64,000 nucleotides of DNA from contig NZ_CP042345.1 of assembly GCF_007954425.1 (NCBI RefSeq), positions 1,178,001 through 1,242,000 on the forward strand, in the 5' to 3' direction. Positions 1 to 64,000 of this stretch are shown here, piece after piece. A program made the translations under genes and the position numbers. Position 1 is the stretch's first letter, and every line of letters begins with the position of its first letter. The notes under the pieces were generated by a model. That model saw only the letters and a program-made list of their open reading frames with translations. It was not told the DNA's origin and ran no database searches. The stretch comes from Novosphingobium ginsenosidimutans (lineage in GTDB: Bacteria > Pseudomonadota > Alphaproteobacteria > Sphingomonadales > Sphingomonadaceae).

Positions 1-631
1 CTTCGGGAATGTAAACGAAGGTGCCATCCGAAAAGACCGCGCAGTTGAGCGCCGCAAAGAAGTTGTCGCGCACCGGCACAACCTTGCCCAGCCACTGCTT
101 GACCAGGTCCGGGTACTCGCGGATCGCCTCGCTGATCGAGAGGAAGATGACGCCCGCCTTCTTCAGCTCTTCGCGGAAGGTGGTGGCGACAGATACCGAA
201 TCGAACACCGCATCGACCGCAACCTTGCGCGCGCCTTCGACCCCGGCGAGCACCTTCTGCTCTTCAAGCGGAATGCCGAGCTTCTTGTAGACCTCGAGAA
301 TCTCGGGATCGACCTCGTCGAGGCTGGAGAGCTTCTTCTTCGGTTTGGGCGCGGCGTAGTAATAGGCGTCCTGGTAATCGATCGGCGGGATGTTGAGCTT
401 GGCCCAATCCGGCGTCGGCATGGTCTGCCAATGGCGAAAGGCCTTGAGCCGCCAGTCGAGCATCCATTCAGGCTCGCTCTTCTTCGCGCTGATGAAGCGG
501 ACCGTATCCTCGTTCAGGCCCTTGGGCGCGAACTCGGTCTCGATCTCGGCCGACCAGCCGTGCTCGTAATCGGCGACCTTGGCAGCGGCATCACGCGCGG
601 CCTGATCCCTGACAGTTGCGTCCTCGCTCAT
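1..631 (-). CDS. sufB: SufB, Fe-S cluster assembly scaffold (partial, 5' part)
   Basis: N-terminal part of the SufB subunit of the SUF iron-sulfur assembly complex (SufBCD); the gene runs off the left edge. About 210 residues are visible of the roughly 480-490 usual for the family. It begins [12 protein letters not shown], and typical SufB sequence follows ([16 protein letters not shown] from about residue 72, then [12 protein letters not shown], and [16 protein letters not shown] close to the edge). The ATG overlaps the stop of the upstream Rrf2 regulator (ATGA). The two are therefore translationally coupled at the head of a leftward suf operon. The regions that bind the cluster and contact SufC/SufD lie outside the window. 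Confidence 0.93.
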
Positions 632-1038
632 GCCGTCACCTCAGCCAAGCGGATCAGCGAGACTTGCGACAGGGCGCCGCGCAGTGCCTCGTTGACGATC
701 GGCCAGTGCGGCTTGACCGAGCAGCAGGCATCAAGCCCGCAATCGGCCCGGGCATCGTCGACGCACTGGGTCAGCGCGATCGGGCCTTCGACCGCTTCGA
801 TAATGTCCGCCAGAGTAATCGCTGCAGCCGGGCGCGCCAGCTTGAGGCCGCCGCCCACGCCGCGGGTCGAGCGCAGTAGGCCAGCGGCGGTCAGGCGGCT
901 CACCAGCTTCTGCACGGTTGGCACCGGCAGGCCGGTTTCAGCCGCCAATTCAGCGGCCGAGACACGCGAGCCGCCACAATGGCGCGCGGCGGCGCTCATC
1001 GTGACGACGGCATAATCGGCCATGCTAGAAAGCCGCAT
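628..1038 (-). CDS. Rrf2-family regulator of the SUF operon
   Basis: A 136-residue Rrf2/IscR-type transcription regulator directly upstream of sufB. The N-terminal winged helix ([14 protein letters not shown], then [23 protein letters not shown], residues 6-50) and the [15 protein letters not shown] wing are typical. Cys92, Cys100, Cys105 and Cys106 sit where IscR places its three cluster-ligating cysteines, so a redox or Fe-S-sensing role is likely. The start [10 protein letters not shown] at 1038 fits the family N-terminus; an open frame continues upstream but lacks Rrf2 character. The gene probably represses or activates its own operon according to Fe-S status, as known for SUF regulators of this type (inference). 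Confidence 0.88.
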
Positions 1039-1103
1039 GAAGGGTACTCCGGCAAATCGGACTGATTCTTTCCGGTTTCCCCTAGGCCTATCCCCGGAGG
1101 AAT

Positions 1104-2036
1104 TCAATCGCCGGGAATGCGCGCGAAATTGGGCCGGACTTCGCGGTAGCCGCGGACCGAGCTGGTGGCATTCAGCAACGGCGCCGAGCCATCGAAGATC
1201 CGGTTCGGGGTCCGGCCGAGATAGTGCCGCATGTCGCGGATGAGATGCGACTGATCGAAATAGAGCTCTTTGAGCGCGGCGACCTGTTCCGGGCTGGTGT
1301 CCGGAGCCTGCAGCATCGCCGCAACCCGCAGCGCCCGGTACTTGCGCGCCAATTGCTTGGGCGGAACGCCGAAATAGCGTTCGCAAAGCCGCTCGACCTG
1401 GCGGATCGAATAGTTGGCGCGCTCGGGCAAGGCCGAAACCGGCGGGTCGAAATCGGACGAAAGCCACTCAGCAATCGCCCCGATGACCTGGACATGGCGT
1501 GGCTTCACTGGCTGCAGCCGAGCGCCGATCACTTCGGCCAGAATTGCGGCACGAGCGGGATCGCCGCCCTCAGCCATCCGCAACATTGGCACAAGCTCGT
1601 CGGCCAGCGCGCCCAGCACCTGACTAGCAGGCAGGACGCGGTCCGCTACAGACCCGGCGTGCAATCCGGTCAGCGCCGCCCAGCCAAGCGGCGAAAGGGC
1701 CGCGCCAACCATGTGCCAGGGCCCCTGCAGTGCAATCCGAACAGCAGCCGTGGTCGGGGTCAGAAACATGGCTTCATGCGAGGGCTCGATGCGGCCGTTG
1801 GCAAAGTGCAGCAGGCCCGTGCCGGACAGATTCACGGCAAGATAACCGACTGCCGCTGGCAGGCAGTCGTGGATCTCGCGATCGTCGCAGCGCAAAGAAT
1901 AAAAGGTTGTGACAAAGCGGCGCAGCGGATCGGGCGGAGGTAGGAAATCCAGTTTGATCCGGTCGCTGGCAGTCAGATCGGCTGTATCCGGCGCGGCAGG
2001 TCCACCACTCTCGTCGGTTGCAGGTGATCGCAGCAT
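1104..2036 (-). CDS. AraC-family transcriptional regulator
   Basis: A 310-residue regulator. The C-terminal third carries the paired helix-turn-helix of the AraC family (YSIRQVERLCERYFGVPPKQLARKYRAL, then YFDQSHLIRDMRHYLGRTPNRIF). The N-terminal 170 residues resemble a ligand or dimerisation domain without an obvious family. The frame stays open upstream to 2174, but that stretch contains an intrinsic terminator with eight Ts on this strand, so I place the start at 2036 (MLRSPATDES). No clear Shine-Dalgarno sequence is seen. The effector and target genes are unknown. The gene lies head-to-head with pyrD, but nothing shows that it regulates pyrD. Confidence 0.8.
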   Translation of the reverse strand: MLRSPATDESGGPAAPDTADLTASDRIKLDFLPPPDPLRRFVTTFYSLRCDDREIHDCLPAAVGYLAVNLSGTGLLHFANGRIEPSHEAMFLTPTTAAVRIALQGPWHMVGAALSPLGWAALTGLHAGSVADRVLPASQVLGALADELVPMLRMAEGGDPARAAILAEVIGARLQPVKPRHVQVIGAIAEWLSSDFDPPVSALPERANYSIRQVERLCERYFGVPPKQLARKYRALRVAAMLQAPDTSPEQVAALKELYFDQSHLIRDMRHYLGRTPNRIFDGSAPLLNATSSVRGYREVRPNFARIPGD

Positions 2037-2080
2037 CGCGAGACGTTCTGCGGGTCGCGCCGCCGCTTGGCAAGTGGTGC

Positions 2081-2114
2081 AAAAAAAACGGCCCCAACCA
2101 AAGGTCCGAGGCCG
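2081..2114 (-). terminator. Strong intrinsic terminator ahead of the AraC gene
   Basis: On the minus strand, CGGCCTC (2114-2108) pairs with GGGGCCG (2095-2089) with one G-T wobble. The 12-nt apex contains a second small complementarity (GACC/GGTT). Eight consecutive Ts follow (2088-2081). No minus-strand gene ends here, so it must end a short RNA or act in the leader of the AraC gene, whose ATG lies about 45 nt further on. Confidence 0.75.
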
Positions 2115-2190
2115 CCTTGTAAGTTTAGGGCTACCAGCACAGTGCTTCGAGCCCTTTGGGTCGCAAAGTTGCAATAGTTGAGGCTTTTAC
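2081..2190 (-). ncRNA. Candidate small RNA or structured leader upstream of the AraC gene
   Basis: The minus strand between pyrD and the AraC regulator shows consecutive structure. A small hairpin pairs CTTTG with CAAAG (2168-2154). A longer hairpin pairs GGGCT with AGCCC and, inside it, AGCA with UGCU across a symmetric 3x3 internal loop (2154-2128). The intrinsic terminator with T8 follows (2114-2081). The 5' end is a guess; no convincing promoter was picked out. It could be an independent sRNA of about 100 nt or a terminator-type leader controlling the downstream regulator. I do not recognise a known RNA family. The rest of this 302-nt gap (2037-2338) holds only a perfect 10-bp palindrome GTGAATTCAC at 2274-2283. 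Confidence 0.5.
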
Positions 2191-2338
2191 CGAGCAATTG
2201 TAGGGATTCGACATTCTGACCGGGGGTACTGCCCACAAACGCGTCAGGAAATCGATTGCGACTTTTCACCTAAGTGAATTCACGAAGAAATACCTGCGAA
2301 TCGACTTCGCGGCGCAGTGCTGCCATAGGCTACCCGTC

Positions 2339-3370
2339 GTGACCCAGATCTATTCGTTGATCCGCCCGGCCCTGTTCCTGCTCGACGCCGAGCGGGCGCA
2401 TCGGCTTACGATCGACTCGCTGAAACTCATGCCGCACGGCGCGCCGTGTCGTCCTGGTCCGCTGGCAACCGAAGTCGCCGAGATCAAGTTCCCCAACCCG
2501 CTCGGCATGGCCCCCGGCTTTGACAAGGATGCCGAGGTGCCCGATGCCGTGTTGGGGCTAGGGTTTGGTTTCACCGAGATCGGCACGGTCACCCCGCGCC
2601 CGCAGGCGGGTAATCCGCAGCCGCGCCTGTTCCGGTTGGCCGAGGACCGCGCGGTGATCAACCGGATGGGTTTCAACAATGGCGGGCTCGAGGTCGTTCA
2701 TGCCCGCCTCGCCAGGCGCAAGCGGCAGGGTGTGGTTGCCGCCAATGTCGGTGCCAACAAGGATTCGACTGACCGGATCGCCGATTACCTGGCCGGGATC
2801 GCCGCCTTCCGCGATCTGGCAAGCTACATCACGGTCAACATCTCCTCGCCTAACACCCCGGGGCTGCGCGACCTGCAAGGCGACAAAGAGCTGAACGACC
2901 TGCTCTCAGCCATTGCCGCCGAACGCCAGGCCGGTGATCCACCGGTCTTCCTGAAGGTTGCCCCCGATCTGGATGAGGCAGCGCCAGCCCGGATCGTCGA
3001 GGCGGCGGTGAAACACGGCATCGCCGCGATCATCGTCTCCAACACCACGATCACCCGTCCTCCGCTGAAGTCCCGCCATGCGGGTGAAGCCGGCGGCCTG
3101 TCGGGCGCGCCGCTGCGCGATCTGGCCCAACAGCGCATGCGCGATTTCCATGCCGTGGCGAAAGGCACGATCCCGTTGGTCGGCGTGGGCGGCATTGCCA
3201 GCGCTGAAGACGCCTGGGCGCGGATCCGCGCCGGGGCGAGCCTGATCCAGGTCTATAGCGCGATGGTCTATGAAGGTCCGGGCCTCGCCCGCCGGATCAC
3301 GCGCGGGCTGGAGCGGCTGATGAAGCACGACGGCTTCGGCAGCATTGCCGAAGCCGTGGGCAGCGAGTAG
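2339..3370 (+). CDS. pyrD: Dihydroorotate dehydrogenase (quinone), class 2
   Basis: Oxidises dihydroorotate to orotate with membrane quinone in pyrimidine biosynthesis. The 343 residues match the usual class 2 length. The FMN-barrel motifs are intact: NPLGMAPGFDKDAE near residue 51, GFGFTEIGTVTPRPQAGNP, RMGFNNGG, and TVNISSPNTPGLRDLQ with the catalytic serine of class 2 enzymes. VGVGGIASAEDAW and GASLIQVYSAM bind FMN phosphate. The first 40 residues form the amphipathic quinone-side domain. The start is GTG at 2339 (VTQIYSLIRPALF); no nearby ATG fits the family N-terminus. Confidence 0.95.
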   Translation: MTQIYSLIRPALFLLDAERAHRLTIDSLKLMPHGAPCRPGPLATEVAEIKFPNPLGMAPGFDKDAEVPDAVLGLGFGFTEIGTVTPRPQAGNPQPRLFRLAEDRAVINRMGFNNGGLEVVHARLARRKRQGVVAANVGANKDSTDRIADYLAGIAAFRDLASYITVNISSPNTPGLRDLQGDKELNDLLSAIAAERQAGDPPVFLKVAPDLDEAAPARIVEAAVKHGIAAIIVSNTTITRPPLKSRHAGEAGGLSGAPLRDLAQQRMRDFHAVAKGTIPLVGVGGIASAEDAWARIRAGASLIQVYSAMVYEGPGLARRITRGLERLMKHDGFGSIAEAVGSE

Positions 3371-3379
3371 CCCCGCGGC

Positions 3380-5089
3380 CTAGTTCCCGACCAGCACTAC
3401 GCCTTCGCGCCGCGGATCGAACCCGCCGTCAATCTTGCCATTGCGGATCAGCACGCCGTGGACACCTGAGTCCTCACCCTGCCCAGGCGCCAGGTTGATC
3501 CCGCGCTCGGCAAGACCCGCGCGTAGCTCAGGGCTGAACTTGGTGACTTCGCCGTTAAAGCTGTTGCCGCGCGCGACCAGATTGGGCTGCGCCAGCGCCT
3601 GCTGCATCGGCAAGCCCCAGTCGATCGCTGCAACCAGCGACTTGCTGACATAGGCCAGGATCGCATTGCCACCGGCAGAGCCGATCGCTCCGGCAAAGTG
3701 CCCATCCTTGTCGAACAGCACCAGCGGCACCATCGACGAGCGCGGCCGCTTGCCCGGCGCAACCGCGTTGGGTGAAAGCTCCCCGTTCTCCTGCAGCGGG
3801 TTGAACGAGAAGTCGGTCATCTGGTTGTTGAGGAAGAATCCATCGACCATCCGGCCCGAGCCGAAGATCGATTCAACCGTGGTGGTCATTGAAACGACAT
3901 TGCCGCGCGCATCGCGGACAATGAAGTGCGAGGTACCGGCTGGTTCCAGCGTCCGGTCGGCAATCGCGACCCCGGCCCCTTTCGGCTTGCCCGGTTCGAC
4001 GCGCGTGGCGGCGGTCTTGCCGATCAGGGCGGCGCGCTGGTCAAGGTAGGCCGGCTCGATCATCCCGGCGACCGGCACCTTCACGAAATCAGCATCGCCA
4101 ACATAGGTATCGCGATCAGCATACATCAGCCGGCTCGCCTCGGCGAAGAGGAACCAGGCCTGCGGATCATTGGGACCGCGGGCGGCAATGTCGGTCCGCT
4201 CCAGCAGGCCAAGCAGCGCCAGCATCCCGACGCCGCTTGACGGCGGCGGCGGGGCGCAAACCTTGTAGGCGCGGTAGGGGGCGCAGATCGGCATGCGCTT
4301 CACCGGCTTGTAGCCCGCCAGGTCCGCCATGGTCATGGTCCCAGCGAGCGGTCCCTCGCGGGTGCGGGCAACAATCTTGGCCGCCGTGCTGCCACGATAG
4401 AGCGCGTCGGGGCCGTTCTTGGCGAGCCGGCGCAGAAAGGCGGCATAGTCGGGGTTGCGCAACCGGTCGCCGGTAGCCATCCGGGTGCCATCGGGACGCG
4501 AGAAATAGCGCTTGGCATCGGGCTGATCGAGCTGCGGGAACGGCAGCGGCAGGAAGCGGCCAAGGCGCGGGCTGATGATGAAGCCCTCTTCGGCAGTGCG
4601 AATCGGGGCATCGAACAGGCTGCTCCACGGCAGCTTGCCATGCTCGCGGTGGGCCAGGGCCAGCGCGGCAACAGCGCCAGGCACGCCCGTAGCGCGACCA
4701 GAAACAACCGCCTCGCGGAAGCCCAGCGGCTTGCCGTCGTTGCCCATGAACATCTCGCGACTGGCCTGGGCCGGGGCGACTTCGCGCCCATCATAGACCA
4801 CCAGTTGCCCGGTCTGGCCATCAAGGTGCTGCATGATCGTGCCGCCGCCCATTCCGGATGATTGCGGTTCAACCAGCGAGAGCATGGCCTGGACCGCAAT
4901 CGCTGCATCGATCGCATTGCCGCCGCGCTCCAGCACGTCCATCCCGGCCCGGGCGGCCAGCGGGTTAGCCGCGATCACGAATGGCTGGGCCGTCTCGGCC
5001 GCTGGCGGAACGGACTGCAGCGATTGCGGATTGGTGCAGGACGCAACGAACAGCGCGATGCAGGCGATGGAAAGTCGGAACGAGGCCAT
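3380..5089 (-). CDS. ggt: Gamma-glutamyltransferase precursor, probable lipoprotein
   Basis: Periplasmic or membrane-anchored enzyme that hydrolyses or transfers the gamma-glutamyl group of glutathione. From MASFRLSIAC the protein has 569 residues. LFVASC at residues 14-19 looks like a lipobox, so lipid anchoring at that cysteine is likely. The self-cleavage site and catalytic threonine are in AGTSHFIV (Thr about residue 386). The SSGMGGG loop and the PRSSMVPLVLF region of the small subunit are also present. An in-frame Met lies 12 codons upstream (5125) but would push the signal peptide inside. The gene diverges from the acyl-CoA ligase. Confidence 0.92.
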   Translation of the reverse strand: MASFRLSIACIALFVASCTNPQSLQSVPPAAETAQPFVIAANPLAARAGMDVLERGGNAIDAAIAVQAMLSLVEPQSSGMGGGTIMQHLDGQTGQLVVYDGREVAPAQASREMFMGNDGKPLGFREAVVSGRATGVPGAVAALALAHREHGKLPWSSLFDAPIRTAEEGFIISPRLGRFLPLPFPQLDQPDAKRYFSRPDGTRMATGDRLRNPDYAAFLRRLAKNGPDALYRGSTAAKIVARTREGPLAGTMTMADLAGYKPVKRMPICAPYRAYKVCAPPPPSSGVGMLALLGLLERTDIAARGPNDPQAWFLFAEASRLMYADRDTYVGDADFVKVPVAGMIEPAYLDQRAALIGKTAATRVEPGKPKGAGVAIADRTLEPAGTSHFIVRDARGNVVSMTTTVESIFGSGRMVDGFFLNNQMTDFSFNPLQENGELSPNAVAPGKRPRSSMVPLVLFDKDGHFAGAIGSAGGNAILAYVSKSLVAAIDWGLPMQQALAQPNLVARGNSFNGEVTKFSPELRAGLAERGINLAPGQGEDSGVHGVLIRNGKIDGGFDPRREGVVLVGN

Positions 5090-5241
5090 GACCGGCTTCT
5101 TAGGAGCAGGACAGCGGCATGGCAATCAAGCGGCGGCCAAGCCATAGGCCGGATGGCCCCGCAGACTTGCCGCTAGGGAAAAGCTTGCCTAGGGGATTCG
5201 TCCGTACGGGGAAGGGTGCTGCAGAGAGGGGCAGTGCATTT

Positions 5242-7074
5242 ATGGATATTGGTGATTTCCGGGCCGCCCGGAACCTGGTCGAACTGTTTCTGAAACGCGC
5301 GGACGAGAAGGGCGAAGTACCGTTCCTTTCGGCCAAGCGGGGCGGATCATGGCAGTCCATTTCGTGGGCCGAAGCGGCGCAACAGGTCTGCCTGATGGCC
5401 GAGGCGCTGCGAACGATGGGCCTCAAGGACGGCGACCGGGTAATGCTGGTTTCCGAAAACCGACCGGAATGGTGCATCGCCGATTTCGCGATCATGGCAG
5501 CAGGCTGTGTGACTGTGCCGGCCTACATCACCAATACCGAGCGCGACCACTTGCACGTGCTGGAAAACTCGGGCGCACGTGCCGTGATAGTGTCCGACGA
5601 CAAATTGGCCAAACCGCTGCTGCCGGCCATCCTGACTTCGGGCCAGGCCGGCTTCGTAATCGGGATCGAGCCGCTGCGGATCGCCCAGACCGGCCAGTTC
5701 GAATACCGCGACTGGGCCAGTCTGGTGACCGGTGATGCCGCCGCTGCGCACGCTGCGGTCGCCAAGCGTGTTGCGCAGATCAAGCGCGAGGATACCGCCT
5801 GCATCATCTACACCAGCGGCACGGGCGGAAGCCCGCGCGGCGTGCTGCAGCACCACGGGGCGATCCTCTGCAACGTCGATGGCGCGGCGCGGATCCTGTC
5901 CGAAGACTTCGGATGGGGCGACGAGGTGTTCCTCAGTTTCCTGCCGCTGAGCCATGCCTATGAGCACACCGGCGGGCAGATGCTGCCGATCGGGATGGGC
6001 GGGCAGATCTACTATTCCGAAGGTCTCGAGAAGCTGGCCAGCAATATCGAGGAAGTGCGCCCGACGATCATGGTCGTCGTCCCCCGCCTGTTCGAGGTGC
6101 TGCGCACCCGGATCATGAAGCAGGTCGAAAAGCAGGGCAAAGTCGCCAATTTCCTGATGGGCCGGGCGCTGGCGATCGGCGGGATCAAGGGCCAACGCGA
6201 AGGCAAGGGCCGGCTGCGCGACAAGCCGATGGACCTGCTGCTTGAGCGGACCCTGCGCCCGAAGATCCGCGCCCGCTTTGGTGGCCGGATCAAGGCGATG
6301 GTTTCGGGCGGGGCGCCGCTCAACCCCGAAGTCGGCACCTTCTTCGAGGCAATGGGGCTGACCATGTTGCAGGGCTATGGCCAGACCGAGGCTGCCCCCG
6401 TGATCAGCTGCAACCGGCCGCGCGTGGGCCTGAAGATGGACACGGTTGGCCCGGCGATGGAGGGGGTCGAGATCAAGATCGCGCAGGACGGTGAGATCCT
6501 GGTGCGCGGCGAGCTGGTCATGCACGGCTACTGGCGCAATGAGGCTGAGACCGCGCGCGTCCTGAAGGAGCCGGAAGGCGAACCAGGTGCCGGCATCTGG
6601 CTTCACACCGGTGACATCGGCCATCTGGATGACAAGCGCCGGATCGTCATCACTGACCGCAAGAAGGACATGATCGTCAACGATAAGGGCGACAACATCT
6701 CGCCTCAAAAGGTTGAAGGCATGCTGACGCTCCAGCCAGAGATCGCCCAGGCGATGGTGGTGGGTGACAAGCGTCCCTATGTTGTCGGCCTGATCGTGCC
6801 CGATGCCGAATGGGCGCTTGAATGGGCGCGCGCGCAGGGCGAAAAGTTCGATTTCAAGGCGCTGCAGGACCTGCCCGCCTTCCGCTCGGCGATCCGCGCC
6901 GCGATCGACCGGGTAAACCAGGACCTCAGTGTGATCGAGAAGGTCCGCCAGTTCACCTTCGCGGACGAGGCATTTTCGATTGAGAACGAGGAAATGACGC
7001 CGAGTCTCAAGATCCGCCGGCACAAGCTCAAGGAGCGCTACAGCGAGCGGCTCGACAGCCTTTACAAGGGCTAG
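5242..7074 (+). CDS. Long-chain fatty acid-CoA ligase (AMP-dependent synthetase)
   Basis: Activates fatty acids to acyl-CoA through an acyl-adenylate. The ANL-superfamily motifs are in order: IIYTSGTGGSPRGVLQHHG (phosphate loop), FLPLSHAYEHTGG, MVSGGAPLNPEVG, LQGYGQTEAAPVIS, LHTGDIGHLDDKRRIVITDRKKDMI and a C-terminal KIRRHKLKERY. The 610 residues and the large linker after VVVPRLFEVLRTRI are typical of the FAA1/FadD15-like subgroup. I start at ATG 5242 because GAGAGGGG lies about ten bases upstream and the protein then begins MDIGDFRAARNL. The open frame reaches back to 5119, but that part has no family similarity. Confidence 0.9.
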   Translation: MDIGDFRAARNLVELFLKRADEKGEVPFLSAKRGGSWQSISWAEAAQQVCLMAEALRTMGLKDGDRVMLVSENRPEWCIADFAIMAAGCVTVPAYITNTERDHLHVLENSGARAVIVSDDKLAKPLLPAILTSGQAGFVIGIEPLRIAQTGQFEYRDWASLVTGDAAAAHAAVAKRVAQIKREDTACIIYTSGTGGSPRGVLQHHGAILCNVDGAARILSEDFGWGDEVFLSFLPLSHAYEHTGGQMLPIGMGGQIYYSEGLEKLASNIEEVRPTIMVVVPRLFEVLRTRIMKQVEKQGKVANFLMGRALAIGGIKGQREGKGRLRDKPMDLLLERTLRPKIRARFGGRIKAMVSGGAPLNPEVGTFFEAMGLTMLQGYGQTEAAPVISCNRPRVGLKMDTVGPAMEGVEIKIAQDGEILVRGELVMHGYWRNEAETARVLKEPEGEPGAGIWLHTGDIGHLDDKRRIVITDRKKDMIVNDKGDNISPQKVEGMLTLQPEIAQAMVVGDKRPYVVGLIVPDAEWALEWARAQGEKFDFKALQDLPAFRSAIRAAIDRVNQDLSVIEKVRQFTFADEAFSIENEEMTPSLKIRRHKLKERYSERLDSLYKG

Positions 7075-7077
7075 GGT

Positions 7078-8799
7078 CTAGCGCCGCCAGGGCAGCAGGG
7101 TCAGCAACCGCGTCAGCAGAGAAGTGCGCGGCGCGGGCGCGGCGACCACCTCTGGTTCGGCAAGGTCTTCCAGCCAGCCGATGCCGAGTGGCCAGGCCGG
7201 GCCAAAGTCCGGCTGCACAGCTTTGGCGTCGACGACCGGTTCTGGCTCCTCGTCGAAGTCCAGATCCAGCTCTGGCAGCGGCTCGGGCTCGGGCGCGAAG
7301 GTTTGTGCGGCAATCAGCGCCTTTAGGCGGCTCTCGATATCGAGATCGATCTCGAATGAGGTGAAGCCTGGCTCAACCCGGCGCGACGCAACCGGCGCTT
7401 CGGTGTCCGGTGCAGGTTCGACCGGCGCGGGCTGGAACACCGGCGGTAGCGGCGGTTCGGACGGCAGATCCCAATCGGCTTCGACCTCCTCCTCAGCCTC
7501 TGGCTCGACCGGGCCGGATTCCGGCTGCCACTGCGGTGGATGCGGGTCCTGGGCGGGCGGCTCGGGCACATAGTCCCATTCGGGATCGCCGAGCGGCGCG
7601 TCGAGCTCGGGCACCGGATTGGCAAAGTCTGCCGCCGGGTCCGGAGCGAGCGTTTCGGCTTGATCCGCCGGCGGCATCCAGTCGCGCGGCGGCTCGGGAA
7701 GTTCCAGATCGTCCTCTGGCCCAGCGGCAGGATCGAGGCTTGGCGGTTCCGGTGTCAGCAGGTCGCGGAAGTCCCACGACTGGGCTGACTTCTTCTTGAC
7801 CATCAACGGCCCGTTCGGGTTGGGAATGATTGTGCCATCGTCCGGCGGGGCCACTTCGGCCAGTTCGGGGATCGGCTCAAAGACGGGCTCGATTGCGGGC
7901 TCATGCACTTCCGCGTCGCGATGGTGCAGCCCGCGCAGGTTGGCGATCCGGGTTGCGGTTTCGGTCTCCGATTCCTCGACCACCAGCACGGCGCGTTTGC
8001 GCGCGCGCGGAATGCCAGTGACCAGCAGGCTGCTGTATCGGGGCCCGGGAATATAGGCCGCCGCGCTGTTTGCTTCGGCTGCCTCATCCTTCAACGCATG
8101 CTCGGGCATGCCCGAAACTGGCGCGTCGAAATAGGGATAGACCCCGTTGCTACCGGCCATGACACAGACCGGCCGGGGCAGGCCATCACGCGCCACTGCA
8201 TCACGCACGGCTTCAAACAGCAGCACCGATAGCAGGCAGGCACCCAACGAGCCGGCGCGGATCTGGTCCTCATCGGGCACCTCCATGGCCAGCAGGCGAG
8301 CTTCCAGTTCAGCCAGGGCACCATACAGATCGTCAATGCCTTGCAGGTTCAGGGTCCGCTCGGTCACCTTGCCCTCGCCGGCCCAGGTGCAGCCATAATA
8401 GGAATAGCCCTCAAGCAGATTGTCGCGGTCGCTTTGCGAGAAGGGATAGGACGAATCGTTGAAGTACTCGACCTCAACCAGCGGGCGCAGGTGGCCGCGC
8501 TCATCGGGCTGGGGCGGATTCTCGCCCGGCCAGCCAAAGGCGATCGAGATGGCGGTTATCGGGCGGCCCGGCTCGTCATGGGCGCGGATTCGCGTCCCCA
8601 GCTCGTCCCAGCCGGCAAGGACCAGATCCGAACTTTCGATCGAGAGGAAGCGCGTCGGAAGGATGCCGCCCGGACCGGCGTCTGCCGCCAGCAACCGGCG
8701 CAGGCGCTTGACGGCCTCTTCGGGCCGGTTCTCCCGCAGGCGGGCTTCGATCGAGCGGCGAAATTCCTCTTCGCTCAAGCCGTCGGCAAAACTGGTCAC
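7078..8799 (-). CDS. Uncharacterised protein with long acidic proline-rich tail
   Basis: A 573-residue protein I do not recognise. Residues 1 to about 260 look globular (EEEFRRSIEARLRENRPEEAVKRL, then RPLVEVEYFNDSSYPFSQ and VCVMAGSNGVYPYF). Residues about 290-540 are a low-complexity segment rich in Pro, Glu, Asp and Trp, almost certainly disordered. The last 16 residues (LLTRLLTLLPWRR) are hydrophobic and basic, possibly a short membrane or partner-binding helix. No signal peptide is seen. It ends three bases from the convergent acyl-CoA ligase gene. The layout suggests a scaffold or linker protein, but no function can be assigned. Confidence 0.75.
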   Translation of the reverse strand: MTSFADGLSEEEFRRSIEARLRENRPEEAVKRLRRLLAADAGPGGILPTRFLSIESSDLVLAGWDELGTRIRAHDEPGRPITAISIAFGWPGENPPQPDERGHLRPLVEVEYFNDSSYPFSQSDRDNLLEGYSYYGCTWAGEGKVTERTLNLQGIDDLYGALAELEARLLAMEVPDEDQIRAGSLGACLLSVLLFEAVRDAVARDGLPRPVCVMAGSNGVYPYFDAPVSGMPEHALKDEAAEANSAAAYIPGPRYSSLLVTGIPRARKRAVLVVEESETETATRIANLRGLHHRDAEVHEPAIEPVFEPIPELAEVAPPDDGTIIPNPNGPLMVKKKSAQSWDFRDLLTPEPPSLDPAAGPEDDLELPEPPRDWMPPADQAETLAPDPAADFANPVPELDAPLGDPEWDYVPEPPAQDPHPPQWQPESGPVEPEAEEEVEADWDLPSEPPLPPVFQPAPVEPAPDTEAPVASRRVEPGFTSFEIDLDIESRLKALIAAQTFAPEPEPLPELDLDFDEEPEPVVDAKAVQPDFGPAWPLGIGWLEDLAEPEVVAAPAPRTSLLTRLLTLLPWRR

Positions 8800-8878
8800 G
8801 CGTGCTACCCCCTGGGCGGATGCAGGGCAGAATTGCGCGGAATGGTTTATTTGGAGTTACGAGGAACGGAGATTCCCC

Positions 8879-9406
8879 TCACGCAGCCTCTTTTTCCACC
8901 CATTCGGGATAGAAGCTCGGCTCGCGGCTCGACCAACCTGGCGCAGTCGCGGCCGCTTCGCTGATCGACTGGAGCAGGTGCTTGCGCCGGTCCGGGCGGA
9001 TATGCGGCAGTGCGGCGGCGGCGCAGAAAGCGCTTGGCAGGAACGGCCGGACATCGGCCCCTAGCAACCGCTCATAGAGGAAACGATAGGCCGAAAAGCC
9101 CTCGAGTCGGTCCTGGGCGATGTCGAAGGCGGTGATCCGCAGCAACTTGCCCATGAAGCTTTCAAGGCTGGCAAAGTCACTGTTCGACGGGATCTGCCCG
9201 CGCAGCGCCTTCAGTTCCTGGTAAACCACGTACTGGCTGCGGATCGATGCGGTTTCCTCGGCATCGCGGGCCCACAGCTTGAAGGCATCGTGTCGGCCGA
9301 GGCCGACATCTAGGCTGCGCTTGATATAGCGCTGCTCGCACGGACTGAAGCTGGCGAACTCGCGCAGTTCGGCAATGGTCAGCGATGCAGTTCCGGCATT
9401 GGCCAT
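8879..9406 (-). CDS. Uncharacterised 175-residue protein
   Basis: From MANAGTASLTIAELREFASF this encodes 175 residues. They are largely helical by composition, with no signal peptide or membrane segment. It contains SPCEQRYIKRSLDVGLGRHDAFKLWARD and ends FYPEWVEKEAA. I do not recognise a family. An in-frame Met ten codons upstream (9436) is possible, but the later ATG leaves room for a GGGGCA-like ribosome site. It precedes the uncharacterised 573-residue gene by 79 bases on the same strand, so co-transcription is possible. Coding is supported by intact length and codon usage like that of its neighbours. Confidence 0.65.
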   Translation of the reverse strand: MANAGTASLTIAELREFASFSPCEQRYIKRSLDVGLGRHDAFKLWARDAEETASIRSQYVVYQELKALRGQIPSNSDFASLESFMGKLLRITAFDIAQDRLEGFSAYRFLYERLLGADVRPFLPSAFCAAAALPHIRPDRRKHLLQSISEAAATAPGWSSREPSFYPEWVEKEAA

Positions 9407-9470
9407 GATGTGCCCCTTTGATTGCGGGCAGATCACCAGAACTTGGTTAAGAAGCGGTTTACCGTAATCC

Positions 9471-10457
9471 TCAAATCAGCCCTGCGAGCGGGCTGGAGGG
9501 ATCTGCGTACTTGCGGGTCGCCATTCGTCCAGAAAGATAGGCGTGGCGCCCGGCCTCGACCGCAAGTTTCATCGCCCGGGCCATACGGATCGGATCCTTC
9601 GCCTCGGCAATAGCGGTGTTCATCAGCACACCGTCGCAGCCCAGTTCCATCGCGACTGCCGCATCAGAGGCGGTGCCAACCCCGGCGTCCACCAGCACGG
9701 GGACCTTTGCGCCTTCGACGATCAGGCGGATCGTCACCCGGTTCTGGATGCCGAGACCCGAACCGATCGGCGCACCCAGCGGCATGACCGCGACGGCACC
9801 GGCATCTTCCAGTTGCTTCGCCGCGATCGGATCGTCGGTGCAATAGACCATCGGTAGGAAGCCTTCCTTGGCCAGCACTTCGCAGGCGCGGATGGTTTCA
9901 ACCATGTTCGGGTAAAGCGTGCGCGCTTCGCCCAGCACTTCCAGCTTGACCAGATCCCAGCCGCCGGCCTCGCGCGCCAGCCGCAAGGTGCGGATCGCGT
10001 CCTCGGCGGTGAAGCAGCCGGCGGTGTTGGGGAGGTAAGTGATCTTCTTCGGATCTATGAGATCGGTCAGCATTGGTGCCTTGGGGTCCGACACGTTGAC
10101 CCGCCGCACCGCGACCGTAACAATCTCGGCGCCCGATGCTTCGACCGCGGCGGCGTTTTCGGCAAAGTCCTTATACTTGCCGGTGCCGACGATCAGCCGC
10201 GAACGGAAGCTACGACCCGCGACAGTCCAGCTGTCGTCAGGGCGGTGATCCCCGCCGCCAACAAAGTGGACGATCTCCAGCACATCGCCCTCAACCAGCG
10301 CGACGCTGCCCAAGGTCGAGCGCGCGACGATCTCGCCATTGCGTTCGACCGCGACCTTTGCCGGGTCAAGTTCCAGGCTGCGTACGAGGTCAGCAACTGT
10401 GCCGGGCGCGGCGCGGCGCGGTTCGCCGTTGACGGTAAGGGAAAGCTGGTCAGTCAT
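9471..10457 (-). CDS. thiG: ThiS-ThiG fusion: sulfur carrier plus thiazole synthase
   Basis: Makes the thiazole phosphate of thiamine. Residues 1-68 are a ThiS-like ubiquitin fold ([12 protein letters not shown], then [18 protein letters not shown]) whose terminal Gly-Gly is at 67-68. From about residue 76 the protein is ThiG ([18 protein letters not shown]). The Schiff-base lysine is Lys171 in [37 protein letters not shown] and [14 protein letters not shown] follow. In separate ThiS proteins the Gly-Gly is the free C-terminus that gets adenylated; here it is internal, followed by GDHRPDD. Fused forms are annotated in related genomes. No TPP riboswitch signature is visible upstream. Confidence 0.93.
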
Positions 10458-10501
10458 CTCGATGCGCAGATAGCGACCGGCGGCAATTTGGCAATGGAGC
10501 G

Positions 10502-10523
10502 AAAAGGACAGGTGAGCCTGTCC
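10502..10523 (-). terminator. Intrinsic terminator of the merC gene
   Basis: On the minus strand GGACAGG (10523-10517), loop CTCA, then CCTGTCC (10512-10506) form a perfect 7-bp stem, followed by TTTT (10505-10502). It lies 11 bases past the merC stop codon and isolates merC from the ThiS-ThiG gene downstream. Confidence 0.7.
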
Positions 10524-10533
10524 GAGCGGCCAA

Positions 10534-10902
10534 TCAGGACAGCTTGAGGTTGCGCCAGTGCGCCCAGGCGAGCAGCGAGACGCCGGCGATGGTGAGCAGC
10601 GCCTCTTCCACCCCGTGGCCGACGAACAGGGCGACGGCCATCAGCGCCAGGCCCGCACCGCCGATCTGCAAAGGCTTGGGATCACGGTGGCGGACCACCC
10701 CGATCACCAGAGTAACTGCGCCAACTGCAATGGCCAGGGCCAGTCCGACCCGGTGAATCACCGGCGCGAACAGGAATTGCCCGCCCAGCCCCAGCCCGGC
10801 GACCAGCAGCAGGCCAGCGAGGCAATGCAGCATGCACAGCCCCGACAGGAGCACGCCGAACCGATCGAGCCGGCCGCGAATCGAGAGCAGGGCATCACGC
10901 AT
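10534..10902 (-). CDS. MerC-domain inner-membrane protein
   Basis: A 122-residue protein with four predicted membrane helices. It carries the MerC signature [14 protein letters not shown] (Cys and His-Cys near residues 23-27) in the first helix. MerC proteins bind soft or transition metals; outside mer operons many alphaproteobacterial members are thought to be linked to zinc homeostasis (family knowledge). It stands alone, divergent from the heme A synthase gene, with no mercury-resistance genes nearby, so a mercury role is unlikely. The start [16 protein letters not shown] follows the AT-rich promoter region at 10911-10940. Confidence 0.8.
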
Positions 10903-10910
10903 GGAGCGCG

Positions 10911-10940
10911 GGATATATGTTATAGTGTCTCATTACACAA
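10911..10940. promoter_or_regulatory. AT-rich divergent control region of merC and ctaA
   Basis: A short AT-rich patch in otherwise GC-rich DNA between divergent merC and the heme A synthase gene. It contains TGTTAT (10919-10924) and an inverted ATTACA (about 10933-10938). It resembles metalloregulator operators of the Fur/Zur type only loosely, because the spacing is wider than the usual 15-bp box. Promoter elements for merC are probably here too. Confidence 0.3.
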
Positions 10941-10996
10941 GACGGCCCCAAAAGCCCGCTTGCGCTTTTTCGCGCGCGGGAGCAGGGCGCGCGCTC

Positions 10997-12043
10997 ATGA
11001 CAGCCGCTTCTCCCCGGCCCCTGGCACTTGCCCGGTGGCTCTTCGCCGTTGCCGCTCTTGTGGTCTTCATCGTCGCCGTTGGCGGGATCACGCGTCTGAC
11101 CGAATCCGGCCTTTCGATCACCGAATGGAAGCCGGTGTCGGGTGTGCTGCCGCCGCTGAGTGAAGCGCAGTGGCAGAAGGCCTTCGACGATTACAAGCAG
11201 ATCCCGCAGTATATCGAGGTCACAGGGCCTGCGGGAATGACCCTGGCCGATTTCAAGTTCATCTTCTTCTGGGAGTGGGTCCACCGCTTGATCGCCCGGA
11301 TCATCGGGCTGGCCTTTGCGCTGCCGCTGGCCTGGTTCTGGATCAAGGGCGCGATTCCGAAAGGCTACCATGGCCGGCTGGTCGCGTTGCTGGCCTTGGG
11401 CGGGCTGCAGGGGACGATCGGTTGGTGGATGGTCTCGTCAGGCCTCAGCGCCGATGTCCGGGTCAGTCACTTCCGCCTGGCTACGCACTTGCTGGTGGCG
11501 CTGTTCACGCTTGGTGGGCTGGTCTGGACCGCGCTCGACCTGCGCGCCCTGGCACGGGGCGAGGCGCGCGCGCGGCTCACGCCCTTTACGGTGTTCGCGC
11601 TCGGCGCGCTTGCCCTGCAGCTGTTCTTCGGTGCGCTCGTGGCGGGAATGCGCGCCGGCTATGTCGCCGGTTCGGGCTGGTTTAACTGGGATGCCTGGCC
11701 ACTGATGCAGGGCCATCTGGTGCCCGAGGGGATCGACTGGGCGGCCGGGAAGCTGCACGCCCTGCTGAATGATCCATTCTTGACGCATTTCGTCCACCGT
11801 TGGTGGGCCTGGGTGGTCGTGGCAATTCTGGTGCTGATGGGGCGCAAGCTCCGCGCGCTTGATCGCCGCGCCTCGATCGCGATTCATTCGGCTTTCGGCC
11901 TTCAGGTTCTGTTGGGCATTGCCACGGTGATGAGCGGCGTGGCGCTGTGGCTGGCGGTGGCACACCAGCTGGTTGGCGCCCTGCTGGTCGCCAGCACGGT
12001 CTGGGGTGCCCATGCCCTGGGCCTGCGTGCTGCCAAGGCTTGA
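10997..12043 (+). CDS. ctaA: Heme A synthase, COX15/CtaA family
   Basis: Converts heme O to heme A for aa3-type cytochrome oxidase. The 348-residue protein has eight predicted membrane helices. The conserved heme-ligand histidines lie in EWVHRLIARIIG, SHFRLATHLLV, THFVHRWWAW and VAHQLVGALL. GGITRLTESGLSITEWKPVSGVLPP near the N-terminus is the alphaproteobacterial type 2 signature. The start is ATG 10997 (MTAASPRPLALARW); the frame is open further upstream across the promoter region, which is not coding-like. No cytochrome oxidase genes are adjacent. Confidence 0.92.
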   Translation: MTAASPRPLALARWLFAVAALVVFIVAVGGITRLTESGLSITEWKPVSGVLPPLSEAQWQKAFDDYKQIPQYIEVTGPAGMTLADFKFIFFWEWVHRLIARIIGLAFALPLAWFWIKGAIPKGYHGRLVALLALGGLQGTIGWWMVSSGLSADVRVSHFRLATHLLVALFTLGGLVWTALDLRALARGEARARLTPFTVFALGALALQLFFGALVAGMRAGYVAGSGWFNWDAWPLMQGHLVPEGIDWAAGKLHALLNDPFLTHFVHRWWAWVVVAILVLMGRKLRALDRRASIAIHSAFGLQVLLGIATVMSGVALWLAVAHQLVGALLVASTVWGAHALGLRAAKA

Positions 12044-12135
12044 CGAATGCCGCCGAGCCTGCGCGAATAGCCCGGAAAAACAATGACAAGGCAAGGGTGA
12101 AGGCAGGTGAGCTGCAGATTCGCGGAAGAGCCAAG

Positions 12136-12861
12136 GTGAGGGCCCGGACAATCCTGCTGGCCGGGATTGCGGCCGTGGCACCAGCTCCGGCAGCCCAGGC
12201 GGCACCAGCCTCGCAAGCTACTGTCGCGTTCAAGCCGCCCGCGGGCCCGGTGATGATCAGCCGCACAGTGGTGCGCAGTCTGATTGATGGCAAGGAAGTG
12301 CGCGCCACGCGCTGCTATCTCGTATGGTTCCGCCCCGAAGGCAGTGGCTGGCGACTTGAAGGGGAACTACGCGACGTGAAGGTGGACGTGCCCCCCTCGC
12401 TCGAGCGCTTCGCCGAGCTTGAGCGCAACCGGATGGAACCCGGCTTCTTCCCGATCCGGCTTGATGCCGCAGGCCGCCTGGTGCCACGCAGCGACCCGCT
12501 GGTTGGCGACGGCTCGCGCGCCAAGGCCGTGGCGCTGGGCGAGATGATGATTGCCGGCGCGCGCATGTCTCCCAGCGCGCGCGGTCAGGCCAGCACCATG
12601 CTGACGCAGGTGGTCATGGCCGGAACCGGCGGGACCGCTTGGCCGGTGGACCTGTTCAGCCCGGCCCGCGCCGATTCGGTTGAAACACGGGGTATCACCA
12701 TGCCCGATGGCACCCGCGGCCTGATCAGCGTCACTATCCGCGCCGAAGGACTGATCCCGGGCGGGCTGCCGCAACGGGTCGCGCGGACCGTTCTGACTGA
12801 CCTTGGCGGCAGCACGCGCACGACGCGCGAGATCTGGACCTTTGAGCGCACCCAGCCCTGA
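12136..12861 (+). CDS. Uncharacterised secreted protein
   Basis: A 241-residue protein with a clear signal peptide (VRARTILLAGIAAVAPAPAAQA), so it is probably periplasmic. The mature part is mostly beta by composition (FKPPAGPVMISRTVVRSLIDGKEVRATRCYLVWF and GWRLEGELRDVKVD). It contains a helical segment LVGDGSRAKAVALGEMMIAGARMSPSARG. I do not recognise the family. I chose GTG 12136 because GGAAGAG precedes it by a good distance and the signal peptide starts there; the open frame extends upstream into ctaA. It lies between ctaA and the rplM-rpsI operon, on the same strand. Confidence 0.72.
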   Translation: MRARTILLAGIAAVAPAPAAQAAPASQATVAFKPPAGPVMISRTVVRSLIDGKEVRATRCYLVWFRPEGSGWRLEGELRDVKVDVPPSLERFAELERNRMEPGFFPIRLDAAGRLVPRSDPLVGDGSRAKAVALGEMMIAGARMSPSARGQASTMLTQVVMAGTGGTAWPVDLFSPARADSVETRGITMPDGTRGLISVTIRAEGLIPGGLPQRVARTVLTDLGGSTRTTREIWTFERTQP

Positions 12862-13012
12862 ACGGTATTATTTTACCTCTCAGCAGAACCGCTGAATTGC
12901 TTGACTTTTGCCTCGTCATCGACGAATGGGCCGCCTTCCCGCGCTGCCGGAAGCGATTCCGGTCAGCGTTGTGAACATGGGATTTGACCTGCATTTCAGA
13001 AAGGGAGTGGCC

Positions 13013-13492
13013 ATGAAGGCGCTTTCCAAGGTCACCCGGTCGATCAAGCCGGCCGAGGTGGAAAAGAAGTGGCATCTGATCGATGCCGAAGGACTGGTGG
13101 TCGGGCGTCTCGCCGTGATCATCGCCAATCATCTGCGCGGCAAGCACAAGCCGAGCTTCACCCCGCACGTCGATTGCGGCGATCATGTCGTCGTGATCAA
13201 CGCCGGCAAGGTCAAGCTGACCGGCAACAAGCTGAAGCAGAAGACCTATTACAAGCACACCGGTTATGCCGGTGGCATCAAGGAAGTGACCGCCGCCAAG
13301 GTGCTGGACGGCCGCTTCCCCGAGCGCGTGCTCGAAAAGGCGGTTGAGCGCATGATCCCCCGTGGTCCGCTCGGCCGCAACCAGATGCGCGCCCTTCACC
13401 TCTACGCCGGTGCCGAGCATCCGCATGCGGGCACCCAGCCCCAGCCGCTCGACGTCGCTGCCATGAACCGCAAGAACAAGGTGGGTGCCTGA
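13013..13492 (+). CDS. rplM: 50S ribosomal protein L13
   Basis: Ribosomal large-subunit protein L13, 159 residues. Signature parts are [34 protein letters not shown] (residues 18-51) and [24 protein letters not shown] near the C-terminus. The ATG at 13013 has AAGGGAG a few bases upstream; the upstream open frame is not L13-like. A TTGACT -35-like element lies at 12901-12906, but the matching -10 is poor. Its stop overlaps the ATG of rpsI by one base (TGATG), which gives coupled translation of the two subunit proteins. Confidence 0.97.
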
Positions 13493-13983
13493 TGTCTGAC
13501 ACCACGCTCAACGATCTGGCCGACCTCGGCGCTGCTGCCGATGTTGCCACCCCCGCCGCTCCGGCTGCGCCGCTCCGCGAAAAGGAAGTCGACGCCCAGG
13601 GCCGTGCCTATGCCACCGGCCGCCGCAAGGATGCCGTGGCCCGCGTCTGGATCAAGCCCGGTTCGGGCAAGGTCGTGATCAACGGCCGTGACCAGTCGGT
13701 CTACTTCGCCCGTCCGACGCTGCGCCTCGTGATCGACCAGCCGTTCCAGATTGCCGATCGCGCTGGCCAGTACGACGTGATCGCCACCGTCAAGGGCGGC
13801 GGTCTCTCGGGCCAAGCCGGTGCCGTCAAGCACGGCATCGCCCAGGCGCTGACCAAGTTCGAGCCCGTCCTGCGCGGGGTCGTCAAGGCCGCCGGTTTCC
13901 TCACCCGCGACAGCCGCGTGGTCGAGCGCAAGAAGTACGGCCGCGCCAAGGCCCGCCGCAGCTTCCAGTTCAGCAAGCGCTGA
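13492..13983 (+). CDS. rpsI: 30S ribosomal protein S9
   Basis: Small-subunit protein S9 of 163 residues. The conserved core begins at [27 protein letters not shown] (about residue 39). The C-terminal tail RRSFQFSKR, which reaches the P-site tRNA, is intact. About 35 extra N-terminal residues rich in Ala and Pro precede the core; such extensions are common in alphaproteobacterial S9. The gene is the second of the rplM-rpsI operon and is followed by a strong terminator. Confidence 0.97.
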
Positions 13984-14009
13984 TCCTGGATCGACGGACT
14001 ACGAGAAAC

Positions 14010-14038
14010 GGGGTCGGCCGCAAGGTCGGCCCCTTTTT
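14010..14038 (+). terminator. Intrinsic terminator of rplM-rpsI
   Basis: GGGGTCGGCC (14010-14019) pairs with GGTCGGCCCC (14024-14033) around a GCAA tetraloop. This gives a 10-bp stem with two G-T wobbles, followed directly by TTTTT. It lies 27 bases past the rpsI stop codon. Confidence 0.85.
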
Positions 14039-14068
14039 CGTTTCGGCACTCCACGGGAGTACCTGACC

Positions 14069-14812
14069 ATGCAGCAACACACCCCGCTCGCCGCCACGCC
14101 TACGCGGATGATGTTTGCCGGCCGGATCGGCTGGCTGCGCGGGGCGATCGGGGCCGGGATCGCGATTGCCCTCACGGCGCTGATCGGGCGGCTGGTGCTG
14201 GGCAGCGATCCCGCCTTGCCCTGGCTCGTCGCCTCGATGGGCGCGTCTTCGGTGCTGGTCTTCGTCCTGCCGGCCAGCCCGCTGGCCCAACCCTGGCCGG
14301 TCTTCGGCAGCCATCTGGTGGGCGGTGCGATCGGCGTGGTGGTCCACGCAATGCTCGGCGCGACCTGGCTCTCGGCCGGCCTGTCGGTGAGCCTTGCCAT
14401 TGCGGCGATGAGCCTGCTGCGATGCCTTCATCCCCCCGCAGGTGGCACCGTGCTGTTGACCGCGCTGTCGAGCCCGGCGGTTGCCGCCGCGGGACTGACC
14501 TTCCTGGTCATGCCGCTGGCGCTCAACGTGCTGGTGCTGCTGGCGGGCGGCGTGGTCTGGAACCGGCTGACCGGCCACTCCTACCCCCACCGCCCCTCAC
14601 CCCAACCGCTGCAGCCGGACTGGATCGGTCATATCGAGGATAGCGATCTCGATGCCGTGCTAGCCGAATGGGATGAAGTGCTCGACGTCAGCCGCGAGGA
14701 TCTGCTTGCCCTGGTCCACGCCGTCGAAGGCAAGGTCCGCGCGCGGCGCGGCGCTACAGCGTCTTCACCTCGACAGAGAAGTCCCCGGCCCCATCAAGCA
14801 CCAGCCGATTGA
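14069..14812 (+). CDS. HPP-family integral membrane protein
   Basis: A 247-residue protein with five or six membrane helices between residues 22 and 165. The family motif LRCLHPPAGGTVLLTAL (HPP at about 122) is complete, and MGASSVLVFVLPASPLAQP in an earlier loop is also typical. Relatives include putative nitrite or anion transporters in algae and CBS-linked bacterial proteins; the substrate here is unknown. After the membrane part comes an acidic stretch (IEDSDLDAVLAEWDEVLDVSREDLLALV). The last 20 residues are read through the antisense end of the convergent phosphoesterase gene (59-bp overlap). Confidence 0.85.
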   Translation: MQQHTPLAATPTRMMFAGRIGWLRGAIGAGIAIALTALIGRLVLGSDPALPWLVASMGASSVLVFVLPASPLAQPWPVFGSHLVGGAIGVVVHAMLGATWLSAGLSVSLAIAAMSLLRCLHPPAGGTVLLTALSSPAVAAAGLTFLVMPLALNVLVLLAGGVVWNRLTGHSYPHRPSPQPLQPDWIGHIEDSDLDAVLAEWDEVLDVSREDLLALVHAVEGKVRARRGATASSPRQRSPRPHQAPAD

Positions 14813-15509
14813 ACGAGGGGCGCGAGCTGCGCAGCCGCTGCGACAGCGTACCCGCCCCGACAATCCGGATGGTCTGACCGTCCACTTCGACAACCTTGTC
14901 GAACGGATCATGGACATGGCCCGAAAGCACCGCCCCGGCCCCGGCCCGCGCCAGCGCCGCCAGCGCGCGCTTGCCGCCGCGGGTTGATGCCGTGGCGTGG
15001 GTATTGGCCTCGACCAACGGGTGGTGACAGGCGACCAGCTTCAGCGGCACATCGCGATGATGGGCCAAGCCATGCAACGTTGCATCCAGATCACCCTGGC
15101 TGACCCGGCCCTTTGACCAGTTCAGCCGGAGCTGCGCGCGGGCGATGGTCTTGAGCGAAACGACTGCCACTTCCGGCAGGGCAATCTCGCTCCCCAGCCG
15201 ATGCTTGAGCGCATGGAAGTGGGCATAGGGCCGCGCCAGCCGCCGCAGCATCATATGATAATAGGGTACGTCGTGATTGCCCGGCTCGATCGAAACCGGC
15301 ACCGGCAGGTGCATCAGCCACTCCGCCGCCAACGCAAATTCCTTTGCGGTGCCACGCATGGTCAGATCACCGGTACAGATCACCGCGGCCGGCCGCTCGC
15401 GCTCCACTTCGGCGGCGAACCAGTCGAGCGCCTGACGATCCTCATAGCCGAAGTGCAAGTCGCTGACGTGGTAGAGGACTGTCTTCCCCGACATGATACG
15501 ATCAGACAC
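14754..15509 (-). CDS. Metallophosphoesterase (calcineurin-like)
   Basis: A 251-residue binuclear-metal phosphohydrolase. All five family blocks are visible: HVSDLHFGYED (residues 14-24), TGDLTMRG, PGNHDVPYY, VACHHPLVE and SGHVHDPFD. The organisation resembles the Icc/CpdA branch (3',5'-cyclic nucleotide phosphodiesterases and relatives), but substrate specificity cannot be read from sequence. It overlaps the upstream small membrane-protein gene by eight bases, so the two are probably one operon, and it runs tail-to-tail into the HPP gene. Confidence 0.88.
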   Translation of the reverse strand: MSDRIMSGKTVLYHVSDLHFGYEDRQALDWFAAEVERERPAAVICTGDLTMRGTAKEFALAAEWLMHLPVPVSIEPGNHDVPYYHMMLRRLARPYAHFHALKHRLGSEIALPEVAVVSLKTIARAQLRLNWSKGRVSQGDLDATLHGLAHHRDVPLKLVACHHPLVEANTHATASTRGGKRALAALARAGAGAVLSGHVHDPFDKVVEVDGQTIRIVGAGTLSQRLRSSRPSFNRLVLDGAGDFSVEVKTL

Positions 15510-15768
15510 GCCCGCTCAGGATCAGCCAGGCCGACCCGGCATTGACCGCGCTGTACCCGGCATAGAACCACATCCAGCCGCTTGAGCCGCCTGCGACCAT
15601 CAGCATGGCCCCAAGCAGCATCACGAACTCGACCAGTAGACTGAACCGCCCGCCCAGCAGGTGAAAGAACCACGGGACCTGGCCAAGCAGCGGGTGCTCG
15701 CTGTTCAGCACGGCGCGGTGGACCGCGAAGTTGGTGACCCCCAGCAGGAAGACGAACGCGACAAGCAT
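15502..15768 (-). CDS. Small integral membrane protein
   Basis: From MLVAFVFLLGVTNFAVHRAV this is an 88-residue protein with three hydrophobic helices (about residues 1-20, 38-60 and 65-85). I do not recognise a family. An in-frame Met 14 codons upstream (15810) would add a charged leader MGCKPAESRDRAAR; the shorter form is preferred because CCAGG lies just before its ATG. Its stop overlaps the start of the phosphoesterase gene. Upstream, in the divergent region towards urcA, lie two TTGGTCG direct repeats. Confidence 0.65.
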   Translation of the reverse strand: MLVAFVFLLGVTNFAVHRAVLNSEHPLLGQVPWFFHLLGGRFSLLVEFVMLLGAMLMVAGGSSGWMWFYAGYSAVNAGSAWLILSGRV

Positions 15769-15839
15769 CCTGGCTGCCCTATCACGCGATTCGGCGGGCT
15801 TACAGCCCAATCCGCCCTGTCGTTCGCCGGACCGATTCA

Positions 15840-15870
15840 GCGCTTGGTCGCCGAATTCGGCGCTTGGTCG
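15840..15870. promoter_or_regulatory. Direct repeat GCGCTTGGTCG x2 around a 14-bp palindrome
   Basis: GCGCTTGGTCG occurs at 15840-15850 and again at 15860-15870, exactly 20 bp apart. The perfect palindrome CGCCGAATTCGGCG (15849-15862) bridges them. The site is in the divergent region between the small membrane-protein gene and urcA. The core TTGGTCG also forms the 21-bp-spaced repeat upstream of the LytTR two-component operon (18378-18408). This suggests that the same response regulator binds here (inference). Confidence 0.5.
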
Positions 15871-15972
15871 GTTCGCGGACGTACCTCGTCGAGCATTGCT
15901 GTATCGCTACACCAACACAGCCTATCCCGGTTCTGCACCATCCCCCAGGTGCAGTCCCGAGGAGAAACCGCC

Positions 15973-16260
15973 ATGTTTATCCGTCCTTTGCTTGCTGCCG
16001 CGCTGCTCGCGGCCGGCGCCGTCCCCGCCCTCGCTCAGAACCAGGGCGGCCTGGTCATCAAGACCGACGATCTCAACCTCAACAGCGCTGCCGGCCGCGC
16101 CACGCTGGAGCGCCGCGTCGATGGCGCCCAGTCGCAGATCTGCCGCAATGCCACGGCGACCGGCTCGCGCAGCCGCGCCGCTCAGGAGCAGAAGGCCTGC
16201 CGCGCCGAGGTCCGCCGCCAGTTCGAGGCGCAGTTTGCCGGCCAGCACGACAACGGCTGA
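15973..16260 (+). CDS. UrcA-family secreted protein
   Basis: A 95-residue protein with a signal peptide (MFIRPLLAAALLAAGAVPALA). It has the UrcA-family core KTDDLNLNSAAGRATLERRVDGAQSQICR, with a second cysteine in EQKACRAEV; the two cysteines probably form a disulfide in the periplasm. UrcA proteins are small exported proteins of alphaproteobacteria and related groups without an established function. GGAGAAA precedes the ATG by a good distance. The gene faces the LytTR response regulator across a long hairpin. Confidence 0.82.
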   Translation: MFIRPLLAAALLAAGAVPALAQNQGGLVIKTDDLNLNSAAGRATLERRVDGAQSQICRNATATGSRSRAAQEQKACRAEVRRQFEAQFAGQHDNG

Positions 16261-16295
16261 GCCAAAACCCGATACCCCCAATAGCCCCGGGGGTC

Positions 16296-16340
16296 AGGGC
16301 CGGGCAGTGCGGGATGTGCGACCCCCGCCTGTCCGGCCCT
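16296..16340. terminator. Long hairpin between convergent urcA and the response regulator
   Basis: AGGGCCGGGCAG (16296-16307) pairs with CTGTCCGGCCCT (16329-16340) with one wobble. Inside, GCGGG pairs with CCCGC, giving about 17 bp of stem with a one-base bulge. There is no long T run on either side, so it is a probable bidirectional, partly factor-dependent terminator or mRNA end protector. Confidence 0.5.
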
Positions 16341-16362
16341 AAACTTATGCAGGAAGCCGCGC

Positions 16363-17097
16363 TTAACGGCCGGCCATCGCCTTGGCTTTGGCCAGGTAAG
16401 TCCGCCCGATCCGCACCGCCGAACCATCGGCCAGCTCGGCCGACCAGACGCCCAGGCCATCATGGCGCAGGCCGGTAATCCGGTCGCGGCGCAGGATCGT
16501 CGAACGATGCAGGCGGATAAAGCGCTGCGGATCAAGCCGCGCTTCCAGGCCCGTCACCGTCTGAAGTAGCAAGTAACTGCGGTCGCCGACATGCAGCCGG
16601 ACATAGTCGCGCTCCGCGTCGATCCGATCGACATCGGCGGCAGCAATCCGCAGCAGTTCGGAGCGGTAGGGTACCCAGAACTCGGTCAGCCAGTCCCCGC
16701 CCTGCTCGGCACGTTCGCCGCGCCGGGCCAGCGCGCGGGCAACCGCGCGCTCAAGCCGATCCGGGGTGACCGGTTTCAGCACATAGTCGACTGCATCGAG
16801 GTCAAAGGCCTCGACCGCGAAATTCTCATGAGCGGTGACAAAGATTACTGCAGGTCGCGGCTTGCGTCCCGTCAGGGCACGCGCAACGGCCAGGCCGTCC
16901 AGCTCGGGCATGGTCATGTCAAGCAGGACCAGGTCGGGCGACAGGGCATCGATCATTCGCAGCGCTGCTGCGCCGTCCTGGGCCGTGCCGGCGACGTCCA
17001 GCCCGGCCAGATCGCGGCAGATCAGCTGCATTCGCTCGATCGCCAGCGGTTCGTCATCGACAATCAGGGTGCGCAAGGTGGTGGCGGTTTCAGTCAT
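16363..17097 (-). CDS. LytTR-family response regulator
   Basis: A 244-residue response regulator. The receiver domain spans about residues 8-125: the acidic pocket is in VDDEP, the phospho-acceptor Asp60 in VLLDMTMPELDG, and the conserved Thr and Lys in FVTAHE and VLKPV. The LytTR DNA-binding domain occupies about 140-240 (IDAERDYVRLHVGDRSYLL, then RFIRLHRSTILRRDRI). Such regulators bind pairs of direct repeats about 21 bp apart. It overlaps the end of the histidine-kinase gene by eight bases and forms a two-gene system with it. Confidence 0.92.
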   Translation of the reverse strand: MTETATTLRTLIVDDEPLAIERMQLICRDLAGLDVAGTAQDGAAALRMIDALSPDLVLLDMTMPELDGLAVARALTGRKPRPAVIFVTAHENFAVEAFDLDAVDYVLKPVTPDRLERAVARALARRGERAEQGGDWLTEFWVPYRSELLRIAAADVDRIDAERDYVRLHVGDRSYLLLQTVTGLEARLDPQRFIRLHRSTILRRDRITGLRHDGLGVWSAELADGSAVRIGRTYLAKAKAMAGR

Positions 17098-18340
17098 GGC
17101 GCTCCAGGGGCAGACGGATCAGGCTGCGCCAGCCGCCGCCAGCGACGGGGCCGGACGTGATCTGGGCAGCATCGCCGTAGCGCGCGGCAAGGCGATCGCG
17201 GACATTGGCAAGGCCGATGCCGAAGCCAGGTTTGGGATCCTTGGCGACCGGGCCGTCATCGGCCACCTCGATCACCAGGCAGCCATACTCCTCGCGCGCG
17301 GCGACCGTCAGCGTAACCGGATGGGTCGTTGCGGATACGGCATATTTGACCGAGTTCTCGATCAGCGGTTGCAGGATCATGCCTGGCATTCGCGCATCGG
17401 CCAGCGCCGCGGGAATATCGAACCTGGTGCGCAGCCGCTCGGGAAAGCGCACCGCCTCGATCTCAAGGTAAAGCCGCTGGAGCGCGATCTCCTGGTCGAG
17501 TGCCACATCGCCCGTCGGATCGCCGGCGAGGCTGCGGCGGTAGAAGGTGGAGAGCGTCTGGATCATCTGCTCGGCCGCCTGCGTCTTCCCGGTCATGACC
17601 AGGGCCGAGAGCGAGTTGAGCGTGTTGAACAGGAAGTGCGGATTGACCTGGTAGCGCAGGGACCGCAGTTCGGAAGCCTTGGCGGCGCGGCGATACTCGC
17701 CCTCGCGCCGCTCCGCCGCGCGGGCCTGTTCGGCATTGGCCAGCGAGAAGTAGAGCGCCGCCCAGGCCAAGAGCAGGTAATAGCGCCCCAAGGCCACGTC
17801 GACGAGCTGGCGCAGGCGGTTGTCGGCGCGGGTCTCGGCATCGATGGTAATCGCCGGGCGCGCCTCGCCGGTCGGGGCCGGCTGTGCGGTCGGCAGCGGA
17901 TCGGGGGTTGCTGCAACCTCGGCCTCACGGTCAAGCGGATCGACCAGCAGGTTGCCGCTTTCGTCGCTGCGGATCCGCAGGCCTTCGCGCTCGCCGATCG
18001 TGGCGACGACCTTGTTCTCGATATCGGCAAAGGCCCACTGATTGATCGCTGCAAGCAGGACCGAGGCTGGCAGGGCCATCAGCAGCACAGCCCCGGCTTT
18101 GATCCAGAATGGCCGCGGATCGAGCAGCCGGACGATCGGCCAAAGCGCCAGTGTGACGGCCATCGAACCGAGCGTGACCAGAATCCGGCGCAGCAGCAGC
18201 GCATCGAAAAGCTCGAGCCCGACCAGCCAGCCGCGCAACGTCGCCAGCGCGAAATAGGCCAGCCAGACCCCGGCAATCGAGGCCAAAACCAGCTTGATTG
18301 GCACGCGCGGCGTGGATGGCGCAGTCAGGTCCATGGCCAA
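17090..18340 (-). CDS. LytS-type sensor histidine kinase
   Basis: A 416-residue membrane kinase. The first 110 residues hold three to four membrane helices. A Pro/Ala/Glu-rich extracytoplasmic segment of about 70 residues follows, then another helix near 185-205. A coiled-coil linker (SLANAEQARAAERREGEYRRAAKASELRSL) leads to the His_kinase box LRYQVNPHFLFNTLNSL with the phospho-accepting His near residue 235. The ATPase domain has PLIENSVKYAV, VADDG and GIGLANVRDRL. The signal sensed is unknown. MDLTAP two codons downstream is an alternative start. Repeats that could autoregulate the operon lie 38-68 bases upstream. Confidence 0.9.
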   Translation of the reverse strand: MAMDLTAPSTPRVPIKLVLASIAGVWLAYFALATLRGWLVGLELFDALLLRRILVTLGSMAVTLALWPIVRLLDPRPFWIKAGAVLLMALPASVLLAAINQWAFADIENKVVATIGEREGLRIRSDESGNLLVDPLDREAEVAATPDPLPTAQPAPTGEARPAITIDAETRADNRLRQLVDVALGRYYLLLAWAALYFSLANAEQARAAERREGEYRRAAKASELRSLRYQVNPHFLFNTLNSLSALVMTGKTQAAEQMIQTLSTFYRRSLAGDPTGDVALDQEIALQRLYLEIEAVRFPERLRTRFDIPAALADARMPGMILQPLIENSVKYAVSATTHPVTLTVAAREEYGCLVIEVADDGPVAKDPKPGFGIGLANVRDRLAARYGDAAQITSGPVAGGGWRSLIRLPLERHD

Positions 18341-18377
18341 CCTGACTAGCCCGAAGCAATAGGAACAGGCCAGCGGC

Positions 18378-18408
18378 TTGGTCGAACCGCAGGCGTCATT
18401 GGTCGAAC
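18378..18408. promoter_or_regulatory. 21-bp-spaced direct repeat upstream of the LytTR operon
   Basis: TTGGTCGAAC occurs at 18378-18387 and 18399-18408, identical over ten bases and 21 bp apart, in the roughly 80-bp gap before the kinase gene. Read on the kinase strand the half-sites are ACGTTCGACCAA and GCGGTTCGACCAA. These resemble the GTT-centred half-sites bound by LytTR domains, for example those of AlgR. The spacing puts both half-sites on the same face of the helix. Autoregulation is inferred. Confidence 0.55.
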
Positions 18409-18421
18409 GTCCCGGCGCGGC

Positions 18422-19948
18422 CTATTTGACCGGCAACAGGCCTTCGCGAGCGATCTTTTCCTTCCAGGCCAGCGGCGCGAGCTGGTGGACATTGTTGCCC
18501 TCGCTGTCGACCGCGACTGTAACGGGCATGTCCTCGACCGTGAACTCATAGATCGCTTCCATACCAAGGTCCTCGAAGGCGACGACCTTGGCTTCACGGA
18601 TGGCACGCGCCACCAGATAGGCCGCGCCGCCGACCGCCATCAGGTAGGCCACCTTGTGCTTGGCAATCACCTCGGTCGCGCCTTGGCCGCGCTCGGCCTT
18701 GCCGATCATGGTCAGCAGGCCGAGCTCGCACATCATGTCGGTGAACTTGTCCATCCGCGTCGCCGTGGTCGGGCCGGCCGGGCCGACCACTTCACCCATG
18801 ACCGGATCGACCGGGCCAACATAGTAGATCGAACGCCCCTTGAACTCGACCGGCAGAGCCTCGCCCTTGGCCAGCATGTCCTGGATCCGCTTGTGCGCGG
18901 CATCGCGGCCGGTCAGCATCTTGCCGTTGAGCAGCAGCCGGTCACCCTGCTTCCAGCTGCGCACTTCTTCGGCCGTCAGCCTATCAAGATTGACCCGCTT
19001 GGCCGCCTTGTCCGGCGTCCAGTGGACTTCGGGCCATTCGTTGAGGTTGGGTTTCTCGAGGAAGGTCGGACCCGAGCCATCGAGCGTGAAGTGCGCATGG
19101 CGGGTGGCGGCGCAGTTGGGGATCATGGCGACCGGCTTGCCCGCCGCGTGGCAGGGCGCGTCCATGATCTTCACATCGAGGATGGTCGAGAGTCCACCCA
19201 GGCCCTGGGCACCGATCCCCAGCGCGTTGACCTTGTCGAAGATCTCAATCCGCATTGCCTCGATATCGTTCTGTGGCCCGCGCTGCTTGAGTTGAGCCAT
19301 GTCGATCGGCTCCATCAGCGCCTGCTTGGCCAGCAGCATGCAGTGCTCGGCCGTCCCGCCGATGCCAATGCCCAGCATCCCCGGCGGGCACCAGCCGGCA
19401 CCCATCTGCGGCAGCATCTCGATCACCCAATCGACGATATTGTCGCTGGGGTTCATCATCTTGAACTTTGACTTGTTCTCGCTGCCGCCCCCCTTGGCCG
19501 CAACGTCGATGCTGACCTTGCTGCCCGGCACCATCGTGACGTGGAGCACTGATGGCGTATTGTCGCGGGTGTTGCGGCGGGTGAAGGCGGGATCGGCAAG
19601 GACCGAGGCGCGCAGTTTGTTTTCCGGGTGGTTGTAGGCGCGGCGCACCCCTTCATCGACCACTTCCTGTAGCGAGCGGCCCGATTCCAGGCGGCAATTC
19701 TGGCCCCATTCAACGAAGACATTGACGATGCCGGTGTCCTGGCAGATCGGCCGATGGCCTTCGGCGCACATCCGGCTGTTGGTCAGGATCTGGGCGATCG
19801 CATCCTTGGCCGCAGGGCCCTGCTCGGCCTGGTAGGCATCGCCCAGGGCGCGGATATAGTCCATCGGGTGAAAATAGCTGATAAACTGGAGCGCATCGGC
19901 GACGCTTTCGATCAGGTCTTCCTCGCGGATCGTCACCATCTCGGTCAT
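18422..19948 (-). CDS. Class I fumarate hydratase (4Fe-4S)
   Basis: Interconverts fumarate and malate in the TCA cycle with an oxygen-sensitive 4Fe-4S cluster. The 508 residues match the one-chain class I type. The N-terminal catalytic domain includes LTNSRMCAEGHRPICQDTGIVNVFVEWG and KGGGSENKSKFKMMNPSDNIVDWV, with PQMGAGWCPPGMLGIGIGG holding another cluster cysteine. The C-terminal beta domain contains YVGPVDPVMGEVVGPAGPTTATRMD. MVTIREEDL three codons in (19939) is an alternative start. It stands alone upstream of the two-component operon and could share transcription with it. Confidence 0.95.
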   Translation of the reverse strand: MTEMVTIREEDLIESVADALQFISYFHPMDYIRALGDAYQAEQGPAAKDAIAQILTNSRMCAEGHRPICQDTGIVNVFVEWGQNCRLESGRSLQEVVDEGVRRAYNHPENKLRASVLADPAFTRRNTRDNTPSVLHVTMVPGSKVSIDVAAKGGGSENKSKFKMMNPSDNIVDWVIEMLPQMGAGWCPPGMLGIGIGGTAEHCMLLAKQALMEPIDMAQLKQRGPQNDIEAMRIEIFDKVNALGIGAQGLGGLSTILDVKIMDAPCHAAGKPVAMIPNCAATRHAHFTLDGSGPTFLEKPNLNEWPEVHWTPDKAAKRVNLDRLTAEEVRSWKQGDRLLLNGKMLTGRDAAHKRIQDMLAKGEALPVEFKGRSIYYVGPVDPVMGEVVGPAGPTTATRMDKFTDMMCELGLLTMIGKAERGQGATEVIAKHKVAYLMAVGGAAYLVARAIREAKVVAFEDLGMEAIYEFTVEDMPVTVAVDSEGNNVHQLAPLAWKEKIAREGLLPVK

Positions 19949-20105
19949 GGGCGTAGGTTCCTCGAACGGGTTGTTTGGGGGCGCCTTAGTCCCTGAACCG
20001 CCCTCCCGTCAAAGCGCTTGGCGCAGCGCGGTGCTTCGCCTAGAAGCAAGGCGATTGCGGTGCTGTGTTATTTGTGCAATACAGCCCGTCGAGAAGGGTT
20101 GAATC

Positions 20106-20708
20106 ATGAATCTCACTGCCGAGCGTCCGGGCACCGACCTTGCCGCCGCCCGCCGCGCGATGATCGACAGCCAGCTGCGCACCAGCGGGGTCAACGATCC
20201 TGCCGTGCTTGAAGCCTTCACCCGGGTCGCGCGCGAAGATCACGTTCCCGCCGCCGCCCGCGCCCATGCTTATATTGATCGCGCAATCCCGCTGGGTGAC
20301 GGCCATGCGCTGGCCGCCCCGCTGTTTCATGGGCGTATGCTGGTAGAGGCCGGCCTTCAGGCCGATGACAACGTCCTGCTCGTCTCCTGCGGTAGCGGCT
20401 ATCTTGCGGCATTACTGCAGGGGCTGGTCGCCAAGGTCACCACGGTCAGCGCTGCCGATGCCGCCGCTGGCAAGGCCAAGGGCAGCTACAGCTTGGTCCT
20501 GATCGACGGCGCAATCGAAGTCCTGCCCGACAACCTCGCCGCGCGCCTGGAAGACGCTGGTCGACTGGTAACGGGTCTGGTCGAACGCGGGGTGACGCGC
20601 CTCGCAACCGGCCGCAAGGCCGCCGGGGCCGTGGCGTTGCTGCCACTGGCCGAGATGGGAATCCCGGTGCTGGCTGAATTTGCCGCACCGAAACGGTGGA
20701 GCTTCTAA
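20106..20708 (+). CDS. Protein-L-isoaspartate methyltransferase-like protein
   Basis: A 200-residue member of the PCMT fold family, next to tolC. The N-terminal RRAMIDSQLRTSGVNDPAVLEAFTRVAREDHVP closely follows the family. The SAM-binding loop reads VLLVSCGSGYLAALL, where active enzymes have a motif close to VLEIGTGSGYQAA. The following part is about 15-20 residues shorter than usual. It may therefore be a divergent or inactive enzyme. The TolC-family gene starts two bases after its stop, so co-expression is expected. Confidence 0.8.
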   Translation: MNLTAERPGTDLAAARRAMIDSQLRTSGVNDPAVLEAFTRVAREDHVPAAARAHAYIDRAIPLGDGHALAAPLFHGRMLVEAGLQADDNVLLVSCGSGYLAALLQGLVAKVTTVSAADAAAGKAKGSYSLVLIDGAIEVLPDNLAARLEDAGRLVTGLVERGVTRLATGRKAAGAVALLPLAEMGIPVLAEFAAPKRWSF

Positions 20709-20710
20709 GC

Positions 20711-22162
20711 ATGGCCATACGGCTTGGGCGGGCAATCCTGCTGGCGGGAATCGGGCTGGCAGCAGCCCCGGCGCTCGCCGATGATCTGCGCGAGGCGCTG
20801 GTCATGGCTTACAATACCAACCCGAACCTGCAGGCGGCGCGTGCCCAGCAGCGCGCCGTTGATGCCGGGGTGCCGATCGCTCGCTCAGCCGCCCTGCCGA
20901 CACTCAGCGGCGCCGCCGCACACACCGAATTCGTCAAGCGCTCGGCCTCCACGCCCGGCGGACCGCTCGGCGGGCCCGAACGCGCGACCACCGCAGACCT
21001 GACCGCAGGCATGCCGCTCTATGCCGGCGGCGCTATCAAGAATTCGATCAGCGCCGCCAAGACCCGCGTCGAAGCCGGCCGCGCCGATCTCCGAGCAACT
21101 GAGACCGAAGTCTTCGCTCAGACCGTTGCAGCCTACATGGACGTAATCCTGGGCCAGGCCGTGGTTGGCCTCAACAAGGGCCAGGTCGGCGTGCTCGAAG
21201 TCAACCTGCAAGCCACACGCGACCGGTTTGAGATCGGCGATCTTACCCGCACCGACGTCGCGCAGTCGCAGGCCCGTCTCAGCCTCGCCCGTGGCCAGGC
21301 CCGCTCGGCCGAGGCCCAGCTGGTGGCAGCGCGCGAGCGCTATATCGCCGTGGTCGGCAAAGAGCCGGTCAACCTCCAGTCACCGCCGCCGCTATCGGGG
21401 TTACCTGCCGATGTCGAAACCGCCGTCCAGGTTGCGCTCGATTCGAACCCGGACCTGATCGCCGCGCGTCAGCGCAGCAAGGCTGCAGGCTTCGATACCG
21501 CTGCTTCAGGTGCCGGACGGCTGCCGCGCGTCAGCGTCTTCGCCGGGGCGGACTATACCGATTACCACGGCACGCTGGGCGGCGGTTCGCCGCTGGTCAA
21601 CCAGTCAGCGACAACCGGCCAGGCCGGCATACGGGCCTCAATCCCGTTGTTCCAGGGCGGCCTTCCTGCCGCCCAGCGCCGGCAGGCCCAGGCCCGCGAA
21701 GGGGCGACGCTGGAACAGGAAATTGCGATCGAACGCCAGGTCATCTCCGGCGTCCGTGCTGCCTATGCCAGCTGGCAGGCCAGCCGGGAGATCATCGAAT
21801 CTTCGCAGTCCGCCGTCGATGCTGCCAAGCTCAGCCTTGAAGGTGTGAAGGCCGAGAACACGGTCGGCAACCGCACGATCCTCGATATCCTGAATGCCGA
21901 GCAGGAACTGCTCAACGCGCAGGTCCAGCTCGTCACCGCGCAGCGCAATTCCTACGTCGCCGGGTTCAACCTCCTCGCCGCAATGGGCAAGGCCGAGGCG
22001 CGCGATCTGGCGCTTGACGGCGGCGCGCTCTACGATCCGGTCGCCAATTATGACCGCATCTCCGGCAACATCTGGGACTGGGCCAGCGACCCCGCGCCCA
22101 AGCCCCAGTCTACGCGCACCGTTGACACCAAGGCCCAGGACGGGACAGTAACCCCCAAGTGA
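20711..22162 (+). CDS. tolC: TolC-family outer-membrane channel protein
   Basis: Outer-membrane exit duct for type I secretion or RND efflux. The 483 residues begin with a signal peptide (MAIRLGRAILLAGIGLAAAPALA). They contain the two TolC structural repeats: DDLREALVMAYNTNPNLQAARAQQ leads the first, and ETAVQVALDSNPDLIAARQRSKAAG the second. YAGGAIKNSISAAKTRVEAGRADLRATE and FQGGLPAAQRRQAQAREGA sit at the equivalent helix-strand turns. The partner pump is not encoded nearby. The start is ATG 20711, two bases after the methyltransferase-like gene. Confidence 0.9.
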   Translation: MAIRLGRAILLAGIGLAAAPALADDLREALVMAYNTNPNLQAARAQQRAVDAGVPIARSAALPTLSGAAAHTEFVKRSASTPGGPLGGPERATTADLTAGMPLYAGGAIKNSISAAKTRVEAGRADLRATETEVFAQTVAAYMDVILGQAVVGLNKGQVGVLEVNLQATRDRFEIGDLTRTDVAQSQARLSLARGQARSAEAQLVAARERYIAVVGKEPVNLQSPPPLSGLPADVETAVQVALDSNPDLIAARQRSKAAGFDTAASGAGRLPRVSVFAGADYTDYHGTLGGGSPLVNQSATTGQAGIRASIPLFQGGLPAAQRRQAQAREGATLEQEIAIERQVISGVRAAYASWQASREIIESSQSAVDAAKLSLEGVKAENTVGNRTILDILNAEQELLNAQVQLVTAQRNSYVAGFNLLAAMGKAEARDLALDGGALYDPVANYDRISGNIWDWASDPAPKPQSTRTVDTKAQDGTVTPK

Positions 22163-22197
22163 TTCTGTCCCCCTGCGGGACAAACGGGGGTAGGGCC

Positions 22198-22632
22198 ATG
22201 CGTCAGGCAAGTGAACCGTCGGTCGAAGAGATCCTGGATTCGATCAAAAAGGTGATCGCTCGCGATAATCGCGCCGATGCCGCGATCGAGCGCAAGGAGC
22301 GGGAACAGCGCGGAATCAAGACTGCTGAGGCCGTAGAAGATGTCTTCGAGCTAGATGCCGCAGCCGAACTCGTCGACGACGAGGCCGAAGAGGCCCCGCT
22401 GCTGCCCGAGAATACCGCCAGCTCGATGCGCGAATCGCTTGCCGCGCTGGCCATGCTGGCCGAACCTGGCGCGGCGCCGCAGATTGTCCGCTCGGGCGAG
22501 ACCTCGCTCGAAGGGTTGACCCGCGAGCTGTTGCGCCCGGCCCTGGCCGAATGGCTCGACAAGAACCTGCCGCCGCTGGTTGAGCGGATGGTCGCGGCCG
22601 AAATTGCCCGGATCGTCGGCAAGAAGGGCTGA
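22198..22632 (+). CDS. PopZ-like DUF2497 polar organizing protein
   Basis: A 144-residue protein with the PopZ/DUF2497 arrangement: a short N-terminal helix EPSVEEILDSIKKVIARDN (residues 6-24), an acidic disordered middle (AAELVDDEAEEAPLLPEN), and a C-terminal helical part SLEGLTRELLRPALAEWLDKNLPPLVERMVAAEIARI that drives oligomerisation. In Caulobacter, PopZ builds a polar matrix that tethers ParB-parS complexes, which fits the parAB/parS cluster 20 kb to the right in this window. The start is ATG 22198 after TAGGG. The next gene begins at once in the same frame after the TGA. Confidence 0.8.
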   Translation: MRQASEPSVEEILDSIKKVIARDNRADAAIERKEREQRGIKTAEAVEDVFELDAAAELVDDEAEEAPLLPENTASSMRESLAALAMLAEPGAAPQIVRSGETSLEGLTRELLRPALAEWLDKNLPPLVERMVAAEIARIVGKKG

Positions 22633-22635
22633 GCC

Positions 22636-23013
22636 CTGTCCAATTCGCCAGACTCCGTCGAACTCGAACTGGCCGAGCGCACGCTCGCCCGGCTGGGCGG
22701 CTTCGACACCCGCTGGCAGATCTTTCTCTGCGCCGATCCCGAAGAGCCCAAGTGCTGCGACCGGGCCACCGGACACGCGGCTTGGCTGTTCCTGAAAAAG
22801 CGGCTCGGCGAACTGGGGTTGGGCGGCCACACTGGCGTGCTGCGCAACAAGGTGGGCTGCCTCAGGGTCTGTGCGCTGGGGCCGGTCGCCGTGGTCTGGC
22901 CGGGGCCGACCTGGTACCACTCCTGCACGCCAGAAGTGCTGGAGCGGATTATCCAGGAACACCTGATCGGCGGCGTGCCAGTGGCAGAATACCAGCTCAA
23001 GCCGCCGGCATAG
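22636..23013 (+). CDS. Thioredoxin-fold (2Fe-2S) ferredoxin, probable CTG start
   Basis: A 125-residue thioredoxin-like 2Fe-2S ferredoxin. Read from CTG 22636, the likely cluster ligands are Cys32 and Cys41 (Cys40 adjacent), then Cys75 and Cys79 in [39 protein letters not shown] is typical of the family end. No ATG, GTG or TTG lies in frame before 22819, and starting there would lose the first two ligands. The CTG is preceded by AAGAAGGG at proper spacing, one codon after the TGA of the PopZ-like gene and in the same frame. Initiation at CTG, or low-level readthrough of that TGA, would each explain this. Confidence 0.78.
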
Positions 23014-23016
23014 CGG

Positions 23017-23289
23017 CTATTCCCGTTCGTCGATCGATTCGTCGTGGCCGGTGCCGCTCGACAGGAACAGCAGCGCCATCAGCGCCACGGTCAGCATGAT
23101 CACACCCGCGATCCCCAGCACGCTTGCGATATAGAGGTGGATCGAAGGCAGACCGAATTCCCACGCAAGATAGGCAATCAGCACGAGGCAGACCGCCAGC
23201 GTAACAAGGCTCCAGCGCTTCAGCAGACGTTTATAGCGCGACCAGGCGATCGCAGCGATTTCCGGGTTGTCGAGCGGGGAACGGGTCAT
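23017..23289 (-). CDS. Small membrane protein with two helices
   Basis: From MTRSPLDNPEIAAIAWSRYKRLLKRW this is a 90-residue protein with two hydrophobic helices (about 28-48 and 54-80) and an acidic tail GHDESIDERE. Similar small proteins are common in sphingomonads, but no function is known to me. An in-frame upstream Met (23352) would add 21 non-membrane residues and is less likely. It ends three bases past the convergent ferredoxin gene. Confidence 0.65.
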   Translation of the reverse strand: MTRSPLDNPEIAAIAWSRYKRLLKRWSLVTLAVCLVLIAYLAWEFGLPSIHLYIASVLGIAGVIMLTVALMALLFLSSGTGHDESIDERE

Positions 23290-23398
23290 CACCGCCGCCT
23301 CTGCGCCTGTCGAAGGTGTGTTGCAAGTGGACGTTAGTCCCGGACTCGCCATCAGCCCCGCTTCGTGTCATCTTCTCAGGCCTAGAGGGGAGTATGCC

Positions 23399-23827
23399 AT
23401 GACTATTGCCCGCCTGATCGAGGGGCGCAGCAGCCCCATTATCTCCATCGACGCCAGCGCCAGCGTGCGCAGTGCAGTGGCCCTGCTGGCCGAGAAACGG
23501 ATCGGTGCCTTGCCGGTAATGGAGGGCGGCACGATTGCCGGGATCTTTTCCGAACGCGACGTGGTCTATGGCCTGGCACAGAACGGCCCGGCCATGCTGG
23601 ATGGCCCAGTGGGTGCGGTGATGACCGCGCCGGTGATTTCGGTCGATTTGCAGTCCGACGTGCTCGATGCGCTAAGCCTGATGACCCGGCGCCGCATCCG
23701 CCACCTGCCTGTGGTGCAAGGTGGAGCAATGGTCGGCTTTATTTCGATCGGGGACCTTGTGAAGTACCGGATCGAGCGGATCGAGTCCGAGGCCCAGGCG
23801 ATGCGCAGCTATATCCAGAGCGCCTGA
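23399..23827 (+). CDS. CBS-domain pair protein
   Basis: A 142-residue protein made almost entirely of two CBS domains (residues 8-60 and 73-125), a module that binds adenine nucleotides. The motif GALPVMEGGTIAGIFSERDVV in the first repeat is mirrored by RHLPVVQGGAMVGFISIGDLV in the second. It has no catalytic domain, so it probably acts as a stand-alone energy-state sensor or a partner for another protein. GAGGGG precedes the ATG at 23399; the open frame extends upstream but is not domain-like. It is followed by erpA on the same strand. Confidence 0.88.
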   Translation: MTIARLIEGRSSPIISIDASASVRSAVALLAEKRIGALPVMEGGTIAGIFSERDVVYGLAQNGPAMLDGPVGAVMTAPVISVDLQSDVLDALSLMTRRRIRHLPVVQGGAMVGFISIGDLVKYRIERIESEAQAMRSYIQSA

Positions 23828-23875
23828 TCCGCGCACAGCCTTGCGGCTCGGCCTCGCGCGGCTTACATCGGGCGC

Positions 23876-24208
23876 ATGGACGCTCCCACGATGACCCTCA
23901 GCCCCTCGGCTGCTGCGCGGATTGCGCTGATTGCCGAAAAGCAGGGCAAACCCGCCGCACTGCGCCTTGCGGTCGAGGGCGGCGGCTGTTCCGGCTTCCA
24001 ATACCGCTTCGGACTGGCCGAAAGTATTGAGGAGGATGACCTGGTGGTCGAGACCGACGGCGTGAAGCTGGTGGTCGATCCGATCAGTCTCGACCTCGTG
24101 GCCGGAAGCGTTGTTGATTTCGTCGATTCGCTTGGCGGTTCAGCCTTCAAGGTAGAGAATCCTCTGGCTGCTGCCGGCTGCGGCTGCGGTTCCAGCTTCG
24201 CCGTCTGA
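23876..24208 (+). CDS. erpA: A-type Fe-S carrier protein, ErpA/HesB family
   Basis: Delivers Fe-S clusters to target enzymes. The 110-residue protein has the three invariant cysteines of A-type carriers: one in LAVEGGGCSGFQYRFGL and two in the terminal AGCGCGSSF. The helix LSPSAAARIALIAEKQG begins the domain. The start MDAPTMTLSPSAAARI is typical; MTLSPS five codons later is possible. It starts 48 bases after the CBS gene, and xthA begins seven bases after it, so the three may be one transcript. Confidence 0.9.
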   Translation: MDAPTMTLSPSAAARIALIAEKQGKPAALRLAVEGGGCSGFQYRFGLAESIEEDDLVVETDGVKLVVDPISLDLVAGSVVDFVDSLGGSAFKVENPLAAAGCGCGSSFAV

Positions 24209-24215
24209 ATTCCCG

Positions 24216-24995
24216 ATGCGCATCGCCAGCTTCAACATCAACGGGATCAAGGCCCGTTTACCGCGCCTGCTGGAATGGCTGGAGGAAACCCGCCCGGCCG
24301 TCGCCTGCCTGCAAGAGATCAAGACCCAGGACGAGGGCTTCCCGGCCGCAGAGTTCGAGAAGATCGGCTATCATGCTGTCTGGCACGGGCAGAAGGGCTT
24401 CAACGGCGTGGCCATCCTCGCCGATGGCACGACACCACAGGTGGTCCAGCAGGGTCTCCCCGGCGATCCGACCGACGATCACGCGCGCTATCTCGAGGTT
24501 GATGTGTTCGACACCCGGATCGTCAACATATACCTCCCCAACGGCAATCCCCAGCCGGGGCCGAAGTTTGATTACAAGCTGGCCTGGATGGAGCGGCTGC
24601 GCGCCCGGATGCAGGAGATCATGGCCGAGGAAGTGCCGGCCGTAGTGCTGGGCGATTACAACGTCATCCCGACCGACCGCGATGTCTGGGCCCCGGCCGC
24701 CATGGCCGATGACGCCCTGATGCAACCCGAATCGCGCGATGCCTATATGCGCCTGCTCGCCGATGGCTGGATCGATGCGATCGCCACGCACCAGCCGGGC
24801 GGCGGCGTCTGGACGTTCTGGGATTACCAGGCTGGTGCCTGGCAGCGCGACCATGGCTTCCGCATCGACCACGCGCTGCTATCGCCAGAACTGGCGGACA
24901 GGCTCAAGGCCTGCGGTGTCGACAAGGAATATCGTGGTCGCGAAAAGGCCAGCGACCATGCGCCCGTCTGGATCGAGATCAAGCCGGCGGACTGA
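24216..24995 (+). CDS. xthA: Exodeoxyribonuclease III
   Basis: Base-excision-repair AP endonuclease and 3'-5' exonuclease of 259 residues. The metal and catalytic residues of the exonuclease-endonuclease-phosphatase fold are present: SFNINGIKARL, CLQEIKTQDEGFP (Glu), KGFNGVAIL, VNIYLPNGNP, GDYNVIPTDRDVW and RIDHALLS. The C-terminal SDHAPVWIEI carries the general-base pair. It follows erpA closely on the same strand. Confidence 0.95.
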   Translation: MRIASFNINGIKARLPRLLEWLEETRPAVACLQEIKTQDEGFPAAEFEKIGYHAVWHGQKGFNGVAILADGTTPQVVQQGLPGDPTDDHARYLEVDVFDTRIVNIYLPNGNPQPGPKFDYKLAWMERLRARMQEIMAEEVPAVVLGDYNVIPTDRDVWAPAAMADDALMQPESRDAYMRLLADGWIDAIATHQPGGGVWTFWDYQAGAWQRDHGFRIDHALLSPELADRLKACGVDKEYRGREKASDHAPVWIEIKPAD

Positions 24996-25003
24996 TTCAA
25001 GAA

Positions 25004-25021
25004 GGGGGGCCGCAGCCCCCC
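25004..25021. terminator. GC-rich hairpin between convergent xthA and the hydrolase gene
   Basis: GGGGGGC (25004-25010), loop CGCA, GCCCCCC (25015-25021): a perfect 7-bp stem just past the xthA stop. On the minus strand it is followed by TTCTT, on the plus strand by no T run. It sits between two gene ends, so it could serve both directions. Confidence 0.5.
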
Positions 25022-25028
25022 AACCCGT

Positions 25029-25652
25029 TCAGCGATAGAAGACGTGGTTGTCGACCCGGGCCATCCGGGTCAGGCGCCAGCCTGGGCTGACATAGGCGGC
25101 ATGGAAGAACAGCGCACCTTCAACCGGGCTGCGCCAGGTGCCTTCGTGAGCGATCTGGGCCACGGCCACGGCATTCTTCCACTGGCGAGCGTTGCGTGCG
25201 CCGCCCGGCAGGCTGTTGCCGCGCACAAACGAGAACTGCGAGGGCTGGAACACCACGCCACAGTACGAATCCGGGAAGCGTCCCGACTTCGAGCGAGCAA
25301 CGATTACGCGGCCGACGGCCAACTGGCCGTTGAGGGTCTCGCCTTTCGCCTCGTGATAGATGGCGGCGGCGAGGCAGTTGAGTTCGCGCGAGAGTTCCGC
25401 GGGCTGCGGCTGCTCTGCCACCAAGTCAGCCAGACTGGCCGCAGGGGCCACGTCAGCACCGTCAGCACCGGGCAGTTGCTGGATCACCGGTTCGGAAACT
25501 GTGGGGAGGGTCGGTTCCTGAGTGGCAACCGGCTCAAGCGCCTGGGCTGCTGCGCCCGAACCGTCGGCGCTGGCAATGATCATCATCGCACTTGCCGCGA
25601 CAGCCAGAGCGCTGGCGCGGTTAAGCTTGGTACTGTTAAGAATGCGGCGCAT
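25029..25652 (-). CDS. Cell-wall hydrolase, SleB-like (Hydrolase_2)
   Basis: A 207-residue exported peptidoglycan hydrolase. It has a signal peptide (NRASALAVAASAMMIIASADGSGAAAQA), then a low-complexity linker with Pro and Glu. The SleB-type catalytic domain runs from about residue 88: LNCLAAAIYHEAKGETLNGQLAVGRVIVARSKS with the catalytic Glu in YHEAKGE, then YCGVVFQPSQFSFVRG, AVAVAQIAHEG and GALFFHAAYVSPGW. Relatives cleave the glycan backbone. In vegetative alphaproteobacteria such enzymes are thought to remodel the wall in growth or division. Confidence 0.88.
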   Translation of the reverse strand: MRRILNSTKLNRASALAVAASAMMIIASADGSGAAAQALEPVATQEPTLPTVSEPVIQQLPGADGADVAPAASLADLVAEQPQPAELSRELNCLAAAIYHEAKGETLNGQLAVGRVIVARSKSGRFPDSYCGVVFQPSQFSFVRGNSLPGGARNARQWKNAVAVAQIAHEGTWRSPVEGALFFHAAYVSPGWRLTRMARVDNHVFYR

Positions 25653-25860
25653 TCGTCCGTCTTATTGGGCGGTGGACGCACCTGGCGCAGGTTGGGACGG
25701 GAGCGGAAAGACCTGGATCGGACTGCCCCCGGCCGGAAAACCTGCCGGTTGTCCCCCGTCTGCGTGCTAGCGTGAATGGCCTGAATGCCCCTCGCGCCGC
25801 CTGCGCACAAACAAAGGTCCGGCCCCTTCTTTCCGCAGTGCAGCAAAGTCAATCTGGCGT

Positions 25861-26196
25861 TCAGGTTATTCCGATGAACCGTTCACCATTCGCGATATCC
25901 AGTTCGACAATCCACAGGTCGGGATCCTGGTTGCCACGTCGATCAAGCCATTCGTTCAGCTCAGCCTTGTTTTCGCTGTTTTCCGCGCGTGACAGTGTCC
26001 ACGCGCGATTGCCATCTGCCTGCGGCATGCGTTCGTACACCCGCGCGTTGGTGCCGCGTTCGGTCAGGACGACAACGATTGTCCCGGCGTCACGTTCACC
26101 TTTTTGCAGGACGCTGGCAAAGCCGCCTTCGGCCCCCGCCCGGCGGATCAGCGCCCCCACTTCAAGGTGCGCGGGAAGGCGTGGTTCCCCGCTCAG
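25861..26196 (-). CDS. DUF1491 family protein, probable CTG start
   Basis: A small cytosolic protein of the DUF1491 family of alphaproteobacteria, function unknown. The core ALIRRAGAEGGFASVLQKGERDAGTIVVVL is followed by RVYERMPQ, a variable loop and a final DPDLWIVELDIANGERFI. The family N-terminus resembles EPRLPAHLEVGALIRR, which is encoded only if translation begins at CTG 26196, overlapping the TGA of the upstream thioesterase gene (CTGA). The only canonical in-frame start is GTG 26160, which gives 99 residues and drops this part. The start remains uncertain. Confidence 0.7.
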   Translation of the reverse strand: MSGEPRLPAHLEVGALIRRAGAEGGFASVLQKGERDAGTIVVVLTERGTNARVYERMPQADGNRAWTLSRAENSENKAELNEWLDRRGNQDPDLWIVELDIANGERFIGIT

Positions 26197-26714
26197 ACGG
26201 CTGCCGCCCGCAGCCCGGTGGCATAACCTGGGAGGCCCGACAAAGCGATCCGGCTGCGCATGAAGGTACCGGTGCCACGCCCGATCTCTTCCCCTTCTGC
26301 GTCGATCAGGCGGCTTTCGGCGACCAGCACGCGCTTGCGGCCCGAGACCCAGCGGCCTTCGGCAATCACCCGGCCGGAACGGACCGGTTTGGTGAAGTGC
26401 AGGTTGAAGGCCGTGGTCAGCAGGAAGCGATCTGTGATCAGGGTGTTGGCAGCATAGAAAGCCGCATCGTCGAGCATCTTGAAATAGATCGTGCCGTGGG
26501 CCGCGCCGGCGGCGTGGTAGCAGGTTTCATCGATGGTGAAGACAATCCGGGCGGCGCCTTCGCCGGTCACGGTCAGTTCGGACGAGAACAGGCGGTTGAT
26601 CGGGGCCGAAGCATAGAGGCTTTCAAGCGCGCGCCAGTGCAGGGCCGCACCGCTGGCCGCTGCTTCACGCCCGGAATCAGGCCCGGATTCAGGCAGCGTC
26701 GCGGTCGATGACAT
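26193..26714 (-). CDS. PaaI-like hotdog thioesterase
   Basis: A 173-residue hotdog-fold protein of the PaaI/YdiI type. AAGAAHGTIYFKMLDDAAFYAANTL spans the active-site helix, with HG and the acidic Asp-Asp at the usual places, and LTTAFNLHFTKPVRSGRVIAEGRWVSGRKRVLVAESRLID follows as the central strands. It should hydrolyse an acyl-CoA or aryl-CoA thioester; the substrate is unknown. The ATG at 26714 (MSSTATLPES) lies inside the end of ptsN, and an earlier Met at 26729 is possible. Overlaps on both sides indicate an operon ptsN, thioesterase, DUF1491. Confidence 0.82.
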   Translation of the reverse strand: MSSTATLPESGPDSGREAAASGAALHWRALESLYASAPINRLFSSELTVTGEGAARIVFTIDETCYHAAGAAHGTIYFKMLDDAAFYAANTLITDRFLLTTAFNLHFTKPVRSGRVIAEGRWVSGRKRVLVAESRLIDAEGEEIGRGTGTFMRSRIALSGLPGYATGLRAAAV

Positions 26715-27150
26715 TGGCAAGCAGCGCATAAAGCGCTTCGGCCCCTGGCGCCTCGGTCAGCGCCACATGCATCGCCTCGTCGCGCATCATCCGGCTGATC
26801 GCCGCCAGTGCGTGGAGGTGAGCCGCTCCAGCGGATTCGGGTGATAGGAGGCCGAACACCATGCCAACCGGCATGCCATCAGCGGCATCAAAAGCCACCG
26901 GTGCTTCGAGCCGCAGGAACACCGCCACCGGGCGCGCCAGACCGGGGAGGCGGGCATGCGGAATCGCCACGCCGCGGCCAAAGCCGGTGCTGCCCAGCCG
27001 CTCACGCTCTTCAATGCGTTCAAGGACAAGCGCCGGGTCAAGCCCGTAGACGGCAGCGAATCGCTGCGAAAGCTGCTCAAGGATCGCTTGCTTGCTGTCT
27101 GCACCAATCGTGCCGACAGCATCAGGCGAAAGCGTGAAAAGTCCGGTCAT
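26689..27150 (-). CDS. ptsN: Nitrogen PTS EIIA protein (PtsN)
   Basis: EIIA component of the nitrogen-related phosphotransferase system, a regulatory rather than sugar-transport protein. From MTGLFTLSPDAVGTIGADSKQAILEQL the protein has 153 residues, the usual length. The phosphorylated histidine is in FGRGVAIPHARLPGLARPV, and MVFGLLSPESAGAAHLHALAAISRMMRD is conserved. Earlier starts at 27189 or 27195 would add residues that do not match the family. In many proteobacteria ptsN lies just downstream of hpf, as here. Confidence 0.88.
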   Translation of the reverse strand: MTGLFTLSPDAVGTIGADSKQAILEQLSQRFAAVYGLDPALVLERIEERERLGSTGFGRGVAIPHARLPGLARPVAVFLRLEAPVAFDAADGMPVGMVFGLLSPESAGAAHLHALAAISRMMRDEAMHVALTEAPGAEALYALLANVIDRDAA

Positions 27151-27275
27151 GGCAGTGAGATATGTCCGAAACGCAGGTTGGTTTGGCATGGCCAAGGGGC
27201 AAGGGCGGCGGAAATCGCGTCCGCACCATCAACCCCTCACCCTCACCAAAGGTTGCGCGGCCCATAGACCCTTGT

Positions 27276-27842
27276 TCAGGAAGGTTCAACCCACCCGATC
27301 GAGCCATCCCCGCGGCGATAAACCATATTGTGTCGCCCGGTTCCGGCATTCTTGAACAGCAGGGCATTGGTGTTGCGCAGGTCTAGCATCATCACTGCGT
27401 CGGATACGGTCGCCTCGGGCACGTCGACCCGGGTTTCGGCGATCACCACCGGGGCATCGACAGTGACTTCCTCTTCCTCGGCATCGGGCTCGGCGAAGAC
27501 CGTGTAGGCCGCCTCTTCAGCCTTCACCGCGTGCTGGGCCGCTTCGTGCCGGTCCTTCAGCCGGCGCTTGTAGCGGCGCAGCTGCTTGTCGATCTTCTCC
27601 GCGGCCTGGTCGAAGGCGACATGGGCATCGTGGGCGATCCCGGCGCCCTTCAGCACCAGACCCTGCATCACATGGGTGACGATATCGGCCCGAAAGGCCC
27701 CGGCCGGCGCGCGATTGAAAGTGATGGTCGATGACAGCGCGCGCGAGAAGTACTTGCCGACGATTCCGGACAGTCGTTCCTGGGCATGAGCCTGAAGAGC
27801 TTCGCCGGTTTCAATCTGGTGGCCGGAAACGCGGATATCCAT
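27276..27842 (-). CDS. hpf: Long-form ribosome hibernation-promoting factor
   Basis: Binds the 30S decoding region and dimerises ribosomes in stationary phase. The 188 residues fit the long form. The N-terminal RaiA-like domain covers 1-100 (MDIRVSGHQIETGEALQAHAQERL to FDQAAEKIDKQLRRYKRRLKDRH), followed by an acidic linker (EPDAEEEEVTVDAP). The C-terminal dimerisation domain is SDAVMMLDLRNTNALLFKNAGTGRHNMVYRRGDGSIGW. AAGGAG lies eight bases before the ATG at 27842, so the longer open frame upstream is not used. It precedes ptsN. Confidence 0.93.
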   Translation of the reverse strand: MDIRVSGHQIETGEALQAHAQERLSGIVGKYFSRALSSTITFNRAPAGAFRADIVTHVMQGLVLKGAGIAHDAHVAFDQAAEKIDKQLRRYKRRLKDRHEAAQHAVKAEEAAYTVFAEPDAEEEEVTVDAPVVIAETRVDVPEATVSDAVMMLDLRNTNALLFKNAGTGRHNMVYRRGDGSIGWVEPS

Positions 27843-27873
27843 AAGACTTCTCCTTCGTATTCGCCCGACCTGC

Positions 27874-28560
27874 TCATGTTCGCCAGAGCGGCTCCTTGAG
27901 CGTGTCGAGAAACTGGGCATGGGCGGCACGCTCTTCCTCGCTGGCAGCGTGGGGCCGCGCGGCGCGAAACGGCCGCTCGCGCTGAACCCGCATGACTGGC
28001 TCGGCCAGGTCTGCCGCAGCATTATCGACCGCCAGGTGCAGGCCAATCTGGCGCCCACCGGTCAGCTCGACATAGACCTGGGCCAGCAGCTCGGCGTCAA
28101 GCAATGCGCCGTGCAGCGTGCGATGGCTGCGGTCGATGCCATAGCGGGTGCAAAGCGCATCAAGCGAGTTCTTGGCCCCCGGGTGGCGGATCCGGGCGAG
28201 CGCGACCGTATCGATCATCCGCTCGCGCCCCAGCGGATCGAGCCCGCATTTTTCGAGCTCCATGTTGATGAAGCCGAAATCGAACCCGGCATTGTGCGCG
28301 ACCAACATCGAATCGCCGATGAACTCAAGGAATTCGGCGGCCTTCTCGTGAAAGCGGGGCTTGTCCGAAAGGAAGGTGGCGGACAGGCCGTGCACCGCTT
28401 CGGCCGCAGCCGGCATATCGCGATCAGGATTGAGATAGCAGTGAAAGGTTTCGCCGGTTGTCACCCGGTTGACCATTTCGACGCAGCCGATTTCCACCAG
28501 CCGGTCACCGTTCCTGGGATCAAGCCCCGTGGTTTCGGTGTCGAAGATGATCTCGCGCAT
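27874..28560 (-). CDS. dnaQ: DNA polymerase III epsilon subunit, proofreading exonuclease
   Basis: 3'-5' exonuclease of the replicative polymerase. The 228-residue protein has Exo[18 protein letters not shown], Exo[19 protein letters not shown] and ExoIII-epsilon [20 protein letters not shown], with all acidic residues and the catalytic His. The C-terminal tail should bind the alpha subunit. The start is MREIIFDTE at 28560; MVMREI two codons earlier is equivalent. It belongs to the leftward origin-flanking block ppsR-maf-aroE-coaE-dnaQ. Confidence 0.94.
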
Positions 28561-28611
28561 TACCAAACCGATATCGGCCCCACTTCGCGCGCTGGCAAGG
28601 GGGCGACTCGA

Positions 28612-29211
28612 CTAAATCTGCGCCGAGGTGATCGAATGGACGAGCTGCTGAACGGCATGGCGGGTTTCGGCGAGCGACGTGCCGGTATCGATCACGTAAT
28701 CGGCGCGCGCGCGCTTCTCGGCATCAGGGACCTGGAGCTTGAGGATCTGCGCGAACTTCTCCTCGGTCATCCCGGGCCGGGCCAGGACCCGCTCGCGCTG
28801 CTGCGCAAACGGGGCTGAGACGACCGCGACCGCATCGAGCCCGTGATTGCCGGTCTTTTCGAACAGCAGCGGAATATCGAAGACGATCAGTTTTGCATCG
28901 GCATTGTCGGCCAGGAAGGCGCGGCGCATCTCGGCCACTTCGGGGTGGACGATCGATTCCAGCAGCTTGAGCGCCTCCGGATTGCCGAACACCGCCGCGC
29001 CCAGCTTCTGCCGATCAACCCCATGCGGCCCGGTCGTCCCCGGAAAGGCCCGTTCGATCGGATCGATGCAGGCCCCGCCCGGACCCTGTAGCTCGTGTAC
29101 CGCCGCATCGGCATCGAAGACTGGTACGCCGAGCCCGCGCAGCATCGCCGCGACAGCCGATTTGCCCATGCCGATAGAACCGGTCAGGCCAAGGATGAAT
29201 GGCTTGCTCAT
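28612..29211 (-). CDS. coaE: Dephospho-CoA kinase
   Basis: Last step of coenzyme A synthesis: phosphorylates the 3'-hydroxyl of dephospho-CoA. The 199-residue P-loop kinase has LTGSIGMGKSAVAAMLRGLGVPVFDAD (residues 9-35), followed by the family elements SIVHPEVAEMRRAF, VFDIPLLFEKTGN and ADYVIDTG. Its ATG overlaps the aroE stop codon by four bases, so the two are translationally coupled. Confidence 0.95.
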   Translation of the reverse strand: MSKPFILGLTGSIGMGKSAVAAMLRGLGVPVFDADAAVHELQGPGGACIDPIERAFPGTTGPHGVDRQKLGAAVFGNPEALKLLESIVHPEVAEMRRAFLADNADAKLIVFDIPLLFEKTGNHGLDAVAVVSAPFAQQRERVLARPGMTEEKFAQILKLQVPDAEKRARADYVIDTGTSLAETRHAVQQLVHSITSAQI

Positions 29212-30056
29212 TGGGTCATCAGCCTGCGCAATTCGCTATCCTGGCTCCGCGGCGCAGGAACGCCAAAGAACTTTTCGAACGCAGCGGCCGCTTGGCCGAT
29301 CAGCATGGCAAGACCGTCAATCGTCGCCAGTCCGTGCGCGCGGGCCTGCTGGAGCAGAGCGGTGTCGGCCGGCGCGGTGACAATATCATAGACCGTGGCA
29401 TTGGCGAGGAAGCCGCCCCACGGCAGGTCAAGCGGCGGTTGCCCGGTCATGCCGAGCGGGGTGGCATTGACAATCAGGCTGAGCACTTCGGGATCTGCTG
29501 GGCGCAGCGGCCCTGGTTTAAGCTCGGCCAGATCGATCAGGAACTCCGGATCCTCGCCCAGGTAGCGCCCGAATTCGGCCTTGGCCTTGGCGGGATTGCG
29601 GCTGATCGACCAGATCATGAATTCGGTATGGAACAGCGCGTCGATGATCGCCCGCGCCGCGCCGCCGGTGCCGATGACATAGGCAAAGCGATAATCCTCG
29701 TCCCCGAGCAGCGGCAGGACCGGCTCGAGAAACCCGGGTGCGTCCGTGTTGTGGCCGGTCAGGCTGCCGTCGGCCTCGCGCACTACGGTGTTGACCGCGC
29801 CGATCCGCGCCGCCTCGTCATCGATCCGGTCAAGCAGCGGCATGACCGCCTGCTTGTGCGGCATGGTTACATTGCAGCCGCGCCAGAGCGCGTCGCCGCG
29901 CCGCTCGGCCAGGTAGGCCGCCAGACCATCGGTGGTGACAAGGCAGCGGTGATACTCGGCCTCGATCCCAAGTTTGGCGAGCCAGAAGCCGTGAATCACC
30001 GGGCTTTTCGATTGGGCTATCGGATCGCCGATCACGTCAGCGTAGGGGAGCCTCAT
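29208..30056 (-). CDS. aroE: Shikimate dehydrogenase
   Basis: NADPH-dependent reduction of 3-dehydroshikimate in aromatic amino acid synthesis. In the 282-residue protein, the shikimate-binding part has [15 protein letters not shown] and the catalytic Lys in [31 protein letters not shown] and the Rossmann loop [16 protein letters not shown] follow. The C-terminal [24 protein letters not shown] closes the domain. It overlaps maf upstream and coaE downstream by four bases each. Confidence 0.95.
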
Positions 30057-30643
30057 GCGGTCAGCACCCCGCGCGCGCGCAGTGCACCCAGTACCGGCAG
30101 CAGCGGCATGCCCAGCACGGTGAAGTGGCTGCCCTCGATCGCCTCAAACAGCTGCACCCCCAAAGCCTCGATCCGGAACACGCCGACGCAGCCGCTGACC
30201 GCCGGCCATTCGGCCGCAAGGTAGCTTTCGATAAAGGCGTCGGAGAGATGCCGCACCCAGAGCCGCGCCACGTCGGCATGGTCCCAATAGGTATGTCCGC
30301 CGCGCGCCAGGGCTGCTGCGCTGTGCAGTTCCATCACCTTGCCTGAGAAGAAGGCGAGATGCTGCGCCGCCTCATCACGGCTGCGCGGCTTGTCGAAACG
30401 GCGGCCTTCGACCGTTACCAGTGAATCGCTCCCGAGGACCCAGGCTTCGGGTTCGCTGCGCGCCACCGCCAGAGCCTTGGCCCGGGCAAGCGCCAGCGCA
30501 ACATCCCCGGGCGCCGCGCCAGCCATTTCCGCCTCGATCGCGCGCTCATCGACATGAGCCGGGCACGCTGTAAAGGGCACGCCGGCATCGGTCAGCATTG
30601 CCTGACGTGAGGCGCTTTGCGACGCGAGCACCAGCGTGGTCAC
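30053..30643 (-). CDS. maf: Maf-like nucleoside triphosphate pyrophosphatase
   Basis: House-cleaning hydrolase that removes non-canonical or excess nucleoside triphosphates; members act on dTTP/UTP or modified bases. The 196 residues start with [32 protein letters not shown], a version of the family LASxSPRR loop in which Ser-Ala replaces Ser-Pro. [34 protein letters not shown] carries the metal-binding acidic residues. It overlaps both ppsR and aroE by four bases. The conserved ppsR-maf-aroE-coaE-dnaQ order matches that left of the Caulobacter origin. Confidence 0.93.
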
Positions 30644-31464
30644 CGCTGCTCCTCGCCGGCGTGGCGTTCGTTGTAGATGTTGATCACGGCAGCGGCGGTT
30701 TCCTCGATCGAGCGGCGGGTGACATCGATCACCGGCCAGCCATTATCGGCAAACATCCGCCGGGCGTACTGCACTTCCTTGGTCACCCGGTCCTGGTCGA
30801 CATAGGCGGTTTCGGGCGCCTGGTTGAGCGATAGCAGCCGGTTGCGCCGGACCTGGACCAGCCGTTCGGGCGCGGTGGTCAGCCCGACGACCAGAGGGTG
30901 CTTGAGGCCAAACAGCGCCGGGGGCGGCGGGCTTTCGACCACGATCGGGATATTGGCGACCTTGTAGCCCCGGTTGGCCAGATAGATCGAGGTCGGCGTC
31001 TTGGAACTGCGCGAGACGCCGGCCAGGACAATATCGGCCTGCTCCCAATCTTCCCAGGCCACACCATCGTCATGGGCAATGGTATAGTGGATCGCATCGA
31101 CGCGGGCGAAATAGGCCTCGTCCATTGCATGCTGCCGGCCCGGTCGGGCATGGGGGTGCTGGCCCAGCGCAGACTCGAGCGCCTCTACGGCACGATCAAG
31201 CACGGGGACCACCGGCAGGCCCAGCGCCCGGCAGCGTTCCTCCAGCTTGGCGCGGATCTCGGCATTGGCGAGGGTGAAAAAGACCAGTCCCGGATTGGTG
31301 GCAATATCGCCCATGATCCGGTCAAGATGCTGGAGCGAGCGGACCATCGGCCAGAAATGGCGGCTGACCTCGGCCCCTTCGAACTGGGCCAGCGCCGCTT
31401 TGGCAATCATCTCCAGCGTTTCACCGGTGGAATCAGACAGCAGATGAAGGTGCAGACGCGGCAT
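30640..31464 (-). CDS. ppsR: PPDK/PEPS regulatory kinase-phosphorylase (DUF299)
   Basis: Bifunctional serine/threonine kinase and phosphorylase that switches pyruvate phosphate dikinase or PEP synthase on and off with ADP and phosphate. The 274-residue protein contains the nucleotide loop [27 protein letters not shown] and starts with [26 protein letters not shown], both hallmarks. The orthologous gene borders the chromosome origin in Caulobacter. Here it reads away from the 318-bp origin-like gap towards the left. Confidence 0.93.
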
Positions 31465-31782
31465 CGGGTTCCTGGGCTACCCCTGTGGACAGAGCCCCGC
31501 ATAAACCACGGCACAAGCCTTGGGACAAGTTCGGGGACAGTTTCGCTGCCCAGTACCGGCCCGGCCACACAGACCTTGTGGACAAGGGGAAAACGATTCC
31601 CACAGGCTGGGGACAGTGGGGACAACCTCTGCTTGACGCGCCGTTAACCGGATTCGCACCCGCGCTAGCCCCTATTCAGCTAGGGACAATTCAGGCAAGG
31701 GATCGCAATCCCCGCTTTCCACAGGGCCAACAACTCCATAATCCTTTTAAGAATCTAATTTGAATTTGATTGGACTCACGCG
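31465..31782. other. Candidate chromosomal replication origin (oriC) between ppsR and hemE
   Basis: The 318-bp gap between divergent ppsR and hemE. On the minus strand it holds DnaA-box-like TTGTCCACA (31577-31585, one mismatch to TTATCCACA), CTGTCCACA (31484-31492) and TTGTCCCCA (31617-31625). On the plus strand it holds CTTTCCACA (31715-31723). Several weaker GGGACA-type copies lie between them. There are four GANTC sites (31595, 31651, 31751, 31773), a TTAACC element (31644) and an AT-rich stretch 31731-31771 beside hemE that could unwind. Gene polarity switches here. Hem, rho and par genes to the right and ppsR/maf/aroE to the left match the known Caulobacter origin neighbourhood. Confidence 0.72.
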
Positions 31783-32808
31783 ATGCCCGGTTTGCTGCTC
31801 CGTACCCTGTCTGGCGAAAACATGGCGGAGCGGCCTGTCTGGCTGATGCGCCAGGCCGGGCGGTATCTGCCGGAATATCGCGCGCTCCGGGCCAGCAAGG
31901 GCGGGTTCCTGAACCTGGTCTATGACAGCGAGGCTGCGGCCGAAATCACGCTGCAGCCGATCCGCCGCTTCGGCTTCGATGGCGCGATCCTGTTTTCCGA
32001 CATCCTGATCGTGCCCTATGCGATGGGCCAGGATCTGGAGTTCCTGGTGGGTGAGGGCCCACACATGTCGCCGAGGCTGCTCGATGCCGCGCTGACCAGT
32101 CTGACCGCGGTGCCCGGGCGGCTCAGCCCGATTTACGAGACCGTCCGGCTGGTCAAGGCCGCCCTTCCCGGGGACAAGACCATGCTGGGCTTTGCCGGCA
32201 GCCCCTGGACCATTGCGACCTACATGGTGGCAGGTGAGGGCAGCCGCGACCAGCACGATACCCGCGCGCTCGCCTACCGCGATCCTGCCGGCTTCCAGGC
32301 GATCATCGATGCGATTGTCGGCGTGACCGTGGAATACCTGATCGGCCAGATCCAGGCCGGGGCCGAGGCGGTGCAGCTGTTCGACAGCTGGGCGGGCAGT
32401 CTGGCCCCAAGCGAGTTCGAGCGCTGGGTGATTGCGCCCAATGCGGCGATCGTCCGGCAGCTCAAGGCCAAGATTCCCAACGTGCCGATCATCGGCTTTC
32501 CAAAGGGCGCGGGTGAAAAGCTGGGGGCCTATGCCCGCGAGACGGGGGTCGATGCGATCGGGGTCGATGAAACGATCGATCCGGTCTGGGCCGCGCGCGA
32601 ACTACCGCCGGGCATGCCGGTTCAGGGCAACCTCGATCCCCTGCTGCTGCTGGCCGGCGGGGAGGAACTCGATCGCCAGGCGCTGCGCGTGCTCGAAGCC
32701 TTTGCCGATCGCCCGCATGTCTTCAACCTGGGCCACGGCATTGGCCAGACCACCCCGATCGAACATGTCGAGCAATTGCTGGCGCTGGTACGGAGCTGGA
32801 AGCGCTAG
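31783..32808 (+). CDS. hemE: Uroporphyrinogen decarboxylase
   Basis: Decarboxylates uroporphyrinogen III to coproporphyrinogen III in heme synthesis. The 341-residue barrel has the N-terminal RPVWLMRQAGRYLPEYRALRA with the substrate-binding arginine, FDGAILFSDILIVPYAMGQ with the catalytic Asp, and GFAGSPWTIATYMVAGEGS. VQLFDSWAGSLAP, GFPKGAG and VFNLGHGIGQTTPIEHV follow. It starts immediately right of the origin-like gap, and hemJ follows 13 bases downstream. Confidence 0.96.
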   Translation: MPGLLLRTLSGENMAERPVWLMRQAGRYLPEYRALRASKGGFLNLVYDSEAAAEITLQPIRRFGFDGAILFSDILIVPYAMGQDLEFLVGEGPHMSPRLLDAALTSLTAVPGRLSPIYETVRLVKAALPGDKTMLGFAGSPWTIATYMVAGEGSRDQHDTRALAYRDPAGFQAIIDAIVGVTVEYLIGQIQAGAEAVQLFDSWAGSLAPSEFERWVIAPNAAIVRQLKAKIPNVPIIGFPKGAGEKLGAYARETGVDAIGVDETIDPVWAARELPPGMPVQGNLDPLLLLAGGEELDRQALRVLEAFADRPHVFNLGHGIGQTTPIEHVEQLLALVRSWKR

Positions 32809-32820
32809 TATGATCCAGCC

Positions 32821-33267
32821 ATGCTTTCGTGGGTGCTCAGCATGACTTATCTCTGGCTCAAGGCGGGCCATGTCACCTTCGTGATCTTCTGGATGGCGGG
32901 GCTGTTCATGCTGCCGCGCTTCTTCGTCTACCATCAGGAGGCGGAGCCCGGTTCGGCCGAGGAAGCCCGCTGGATCGATCGCGAACGCCGCTTGCTGCGG
33001 ATCATCCTGTGGCCGGCGATGGGTGTTACCTGGGCACTTGGTCTGGCCCTGGCCTTCTCGATCGGGGCGTTCACCCAGCCGTGGTTCCATGCCAAGCTGG
33101 GCCTGGTACTGATTCTCAGCGCCTACAACGTCTGGATGGCTGGCTATGCCGCGGATCTCGCTCAGGGCAGACGGCGGCTGGAGGGCAAGCGCCTGCGGAT
33201 CCTCAACGAGGTGCCGGGCATTGCCACCGTGCTCATTGCCATCATGGTGATCGTGAAGCCCTTCTGA
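32821..33267 (+). CDS. hemJ: HemJ, protoporphyrinogen IX oxidase
   Basis: A 148-residue membrane protein with four helices of the HemJ (CopD-related) family, which oxidises protoporphyrinogen IX. LKAGHVTFVIFWMAGLFMLPRFFVYHQEA has the conserved His of helix 1, and the later DRERRLLRIILWPAM and RLRILNEVPGIATVLIAIMVIVKPF are typical. It is adjacent to hemE, which supplies the same pathway. This pairing next to the origin is common in alphaproteobacteria. Confidence 0.9.
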   Translation: MLSWVLSMTYLWLKAGHVTFVIFWMAGLFMLPRFFVYHQEAEPGSAEEARWIDRERRLLRIILWPAMGVTWALGLALAFSIGAFTQPWFHAKLGLVLILSAYNVWMAGYAADLAQGRRRLEGKRLRILNEVPGIATVLIAIMVIVKPF

Positions 33268-33277
33268 AGTTGCGGCG

Positions 33278-33306
33278 TTGACCCTTCGCGTCTGAAGGCC
33301 TATCTC
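33278..33306 (+). promoter_or_regulatory. Promoter of rho
   Basis: TTGACC (33278-33283), a 17-bp spacer and TATCTC (33301-33306) match a housekeeping sigma factor promoter in this GC-rich background. It predicts a leader of about 115 bases before the rho ATG, which would leave room for the autogenous Rho-dependent control known for rho genes. Confidence 0.5.
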
Positions 33307-33427
33307 TCGACCGTCCGGCATGGGCGCGCGCCATTGACGACGCGCCACGATCCGCTTTCTCCAAGCCCATCGATCGACCGGCCATCACAGCCTGCGCCTA
33401 TGCGCAACACACGGAAATACAACGATA

Positions 33428-34684
33428 ATGCATCTTAAAGAACTCAAGAAGAAAACCCCCGCCGAGCTGGTCGAGATGGCCGAAGAGCTTGAGGTTGAAG
33501 CCGCATCGACGATGCGCCGCCAGGACCTGATGTTCGCGATCCTCAAGGAATTGGCCGAGGATGGCGAGGAAATCATCGGCCAGGGCACGATCGAAGTACT
33601 GGCCGATGGCTTCGGCTTCCTGCGCAGCCCGGAAGCGAACTATCTGGCTGGTCCCGACGATATCTATGTCTCGCCCAACCAGGTCCGCAAATGGGGCCTG
33701 CGCACCGGCGATACGGTTGAAGGCGAGGTCCGCGCCCCCAAGGATGGCGAGCGCTACTTCGCGATCACCAAGCTGATCAGCATCAACTTCGACGAGCCCG
33801 AAGTGGTCCGTCACCGCGTCAATTTCGACAACCTGACCCCGCTCTACCCGGATGAGCGGCTCAATCTCGATACGCTTGACCCGACGGTCAAGGACAAGTC
33901 GGCCCGCGTGATCGACATCATCAGCCCGCAGGGCAAGGGCCAGCGCGCCCTGATCGTGGCGCCGCCGCGCACCGGCAAGACCGTGTTGCTGCAGAATATT
34001 GCCAAGGCGATCACCGACAATCATCCGGAAGTGTTCCTGCTGGTCCTGCTGGTCGATGAACGGCCCGAGGAAGTGACCGACATGCAGCGTTCGGTGAAGG
34101 GTGAGGTGATCTCTTCAACCTTTGACGAGCCGGCAACGCGCCACGTCCAGGTCGCCGAAATGGTGATCGAAAAGGCCAAGCGCTTGGTCGAACACAAGCG
34201 CGACGTGGTGATCCTGTTGGATTCGATCACGCGCCTTGGCCGTGCTTACAACACCGTCGTGCCCAGCTCGGGCAAGGTGCTGACCGGCGGTGTCGATGCC
34301 AACGCCCTGCAGCGTCCCAAGCGCTTCTTCGGCGCGGCGCGCAACATCGAGGAAGGCGGCTCGCTCTCGATCATCGCCACGGCGCTGATCGATACCGGCA
34401 GCCGCATGGACGAGGTGATCTTCGAAGAGTTCAAGGGCACCGGTAACTCGGAAATCGTGCTCGACCGCAAGGTCGCGGACAAGCGCATCTTCCCGGCGCT
34501 CGATGTCGGCAAGTCCGGCACCCGCAAGGAAGAGCTGCTGGTCGGCAAGGACAAGCTCAGCAAGATGTGGGTCCTGCGCCGCATCCTGATGCAGATGGGC
34601 ACGATCGACGCGATGGAATTCCTCCTCGACAAGATGAAGGATTCGAAGACCAACGAAGACTTCTTCGCGACGATGAACCAGTAA
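33428..34684 (+). CDS. rho: Transcription termination factor Rho
   Basis: Hexameric RNA-dependent ATPase that ends transcription. The 418-residue protein has [21 protein letters not shown] at the start, then the cold-shock-like RNA-binding domain ([33 protein letters not shown]). Walker A is [19 protein letters not shown], followed by [15 protein letters not shown] and [15 protein letters not shown]. The secondary RNA-binding Q- and R-loops are intact. Rho near the origin and followed by the mnmE-parB cluster is a standard alphaproteobacterial layout. Confidence 0.97.
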
Positions 34685-34693
34685 GACCACCCC

Positions 34694-35209
34694 ATGGCAG
34701 CCGACATCATCCTGATTGTTGGCTCCACCGGGGCCGGAAAGACCACTTACGCACGCCGCCTGGCCGACGAGCTGGGCGGCGTTCGCTTTTCGATCGACGA
34801 GTGGATGATGACGCTGTTCTGGGCCGACAGCCCGCAACCCATCGAATTCCAGTGGACGATCGAACGGGTTCGGCGCTGTGAAGAGCAGATCATGGCCACG
34901 GCGCGCCAGTTGGTGGCACGGGGTGTACCGGCCTTGCTCGACCTTGGCTTCACTACCAAGGAACACCGCGATCGCTTCCGCGCCTTTGCCGCCGAAGCAG
35001 GCCTCAATGCAGCAGTCCACTTCATCGACGTACCCGCAGACGAGCGCTGGTTCCGCGTCAACCGCCGCAACCAGCAACGCGGTGAGACCTATGCCATGCA
35101 GGTCGACCGCCAGATGTTCGATTTCATGGACGCGATGTGGGAACCGCCGCTGGAGGCCGAATGGTCAGCGGGTGGGGGCCTCAGGATCGATGGTTCCGGT
35201 TCGATCTAA
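34694..35209 (+). CDS. P-loop ATPase/kinase of the AAA_33 (zeta-like) type
   Basis: A 171-residue small P-loop protein. Walker A is IILIVGSTGAGKTTYARRLADEL (residues 5-27), followed by VRFSIDEWMMTLF and VPALLDLGFTTKEHRDRF; the latter resembles the Walker-B region of phosphotransferases such as chloramphenicol or zeta-type kinases. VDVPADERWFRVNRRN-like residues near 113 match the lid arginines of this group. The substrate is unknown. No antitoxin-like partner is adjacent, so a toxin role is not supported. It starts ten bases after rho. Confidence 0.78.
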   Translation: MAADIILIVGSTGAGKTTYARRLADELGGVRFSIDEWMMTLFWADSPQPIEFQWTIERVRRCEEQIMATARQLVARGVPALLDLGFTTKEHRDRFRAFAAEAGLNAAVHFIDVPADERWFRVNRRNQQRGETYAMQVDRQMFDFMDAMWEPPLEAEWSAGGGLRIDGSGSI

Positions 35210-35212
35210 AGC

Positions 35213-35611
35213 CTAACCAGCGGCCGCCTGCAGCTGCGCGGCCATCATCTCCCACAGCTTGTTGACCGCCTTGACCGGGCGGACCATCACCTTGAAATCG
35301 ATGATCTTTCCGGCATCGTCAAAGCGGATCAGGTCGATCCCGTTGACGTGGATCCCGTCGATCTCGCAGGTGAACTCCAGCAGCGCGTCATTGCCTTCGA
35401 CGATCTCGCGGACATAGATGAAGCTGTCATTGCCGAGCACCTTGGCCGCACTCAGCAGATAGAGCATGACCTTGGCCTTGCCGGCCTGGGGGCTATGAAC
35501 CACGGGTGAGTGGAACACCGCATCGTCGGCCACCAGGGCAGAGAGCAGATCGCGATCAGCGCCGCTTTCCATATAGGCGTGCCAGGCGGCGACACCGGGG
35601 TGAGTGGACAT
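35213..35611 (-). CDS. SnoaL/NTF2-like fold protein
   Basis: A 132-residue protein of the NTF2-like superfamily (SnoaL-like). MSTHPGVAAWHAYMESGADRDLLSALVADDAVFHSPVV opens the fold, followed by YLLSAAKVLGNDSFIYVREIVEGNDALLEFTCEIDGIHVNGIDLIRFDDAGKIIDFKVMVRPVKAV. Members bind small hydrophobic ligands or act as polyketide cyclases or isomerases; the ligand here is unknown. AAGGAG lies at ideal distance before the ATG at 35611. It is divergent from the TPR/beta-hydroxylase gene and convergent with the P-loop ATPase. Confidence 0.82.
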   Translation of the reverse strand: MSTHPGVAAWHAYMESGADRDLLSALVADDAVFHSPVVHSPQAGKAKVMLYLLSAAKVLGNDSFIYVREIVEGNDALLEFTCEIDGIHVNGIDLIRFDDAGKIIDFKVMVRPVKAVNKLWEMMAAQLQAAAG

Positions 35612-35692
35612 CAACAGCTCCTTTGCAGCCTGCAATCCGCCCGACAATGCCGCGACTTGCGCCAAAGTTCCAGTCTGCCCTAAGCCTGCCGG

Positions 35693-36829
35693 ATGAGCAG
35701 CGAGCGCCACGCCATCATTGCCGAAGGAATGCAGGCCCTGGCCGCGCGCGATCATGCCCGCGCGGCTGAGCTGTTGCGCTCAGTTGCGGCGGCGGAACCG
35801 CCCTCCGATTTTCCCTGGCCGGCGCTGGCCAATGCCGAACTGGCACTGGGCCGAAATGACGCCGCCGAAGCAGCGATCGACCGCCAGTTGGCCCTGGCGA
35901 TCCGCGATGTTGGGGCACTGCTGCTCAAAGGACTGCTGCGCGAGCGGGCCGGCGATGCCCGTGCGGCGATGAGCTTCTACCGCACAGCCCAGGCGCAGAT
36001 GGCCTTCGATGGCCGCGTCCCGCCCGAGCTGGCGCAGCTGGAGGCTCATGCGCGGGCCTATCTCGCCAGCGCCAGCGATGACTTCACCGGCCATCTGCTG
36101 GGCGAACTGGGCGAGAACCTCAGCCCCGCCATGCGCGAGGCGGTCGACCTGCTCACCGGCAAGCGGCAGGTCTTCCTGCAGCAACCGACGATGTTCTACT
36201 ATCCCGGCTTGCCGCAGCGGCGCTTCTACGATCCGGCGGAGTTCCCCTGGCTGGATGGCATGCTGGCGCAGGTCCCGGCGATGCAGCAGGAATTGGCAGA
36301 CGTGATTGCTGGCGGCGACCAGGGCTTCGATCCCTATGTCCGCCACAACCCGGACCGCCCCGCACCGGCCAACCACCTGCTTGAACGCAAGGATTGGTCA
36401 GCCTTCTACTTCTGGCGTGACGGTGCGGTGGTTGAGGACAATGCGAGCCGTTGCCCCGCCACCATGGCCGCGCTTGAACTGGCTCCGATGCCGGTCAGCC
36501 CCGGTCGCTCACCCAATGCCCACTGGTCGAGCCTGCTGCCGGGAACCCATATCAAGCCGCATTGCGGCATGCTCAACACGCGGTTGATCTGCCACATTCC
36601 GATCCGCACCGCCCCGAACTGCTGGCTGCGCGTTGGCAGCGACACCCGCTCCTGGGAACCAGGCGTGCCGCTGGTCTTCGACGATTCGATCGAGCACGAG
36701 GCGAAGAACGACGGGCCGCAACGCCGCGTCCTCCTGCTGTTCGAGATCTGGCGCCCCGAAGTGCCCGAGGAAGACCGCGCGGCGATCGCGCGGATCTTCC
36801 AGGCAATCGGCAGTTACGCCTCAGGCTAG
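35693..36829 (+). CDS. TPR protein with aspartyl/asparaginyl beta-hydroxylase domain
   Basis: A 378-residue protein. The N-terminal 120 residues form TPR-like helical repeats (ALAARDHARAAELLRSV, ALGRNDAAEAAIDRQL). From about residue 190 it is an Asp/Asn beta-hydroxylase-like cupin, an Fe(II)/2-oxoglutarate oxygenase. HWSSLLPGTHIKPHCGMLNTRLICHIPI holds the first metal His and the 2-oxoglutarate Arg region, and LVFDDSIEHEAKN the second metal His. This family typically uses two His ligands with the acidic position absent. The protein it hydroxylates is unknown. The stop overlaps the convergent dienelactone hydrolase gene by nine bases. Confidence 0.87.
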   Translation: MSSERHAIIAEGMQALAARDHARAAELLRSVAAAEPPSDFPWPALANAELALGRNDAAEAAIDRQLALAIRDVGALLLKGLLRERAGDARAAMSFYRTAQAQMAFDGRVPPELAQLEAHARAYLASASDDFTGHLLGELGENLSPAMREAVDLLTGKRQVFLQQPTMFYYPGLPQRRFYDPAEFPWLDGMLAQVPAMQQELADVIAGGDQGFDPYVRHNPDRPAPANHLLERKDWSAFYFWRDGAVVEDNASRCPATMAALELAPMPVSPGRSPNAHWSSLLPGTHIKPHCGMLNTRLICHIPIRTAPNCWLRVGSDTRSWEPGVPLVFDDSIEHEAKNDGPQRRVLLLFEIWRPEVPEEDRAAIARIFQAIGSYASG

Positions 36830-37519
36830 ATTGGCGGCCAGGAAGGCGCGGGTCCGGCTGTCCGCCAGCTGCGCGCCAGCTTCATCGCGGCGATCACCCA
36901 TTTCCGCTGCGAAGCCGTGGTCCAGCCCGTCGTAGTCGTGCAGCGTTACCTTGGGATGGTTATCCAGCCCGGCATGGATTGCCGCCTGCGCTTCCGGCCC
37001 AACGAAGTGGTCGGCGGTCGGGATGTGCAGCATCAGCGGGTTGGCGATGGCGTGGCTTTCGCCCAGCATCTGATCGATCATCACGCCGTAGTAGCCGACC
37101 GAGGCATCAATATCGGTCCGCGCTGCCGCCATATAGGCCATCCGTCCGCCCAGGCAGTAACCGACCAGGCCGACCTTGCCGACGCCTTCCGTGCGGCGAA
37201 TGTGGTGGATCGCCGCCTCGATATCCTGAATGCCGAGGTCCGGATCGTACTGGCCGAAATAGCCGAAGGCTTCCTGCATCTGCTCCGGCACATCGGGATC
37301 GAGCTCCACGCCCGGCGCAAAGCGCCAGAAAATATCGGGGGCGATCGCCAGATAGCCTTCGCTGGCCCAGGTTTCGCACTTCTGCTGGATCCCGGGATTC
37401 ACTCCGAAGATTTCAGGGATCACGATGATCGCGGCCTTGGGGGTGCCGGCCGGCCGGGCGGCATAGGCTGGGATCTGGGCCGCGCCGTCAAGCGAGGGGA
37501 ACTGGGTGTTGGTGGCCAT
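36821..37519 (-). CDS. Dienelactone hydrolase family protein
   Basis: A 232-residue alpha/beta hydrolase of the dienelactone hydrolase family. The oxyanion region IVIPEIFGVNPGIQ comes first, the nucleophile is Cys122 in GLVGYCLGGRMAY, and the catalytic His is in DGLDHGFAAEM near the end. Family members open dienelactones or other cyclic esters; here no chlorocatechol genes are near, so the substrate is open. ATG 37519 (MATNTQFPS) is the natural start; the frame runs further upstream through the divergent DUF6489 gene, which is not coding on this strand. Confidence 0.9.
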   Translation of the reverse strand: MATNTQFPSLDGAAQIPAYAARPAGTPKAAIIVIPEIFGVNPGIQQKCETWASEGYLAIAPDIFWRFAPGVELDPDVPEQMQEAFGYFGQYDPDLGIQDIEAAIHHIRRTEGVGKVGLVGYCLGGRMAYMAAARTDIDASVGYYGVMIDQMLGESHAIANPLMLHIPTADHFVGPEAQAAIHAGLDNHPKVTLHDYDGLDHGFAAEMGDRRDEAGAQLADSRTRAFLAANLA

Positions 37520-37628
37520 GGAAATCTCCGCTGCTGGGGTTGGTGCCAATATGTCGGCTGGATGGACTTTGCCAAGGGCCTGTGCCAGCTTGATGATGGG
37601 AACCAGGAACGCGGGCAAGGAGACCACA

Positions 37629-37886
37629 ATGAAAATCAACGTCGAGATCGACTGTACCCCGGAAGAGGCGCGTTCGTTCCTTGGCCTGCCCGATGTCGGT
37701 AAGGCCAACCAATTCTACATCGAGGCCATTTCCAAGGCGATGAAGGGTGCCGGCAACGTCGAGCAGATCCAGGACATCGCCAAGAACATTGCGCCGATGG
37801 GGCAGATGGGCCTCAAGCTGTTCCAGCAATTTGTCGAAAATGGCGCTGCCTTTGCTGCCGGCGCGAAGAAGAAGAGCGAGGACTGA
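37629..37886 (+). CDS. DUF6489-like small protein
   Basis: An 85-residue soluble protein, MKINVEIDCTPEEARSFLGLPDV, followed by helices ANQFYIEAISKAMKGAGNVEQIQDIAKNIAPMG and LKLFQQFVENGAAFAAGAKKK. The second half has phasin-like amphipathic composition. I recall similar proteins in sphingomonads under DUF6489 without known function. GCAAGGAGACC precedes the ATG at 37629. It lies just upstream of mnmE on the same strand. Confidence 0.75.
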   Translation: MKINVEIDCTPEEARSFLGLPDVGKANQFYIEAISKAMKGAGNVEQIQDIAKNIAPMGQMGLKLFQQFVENGAAFAAGAKKKSED

Positions 37887-37913
37887 TTCCCGCCTGGGAC
37901 TGTCTGATGCACC

Positions 37914-39191
37914 ATGACTGACACGATCTTCGCCCTGTCGAGCGGCGCGCCTCCGGCTGCGATTGCGGTGGTGCGGGTCAGCGGCCCTGCGGCAGGCGCG
38001 GCTTTGCAGGCGCTGGCGGGTCACCTGCCGCCTGAGCGGCGCGCAGTGGCTGCGACTTTACGCGATGCGGCGGGTGCAGTGCTGGATCGGGCGCTCGTGC
38101 TGTGGTTGCCGGCACCCAATACCGCGACAGGGGAGGATACAGCGGAACTGCACCTCCATGGCGGCCGTGCGGTGGTGGCAGCGGTCTCTTCGGCACTGGA
38201 AGCGCTTCCAGGTCTGCGCAGTGCCGAACCAGGTGAGTTTACCCGCCGGGCCTTTGCCAATGGCCGGATCGACTTGGCCGAGGCTGAAGGTCTTGCGGAC
38301 CTGCTCTCGGCCGAGACCGAGTTGCAGCGCCGATCGGCACTGGTGATGGCGGGGGGTGCGTTTTCCCGGCAGGTTGAAGAATGGCGTGAACGCCTGCTGG
38401 GGTTGTCCGCCGCAGTCGAGGCAGTGCTGGACTTTGCCGACGAAGATGATGTCGCCACGCTTCCGGTTGATTTTCTGCAACGGATCGATGGCTTGCGCAG
38501 CGATCTGGCAGCCTGGCTGGCTCGGCCACGCGCCGAGGCGCTGCGCGAAGGCTTCCGGGTGGTCATCGCGGGTCCGCCGAATGCAGGAAAAAGTACGCTA
38601 TTCAATACTTTGGTCCAATCTGAGGCAGCGATCGCCACGCCGATTGCCGGGACCACCCGCGATGTCCTGACCCGGCCGGTGGGCTATGCGGGGATTCCCT
38701 TCCTGTTTGCCGACACCGCCGGGTTGCACGACGCGACTGACGATGTCGTTGAAGCGATCGGGATCGAGCGCGCGCTCGAGGCGCTTGATCGCGCCGATCT
38801 GGTCCTGTGGCTTGGTCCCGAAGGGGAGGGACCAGCCGGGGCATGGGAAGTTTCGGCACAGTGCGACCGTCCCCAAGGTGCAGCAAAGGTTCATCCGCGG
38901 CACCGCGTTTCAGCGGTCAGCGGCGAGGGGATCGAAGCATTGATCGACGATCTGGTTGAAATGGCTCGCGCAGCTCTTCCCAAGCCCGGGGAAGCCGCCC
39001 TCAACCAGCGGCAGCACGATCTGCTGCGCGACGCTGCTCAGGCTCTGCAAGCGGCAGAGGATGAGGCTGATCCACTGCTGGTGGCCGAGGCGCTGCGCCT
39101 GGCGCGGGTGTCCTTTGACGCCTTGCTTGGCCGGACCACTACCGAAGACATGCTCGACGCGCTGTTTGGGCGCTTCTGCATCGGCAAGTAA
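37914..39191 (+). CDS. mnmE: tRNA modification GTPase MnmE
   Basis: With MnmG it makes the 5-carboxymethylaminomethyl group on U34 of certain tRNAs. The 425-residue protein begins MTDTIFALSSGAPPAAIAVVRVSGP (formyl-THF domain). A helical domain follows, then an inserted G domain from about 215: GPPNAGKSTLFN, IAGTTRDVL and DTAGLHDATDD. It ends with FGRFCIGK, the invariant catalytic cysteine motif. The expected G4 motif NKxD is not seen; the corresponding stretch reads SAQCDRPQ near residue 314. The gene is followed by parS and mnmG. Confidence 0.94.
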   Translation: MTDTIFALSSGAPPAAIAVVRVSGPAAGAALQALAGHLPPERRAVAATLRDAAGAVLDRALVLWLPAPNTATGEDTAELHLHGGRAVVAAVSSALEALPGLRSAEPGEFTRRAFANGRIDLAEAEGLADLLSAETELQRRSALVMAGGAFSRQVEEWRERLLGLSAAVEAVLDFADEDDVATLPVDFLQRIDGLRSDLAAWLARPRAEALREGFRVVIAGPPNAGKSTLFNTLVQSEAAIATPIAGTTRDVLTRPVGYAGIPFLFADTAGLHDATDDVVEAIGIERALEALDRADLVLWLGPEGEGPAGAWEVSAQCDRPQGAAKVHPRHRVSAVSGEGIEALIDDLVEMARAALPKPGEAALNQRQHDLLRDAAQALQAAEDEADPLLVAEALRLARVSFDALLGRTTTEDMLDALFGRFCIGK

Positions 39192-39210
39192 CGCAAGCGG
39201 TCGCAAAATC

Positions 39211-39226
39211 TGTTCCACGTGAAACA
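39211..39226. other. parS site 1 (TGTTCCACGTGAAACA)
   Basis: A 16-bp near-palindrome that matches the universal parS sequence recognised by ParB (TGTTNCACGTGAAACA). It lies in the 61-bp gap between mnmE and mnmG, about 7.4 kb from the candidate origin. Confidence 0.93.
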
Positions 39227-39252
39227 TCGCTCGGCTAAAGGCCGCAGCAGGC

Positions 39253-41124
39253 ATGGACCAATTCGACATCATCGTTGTAGGCGGCGGGCACGCCGGGGTT
39301 GAAGCCGCTGCTGCGGCTGCGCGCATGGGTGCGCGCACGGCGCTGGTGAGTTTCGATCTCGACGCGATCGGGGCGATGAGCTGTAATCCGGCGATTGGCG
39401 GGCTGGGCAAGGGTCACCTGGTTCGTGAGGTTGATGCCTGTGACGGGATCATTGCCCGCGCTGCCGATGCCGGGGCGATCCATTACCGGATGCTCAATCG
39501 CTCCAAGGGCAGCGCGGTGCAGGGCCCGCGGGTCCAGGCCGACCGCAAGCGGTTCAAGGCAGCAGTCCAGCATTTGCTAGGCCAGCAGGGCGATCTGGCG
39601 CTGGTGCAGGGCGAAGCGGCGGCGTTGCGGCTGCCCGGTGGGCGTGTGACCGGGATCGACCTGGCCGATGGCACGCCGCTGGCTGCCCGCGCTGTGGTGC
39701 TCTGCACCGGTACGTTCCTGGGCGGCGTGCTGTTCCGGGGTGAAGAGCGCCTGGTCGGCGGGCGGATTGGGGAAGCTTCGGCCCAGCGCCTTGCGGTGCA
39801 GCTGCGCGAAGCGGCACTGCCGCTGGCGCGGCTCAAGACCGGCACCCCACCGCGGCTCGATGGCCGGACAATCGATTGGGCCATGCTGGAAGAGCAGCCG
39901 TCTGATTCCGATCACTGGACCATGTCGACGCTGCCGGTTGCCCATGGTGGGGCCGGGCGCGCGCTGCCGCAGGTGTTCTGCGCCATTACCCGCACCAACG
40001 TCCGCAGCCATGACGTCATCCGCGCGAACCTGCACCGTTCACCGCTGTTTTCCGGGGCGATCGGCGCGCAGGGCCCGCGCTACTGCCCGTCGATCGAAGA
40101 CAAGATCCACCGCTTCGGTGACCGTGACGGGCACCAGGTCTTCCTTGAGCCGGAAGGCCTGGACACTCACTTGGTCTATCCCAATGGCATCTCCACCTCG
40201 CTGCCGGCCGATGTCCAACTGGCCATGCTGCGGACTATGGAGGGTCTTGAGCAGGTCGAGATGGTCGTGCCGGGCTATGCAGTGGAATATGACCACATCG
40301 ATCCGCGCGCCTTGCGCCCCAGCCTGGAACTGCGCGACTTGCCCGGGCTATACTGCGCCGGGCAGATCAACGGGACGACGGGCTACGAAGAGGCGGCCGC
40401 GCAAGGCCTGGTTGCGGGGATGTCGGCTGCGGCAGACGTGCTCGGCCGACAGCCGATCGCACTCGATCGCGCCAATTCCTACATGGCGGTTATGATCGAC
40501 GATCTCACACTGCATGGGGTTAGCGAGCCCTACCGCATGCTGACTGCGCGGGCTGAATACCGGCTGCGGCTCCGGGCCAACAATGCCACCACCCGGCTGA
40601 CACCGCTGGCACTGGCTGCTGGCTGTGTCGGCCCGCAGCGCGCCGAATGGTTCGCGCGGCGCGAAGAAGCCCGTGCCCGAATTGGCGCGGCCTTGGATGG
40701 GACGGTGACCGGCCACGAGCTAGCCACTGCCGGCCTGCCTGTGCGGGCCGACGTTGGCCGCTTGCCGCTGCGCGACTGGCTGCGATTTGGGGGAGTGGAC
40801 CTCGAAGGCTTGTCACCCTGGCTGGGTCAGAACGTGCACGACGATCGGGAACTGGCGGCGGAGCTAGCCGAGGATGCGGCCTATGCGCCCTATCTGGCGC
40901 GGCAGGACAGCGAACTGGCCGATCTGCGCGCTGGCGAAGCGCTGCCGCTCGGCGATGATTTCCCTTATGCCGCGATTCCCGGGCTTTCGCGGGAGATGGT
41001 TGAGCGCCTGACCAAGGCGCGCCCCGCTACGCTGGCGGCAGCAGGTAGGCTTCCGGGGATTACCCCCGCAGCGCTGGCGGCCCTGCTGGTACATGCCCGG
41101 CGCCGGACCGATATCGCCGCATGA
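39253..41124 (+). CDS. mnmG: tRNA uridine-34 modification enzyme MnmG (GidA)
   Basis: FAD-binding partner of MnmE. The 623-residue protein has the FAD loop [21 protein letters not shown] (residues 6-26), [20 protein letters not shown] with a conserved cysteine, [37 protein letters not shown], and [25 protein letters not shown]. The C-terminal helical GidA domain ends [23 protein letters not shown]. Its stop overlaps the ATG of rsmG by four bases. Confidence 0.96.
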
Positions 41125-41762
41125 TTGCCACCGAACAGGAAGCGCGGGCCTGGCTTGCCGCCTTGCCGGAATGGGATGCTGTAGCCGCAGATCGGATCGA
41201 GCTGCTGATCGCCTTGCTCATTGAGGAGAACGCGCGGCAGAATCTGGTTGCTGCAGCGAGCCTACCTCTGGTCTGGCACCGCCATATTGCGGATTCGGCT
41301 CAATTGCTGCCGCATGTTCCACGTGAAACATCCTCGCCCTGGCTCGATCTCGGGACTGGGGCGGGCTTTCCCGGCCTGGTGATTGCAGCACTGCGGCCGG
41401 ATTGCGAAGTGGTGATGGTCGAATCGCGGGCGCGGCGAATCGAATGGCTTGAACGCGCGCGACTCGCATTGGGGCTGGAGCGTGCACGGATAGAGGGCGC
41501 CCGGCTTGAACAAGTCGAAACGCGGGCATTTCGCGTCATTTCGGCACGGGCCTTTGCTCCACTCGTCCGATTGCTCGACCTTTCCGCACGCTTTTCCACA
41601 AAGGACACGCTCTACCTGTTGCCGAAGGGTCGTTCGGCGCAGCAGGAACTGTCAGAACTGGAGGGGTGGAATCACCTGTTTCACGTGGAACAGTCGCTGA
41701 CCGATCCCGAGGCCGGGGTCATTATCGGCCAGTTGCTCGGCAAAAAGGGGAAAAAACCGTGA
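41121..41762 (+). CDS. rsmG: 16S rRNA (guanine527-N7)-methyltransferase
   Basis: Methylates G527 of 16S rRNA. In the 213-residue protein the SAM site is [21 protein letters not shown] (about residues 74-94), followed by [16 protein letters not shown] and [29 protein letters not shown] completes the fold. Two parS sites lie inside the gene, so those codons are fixed by ParB binding as well as by protein. It ends GKKGKKP, and parA overlaps its stop. Confidence 0.94.
41315..41330. other. parS site 2 (TGTTCCACGTGAAACA), within rsmG
   Basis: Identical in all 16 bases to parS site 1, but located inside the rsmG reading frame, where it encodes HVPRET. Exact identity in coding sequence argues for selection as a ParB site. 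Confidence 0.93.
41677..41692. other. parS site 3 (TGTTTCACGTGGAACA), within rsmG
   Basis: Reverse complement of the site 1 sequence, inside the 3' part of rsmG and about 65 bases before parA. The opposite orientation is the only difference. Confidence 0.93.
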
Positions 41763-42535
41763 TCCGCATGGCGATCGCCAACCAGAAGGGCGGGGTGGGC
41801 AAGACCACCACGGCGATCAACTTGGCGACCGCGCTGGCGGCGACGGGGTGGAAAGTCCTGCTGATTGATCTCGATCCCCAAGGCAATGCCTCAACCGGAA
41901 TCGGCATCGGCACCAACGATCGCGAACGCTCGACCTATGACCTGCTGGTCGATCAGATGCCGCTCAGCGAGTGTGTTTCCTCAACAAGAATCCCAGGGCT
42001 CGACATCGTCCCGGCCACGGTGGACCTCTCAGGCGCCGAGGTTGAGCTGGTTTCAGTCGAAAATCGCACGGAACGTCTCGCCAAGGCATTGTCGGCCGAT
42101 ACCGGGCACGAAATCTGCCTGATCGATTGCCCGCCGTCGCTGGGCTTGTTGACGCTCAACGCGCTTTGCGCCGCCGATACGCTGCTGGTCCCGCTGCAAT
42201 GCGAGTTTTTCGCGCTCGAAGGGCTTAGCCAGCTGCTGCAGACAGTGGAGCGCGTGCAACAGCGCTTCAATCCCGATCTCGGGATCATCGGTGTGGCGCT
42301 CACCATGTTTGACCGCCGCAACCGCTTGACGGATCAGGTCGCGGACGACGTCCGATCATGCCTGGGTCCGCTGGTGTTCGAATCGGTGATTCCGCGCAAT
42401 GTGCGGCTTTCGGAGGCGCCCAGCCACGGACTGCCGGCCCTCGTCTATGATCATTCCTGCGCCGGCAGCCGCGCCTATATCGCGCTTGCCCGTGAACTGA
42501 TTGGCCGCCTGCCCGAATCGAGGAAAGCCGCATGA
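41759..42535 (+). CDS. parA: Chromosome partitioning ATPase ParA
   Basis: Walker-type ATPase that moves ParB-parS complexes for chromosome segregation. The 258-residue protein has the deviant Walker A ANQKGGVGKTTTAINLATALA with the signature lysine, then LLIDLDPQGNASTGIG and ICLIDCPPSLGLLTLNAL. The C-terminal part contains SVIPRNVRLSEAPSHGLPAL. The GTG at 41759 overlaps the rsmG stop (GTGA); ATG 41768 (MAIANQKGG) is an alternative. parB overlaps its end by four bases. Confidence 0.95.
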   Translation: MIRMAIANQKGGVGKTTTAINLATALAATGWKVLLIDLDPQGNASTGIGIGTNDRERSTYDLLVDQMPLSECVSSTRIPGLDIVPATVDLSGAEVELVSVENRTERLAKALSADTGHEICLIDCPPSLGLLTLNALCAADTLLVPLQCEFFALEGLSQLLQTVERVQQRFNPDLGIIGVALTMFDRRNRLTDQVADDVRSCLGPLVFESVIPRNVRLSEAPSHGLPALVYDHSCAGSRAYIALARELIGRLPESRKAA

Positions 42536-43491
42536 GCGACGATAACACCACTGGCACCGCGCCGCAGGCGCCCGCCAAGAAGAAGCCTTTGGCTCTTGGC
42601 CGCGGGCTGGGTGCCTTGCTCGGGGAAACGCGGCGTGAGGAACCCTTGGTCAACCCGGCCACGCTCGCGAGCGCTACTGGCGGAGCCGCACCAAAGGATG
42701 GCCTGGCGCTGCTGCCGGTTGCCGCCATCGTTCCCCACCCCGGCCAGCCGCGGCGCCATTTTGACGAGGCCGCTTTGGCTGAACTTGCCGCATCGATCGC
42801 GGCGCGCGGGGTGATCCAACCGGTGATCGTGACCCCGCATGGTGCGGGAAAGTGGCGCCTGGTTGCGGGTGAGCGCCGCTGGCGGGCTGCCCAGCGTGCG
42901 CAACTCCATGAAATTCCAGCAATTGTCCGCGATCTGGATGAGCGCGAGGTTACCGCGCTGGCGCTGATCGAAAACCTCCAGCGCGAGGATCTCAACCCGA
43001 TCGAAGAAGCGCGCGCATACCACAGTCTGGCCGAGGACGAGGGGCTGACCCAGGCGGAGATCGCCAAACTGGTCGACAAGAGCCGCAGCCACGTTGCCAA
43101 CCTCCAGCGCCTGCTGGGTCTGCCCGAAAGCGTGATCGCGCTGGTTGAGCTGGGCAGGCTGTCGATGGGTCATGCCCGGGCGCTGATCGGGGTCGAAAAT
43201 GCCGCTGAGCTCGCCGCGCAGGCTGTTGCCAGACAACTGTCCGTCCGCGAAGTCGAGCGGCTGGTCCGGCGCAAGGATGCGCCCGCCACCCAGCGCCGCG
43301 CGCGGAGTGAACGCGACAATGCCAATTCGGCCGACATTGCCGCCGTCCAGGCGCACCTCGAAGAGTTCCTTGGTTTATCGGTCCGAATCAATGCCGATGC
43401 CGATCCGCGTTCGGGGGCGGTAACCATCCGCTACCGGACGCTCGACCAGCTCGACCTGATCTGCCAGCGCCTGACCGGCGGGGGAATCTAA
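42532..43491 (+). CDS. parB: Chromosome partitioning protein ParB
   Basis: parS-binding CTP-dependent clamp. In the 319-residue protein, LGRGLGALLGE near residue 20 is the ParA-stimulating N-terminal motif. The CTP-binding part includes QPRRHFDEAALAELAASIAARGVIQPVIV and AGERRWRAAQ. EVTALALIENLQREDLNPIEEARAY leads into the parS-reading HTH LTQAEIAKLVDKSRSHVANLQRLLGLPESV. The C-terminal dimerisation domain ends LGLSVRINADADPRSGAVTIRYRTLDQLD. It completes the mnmE-mnmG-rsmG-parA-parB cluster. Confidence 0.95.
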   Translation: MSDDNTTGTAPQAPAKKKPLALGRGLGALLGETRREEPLVNPATLASATGGAAPKDGLALLPVAAIVPHPGQPRRHFDEAALAELAASIAARGVIQPVIVTPHGAGKWRLVAGERRWRAAQRAQLHEIPAIVRDLDEREVTALALIENLQREDLNPIEEARAYHSLAEDEGLTQAEIAKLVDKSRSHVANLQRLLGLPESVIALVELGRLSMGHARALIGVENAAELAAQAVARQLSVREVERLVRRKDAPATQRRARSERDNANSADIAAVQAHLEEFLGLSVRINADADPRSGAVTIRYRTLDQLDLICQRLTGGGI

Positions 43492-43529
43492 GCTTCTGAC
43501 GAAATTGCGGGTTTCCCCGGAGCCAGATG

Positions 43530-43558
43530 TTAACGCCCGGCCCTGATTGGTTAACCAT
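43530..43558. promoter_or_regulatory. CtrA-like boxes upstream of the DUF4402 gene
   Basis: TTAACG (43530-43535) and TTAACCAT (43551-43558) are 21 bp apart, in the 189-bp gap before the secreted-subunit gene. TTAACCAT is the well-known CtrA half-site of alphaproteobacteria. Two helical turns of spacing would allow cooperative binding. CtrA control of this surface cluster is inferred. Confidence 0.45.
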
Positions 43559-43680
43559 AACCAAAAGTAATCCCACAACTCCGTGAAACTACAAGCATCG
43601 CTGCGAATGGGGGCCAACCGTCCATTCGGGCGGCGCATTCGCGCTGCAGGTTAGACTGCTTGGAAGGGATCAGAGTTATC

Positions 43681-44184
43681 ATGCGCAATACGTTCCGTAT
43701 CGCTCTCGTCGGCGCCGCTCTCAGCGCTGTTTCGTTTGCTTCGGCCGCTTCGGCCGCCACTTCGGCCACTGCCAATGCTTCGGCCGAAGTCCTCAGCACG
43801 CTGACGCTCACTGCCAATTCGGCGCTGAACTTCGGCCAGATCGCTGCCAACACCGGTGGCACCGTTACCGTCAACGCTGATTCGACCACCGCTTCGAGCG
43901 GCACCCTGGTTTCGACCGGCACCCGCGCTCCGGCCGGGTTCACCGTCACCGGCACGCCGAACGCCAATGTCGTTCTGACCCTGCCGGCTTCGGCGACGCT
44001 GACCCGTTCGGGCGGCACCGAAACGATGGCGATCGGCGGCTTCAACAGCAACCCGGCTGGCGCTTTCCAGCTCGGCGGCACGGGTTCGGCGAATTTCGCT
44101 GTTGGCGGCACGCTGACCGTTGCTTCGGGCCAGGTGGCTGGTGTCTACAACGGCACCTTTAGCGTCTCGGTCGAATACCAGTAA
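43681..44184 (+). CDS. DUF4402 secreted protein, probable pilus-like subunit
   Basis: A 167-residue exported protein. The signal peptide is MRNTFRIALVGAALSAVSFASAASAA. The mature part is Gly/Ala/Thr/Ser-rich beta structure with only small residues and no cysteines, matching the DUF4402 domain (LTLTANSALNFGQIAAN near the start, YNGTFSVSVEYQ at the end). Proteins of this domain occur beside PapD-like chaperones and usher-like proteins, so it is likely the polymerising subunit of a surface fibre. GGAAGGG lies 13 bases upstream. A terminator follows, before the chaperone gene. Confidence 0.85.
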   Translation: MRNTFRIALVGAALSAVSFASAASAATSATANASAEVLSTLTLTANSALNFGQIAANTGGTVTVNADSTTASSGTLVSTGTRAPAGFTVTGTPNANVVLTLPASATLTRSGGTETMAIGGFNSNPAGAFQLGGTGSANFAVGGTLTVASGQVAGVYNGTFSVSVEYQ

Positions 44185-44229
44185 GCGAAAGCCAACCCGC
44201 CTGCCTGTTGGCAGTCGTGGGGAGACCAT

Positions 44230-44266
44230 GGGCCGCATCCGCCACGGCGGGTGCGGTCCTTTGGTT
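44230..44266 (+). terminator. Terminator or attenuator between subunit and chaperone genes
   Basis: GGGCCGCATCCGCC (44230-44243) pairs with GGCGGGTGCGGTCC (44246-44259) with two wobbles; the innermost pair opens to a four-base loop, leaving a 13-bp stem. A T-rich tail TTTGGTTT follows. It lies 45 bases past the subunit stop and could make subunit mRNA more abundant than chaperone-usher mRNA. Confidence 0.75.
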
Positions 44267-44386
44267 TGCAACAGACCTGTTATGCTTAGCGAGAAATTAA
44301 CCCTGTTTGCCTAGACCTAAGCAGATGCCGCAGGTCCCTTTGCAGGACCTCGGCAAGGATTTGCATCTGCCAGGGGTCCGCAGCCA

Positions 44387-45217
44387 ATGCCGTTTTCTGC
44401 TTCTGTCCGCCGTTTCGCCATTGCCCTCAGTGCCTTGCCAATCCTGCTTGCTCCGGCCCCGGCGGTCGCGCAGGGGGATTTGCTGGTCGCGCCAACCCGC
44501 GTGATCATCAATGGCGCCGGCAATGCGGAAGTGGTGCTGAGCAATATCGGCAACCAGGCCGCCACCTATCGCATCGGCGTCGAGTTGCGCCGAATGGAGC
44601 CCGATGGCGACTTTACCGATGTGACCGAAGCGGAAGCCAACGCGACTGAAAAGGCGGCGTTGGAAATGCTGCGTTATGCGCCCAAGCGGATCACGCTTTT
44701 GCCTGGCCAGCCCCAGGCGATTCGCCTGAGCGCGCGGCCTGCGCCTGAACTGCCTGATGGCGAATACCGCGTCCACATGAGCTTCCGCGCCGTGCCGCCG
44801 GCACTTTCGCCTGAAGTCGCGCAAGAGCAGGCGGCGGCAGGCCAGCTCGCGATCCGGCTCACACCGGTCTACGGCATCACTATCCCCGTCTTCGTCCGCA
44901 AGGGCCGGCTCGAGGCCGCTGCAACGATCGCCAACCCAAGGCTTGGCGGTAATGACACCTCCAAGTGGCTCGAGCTTGATATGCGGCGTACTGGCCAGCG
45001 TTCCGTTTATGGCGAGATCCTGGGCAAGCGCGGCGGCGAACAGGTGTTTCAGATCAAGGGTGTCGCGATCTACCCCGAGGTCCAGGGCCGCACGATCAAG
45101 GTGCCGCTGACCGCCGAGCAGGCCGCCAAGCTGACCGGGCCGATTCGCATTGAATACCGCGAACTTCCGGAAAACGGCGGACAACTGATCGCCGAAGTCA
45201 CCTCGACCGTTCGCTAG
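44387..45217 (+). CDS. PapD-like periplasmic chaperone
   Basis: A 276-residue exported chaperone. It has a signal peptide (MPFSASVRRFAIALSALPILLAPAPAVAQ), then an immunoglobulin-like fold. GDLLVAPTRVIINGAGNAEVVLSNIGNQAATYRI is the first strand pair, and PDGEYRVHMSFRAVP and a final GPIRIEYRELPENGGQLIAEV follow. ALEMLRYAPKRITLLPGQPQAIRLSAR carries the family-style motif that donates strand residues. It is expected to escort the DUF4402 subunit. The usher-like gene starts 32 bases downstream. Confidence 0.82.
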   Translation: MPFSASVRRFAIALSALPILLAPAPAVAQGDLLVAPTRVIINGAGNAEVVLSNIGNQAATYRIGVELRRMEPDGDFTDVTEAEANATEKAALEMLRYAPKRITLLPGQPQAIRLSARPAPELPDGEYRVHMSFRAVPPALSPEVAQEQAAAGQLAIRLTPVYGITIPVFVRKGRLEAAATIANPRLGGNDTSKWLELDMRRTGQRSVYGEILGKRGGEQVFQIKGVAIYPEVQGRTIKVPLTAEQAAKLTGPIRIEYRELPENGGQLIAEVTSTVR

Positions 45218-45249
45218 CCCATCACTCCGGGAAGACGAAAGCTGACGTC

Positions 45250-47940
45250 ATGACGGGCAACCGCCCACAACTGCGCCACTTGGCCGCCTTGATCGGGGCG
45301 GCTTTCGGCGTTGTTGGTGCGGGAGGTCCGGCCCACGCCCAGGCGTGGAGCGCGAACGAGGACGATTCGTTGCTGCTGGAATTGCGCAGCGGCCAGTACC
45401 GCCTCGGTGAGCCGCTGCGCGGCTATCAGACGCCAGCCGGCGTCTGCGTCGACTTTGCCGACCTGATCCAAGCGCTCGACTTGCCGGTGCGACTTGACAA
45501 GAAGTCGCGCCGCGCAACCGGCTGGCTGTTCGCGGAGGACCAGCGCTTCACCCTCGATCGCGATTCAAACTCGGTACAAAACATGAACGGAAACCGTGCG
45601 ATCGCTGCGGAAGCGATCCACGATACGCCCGAGGGTTGGTGCATCGACCTCAAGGCGCTGTCCGGCTGGATGGGCGTAAGGTTCCGCGCGGACCTGTCCA
45701 ATCTCGCGGTGGTGCTCGAATCTGATCGCAAGCTGCCGATCCTCGAGGCGATCGAACGCAAAAGTCGCGCCGCGCGACTTCGTGCACCCCGGTTTGCCGA
45801 ATTCGACCTATCCAAGCTGCCGCAAGCCCAGACTCCCTATCAGAGCTGGCGCACGCCCTCGATTGATGTCCAGATCCAGGGCCAGTGGACCCGCAACATG
45901 GGTGCGCGCGCCCAGTTCGAGGCGCTGGCCTCGGGCGAGGCACTGGGGCTAAGCTACACGGCGCGCCTGGCTGGCAGCACAGACAATGGGGCGGATTCGC
46001 TTCGTCTCAAGTTGTTCCGCAACGATCCCTCGGCTGAACTGCTCGGGCCGCTCAAGGCTACGCAGATTGCCCTTGGCGACGTGGAATCGCTGCGCGGTGC
46101 GCTTACGGCCCAGACCGGGTACGGTCGTGGTGCCTTTGTATCCAACCGCCCGCTCAACCGTCCCGGCCGGTTCGGGGTGACCTCGCTGAGCGGTACCCTG
46201 CCAGCCGGCTGGGACGCCGAACTCTATCGCAATGGGGAGCTGCGGGCCTACCAAGCCGATCGCGGCGATGGCCGCTATCGGTTTGACGATATCGAGCTGC
46301 TCTGGGGCGAGAACGACTTCGAAGTCGTGCTCTATGGCCCGCAAGGCCAGATCAAGCGTGAACGATCCAGCGCGCCAGTTGGCATTGAGAGCCTTCCGGC
46401 CGGCAAGACCTGGTACTGGGCCGGCGTTGTCGATGCAGGCCGCGACCTGATCGATCTTTCGAAGACCTTCAACGATCCCAACACCGGCTGGCGCTGGGGC
46501 GTTGGCGTCGAACGCGGGATCGATCGACGAACCACGGCAGGCGTCGAATATCAGAGCGTGATGTTTGCCGGCCGCCGCCGCCATTACATCGAAGGGACCG
46601 TCCAGCGCGCGCTGGGTCGCATGCTGCTCGAAGTGAGCGGTGCGCAGCAGCTTGGTGCGGGCCGAGCCTTCCAGGCCAAGGCGCTCGGGCGTCTCGGCGC
46701 GATCCGCTATGACGCCGAGGCCCTATGGGTCGACGGTGACTTCGAAAGCGAGCTTGTTGAGGCCCAGCAGCGCCGCGAATATGGCCTGCGTTTAAGTACG
46801 GCAGTCAAACTGGGGACCTGGCGCTTGCCGGTCGAGACCGGAATTCGTCATTTCCAGACCAAAACGGGGGCAAAAGTTACGGAATGGTTAATCCGCTCGG
46901 CGCTTCAACTGAAACGCACCTCGCTGACCACTGAACTGTCGCGCCGCACGGCACGTGGCCCGGCACCGGTGCTGGCGGGTGAGGACCTGGGTACCAAGCT
47001 GAACCTGATTGCCAACACCGCCATCGGGCCGGTGCGGCTGCGCGGTGCGGCGCGGTTTGGGCTTGATGGCCAGCACCGCGGGCTGGAAAACGCCCAGGCG
47101 GTCGCTGAAGCCGGGATTGGGCAGAGTTCGACCCTGCGGCTCGGCTATGAGCACGATGCCACCGCGCGCCGCGACGAGGTCATGTTGGGATGGGTCCGCC
47201 AATTCGATCGCTTTGCCCTGCGCACCGAAGGTCGGCTCGATACCCGTGGCCGTCTGACTCTGGGGCTGACGCTCGGCTTCAGCCTGGGGCCGGACCCGGT
47301 CGACGGCGGCTGGCGGATGTCGCGCCAGCGCCTGGCCGAATCTGGGCAGGCTGCGGTCGAAGTGTTCCGTGACGAGAACGGCGATGGCTTCCGCCAGGCA
47401 GGCGAAGGTTTGGTCGAAGGCGTCGCAGCCGAGGCCGGCTTCCGCCATACCGACACGCCGACCAACAAGGCTGGCCGCGCCGTGATCGATGGCCTTACGC
47501 CCTATGTCCCGGTGCTGGTCTCGATCGATGCCGGGACGCTGCCGGATCCGTTGCTCCAACCCAAGGGCCAGGGCGTGGTCGTGGTGCCGCGTCCCGGTGT
47601 GACAGCCAAGGTCAGCCTGCCGCTTGCTCCGACGGGCGAGCTTGAGGCGCTGCTGCTTGGCCCGGATGGGGAGCCGCGTGAGGGCGTTGTGCTCGAACTG
47701 ACCGATGCCGCGGGCCATGTGATGCGCCAGGTGCAGAGCGATTTCGATGGCTACGTGCTGTTCGATACGGTCCCCTATGGCGACTACCGACTGCGGATCG
47801 GCGCAGCGAGCGCAGCGGCATTGGGTGTGAGGGCAGACCTTGGTGTGGTTGTGCGGATTGACCGGACCAATCCATCGCTGCGGCTGGGCCGCATTCGGCT
47901 GCAGCCGCTGGTAACCACCCAGGTCGCGGTGGCGCATTAA
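45250..47940 (+). CDS. Usher-like outer-membrane assembly protein
   Basis: An 896-residue protein with signal peptide (RPQLRHLAALIGAAFGVVGAGGPAHAQ). Residues 50-190 carry a copper-amine-oxidase-like paired segment with two cysteines (TPAGVCVDFADLIQAL, EGWCIDLKALSGW). Residues 200-690 are a beta-barrel-like run of alternating strands, with a plug-like piece AELYRNGELRAYQADRG to NDFEVVLYGPQG around 318-365. The tail has EVFRDENGDGFRQAGEGLV near 703, like an SdrD-type calcium loop, and a carboxypeptidase-like beta domain. It resembles fimbrial ushers in layout, but the PapC-type N-terminal chaperone-docking domain is not evident. Confidence 0.75.
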   Translation: MTGNRPQLRHLAALIGAAFGVVGAGGPAHAQAWSANEDDSLLLELRSGQYRLGEPLRGYQTPAGVCVDFADLIQALDLPVRLDKKSRRATGWLFAEDQRFTLDRDSNSVQNMNGNRAIAAEAIHDTPEGWCIDLKALSGWMGVRFRADLSNLAVVLESDRKLPILEAIERKSRAARLRAPRFAEFDLSKLPQAQTPYQSWRTPSIDVQIQGQWTRNMGARAQFEALASGEALGLSYTARLAGSTDNGADSLRLKLFRNDPSAELLGPLKATQIALGDVESLRGALTAQTGYGRGAFVSNRPLNRPGRFGVTSLSGTLPAGWDAELYRNGELRAYQADRGDGRYRFDDIELLWGENDFEVVLYGPQGQIKRERSSAPVGIESLPAGKTWYWAGVVDAGRDLIDLSKTFNDPNTGWRWGVGVERGIDRRTTAGVEYQSVMFAGRRRHYIEGTVQRALGRMLLEVSGAQQLGAGRAFQAKALGRLGAIRYDAEALWVDGDFESELVEAQQRREYGLRLSTAVKLGTWRLPVETGIRHFQTKTGAKVTEWLIRSALQLKRTSLTTELSRRTARGPAPVLAGEDLGTKLNLIANTAIGPVRLRGAARFGLDGQHRGLENAQAVAEAGIGQSSTLRLGYEHDATARRDEVMLGWVRQFDRFALRTEGRLDTRGRLTLGLTLGFSLGPDPVDGGWRMSRQRLAESGQAAVEVFRDENGDGFRQAGEGLVEGVAAEAGFRHTDTPTNKAGRAVIDGLTPYVPVLVSIDAGTLPDPLLQPKGQGVVVVPRPGVTAKVSLPLAPTGELEALLLGPDGEPREGVVLELTDAAGHVMRQVQSDFDGYVLFDTVPYGDYRLRIGAASAAALGVRADLGVVVRIDRTNPSLRLGRIRLQPLVTTQVAVAH

Positions 47941-47959
47941 TCGTTCGATTAAATAGCGG

Positions 47960-47988
47960 TTGACCGGCGCGCGGGGCAGCGTCAAATC
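47960..47988 (+). promoter_or_regulatory. Promoter-like elements before the acyl-CoA dehydrogenase
   Basis: TTGACC (47960-47965), a 17-bp spacer and CAAATC (47983-47988) stand upstream of ATG 48023. The -10 is weak, so this is tentative. Confidence 0.3.
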
Positions 47989-48022
47989 TCTGGCCAATTC
48001 AAGTCAGCCAGAGGGAAACCCC

Positions 48023-49177
48023 ATGTCGCTCGATTCGCTTGCCCGCACTGCCTACACCGAAGACCACGAGGCGTTCCGCCAGACAGTGCGCCGCTTCATG
48101 CAGGAAGAGATCGCACCCCACGGCGCCCAATGGGCCGAGGATGGCATTGTCCCAAAGTCGATCTGGCCCAAGGCGGGTGAACTTGGTCTGCTCTGCCCGA
48201 CTGTGCCCGAGGAGTACGGCGGCCTCGGCCTTGATTTTGGCTACAACGCGATCGTTGACGAGGAGGCGGCCTATTACGGTGGAGTCACCACCGGCTTCTC
48301 GCTCCAGTCCGACATCGTGGTCAGCTACATCGTCAACTACGGTTCGGAAGAGCAGAAGCGCCACTGGCTGCCCAAGCTGGTTTCGGGCGAAGTGATCACC
48401 GCGATCGCCATGACCGAGCCTGGCACCGGCTCCGACCTTCAGGGCATGCGCACCACGGCCAAGAAGGACGGCAACCATTACGTGATCAACGGGTCGAAGA
48501 CCTACATCACCAATGGCCAGAACGCCGACCTGATCCTGGTCTGCTGCAAGACCGACACCGAGATCCAGCCGGCTTACAAGGGCGTTTCGATCGTCCTGGT
48601 CGAAGCTGATCGCGAAGGCTTCAAACGCGGTCGCAATCTCGACAAGATCGGCCAAGATGAAGCCGATACCTCGGAGCTGTTCTTCGAAGACGTGCGCGTG
48701 CCGATCACCAACTGCCTGGGGCAGGAAGGGATGGGCTTCATCTACCTGATGAGCGAACTACCGCAGGAACGCCTGTCGATCGCCGTTTCGGCCATGGCGG
48801 GTTCGCAGCGCGCCTTCGACATGACGGTCGAGTATACCCGTGACCGCAAGGCCTTCGGCAAGCCGATCCTCGACTTCCAGAACTCGCGCTTCGTGCTGGC
48901 CGACCTCAAGGCCAAGCTGCAGGTTGGCTGGGCGCACCTCGACTGGGCGCTGGCCCGTCATCTCCGCAAGGAACTGACCCCGGAAGAGGGCGCTGCGGCC
49001 AAGCTGTGGCATACCGATCTGCAGTGGGAAGTGATGGACAAGTGCCTGCAGCTGTTCGGCGGCGCCGGCTACATGAACGAGTACCCGATTGCCCGGATGT
49101 GGCGCGGAGCCCGCGTCACCCGGATCTTCGGCGGCACCAACGAAATCATGAAGGAGCTGATCGGCCGCAAGCTGTAG
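48023..49177 (+). CDS. Acyl-CoA dehydrogenase
   Basis: FAD enzyme that introduces an alpha-beta double bond in acyl-CoAs. The 384-residue protein has FRQTVRRFMQEEIAPHGAQW at the N-terminus, AMTEPGTGSDLQGMRTTAKKDGNHYVINGSKTYITNG, then SELFFEDVRVP and QLFGGAGYMNEYPIARMWRGARVTRIFGGTNEIMKELIGRKL. FGGTNEI is the usual site near the catalytic base. Chain-length specificity cannot be read. GAGGGAAA precedes ATG 48023. Confidence 0.92.
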   Translation: MSLDSLARTAYTEDHEAFRQTVRRFMQEEIAPHGAQWAEDGIVPKSIWPKAGELGLLCPTVPEEYGGLGLDFGYNAIVDEEAAYYGGVTTGFSLQSDIVVSYIVNYGSEEQKRHWLPKLVSGEVITAIAMTEPGTGSDLQGMRTTAKKDGNHYVINGSKTYITNGQNADLILVCCKTDTEIQPAYKGVSIVLVEADREGFKRGRNLDKIGQDEADTSELFFEDVRVPITNCLGQEGMGFIYLMSELPQERLSIAVSAMAGSQRAFDMTVEYTRDRKAFGKPILDFQNSRFVLADLKAKLQVGWAHLDWALARHLRKELTPEEGAAAKLWHTDLQWEVMDKCLQLFGGAGYMNEYPIARMWRGARVTRIFGGTNEIMKELIGRKL

Positions 49178-49361
49178 CGCCTCTGGCGGATCGAAAGGTC
49201 ACGCAAAGGTCACACCAAACCGCGTCCGGGCCGGCCGGATCTGCCGTTGGCAATGAGCGGCTTGCGCGCATGGCGCAGCCGTTCCCGGATGACAGGCCGC
49301 GGCGGGTGTAGGAAGGCGACTTTTGGAGGCTGGCCGTCCCGGGTCCAGCCCCGGATGACGC

Positions 49362-50021
49362 TCACTTGAGCGGCAGGCGCTTGTCCGGCAGGCTGCGGCG
49401 CGGAATATAGCGCTTGGCCGGGCGAGCGGCGGGCACCCACTCTTCGATCACCTCGGTCTCGGTGCAGTTCTCCTGCGGCGCGACCGGTGCGGCCACGCTT
49501 GTCATGGCCACCGGCACCAAGACCATCATCGGCTGCATGGCATAGCCATAGGTCATTTGGCCGAACGGGTGTCCGTAGCCATTGCTGCCGTATCCAGAAC
49601 TATAGCTCGCCATGTAGCGATCAAGGTAGCTTTCGCAGTAATCGCCCGCACGGCGGCGGTCGGACGAATCGCCGATCGCCGCGCCGGCGACGGCGCCAGC
49701 CACCCCGCCGACAACGGCGCCCAGGGTCCGATTGCCCCGGCCGGCAATCGCACTGCCGGCGACCCCGCCGACCAGTCCGCCAACCACGCCACCGGTCAAC
49801 TTTCCGGTCCCGTCGAAGCGCTGCCGGCATTCGGCCAGCCAGTCTGCGCGGGCTTCCTCCCAGGCGGCCCGCTCCGGACCGGCTTGCCCCACCGGCATAA
49901 CTTGGGAACCAGCCGGCATCGGTGGCAGCGGGGCGGGCTGATCGGCCGCCAGGGCAGGCGCAGCCAGGCCGGTCAGACCGGCAGCGAGAACGAGTTGCAG
50001 CGCCTGTCCACGCGGTGACAT
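49362..50021 (-). CDS. Glycine-zipper secreted protein
   Basis: A 219-residue exported protein from MSPRGQALQLVLAAGLTGLAAPALA. After a Pro-rich linker there is a glycine-zipper helical hairpin GGVVGGLVGGVAGSAIAGRGNRTLGAVVGGVAGAVAGAAIGDSSDRR (about residues 80-125), a motif of outer-membrane or envelope proteins. A Tyr/Gly/Ser-rich stretch and a basic tail (IPRRSLPDKRLPLK) follow. The exact role is unknown. Its neighbour across the 49178-49361 gap is the convergent dehydrogenase. That gap carries only a short GC-rich inverted element near 49338-49361. Confidence 0.75.
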   Translation of the reverse strand: MSPRGQALQLVLAAGLTGLAAPALAADQPAPLPPMPAGSQVMPVGQAGPERAAWEEARADWLAECRQRFDGTGKLTGGVVGGLVGGVAGSAIAGRGNRTLGAVVGGVAGAVAGAAIGDSSDRRRAGDYCESYLDRYMASYSSGYGSNGYGHPFGQMTYGYAMQPMMVLVPVAMTSVAAPVAPQENCTETEVIEEWVPAARPAKRYIPRRSLPDKRLPLK

Positions 50022-50150
50022 CGGCAAACCCCTGTCATGCTGGAACGATTCCCAGCCTTAATCCGGAGTTTAGCATCGCGCGGCGCGGAAAACCAAGCTG
50101 ACCAAGCGCTTTGTAACTGGCCTGTCCCGTTTCGGAGCAGGCCCTGCCGC

Positions 50151-50633
50151 TCAGATGGCCGGGGCGATCGCTGCGGCCAGCGCCTCGATCCCGGCGGCAT
50201 CCTCGGCATCGAACCGCGCCGGCTCGGGACTGTCGAGATCGATCACGGCGATCACCTGGCCATCCCGCCAGACCGGCACGACCAGTTCCGAGCGGCTGTC
50301 CGCATCGCAGGCGATATGTCCGGGGAAGGCGTTGACATCGGGCACCAGCTGGGTTTCACCCGTGGCCAGCGCAGTCCCGCACACCCCCTGACCCGCGGCG
50401 ATCCGGATGCAGGCGGTCTTGCCCTGGAACGGACCCAGCACAAGGTTGCCATCGACCGTGCGATAGAATCCGGCCCAATTGAGCCGCGGCAGGAACTGCC
50501 AGATCAGAGCGGCCAGGTTCGCCATGTTGGCAACGCCGTCCGGCTCATCGTGAACCAGTGCGCGCGCCGCTGCGATCAGATCGGCATAGAGTTCGGGCTT
50601 GGGCTGGTTCGGGTCGGGGGCAAAGGCAAACAT
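50151..50633 (-). CDS. msrC: Free methionine-(R)-sulfoxide reductase (GAF type)
   Basis: Reduces free methionine-R-sulfoxide. The 160-residue GAF-fold enzyme has three cysteines at 75, 85 and 109 (FQGKTACIRIAAGQGVCGTA, FPGHIACDADSRSELVVPVW). Their 10- and 24-residue spacing equals that of the characterised Escherichia coli fRMsr. NLAALIWQFLPRLNWAGFYR leads in, and VIAVIDLDSPEPARFDAEDAAG closes the GAF domain. It is divergent from the PQQ-type dehydrogenase. Confidence 0.9.
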   Translation of the reverse strand: MFAFAPDPNQPKPELYADLIAAARALVHDEPDGVANMANLAALIWQFLPRLNWAGFYRTVDGNLVLGPFQGKTACIRIAAGQGVCGTALATGETQLVPDVNAFPGHIACDADSRSELVVPVWRDGQVIAVIDLDSPEPARFDAEDAAGIEALAAAIAPAI

Positions 50634-50709
50634 GGCCCCGCCTTAGGCGAAAGACGTCCCGGTCAAAAGGTCCATTGTCCACACGCGCCAGCCCGCTTAT
50701 CAGTTTGCC

Positions 50710-52170
50710 ATGTCCAGAACCCGCAAATGGCTGCTCGGCAGCCTCGCCGTCCTCGTCGTTATCCTCGGTCTCGGCTATGTGCTGACCCGGCCAACTCCGG
50801 CCAAGCATACGCCGGATGAGCTGTCCGGCCGCGATCCGCTGATTGTCGAACCCGATGTTGAGCGGTTCCCTTCGATCCGCATTGCCGAGCCGGTGGGCTG
50901 GGCGGCCAATGAAGCACCGGTCGCCGCCAAGGGCCTGACGGTCAACCGCTTTGCCGAGGGGCTTCAGCATCCGCGCGTGATTCTGGTCCTGCCCAACGGC
51001 GATGTCATTGCGGCGGAAGCCGATGCGCCCAAGGGCAATCTTGGTAGTGGGCTTGAGGCGCTGGTAGCCAAGTTCCTGATGGGCGGCGCGGGCGCACAGC
51101 AAGGCTCGCCCGATCGCTTGGTGCTGCTGCGCGATGCCGATGGCGACGGGAAGGCCGAGGAGCGTCACGTCCTGCGCCAGGGCAACGGCCTTGCTTCGCC
51201 CTCGGGTCTCGGCTGGCGCGAGGGTACACTCTATGTCGCCAACCACGATGCAGTGCTGTCGTTCCCCTATCAGCTGGGCGAAACCGCCCTGACGGGTGCA
51301 CCCAAGAAGCTGATGGACCTGCCGCCCTCCGGCAATCACTGGATGCGCAACCTGGTGCTGAGCGCCGACGGCGCGAAGCTCTATGTCGCGGTGGGCTCTG
51401 CCTCCAACATCGCGGAGAAGGGCTTCGAAATCGAACAGGGCCGCGCGGCGATCTGGGAACTGGACCTGAAGACGGGGCGGGCGCGCCAATATGCCCAGGG
51501 CCTGCGTAATGCCAACGGCCTAGACTGGAACCCCTCGACCGGCGAACTCTGGACCGTCGTCAACGAGCGCGACATGCTCGGGCCCGATCTTGTGCCGGAT
51601 TACCTGACCAACGTGCCGGTCGGCGCGCACTATGGCTGGCCGTGGATTTACTGGAAGAAGTACGACGATGACCGCGTGGTCGGCCTGCCGCCGGAATTCA
51701 TCGATGAATATGTCCGCAAGCCCGAATATGGCCTGGGTGCGCACATGGCGCCGCTGGGCCTGGCCTTCTTGCGCGGCGGTGAGAAGATGGGGGCCAATTT
51801 CACGAACGGCGCCTTTATCGCCCGCCATGGCTCGTGGAACCGCGAGCCGCTGACCGGCTATGACGTGGTCTTCGTGGCCTTTGATGCCAACGGCAACCCG
51901 CAGGGCAAGCCGATCCCGGTTCTCACCGGCTTTCTCAGCGGCAAGAAGGAAACTCGCGGTCGCCCGACCTGGGTGGCCTTCGACAAGACCGGCGCGCTGC
52001 TGGTGACTGACGACACTGCCGGGATCGTCTGGCGCGTTTCGGCGCCAGGCGCGGCAGCGGGTCCAGCCGTGCGCCCGGTGGTGACGGCGCGGATGCCGGC
52101 GCAGCGCGAGCTCGATGGCAATCTCGAAGCGCAGTACCGCGCCGGGTTCAAGCAGGCGGGCGGGGAGTAA
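50710..52170 (+). CDS. PQQ-dependent sugar dehydrogenase-like protein (sorbosone type)
   Basis: A 486-residue protein with an N-terminal membrane anchor or signal (KWLLGSLAVLVVILGLGYVL) and a six-bladed beta-propeller of the soluble glucose/sorbosone dehydrogenase family. Elements are QHPRVILVLPNGDVIAAEAD, PSGLGWREGTLYVANHDAVLSFPY, GLRNANGLDWNPSTGELWTVVNERDMLGPDLVPDYL, GAHYGWPWIYWKKYDD and GAFIARHGSWNREPLTGYDVVFV. The catalytic His is probably in RHGSWNR. PQQ biosynthesis genes are not in this window, and the substrate is unknown. Confidence 0.88.
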   Translation: MSRTRKWLLGSLAVLVVILGLGYVLTRPTPAKHTPDELSGRDPLIVEPDVERFPSIRIAEPVGWAANEAPVAAKGLTVNRFAEGLQHPRVILVLPNGDVIAAEADAPKGNLGSGLEALVAKFLMGGAGAQQGSPDRLVLLRDADGDGKAEERHVLRQGNGLASPSGLGWREGTLYVANHDAVLSFPYQLGETALTGAPKKLMDLPPSGNHWMRNLVLSADGAKLYVAVGSASNIAEKGFEIEQGRAAIWELDLKTGRARQYAQGLRNANGLDWNPSTGELWTVVNERDMLGPDLVPDYLTNVPVGAHYGWPWIYWKKYDDDRVVGLPPEFIDEYVRKPEYGLGAHMAPLGLAFLRGGEKMGANFTNGAFIARHGSWNREPLTGYDVVFVAFDANGNPQGKPIPVLTGFLSGKKETRGRPTWVAFDKTGALLVTDDTAGIVWRVSAPGAAAGPAVRPVVTARMPAQRELDGNLEAQYRAGFKQAGGE

Positions 52171-52173
52171 GCC

Positions 52174-53001
52174 TTAGAGCGACTGGCCGGCGCGCCCGGC
52201 CAGTTCGGTCACGTACTGCCAGGCAACGCGGCCAGAGCGGGCGCCGCGGCGCTTGGCCCATTCCAGCGCCTCGCCCTGATCCCAGGACAGGCCATGGCTG
52301 GCGCAATAGCCCGCGACGATCGCCAGGTAATCTTCCTGGCTACAGGCGTGGAAGCCGATCGACAGGCCAAAGCGATCGGCGAGGGCCAGCTTGTCATCCA
52401 CCGCATCGCGCGGATTGATCGGATCGTCCTGCTCTGCAGCGTGCCGCGGAACGATCGCGCGGCGGTTGGCGGTGACCGCAAGGCGGACGTTGGCCGGTCG
52501 GGCATCGACCCCGCCTTCCAACCACGAACGCAGGGCGCGCGGTCCCTCGCTATCGCTATCGGCAAAGCCCAGGTCGTCGATGAAGACCAGGAACTGCCGC
52601 CGCTCCGATCCAAGCGCCGAAAACAGACGGGGCAGGGCCGCAAAGGCATCGGGCGCGACCTGGACGAGTGCCAGCGCCGCGGGATCCTGCTCCTGCGCAG
52701 CAATCACGCTGGCACGTAGTAGCGCCGATTTGCCCATGCCCCGTGCGCCCCACAGCAGCATGTCGTGCGCCGCGTGGCCAGCGGCCAGGCGCGACACGTT
52801 GGCGGTGACGAGCGCCTTTTGCGCATTGATACCTTTCAGCAGCTCCAGCCCGGGCGCTGCCAGGGCCAACACGGCGCGAGCCCCAGTGCGATCCCAGACA
52901 TAGGCCGGTGCCGAAGTCCAGTCCGGCATGGCGGGCAGGGCGCCGGCCAGACGCTCCAGCGCGTCGGCGATGCGCGCCAGGGGATCGCCCTGATCGCTCA
53001 T
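52174..53001 (-). CDS. DUF815-family ATP-binding protein
   Basis: A 275-residue AAA-like P-loop protein. Walker A is LLWGARGMGKSALLRASVIAA (about residues 82-102), Walker B is QFLVFIDDLGFADSDSEGP, and sensor-like NVRLAVTANRRAIVPRHAAE and ADRFGLSIGFHACSQEDYLAIV follow. The family is widespread and sometimes annotated only as ATP-binding; its targets are unclear. Its ATG overlaps the stop of the upstream acyl-CoA dehydrogenase gene by four bases, so the two are co-expressed. Confidence 0.85.
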   Translation of the reverse strand: MSDQGDPLARIADALERLAGALPAMPDWTSAPAYVWDRTGARAVLALAAPGLELLKGINAQKALVTANVSRLAAGHAAHDMLLWGARGMGKSALLRASVIAAQEQDPAALALVQVAPDAFAALPRLFSALGSERRQFLVFIDDLGFADSDSEGPRALRSWLEGGVDARPANVRLAVTANRRAIVPRHAAEQDDPINPRDAVDDKLALADRFGLSIGFHACSQEDYLAIVAGYCASHGLSWDQGEALEWAKRRGARSGRVAWQYVTELAGRAGQSL

Positions 53002-54722
53002 CCGGCCAGCGCCTCTGCATCAAGCGCGTAGAACAGGTCAGCCCCGGCCGTGGCCTGGGCCTTGAGGCCGCGCGCCTCGCTGGCGATGTGCTGGGCGAAG
53101 TAGCGGGCGACCACTGTCTTGGCCTTGGCCTGCGGCGTGTCCTCCCCGGCCAGAGCCCGGGCCTGGCGCTGGAGCTGCCAGCCGGCGACGGCGACGGCGC
53201 TCATCGTGCAGAACGGCACGCTTCCCGCAAGGCGATCATCGAGGCTCGCCTCTGCACCCATCCACCGGACAATCCCCTCGCAGTCGCCCGCAAGCGCCGC
53301 CAGTTCGGGCGCATCGGCACAATCCGCTGCGATTTCGGCGAAAAGAGAGGTCAGAACGCCACCCTGCTCATAGCCAAGCTTGCGCGTGACCAGGTCCGCC
53401 GCCTGGATCCCGTTGGTGCCTTCGTAGATCGGGGCAATGCGCGCGTCGCGATAGTGCTGGGCCGCGCCGGTTTCCTCGACAAAGCCCATGCCCCCGTGGA
53501 TCTGGACACCGAGGCTGGCGACTTCGCAACCGATGTCGGTGCCCCAGGCCTTGAGCATCGGCACCAGACAGTCGGCGCGCAGCTGCGCGGCCACATCGCT
53601 GAGCGCGCCGCGATCGACCTGGCCGGCGGTGTAATAGAGCAGGGCGCGCGAACCTTCAGTCAGCGCCCGCATCCGCAGCAGCATCCGCCGCACGTCGGGG
53701 TGCTCGATAATTGCGACCGGCTCGCGGCTGGCACCACCGGCGCGGGCCGACTGGACGCGGTCGCGGGCATAGTACCGGGCTTGCTGCAGCGCGCGCTCGG
53801 CAATCTGGACGCCCTGGTTGCCGACATTGATCCGGGCCGAATTCATCATCGTGAACATGGCCTTCAGGCCTTCGTTCTCGTGCCCGATCAGTTCGCCGAT
53901 GCAGTCGTCATTGTCGCCGAAGCTCATCACGCAGGTCGGGCTGGCCATGATGCCGAGCTTGTGCTCGATCGAGACGCAGCGCAGATCATTGCGCGGGCCG
54001 AGCGAGCCGTCGGGCTTCACCAGGTATTTGGGTACCACGAACAGCGAGATACCGCGGCTGCCGGCTGGCGCACCGGGGGTGCGGGCAAGGACCAGATGGA
54101 CGATGTTCCCCGCCAGGTCATGCTCGCCCCAGGTGATAAAGATCTTGGTGCCCTTGATTGACCAGGTGCCATCGCCGCGCGGCGTGGCGGTGGTGCGCAG
54201 CGCGCCGACATCCGAACCGGCCTGCGGCTCGGTCAGGTTCATCGTGCCCGACCATTCGCCGCTGACCAGCTTTGGCAGGTAGAGCGCCTGTTGCTGCGGG
54301 CTGCCATGGTGGGCCAGCGCGTCGATCGCGCCGACCGTCAGCATCGGCAGCAGCGAGAAGGCCATGTTGGCCGCGCCAAGGTTTTCGAGCACGTTAGCGG
54401 CCAGCGTGAAGGGCAGGCCCTGACCACCGTGGGCTTCGTCCCCGGCGACTGCGTTCCAGCCCTGCTCGACATAGGCGCGATAGGCCTCGGCAAAGCCATC
54501 AGGCAGAGTGACCGTGCCATTGGCCAGCTTGGCCCCTTCCTGGTCACCCTTGCGGTTGAGCGGGGCGAACTCCCCAGCGGCGAACTGGCCGATCCCTTCG
54601 ACGATCGCCTCAACCATGTCCGGGCTTGCCGCAGCGAAGCGCGGATGAGCGGCGAGCTCATCAATCCCGGCATTGACCTTGATGGCGAGGACCTGATCGG
54701 CGGTGGGGGCAGTGAAATCCAT
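52998..54722 (-). CDS. Acyl-CoA dehydrogenase, large form (DmdC/AidB-like)
   Basis: A 574-residue member of the larger acyl-CoA dehydrogenase group that includes 3-methylmercaptopropionyl-CoA dehydrogenase. N-terminal helices are followed by GTMNLTEPQAGSDVGALRTTA, GTWSIKGTKIFITWGEHDL and FGDNDDCIGELIGHENEGLKAMFTMMNSARINVGNQGVQIAERALQQARYYARDRVQ. QIHGGMGFVEETGAAQHYRDARIAPIYEGTNGIQAADLVTRKL carries the catalytic Glu in YEGTNGIQ. Demethylation genes are not adjacent, so substrate choice stays open. Confidence 0.9.
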   Translation of the reverse strand: MDFTAPTADQVLAIKVNAGIDELAAHPRFAAASPDMVEAIVEGIGQFAAGEFAPLNRKGDQEGAKLANGTVTLPDGFAEAYRAYVEQGWNAVAGDEAHGGQGLPFTLAANVLENLGAANMAFSLLPMLTVGAIDALAHHGSPQQQALYLPKLVSGEWSGTMNLTEPQAGSDVGALRTTATPRGDGTWSIKGTKIFITWGEHDLAGNIVHLVLARTPGAPAGSRGISLFVVPKYLVKPDGSLGPRNDLRCVSIEHKLGIMASPTCVMSFGDNDDCIGELIGHENEGLKAMFTMMNSARINVGNQGVQIAERALQQARYYARDRVQSARAGGASREPVAIIEHPDVRRMLLRMRALTEGSRALLYYTAGQVDRGALSDVAAQLRADCLVPMLKAWGTDIGCEVASLGVQIHGGMGFVEETGAAQHYRDARIAPIYEGTNGIQAADLVTRKLGYEQGGVLTSLFAEIAADCADAPELAALAGDCEGIVRWMGAEASLDDRLAGSVPFCTMSAVAVAGWQLQRQARALAGEDTPQAKAKTVVARYFAQHIASEARGLKAQATAGADLFYALDAEALAG

Positions 54723-54777
54723 GGCGCTCTCTTGCTTTCCCTTGGCTTTGCAGCTTCCCGCCTATAGCGGGAGGCGC

Positions 54778-55728
54778 ATGGCCGACAAGCATGAAGCCGC
54801 GCAGATCCATGTCGCCGATTCCGCAGGGATCGCTGCGGCGGCGGCGCTGCTGCGCGACGGGGGCTTGGTCGCGCTGCCGACCGAGACAGTTTATGGCCTT
54901 GCCGCGCGGGCTGACCGGGCGGAAGCCGTGGCCGCAATCTATCGCGCGAAGGGGCGGCCGGACTTCAATCCGCTGATCGTCCATGTGGAGTCGGTCGATG
55001 TGGCCAGGCAGCTTGCGCGCTTCGATGACCGCGCCGAGGCCTTGGCAAAGGCCTTTTGGCCGGGCGCGCTGACACTGGTGCTGCCGGTGCGCTCGGAAGC
55101 CGCAATTGCGCCAGCGGTGACGGCCGGCCTGCCGACCATCGCCCTGCGCTGCCCGGCGCATCCGGTGATGCGCGCCGTGCTTGAAGCCAGCGGGCTGCCG
55201 CTGGCTGCGCCATCGGCCAATCGCAGTGGCGGGGTAAGCCCGACCCGGGCCGAGCATGTCGCTGCTTCGCTTGGAGTTGCCGTACCACTGATTCTCGACG
55301 GCGGGGCCTGCGCTGCCGGTCTTGAGTCCACCATCGTTGCCCTGCGTGACGATGGCCGTTGGCAGGTCCTGCGGCCTGGCCCGCTCCCGGAGGCCCAGAT
55401 TTCGGCAGTTCTTGGGCGAGAGGTCGACGCCGTGACGTCAGCCGCGATCGAGGCGCCAGGTCAGCTCGCCAGCCACTATGCCCCAGGAAAGCCGGTGCGG
55501 CTCAATGCCGCGACGGCCGCAGCGGATGAATTCCTGATTGGCTTCGGGCCGGTGGCGGGGGATCTTTCGCTCTCGCCCAAGGGCGACCTGGCCGAAGCCG
55601 CCGCTGCGCTCTATGCCGCGTTTCACGCCGGAGCAGCTTCGCCCAAGCCCCGGATCGCCGTGGCAGCAGTCCCCGAAGTGGGGATCGGCGCTGCCATCAA
55701 CGACCGACTGCGGCGCGCGGCCGCCTGA
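54778..55728 (+). CDS. tsaC: Threonylcarbamoyl-AMP synthase (Sua5/TsaC)
   Basis: Makes threonylcarbamoyl-AMP for the t6A base at position 37 of ANN-decoding tRNAs. The 316-residue protein is the long Sua5 form. The YrdC domain comes first (ALLRDGGLVALPTETVYGLAARAD, IYRAKGRPDFNPLIVHV, GLPLAAPSANRSGGVSPTRAEHV, GLESTIVALRD). A C-terminal Sua5 domain starts about residue 210. GGGAGGCG lies directly before ATG 54778. It is divergent from the acyl-CoA dehydrogenase. Confidence 0.93.
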   Translation: MADKHEAAQIHVADSAGIAAAAALLRDGGLVALPTETVYGLAARADRAEAVAAIYRAKGRPDFNPLIVHVESVDVARQLARFDDRAEALAKAFWPGALTLVLPVRSEAAIAPAVTAGLPTIALRCPAHPVMRAVLEASGLPLAAPSANRSGGVSPTRAEHVAASLGVAVPLILDGGACAAGLESTIVALRDDGRWQVLRPGPLPEAQISAVLGREVDAVTSAAIEAPGQLASHYAPGKPVRLNAATAAADEFLIGFGPVAGDLSLSPKGDLAEAAAALYAAFHAGAASPKPRIAVAAVPEVGIGAAINDRLRRAAA

Positions 55729-56076
55729 TCAATCGCGTTCGTAAGGCACACTCGGCATCAGCGCGCGCATTTCGGCGTAGGCCTGCTCCGCCTTGCGGCA
55801 GGCGCCATCATCGCCGCGCTCGCACTTGCTCGACTGTTTGCGGTATTCGCGATCAAGTTCGCCCAGGCGTTCCTCGCGCCGCCGGATTTCGCGGCCGCGC
55901 TTCTGATCCCGTTCCGAATCGCTGGTGGTCATGACATCGACCACGGTGCTGCCGGCTTCCACCGCGCGCGAGGCACCCCGCACCGGAGCCGAAGCGACGT
56001 CGAAGGCCGCTCCAGCCACGCCGCAGCCCGGCAGGGCCAGCACGGCCGGCAAAAGAAGCAGTTTGGTCTGAGTCAT
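55729..56076 (-). CDS. Small lipoprotein-like protein with charged coiled region
   Basis: From MTQTKLLLLPAVLALPGCGVAGAAF the protein has 115 residues. ALPGC at 15-19 is a plausible, slightly atypical lipobox, so lipidation at Cys19 is likely. After a small-residue linker it has a highly charged helix (DSERDQKRGREIRRREERLGELDREYRKQSSKCERGDDGACRKAEQAYAEMRAL) that would form a coiled coil with two cysteines. Function is unknown. The stop touches the end of the convergent tsaC gene. The open frame reaches back to 56232, but the signal peptide fixes the start. Confidence 0.72.
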   Translation of the reverse strand: MTQTKLLLLPAVLALPGCGVAGAAFDVASAPVRGASRAVEAGSTVVDVMTTSDSERDQKRGREIRRREERLGELDREYRKQSSKCERGDDGACRKAEQAYAEMRALMPSVPYERD

Positions 56077-56147
56077 GGCGAAGCCCCCGGCGCGATCAGG
56101 ATCAGGCGATCCTGACCGCACCTGGGTTAGCTGGAGATGAACCGAAC

Positions 56148-56921
56148 TTACTTCGCCGCTTCGCTGGCTGGCGCGGAACCGTTGCCCGGTTCGCAGACGA
56201 GTTTGCCCGAACCCATCGATTCGACCGTGCACCGTGCGCGGCCGCGCACCGTCACGCTGCCTGAGCCCATGATCTTGGCCTTGACCTCGCCATCGCTGGA
56301 GAAGGCCGAATTGCCCGATCCGGCAATGGTCAGATCGGCCTTGTCGGTCTTCAAGGCGTCCATATTGGCCGAGCCGCTGCCGACAATGCTGACATCGAGC
56401 GCGGCGACATTGCCTGCGCCGCGGTAGGAGCCTGATCCGGCGATCGTCAGATCAAGCTTGTCGCCCGCGACATTGGGCGTTTCGATATCGCCCGACCCGG
56501 CGATCGTGACCTTGGCATCCTTGGCCAGAGCAGCGGCATTGATCTTGCCCGAGCCGGCCATGGTCAGGGTCTTGGGCGCCGGCATGGTTACGTTGACCAC
56601 GGCCTTGCCCTCGTCGGCGTCGATCATCTTGCCTTCGCGCAGCACGCCCAGGGTGCCGTCTTTCAGCGTGAAACGCAGCTTGTCGGTCACCGCCTTGTCA
56701 CCTTCGACGGTGATGGCCAGCTTGTCACCCTGGGTCACGCGGACCTCGTCCGGGCCCAGCAGGACCAGTTCCTCGGGCGGGGTGCCTGTCAGATCGATCT
56801 CGGCGAGCGGCTTGCCTTTTTCACCGTTGATCGAGACGTTGCCGTCGCAAGCGGCCAGCCCGGCGGTCATGGCAACGGCGATGATCGGACCGAGGGCCCG
56901 GAAGAACCTGTCAAACTTCAT
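56148..56921 (-). CDS. GIN-domain (DUF2807) lipoprotein
   Basis: A 257-residue protein from MKFDRFFRALGPIIAVAMTAGLAAC, with a lipobox ending at Cys25. The body is a right-handed beta-helix of DUF2807/GIN type with repeated AGSG or GSG turns (MAGSGKI, IAGSGDI, IAGSGSY, VGSGSA, IAGSGNS, MGSGSV, MGSGK) about 17-22 residues apart, the mark of head-GIN proteins. These auto-transporting-like envelope proteins have no settled function. It ends SAPASEAAK. It precedes the small lipoprotein-like gene on the same strand by 71 bases. Confidence 0.84.
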   Translation of the reverse strand: MKFDRFFRALGPIIAVAMTAGLAACDGNVSINGEKGKPLAEIDLTGTPPEELVLLGPDEVRVTQGDKLAITVEGDKAVTDKLRFTLKDGTLGVLREGKMIDADEGKAVVNVTMPAPKTLTMAGSGKINAAALAKDAKVTIAGSGDIETPNVAGDKLDLTIAGSGSYRGAGNVAALDVSIVGSGSANMDALKTDKADLTIAGSGNSAFSSDGEVKAKIMGSGSVTVRGRARCTVESMGSGKLVCEPGNGSAPASEAAK

Positions 56922-57001
56922 GGCGAGTCTCCTGCGCAATGTGTGTTGTCGATATAATACAGCACAGCAGTTTCGACAAGTGGGCGTGGCACGACCATAC
57001 G

Positions 57002-57031
57002 AAAAGGGCCGCTTCCTTGCGGAAACGGCCC
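57002..57031 (-). terminator. Intrinsic terminator of carD
   Basis: On the minus strand GGGCCGTTTCC (57031-57021), tetraloop GCAA, GGAAGCGGCCC (57016-57006) form an 11-bp stem with one wobble. TTTT (57005-57002) follows. It begins about 26 bases past the carD stop. Confidence 0.8.
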
Positions 57032-57056
57032 CTCTCGGTGATCCGGTTACTGTCGA

Positions 57057-57590
57057 TCAGGCGCTGGCCGTCTCGGCATAGTACTTCGGCGCATGCTCGT
57101 TGAGGATCGCCAGGATCTTCTTGAGCGCAGCCGGTTCATCGGTCTTTTCCATCGCCGCCAGTTCGCGCGCCAGGCGCGACGAGGCGGCTTCGAAGATCTG
57201 CCGTTCCGAATAGGACTGTTCCGGCTGGTCATCCGCACGGAACAGGTCGCGGGTCACTTCGGCGATCGACACCAGGTCGCCCGAATTGATCTTCGCTTCG
57301 TATTCCTGGGCGCGGCGCGACCACATGGTGCGCTTGACCTTCGGCTTGCCCTTCAGCGTATCAAGCGCCTCGCGCAGCGTCTTGTCGCTCGACAGCTTGC
57401 GCATGCCGATCGCCTCAACCTTGTTGGTCGGCACGCGGAGCGTCATCCGCTCCTTCTCGAAGCGCAGGACATAGAGTTCCAACTTCATGCCGGCGATTTC
57501 CTGCTCCAGCAGTTCGATCACCCGGCCAACACCATGCTTGGGATAAACGACGTAGTCACCAACATCGAAGGCGTGCGCCTTGGAAGCCAT
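57057..57590 (-). CDS. carD: CarD-family transcription factor
   Basis: A 177-residue CarD/TRCF-type regulator that binds RNA polymerase beta and stabilises open promoter complexes. HAFDVGDYVVYPKHGVGRVIELLEQEIAGMKLELYVLRFEKERMTLRVPTNKVEAIGMRKL is the RNA polymerase-interaction domain (residues 6-67). The C-terminal helical domain, RTMWSRRAQEYEAKINSGDLVSIAEVTRDLFRADDQPEQSYSERQIFEAASSRLARELAAME, binds DNA. AAAGGA precedes ATG 57590. In alphaproteobacteria it controls rRNA and stress promoters. Confidence 0.93.
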   Translation of the reverse strand: MASKAHAFDVGDYVVYPKHGVGRVIELLEQEIAGMKLELYVLRFEKERMTLRVPTNKVEAIGMRKLSSDKTLREALDTLKGKPKVKRTMWSRRAQEYEAKINSGDLVSIAEVTRDLFRADDQPEQSYSERQIFEAASSRLARELAAMEKTDEPAALKKILAILNEHAPKYYAETASA

Positions 57591-57892
57591 GTATCGTCCT
57601 TTCATGCGGCGGGGAGATTACCCGTCGAACCGGACAGCGGCGTGGATTTCCAGTGCGGCGCCCGCCATTCGGCCGACACCGTGTGTCCCCCATCCGTGTT
57701 CGCAGTCCCGCCTAGCCAATGATTGTCACGTTTCCAGGGCAGGGCGCCCTGAAAGTCGGACCATTATATAGCATATGGGCAACAAAATTACCAGTCCGCA
57801 GAATTCCGCGCTCTGACAAGCGATTCCGCTGTCAACCAGCCATCACGGCAAATGCAAAAATTGCAATCGATTCGCCCTGCTGGCGCGAAGGA
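57591..57892. promoter_or_regulatory. 302-bp gap before carD with promoter-like and palindromic elements
   Basis: No gene is seen. On the minus strand, TGCTATATA (57773-57765) resembles an extended -10 element for carD, with no convincing -35. A 12-bp perfect palindrome CAGGGCGCCCTG lies at 57740-57751, between it and carD. Bases 57776-57870 are comparatively AT-rich for this genome. Confidence 0.35.
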
Positions 57893-58231
57893 TCAGTCAC
57901 CCTCGCCGGGTTCGGGCGAGAAGTACTTGTCAAACTTGCCATCCTCACCCTTGTGCTCGTCGGCGTCGGCCGGCGTTTCCTTCTTGGTGGTGAGGTTGGG
58001 CCATTCGGCCGAGTACTTCGCGTTGAGCTCAAGCCACTGTTCCAGACCCGATTCGGTATCGGGCAGGATCGCTTCGGCCGGGCATTCCGGTTCGCACACG
58101 CCGCAATCGATGCATTCGCTGGGGTTGATCACCAGCATGTTCTCGCCCTCGTAGAAGCAATCGACCGGGCAGACCTCGACACAGTCCATGTACTTGCACT
58201 TGATGCAGGCGTCGGTGACGACATAGGTCAT
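57893..58231 (-). CDS. fdxA: Seven-iron ferredoxin FdxA
   Basis: A 112-residue ferredoxin with one 3Fe-4S and one 4Fe-4S cluster. [55 protein letters not shown] holds the cysteines in the order typical of the Azotobacter-type 7Fe proteins. The long C-terminal tail ([34 protein letters not shown]) is usual for alphaproteobacterial FdxA. It follows the S4 gene by 14 bases on the same strand, so it is likely the last gene of the helicase-S4-fdxA unit. Confidence 0.93.
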
Positions 58232-58245
58232 GGCAGTCAGGTCCC

Positions 58246-58539
58246 CTAAGGCGTGTTGTTATCTGACGCTGCTATGGGATTTGCAGCGCGCTCGTCAAGC
58301 GTGCGGTAACAGGCAAATGCTTCTGCTGCCGGTCCACGGCGTGCAGGAACAGCGATCAGCTCGATCACGCGCACCCCCGAGCGGGCCGGAACAGTCAGGA
58401 TGTCGCCCGCGCCGACTTCGGCACTGGGCTTCTCGATTCGCCGGCCATTGCGGCGGAAATGGCCCTCGGCCACCCAGTCATGCGCCACGGTCCGGGTTGG
58501 CGCGAGGCGGAGAAACCAGAGCAGCTTGTCGATCCTCAA
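58246..58539 (-). CDS. S4-domain RNA-binding protein, TTG start
   Basis: A 97-residue protein whose first 60 residues are an S4 domain of the Hsp15/HslR type ([51 protein letters not shown]). Relatives bind stalled 50S subunits carrying nascent chains. The start is TTG 58539, overlapping the helicase stop (TTGA); no ATG is available before the domain. The short tail is not conserved-looking. It links an RNA helicase and fdxA. Confidence 0.85.
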
Positions 58540-61130
58540 GAGACCAGCCCCGCCAGCGCAGCAAATGCCCCGCCCGCGGGCGGCACCGTGGACTGAGCGA
58601 ACACTGGGTCGCGCCGCGTCGGCCGCCAGCGCCAGCGCGGCGGCTGGATCGGACCGAACGCGCCCTTGGGCAGGGGCCGGGGCATGATTGGCTGAAAGCC
58701 GGCCAGGCGAAGTAACTGGGCATAGGCCGGGGTGTGCAGGCCCATCGAGATGGCGAGCGCCGGATCGAGCACCACGGGCTTGCCTGACCCGGCGCTGCGA
58801 GCGCCGTGCGCGGCGTGGAGCAGCTTCTCGGCCAGGTCGAGCCGCAGCGCCTGTTTGCCAAGCGCGCGATAGCCCGGGGGCGGAAGCTCCCGGCCGGCAC
58901 ATGCCAGGACCGGCGGCATGGCCGGGTGTGGCTGCGGCGCAGCCTGGCCCCTGACGGCCTGCAAGGTTCGCCAGGCCGCCAGCGGTGCAGGTTTCAGCAT
59001 GGTCGGAACAAACAGGTGGAGCGCCCCGACCTGAACCCCCAGGCGCCGCAACAGGTGGCGCTGGGCCTGGCTCAGCAGCTCGACCCCCGATTCGATCTTG
59101 GTCAAGGCACCGCCGGCCTCGACCAGGCGAATCAGCAAGGCCCGCAGTTCGGGACCGCCCTCGGCTGCACGGCTTGCGGCTTCAAGCTTGCGGAGCGGTG
59201 CAAGTGAATCGAGCGCCTGCTCGATCCAACGTTCAAGCGCCAGCTCAAGGTCGCGCCGCGCCGCCGGTGGCAACGCGGAAAGCGCGGGTTCAAGCACAAG
59301 GACCGGCGTAAGGACTGACTTGCCCGGCACAAGCCTGGCGATACGCTCGCCGTCCCATTCGAGCGAGGCGCCTGACAGGGCCAGATTGGCCGGGTTGCCC
59401 TCCGCCAGCGCGGCCGCAAGCTGGTTCGCCCGCTCGGCCAGCAAGGCGGGGAGATGACGTTCGGCGGCCGCCAGCAGCAGCTTGCGATCTGCCAGCCGCG
59501 CGTTCGGATCGACGCGGAAGCGGAAGCCCACCAGCACACCGATCGGCTCGCCATCGACCTCGACCCGGTCTTCGGCGACGGTGACCGGCAGCAATCCTGC
59601 ATCCGGCCCGAGCTTTTTCATCAGCACCGAGGTGCGACGATTGACGAAGCGCTCGGTCAGGCGTCCATGCAAGGCATCGGACAATCGCGCTTCGGCCGCG
59701 CGGGCGCGGGCGGCCATTTCCTCGCGGGCCACAACCCAATCGGGCCGCTGGGCAATGTAAGACCATGACCGGATCGCTGCGATACGACCCTGGAGCGTGT
59801 CGATGTCCCCATCGGGCCGGTCGAGCTCGGCAATTGCCCGGGCAACATGATCGCCCGGGATCTGCCCATCCTTGAGATCGGCCCACAGCCGCGCTACGAA
59901 GCGGGCATGGGTATCAGCGCCGTGCTGGCGGAAATCGGGCAGGCGGCAGGCATCCCAAAGCCGTCCAACGCGCGCAGCGCCGCGTGCGTCGGCCAAGATC
60001 GCGGGGTCATCGGCCAGGCGCTTGAGAACGGCGAGATCGATTGCTTCGGGCGCGGCGCGCAATTCGCTACGATCCGGTATCTGCTCCAGGTCAGCAATCA
60101 GCCGCGCGACGGACGAGCAGTCTGGATCGGCATTGCGCCAGAACAGCTGCGTCAGCGGCGCAAAGCGGTGCTCCTCAATCGCGTAGACCTCTTCGGGCAA
60201 GAATTCCGCATCGTGGCTGGCGGTCCCCGCCAGTGTGCCGAAGGTGCCGTCGGTTTGGTGCCGCCCCGCGCGCCCGGCAATCTGCGCCATCTCGGAGGGG
60301 AACAGCCGGCGCTGGCGCACCCCATCGAATTTCGACAGTCCGGCAAAGGCGACATGCTGGACATCGAGATTGAGGCCCATCCCAATGGCATCGGTCGCCA
60401 CCAGGTAGTCGACCTCGCCTGACTGGTATAATGCTACCTGCCGGTTGCGTGTTTCGGGCGATAGCGCCCCCATTACCACCGCCGCCCCACCCCGGAAGCG
60501 GCGGAGCATCTCGGCAATGGCGTAGACCTGCTCGGCCGAAAAGGCGACGATCGCCGAACGGGGCGGAATGCGCGAAAGTTTGCGTGCCCCGGCGTGGCTC
60601 AGCGTGGAAAAACGCGGCCGCCCGACAATTTCCGCATCGGGTACCAAGGCGCGGACCATCGGCTCAAGCGTTGCCGATCCCAGGATCATCGTCTCTTCGC
60701 GGCCGCGGGCATGGAGCAAGCGGTCCGTAAACACATGGCCGCGCTCGCGGTCAGCGCCGAGCTGCGCTTCATCGAGCGCAACAAAGGCAAGGTCAGCCTG
60801 GGTCGGCATGGCTTCGGCGGTGCACAGCAGCCAGCGCGCATGCTTCGGCTCGATCCGCTCTTCACCGGTGATCAGCGCGACGCGATCGGCACCCTTGATC
60901 GCGCAGACCCGGTCATAGACCTCGCGCGCCAACAGTCGCAGCGGAAAGCCGATTGCGCCCGAGGAATGGGCGCACAGGCGCTCGATGGCGAGATGGGTCT
61001 TGCCGGTGTTGGTCGGTCCGAGCACGGCCTTGATCCGGCCCTGGCCGGATCGATCCTGTCGGGCGAAAGTGCTGCGCGCCATTGTGCTGCTGGATGTGGC
61101 ATCGCCATCGGACCACGACAAGCTTTGCAT
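58536..61130 (-). CDS. SUV3-like DEAD/DEAH RNA helicase
   Basis: An 864-residue superfamily 2 helicase close to mitochondrial SUV3. Motif I is AVLGPTNTGKTHLAIERL (35-52), motif Ia lies in GFPLRLLAREVYDRV, motif II is FVALDEAQLG (DEAQ at 120-123), and motif III is LGSATLEPM. The C-terminal helicase domain has VATDAIGMGLNLDVQHVAFAGLSKFDG and QIAGRAGRHQTDG (motif VI). A long extension of about 350 residues, Ala/Arg-rich, with no clear zinc motif, follows. The partner nuclease of SUV3 is not adjacent. It is the first gene of a unit with the S4 protein. Confidence 0.9.
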   Translation of the reverse strand: MQSLSWSDGDATSSSTMARSTFARQDRSGQGRIKAVLGPTNTGKTHLAIERLCAHSSGAIGFPLRLLAREVYDRVCAIKGADRVALITGEERIEPKHARWLLCTAEAMPTQADLAFVALDEAQLGADRERGHVFTDRLLHARGREETMILGSATLEPMVRALVPDAEIVGRPRFSTLSHAGARKLSRIPPRSAIVAFSAEQVYAIAEMLRRFRGGAAVVMGALSPETRNRQVALYQSGEVDYLVATDAIGMGLNLDVQHVAFAGLSKFDGVRQRRLFPSEMAQIAGRAGRHQTDGTFGTLAGTASHDAEFLPEEVYAIEEHRFAPLTQLFWRNADPDCSSVARLIADLEQIPDRSELRAAPEAIDLAVLKRLADDPAILADARGAARVGRLWDACRLPDFRQHGADTHARFVARLWADLKDGQIPGDHVARAIAELDRPDGDIDTLQGRIAAIRSWSYIAQRPDWVVAREEMAARARAAEARLSDALHGRLTERFVNRRTSVLMKKLGPDAGLLPVTVAEDRVEVDGEPIGVLVGFRFRVDPNARLADRKLLLAAAERHLPALLAERANQLAAALAEGNPANLALSGASLEWDGERIARLVPGKSVLTPVLVLEPALSALPPAARRDLELALERWIEQALDSLAPLRKLEAASRAAEGGPELRALLIRLVEAGGALTKIESGVELLSQAQRHLLRRLGVQVGALHLFVPTMLKPAPLAAWRTLQAVRGQAAPQPHPAMPPVLACAGRELPPPGYRALGKQALRLDLAEKLLHAAHGARSAGSGKPVVLDPALAISMGLHTPAYAQLLRLAGFQPIMPRPLPKGAFGPIQPPRWRWRPTRRDPVFAQSTVPPAGGAFAALAGLVS

Positions 61131-61226
61131 CGTCCTTATTCCCAGATCGACCTACCGCCTTTAGGCGAAGATTAACCTTACCCGTGCACAGCGGTTGCCG
61201 ATTGCAGCCGCCCGGGGGCCAGATTG

Positions 61227-62786
61227 GTGTTCATATCGCGTGAAGCGCTTGAAACCGGGGTCGGCACGGCGCCGCTGGGCCTGCGCATTGCCACCAGTTC
61301 GGCACGCTTGGGTCGGACGGAACTGCCTTCTGGCATACCGCCGTTCGGACAACGGCTGGCCCAGCTTCGCCAGCATTGGGAACTACGTCTCGCCCGGCTC
61401 GACTGGACGCCCGACCTGGCCGAAGAGATCGGGTCGGCGCGGTGGTTTCGTGGCCTTGGCACCCTGTTTGGTCTGAGCGCTCTGGCGCTGGCCTTCCTGC
61501 CGGACTTTTCTTCGATCGCGGCGCCGCCGGCGATGCATGTCGATTCGACCTCGCAAGACGAATTTCGCAACCAGGCGATCCAGCCGCTGGCCTACGGCGG
61601 CGAATCGGGGCGTAAGATGGGCCTGACCGAGCGGGTCAGTCCCGTTGCCAATGTACCCGAACGTCCGATTGTCCAGCTCACTGCCACTTTCACGCAAGGC
61701 GACAGCTTCGATCACCTGCTCGAGCGCGCCGGGGTTGGTGCCGGCGATGCCACCCGGGTCAGCAACCTGGTAGCAGGCTCGATCGAGCAGGGCGGGCTGA
61801 CCCCTGGCACGCAGATCGACATTACGCTCGGCAAGCGCTCTGGCCCCGGCCTGCCACGTCCGCTCGAAGCAGTGTCTTTCCGCGCGCGGTTTGACCTCAA
61901 GCTGGGGGTGGTGCGCAGCGGGAGCGACTTTGTGCTCCGGCCGCAGGCGATCGCCGTCAACGCGATGCCGCTGCGGATCCGCGGGACCATCGGCGCGGGC
62001 CTCTATCGCTCGGCCCGGGCGGCTGGCGCGCCGATCGAGGCGATCCAGCAGTATCTCCAGGTGCTGGACCAGCACCTCAGCCTCGATACCGCGATCGAAC
62101 CCGGCGACACTTTTGACATCATCGTCGGCTTCAAGCGCGCCGCGACCGGTGAAACTCGCGTCGGTGAGCTGCTGTTTGCCGGGGTCGAGCGCAATGGCAG
62201 GCCCAAGGCGCAACTGCTGCGGTGGGGCGGGGACGGCCAGTTCTTCGAAGCATCGGGCATGGGTGCGCAGCGTTCGGGCCTGATCATGCCGGTGGTTGGC
62301 CGGATCACCTCTGACTTCGGTGCCCGCCGCCATCCGATCCTGGGCTATACCCGGATGCATGCGGGCGTCGATTTCGGCGCACCGATGGGCGCCCCGATCT
62401 ATGCGGTCGGCGATGCCACGGTCACTTTTGCGGGCTGGGGCGGCGGCCATGGCAACCACGTCAAGCTTGACCATGGTGGCGGCTGGGGAACGGGCTATTC
62501 GCACATGAGCCGGATTGCAGTCTCGCCTGGCAGCCGGGTCCGCGCGGGGCAGGTGATTGGCTATGTCGGCTCGACCGGCCTTTCGACCGGGCCGCATCTC
62601 CATTACGAGCTCTACCGCAACGGTGCGAAGGTCAACCCGATGTCGGTGCGCTTCACCGTCTCGAACCAGGTCGACGCCAAGGAACTGGCGGCGTTCAAGG
62701 CCAGGATGGCCGCGCTCAAGGCCGTTGTCCCGGGCGCTGCCCTTGGGCCGGCCGCCACCCCAGCGCCGGCGCTGCCGCAGCTCTGA
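61227..62786 (+). CDS. M23-family metallopeptidase (LytM/NlpD type)
   Basis: A 519-residue cell-wall endopeptidase or divisome regulator. A membrane helix lies near residues 70-90 (FRGLGTLFGLSALALAFLP). A LysM-like/opacity-type region follows (FTQGDSFDHLLERAGVGAGDATRVSNLV). The M23 domain starts near 345: SDFGARRHPILGYTRMHAGVDFGAPMGAPIYAVGDA with the first His-Asp zinc ligands, and STGPHLHYELYRNGAKVNP with the HLH motif. The catalytic ligands are intact, so it could be active. The start is uncertain: GTG 61227 or TTG 61224. Confidence 0.86.
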   Translation: MFISREALETGVGTAPLGLRIATSSARLGRTELPSGIPPFGQRLAQLRQHWELRLARLDWTPDLAEEIGSARWFRGLGTLFGLSALALAFLPDFSSIAAPPAMHVDSTSQDEFRNQAIQPLAYGGESGRKMGLTERVSPVANVPERPIVQLTATFTQGDSFDHLLERAGVGAGDATRVSNLVAGSIEQGGLTPGTQIDITLGKRSGPGLPRPLEAVSFRARFDLKLGVVRSGSDFVLRPQAIAVNAMPLRIRGTIGAGLYRSARAAGAPIEAIQQYLQVLDQHLSLDTAIEPGDTFDIIVGFKRAATGETRVGELLFAGVERNGRPKAQLLRWGGDGQFFEASGMGAQRSGLIMPVVGRITSDFGARRHPILGYTRMHAGVDFGAPMGAPIYAVGDATVTFAGWGGGHGNHVKLDHGGGWGTGYSHMSRIAVSPGSRVRAGQVIGYVGSTGLSTGPHLHYELYRNGAKVNPMSVRFTVSNQVDAKELAAFKARMAALKAVVPGAALGPAATPAPALPQL

Positions 62787-62817
62787 TCGCCGGGGCTTGC
62801 TGGCCCCGGGCCAGTAA

Positions 62818-64000
<1,183 letters not shown>

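Follow-up and report, generated by a model that had tools for sequence, protein, structure and literature searches.

The chromosomal origin of Caulobacter crescentus, Cori, is bounded by hemE and the COG1806 gene CC0001. It is 404 bp long and contains five DnaA boxes and a 40-bp AT-rich region, with an AT content of 43.6% versus 32.8% for the genome (PMC1914354), and several GANTC sites are found there too (PMC3973325). In another alphaproteobacterium, Hyphomonas, marker-frequency data peak near hemE; in that organism the origin could not be clearly located from skew, dnaA or DnaA sites (PMC6650430). Among sphingomonads, a hemE-near origin is predicted for most Sphingomonadaceae in DoriC (PMC4741004), and Ori-Finder puts oriC near hemE in Sphingopyxis granuli TFA, Novosphingobium PP1Y and N. 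aromaticivorans, the PP1Y prediction also lying near a dnaA gene (PMC4059872). Conserved DnaA boxes and an unwinding element (DUE) were noted for the predicted Sphingopyxis oriC (PMC4741004, PMC4059872). Given these published predictions, a hemE-linked origin is already known in kind.

We analyzed a 64,000-nucleotide stretch of Novosphingobium ginsenosidimutans DNA (the window), which comprises bases 1,178,001-1,242,000 of a one-contig genome of 3,118,872 bp. Judged from its sequence, the gap between ppsR and hemE in this window is very probably where DnaA-dependent replication of the chromosome starts. Sequence features expected of a hemE-type origin were found here: a skew minimum with dif opposite, a cluster of DnaA boxes, an AT-rich element and parABS within about 10 kb.

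The ppsR-hemE gap and its relatives

The boundary genes are the same as those of Cori. The gap, its neighboring genes and the parS-pattern matches are as follows (window positions).

30640 to 31464, minus strand: ppsR/DUF299 (COG1806) homologue, boundary gene (NF003742, PF03618)
31465 to 31782: candidate oriC, intergenic, 318 bp, 56.9% GC versus about 65% around
31783 to 32808, plus strand: hemE, boundary gene (TIGR01464, 384 bits, cut-off 303)
33428 to 34684, plus strand: rho (TIGR00767, 692 bits, cut-off 509)
39211 to 39226: parS-pattern match between mnmE and mnmG
41315 to 41330: parS-pattern match within the rsmG frame
41677 to 41692: parS-pattern match within the rsmG frame
41759 to 42535, plus strand: parA (ParA-family matches, best TIGR03453, 105 bits)
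42532 to 43491, plus strand: parB (TIGR00180, 182 bits, cut-off 58)

The gap was found once in the genome (1,209,465-1,209,782) and has an AT content of 43.1% versus about 35% around it. The first-pass annotation had described a 318-bp gap at a strand switch and the gene order hemE, rho, mnmE, parAB. Both descriptions held upon profile search of the window genes: ppsR and hemE are divergent, and hemE is followed rightward by a hemJ-like gene (TIGR00701, 130.6 bits, slightly under the cut-off of 138), rho, mnmE, mnmG, rsmG, parA and parB. The ppsR homologue scored 332 bits with the subfamily model NF003742 (cut-off 225) and gave an E value of 3.4e-95 with PF03618, whereas its score with the PpsR equivalog model NF049928 was 163.5, under the cut-off of 350. 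None of the best 25 ParA-family model matches listed for parA reached its cut-off. Note that the frames at 43660-45217, 3' of parB, resemble by eye a secreted pilus-subunit and chaperone pair, a candidate assignment.

Relatives were compared at three depths. By HemE, the closest records bearing a name were Novosphingobium MAGs, with 94-95% identity. The 110 Novosphingobium-group loci consist of sets of 30 and 80, which possibly share genomes, and include the window's own copy. A divergent ppsR-hemE gap was present in 109 of the 110, the locus left out having its hemE start 306 bp from a contig edge. With the window itself there were 110 group gaps, of which 97 were distinct. The family set of 40 gaps from 39 genera, one of them the window's own, showed the divergent gap in 39 of its 40 stretches. 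In the exception the 1.6 kb upstream of hemE lack ppsR, and 599 bp were taken instead; those 599 bp are 37% GC and carry seven TNTCCACA-like words. At the level of the order, 20 of 24 genomes provided stretches and 18 of these had the divergent pair, the others being one in which the contig ends and one with no ppsR within the stretch. As the former is a sole contig that ends 500 bp upstream of hemE, its assembly seems to have been cut open at or close to the origin. In a further genome (G108:C1:447992-448989) the hemE match falls into two pieces, located in stretches that overlap, which looks like a break or frameshift in that assembly. As the compared sequences are related, the counts given below are of sequences and not of independent events.

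Skew, dif and parS

Cumulative GC skew, the check proposed by the first-pass annotation, was computed from sampled sequence. For the window together with 40 stretches of 10 kb, the minimum fell at the window and not at dnaA (770,357-771,736, 0.44 Mb from the gap), and the maximum at 2.755 Mb. A two-change-point fit, for which 20 stretches were added mostly near the window (in total 60 stretches and 60 kb from the window), placed the origin at 1.146 Mb with an R2 of 0.43. The 5-95% range from 40 bootstraps, 1.044-1.308 Mb, is coarse but includes the gap (1.2095 Mb) and excludes dnaA (0.770 Mb). The skew is weak (means of +0.010 and -0.012), and around the window the 10-kb stretches include both positive and negative values. 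On a 20-kb grid R2 was 0.33-0.35 at 1.20-1.22 Mb, with the best value, 0.40, at 1.04 Mb and 0.26-0.29 near dnaA. Owing to the mixed signs and the values near dnaA, the skew backs the region but cannot single out the gap, and we rank dif, parS, the conserved box array and the AT-rich stretch as better evidence.

The dif pattern was taken from N. aromaticivorans dif (PMC2731167), with up to two mismatches allowed. It gave a single match in the genome, which was exact (2,755,039-2,755,058) and lies 14 kb away from the point diametrically opposite the gap (2,769,060). Measured from the gap to dif the replichores are 1.545 and 1.573 Mb, whereas an origin at dnaA would give about 1.98 and 1.13 Mb. 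The parS pattern has three matches in the genome, all in the window and 7-10 kb from the gap, and parAB lies 10-12 kb from it. Several lines of evidence place both the origin and the terminus of this chromosome. Two forks would run from the gap toward dif at 2.755 Mb, and ParABS, 7-12 kb off, would segregate the new copies.

DnaA boxes and the AT-rich stretch

Nonamers with at most two mismatches to TTATCCACA were taken as DnaA-box-like. Four such nonamers are present in the gap: B1, B3 and B6 on the minus strand and B8 on the plus strand. These are given below together with weaker words and the adjoining AT-rich stretch; the fractions are of the 97 distinct group gaps having the motif at that place.

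31484 to 31492, minus strand: DnaA-box-like B1 (CTGTCCACA); TGTGGA in 94/97
31520 to 31528, minus strand: weak box-like repeat B2 (TTGTCCCAA); GACAA in 77/97
31577 to 31585, minus strand: B3, the best DnaA box (TTGTCCACA), one mismatch to TTATCCACA; TGTGGA.A in 50/97
31597 to 31605, plus strand: weak box-like B4 (TTCCCACAG); CCACAG in 74/97
31608 to 31616, minus strand: weak box-like B5 (CTGTCCCCA); GGGGA.A in 64/97
31617 to 31625, minus strand: box B6 (TTGTCCCCA), two mismatches to TTATCCACA; GGGA.AA in 45/97
31681 to 31689, minus strand: weak box-like B7 (TTGTCCCTA); GG.ACAA in 53/97
31715 to 31723, plus strand: hemE-proximal DnaA box B8 (CTTTCCACA), toward the AT-rich stretch; T.TCCACA in 92/97
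31724 to 31728, plus strand: GC-rich GGGCC between B8 and the AT-rich stretch; GGCC in 56/97
31731 to 31770: candidate DUE, AT-rich and with the lowest stability of any 40 bp in the 64-kb window

The four nonamers, already pointed out in the first-pass annotation, exceed chance: dinucleotide shuffles of the gap gave a mean of 0.67, with four reached in 6 of 2000 shuffles, and only 5 of 8510 overlapping 318-bp windows of the same genome reached four (464 kb of background, from the 40 sampled stretches and the rest of the window). The excess is general among relatives, with means per gap of 5.09 versus 0.65 in shuffles for the 97 group gaps and 4.70 versus 0.77 for the 40 family gaps. Perfect TTNTCCACA boxes are not clustered at the gap; of the 31 in the genome, one lies there. 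Judged from the sampled genome, 0.06 copies of the core GGGACA and 0.07 of TGTGGA would be expected in the gap. It has five of the former (both strands) and three of the latter; these excesses indicate that weaker box-like words exist besides the four nonamers. The GGGACA words, at 31520-31689, come back at conserved places, and they may be a weak class of DnaA site comparable to the W-boxes of Caulobacter.

Duplex stability was computed from nearest-neighbor energies. The least stable 40 bp of the 64 kb start at 31731, in agreement with the AT-rich stretch next to hemE that had been noticed from the sequence. In a by-eye comparison with the DnaA-trio description excerpted from PMC8235120, the GGGCC spacer was present and a clear trio run was not seen.

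On the basis of established DnaA biology, we take the box array together with the AT-rich stretch to be the probable initiation machine. At this locus DnaA would load on one good and several weak boxes (B1-B8), and B8, which faces the AT-rich stretch, would anchor the DnaA oligomer that opens the DUE beside hemE.

Support for reading the gap as an origin comes from dif opposite, the three parS matches, the conserved boxes and the AT-rich stretch. A different reading is that the gap is simply the divergent ppsR/hemE promoter region, in which DnaA binds the boxes to regulate transcription, with the origin elsewhere nearby. Two divergent genes do need expression from the gap, a TTGAC is kept in 88 of the 97 group gaps, and a minus-strand TTGTC lies 17 bp (counted by hand) before the TTTATG of a conserved element near ppsR (see below), the spacing of a -35/-10 pair. 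However, the box-like words are ordered, the AT-rich stretch lies at the box that faces it and the distances to hemE are constant, dif is opposite and parS nearby, and a scan of 31300-31900 found no consensus sigma-70 promoter or terminator. Moreover, in the control hemJ-rho gap of the 57 loci from which both gaps could be extracted the best nonamer was shared by 33/57 versus 53/57 in the origin gap, and nonamers common to half of the loci numbered 8 versus 19, although the control gap is shorter (median 199 versus 324 bp). A purely promoter role thus seems highly improbable to us, and an origin at dnaA (0.770 Mb), its location in many bacteria, more improbable still. A change point near dnaA does account for 0.26-0.29 of the skew variance, and the PP1Y origin is predicted near hemE and also near a dnaA gene (PMC4059872), whereas here dnaA is 0.44 Mb off. 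Against it, dnaA falls outside the bootstrap range, dif would be very asymmetric and all three parS matches lie near hemE. The preferred reading is the DnaA-dependent origin within the gap, which agrees with the origin function that the first-pass annotation had inferred from the sequence.

The conserved 14-bp element and the central GANTC

The 137 gaps (97 group, 40 family) reveal constrained positions in sphingomonad origins, among which two of the strongest are features other than DnaA boxes.

31500 to 31513, plus strand: CATAAACCACGGCA, the conserved element (consensus CATAAACCACGGGA); 87/97 group gaps have ATAAACCAC here
31633 to 31637, plus strand: TTGAC, -35-like; 88/97
31651 to 31656, plus strand: central GANTC, extended as GATTCG; GANTC within 3 columns in 97/97
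31751 to 31755: GANTC in the DUE; 65/97
31773 to 31777: GANTC adjoining hemE; 31/97

The element, CATAAACCACGG(G/C)A, keeps a constant spacing to a DnaA-like box, and hemE is about 270 bp away. Its anchor pattern was detected in 87/97 group gaps and 26/40 family gaps and not in the other 10 and 14, respectively, and ATAAACCAC and AAACCACG were absent from all 20 same-order gaps. The pattern also occurs in Croceicoccus and Altererythrobacter records (L131, L139 and L141). Box B1 (TGTGGA) starts 16 or 15 bp before the element in 84 of the 87 group gaps that have it; in the 26 family gaps B1 was 16 bp before the element in 18 and was not found in 8. Another box-like word, ACAAG, is found at +25 of the element in 46/87 group gaps (none found in 35) and 24/26 family gaps. 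Exact ATAAACCACGG has a single occurrence in the genome, the one in the gap. In 298 family genomes the exact 13-mer of the element gave about 123 matches versus about 35 for a backwards control and was present in 117 genomes; among 145 family relatives with a hemE match, 55 have it on the same strand as hemE, 266-298 bp ahead of the gene. Where the place of hemE was known, 10 of 65 copies lay away from the origin. The distance from the element to ppsR is variable (3-95 bp). An in-frame extension of ppsR was considered as an explanation of the element and rejected, because spacings of 35, 36 and 37 bp to the ppsR start are all common.

The excerpts of the sphingomonad oriC papers contain no mention of the CATAAACCACGGGA element or the central GANTC, which may stand unlabelled in supplementary alignments. 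Within the searchable text of the open PMC literature neither the element nor a conserved GANTC unit was found described in sphingomonad origins, and the papers containing the element words were, among the matches listed, unrelated by title.

GANTC sites start at 31595, 31651, 31751 and 31773. That four is above chance, as the first-pass annotation had claimed, was confirmed by dinucleotide shuffles of the gap (mean 0.85, four reached in 17 of 2000) and by the sampled genome (mean 0.41 per 318 bp, four reached in 15 of 8510 windows). The mean number per gap was 4.86 versus 1.37 in shuffles for the 97 group gaps and 4.65 versus 1.41 for the 40 family gaps.

The annotation had also listed a TTAACC element. 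It is present at 31644-31649, but as only 1 of the 97 distinct group gaps has it in that position it looks like a chance occurrence, and CtrA control as a conserved feature was rejected. The gap has no exact TTAA-N7-TTAA CtrA site and one with a single mismatch (31633-31647), of which TTAACC supplies the 3' half. Cori has five CtrA sites plus an IHF site, whereas no conserved CtrA half site was found in the compared gaps and the three IHF-like words of this gap are weak, each having two mismatches to the consensus. An RNA element was likewise rejected, since 30000-34000 gave no Rfam hit at the gathering score.

A GANTC starting 120-145 bp before hemE was found in 97/97 group, 34/40 family and 1/20 same-order gaps. 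It is directional: in the group the central site reads GAKTCG toward hemE in 91/97 gaps and CGAMTC in none, and in the 34 family gaps the counts are 25 and 2. In comparison, 763 GANTC sites in 600 kb of the same genome comprise 131 GAKTCG and 148 CGAMTC, and the non-central sites of the 97 gaps are GAKTCG in 20 of 361. The central GANTC of the window lies 18 bp after the start of TTGAC. TTGAC is found 13 or 14 bp before GANTC in 88/97 group gaps and 28/40 family gaps but not in the other 9 and 12 or in any of the 20 order gaps, and TTGAC-N13/14-GANTC gives 5 pairs in 664 kb of the same genome, counting both strands.

This arrangement resembles the GcrA/CcrM promoters of Caulobacter and Brevundimonas in having TTGAC followed by GAKTCG in the place of the -35/-10 spacer, and the genome encodes GcrA (PF07750, E 1.4e-38) as well as a candidate CcrM assigned from its RAMA domain alone (PF18755, E 1.2e-18). 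The unit also comes near to the extended motif of GcrA promoters, YGAKTCG (PMC7987155). Unlike those promoters, the central unit has no conserved -10 after its GANTC in the 97 gaps, has the leading pyrimidine in only 24/97 and stands within an origin among box-like words. With two likenesses but the -10 missing, we do not class the unit as a GcrA/CcrM promoter and say only that, on sequence grounds, it may work like a GcrA/CcrM switch. TTGAC-N13/14-GAKTCG may be a GcrA-read promoter that faces the DUE and hemE, and control of initiation would probably be exerted through CcrM methylation of GANTC, chiefly of the invariant central site. Since GANTC near the Caulobacter origin is hemimethylated in about 80% of cells (PMC3973325), a switch at this place would have the longest timer.

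Both conserved features could instead serve transcription. The central GANTC may be a GcrA/CcrM promoter of hemE that merely happens to be located in the origin, as suggested by a directional GAKTCG 18-19 bp past the TTGAC start and by the Caulobacter promoters with GANTC between -35 and -10, which fire at a set time (PMC4287350). This is possible, but on balance we doubt it: the conserved -10 and, in most gaps, the leading pyrimidine are missing, the AT-rich stretch separates the site from hemE, 150 bp away, and Brevundimonas GcrA targets show no preference for the extended motif (PMC7987155). The element could similarly be the -10 region of a ppsR promoter with no role in initiation. It sits at the ppsR end at a distance that varies as a leader does, and its minus-strand reading, TGGTTTATG, resembles an extended -10, with the hand-counted TTGTC 17 bp upstream. 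A -10 requires its key A, however, and TTTATG lacks it; the promoter scan found none. In addition, TCCCG upstream is conserved as well, which a promoter at the element would not need, and the constant distances of the element are those to hemE (266-298 bp, 55 genomes) and B1 (15-16 bp, 84/87), so that we consider the -10 explanation rather unlikely.

Returning to initiation, a more speculative proposal is that in the origins of the Novosphingobium/Croceicoccus/Altererythrobacter group a methylation-read GcrA/CcrM unit amid the DnaA boxes times the opening of the adjacent DUE, in place of the CtrA control seen in Caulobacter, and that the 14-bp element, tied to DnaA-like boxes, binds an unknown protein that bounds the initiation complex at its left edge; we put this forward tentatively and would not expect it to hold in full. 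CtrA is dispensable in Sphingomonas melonis (PMC8116508). If the central GANTC were indeed a switch read by methylation, CcrM and GcrA would control initiation directly in the order that includes this species.
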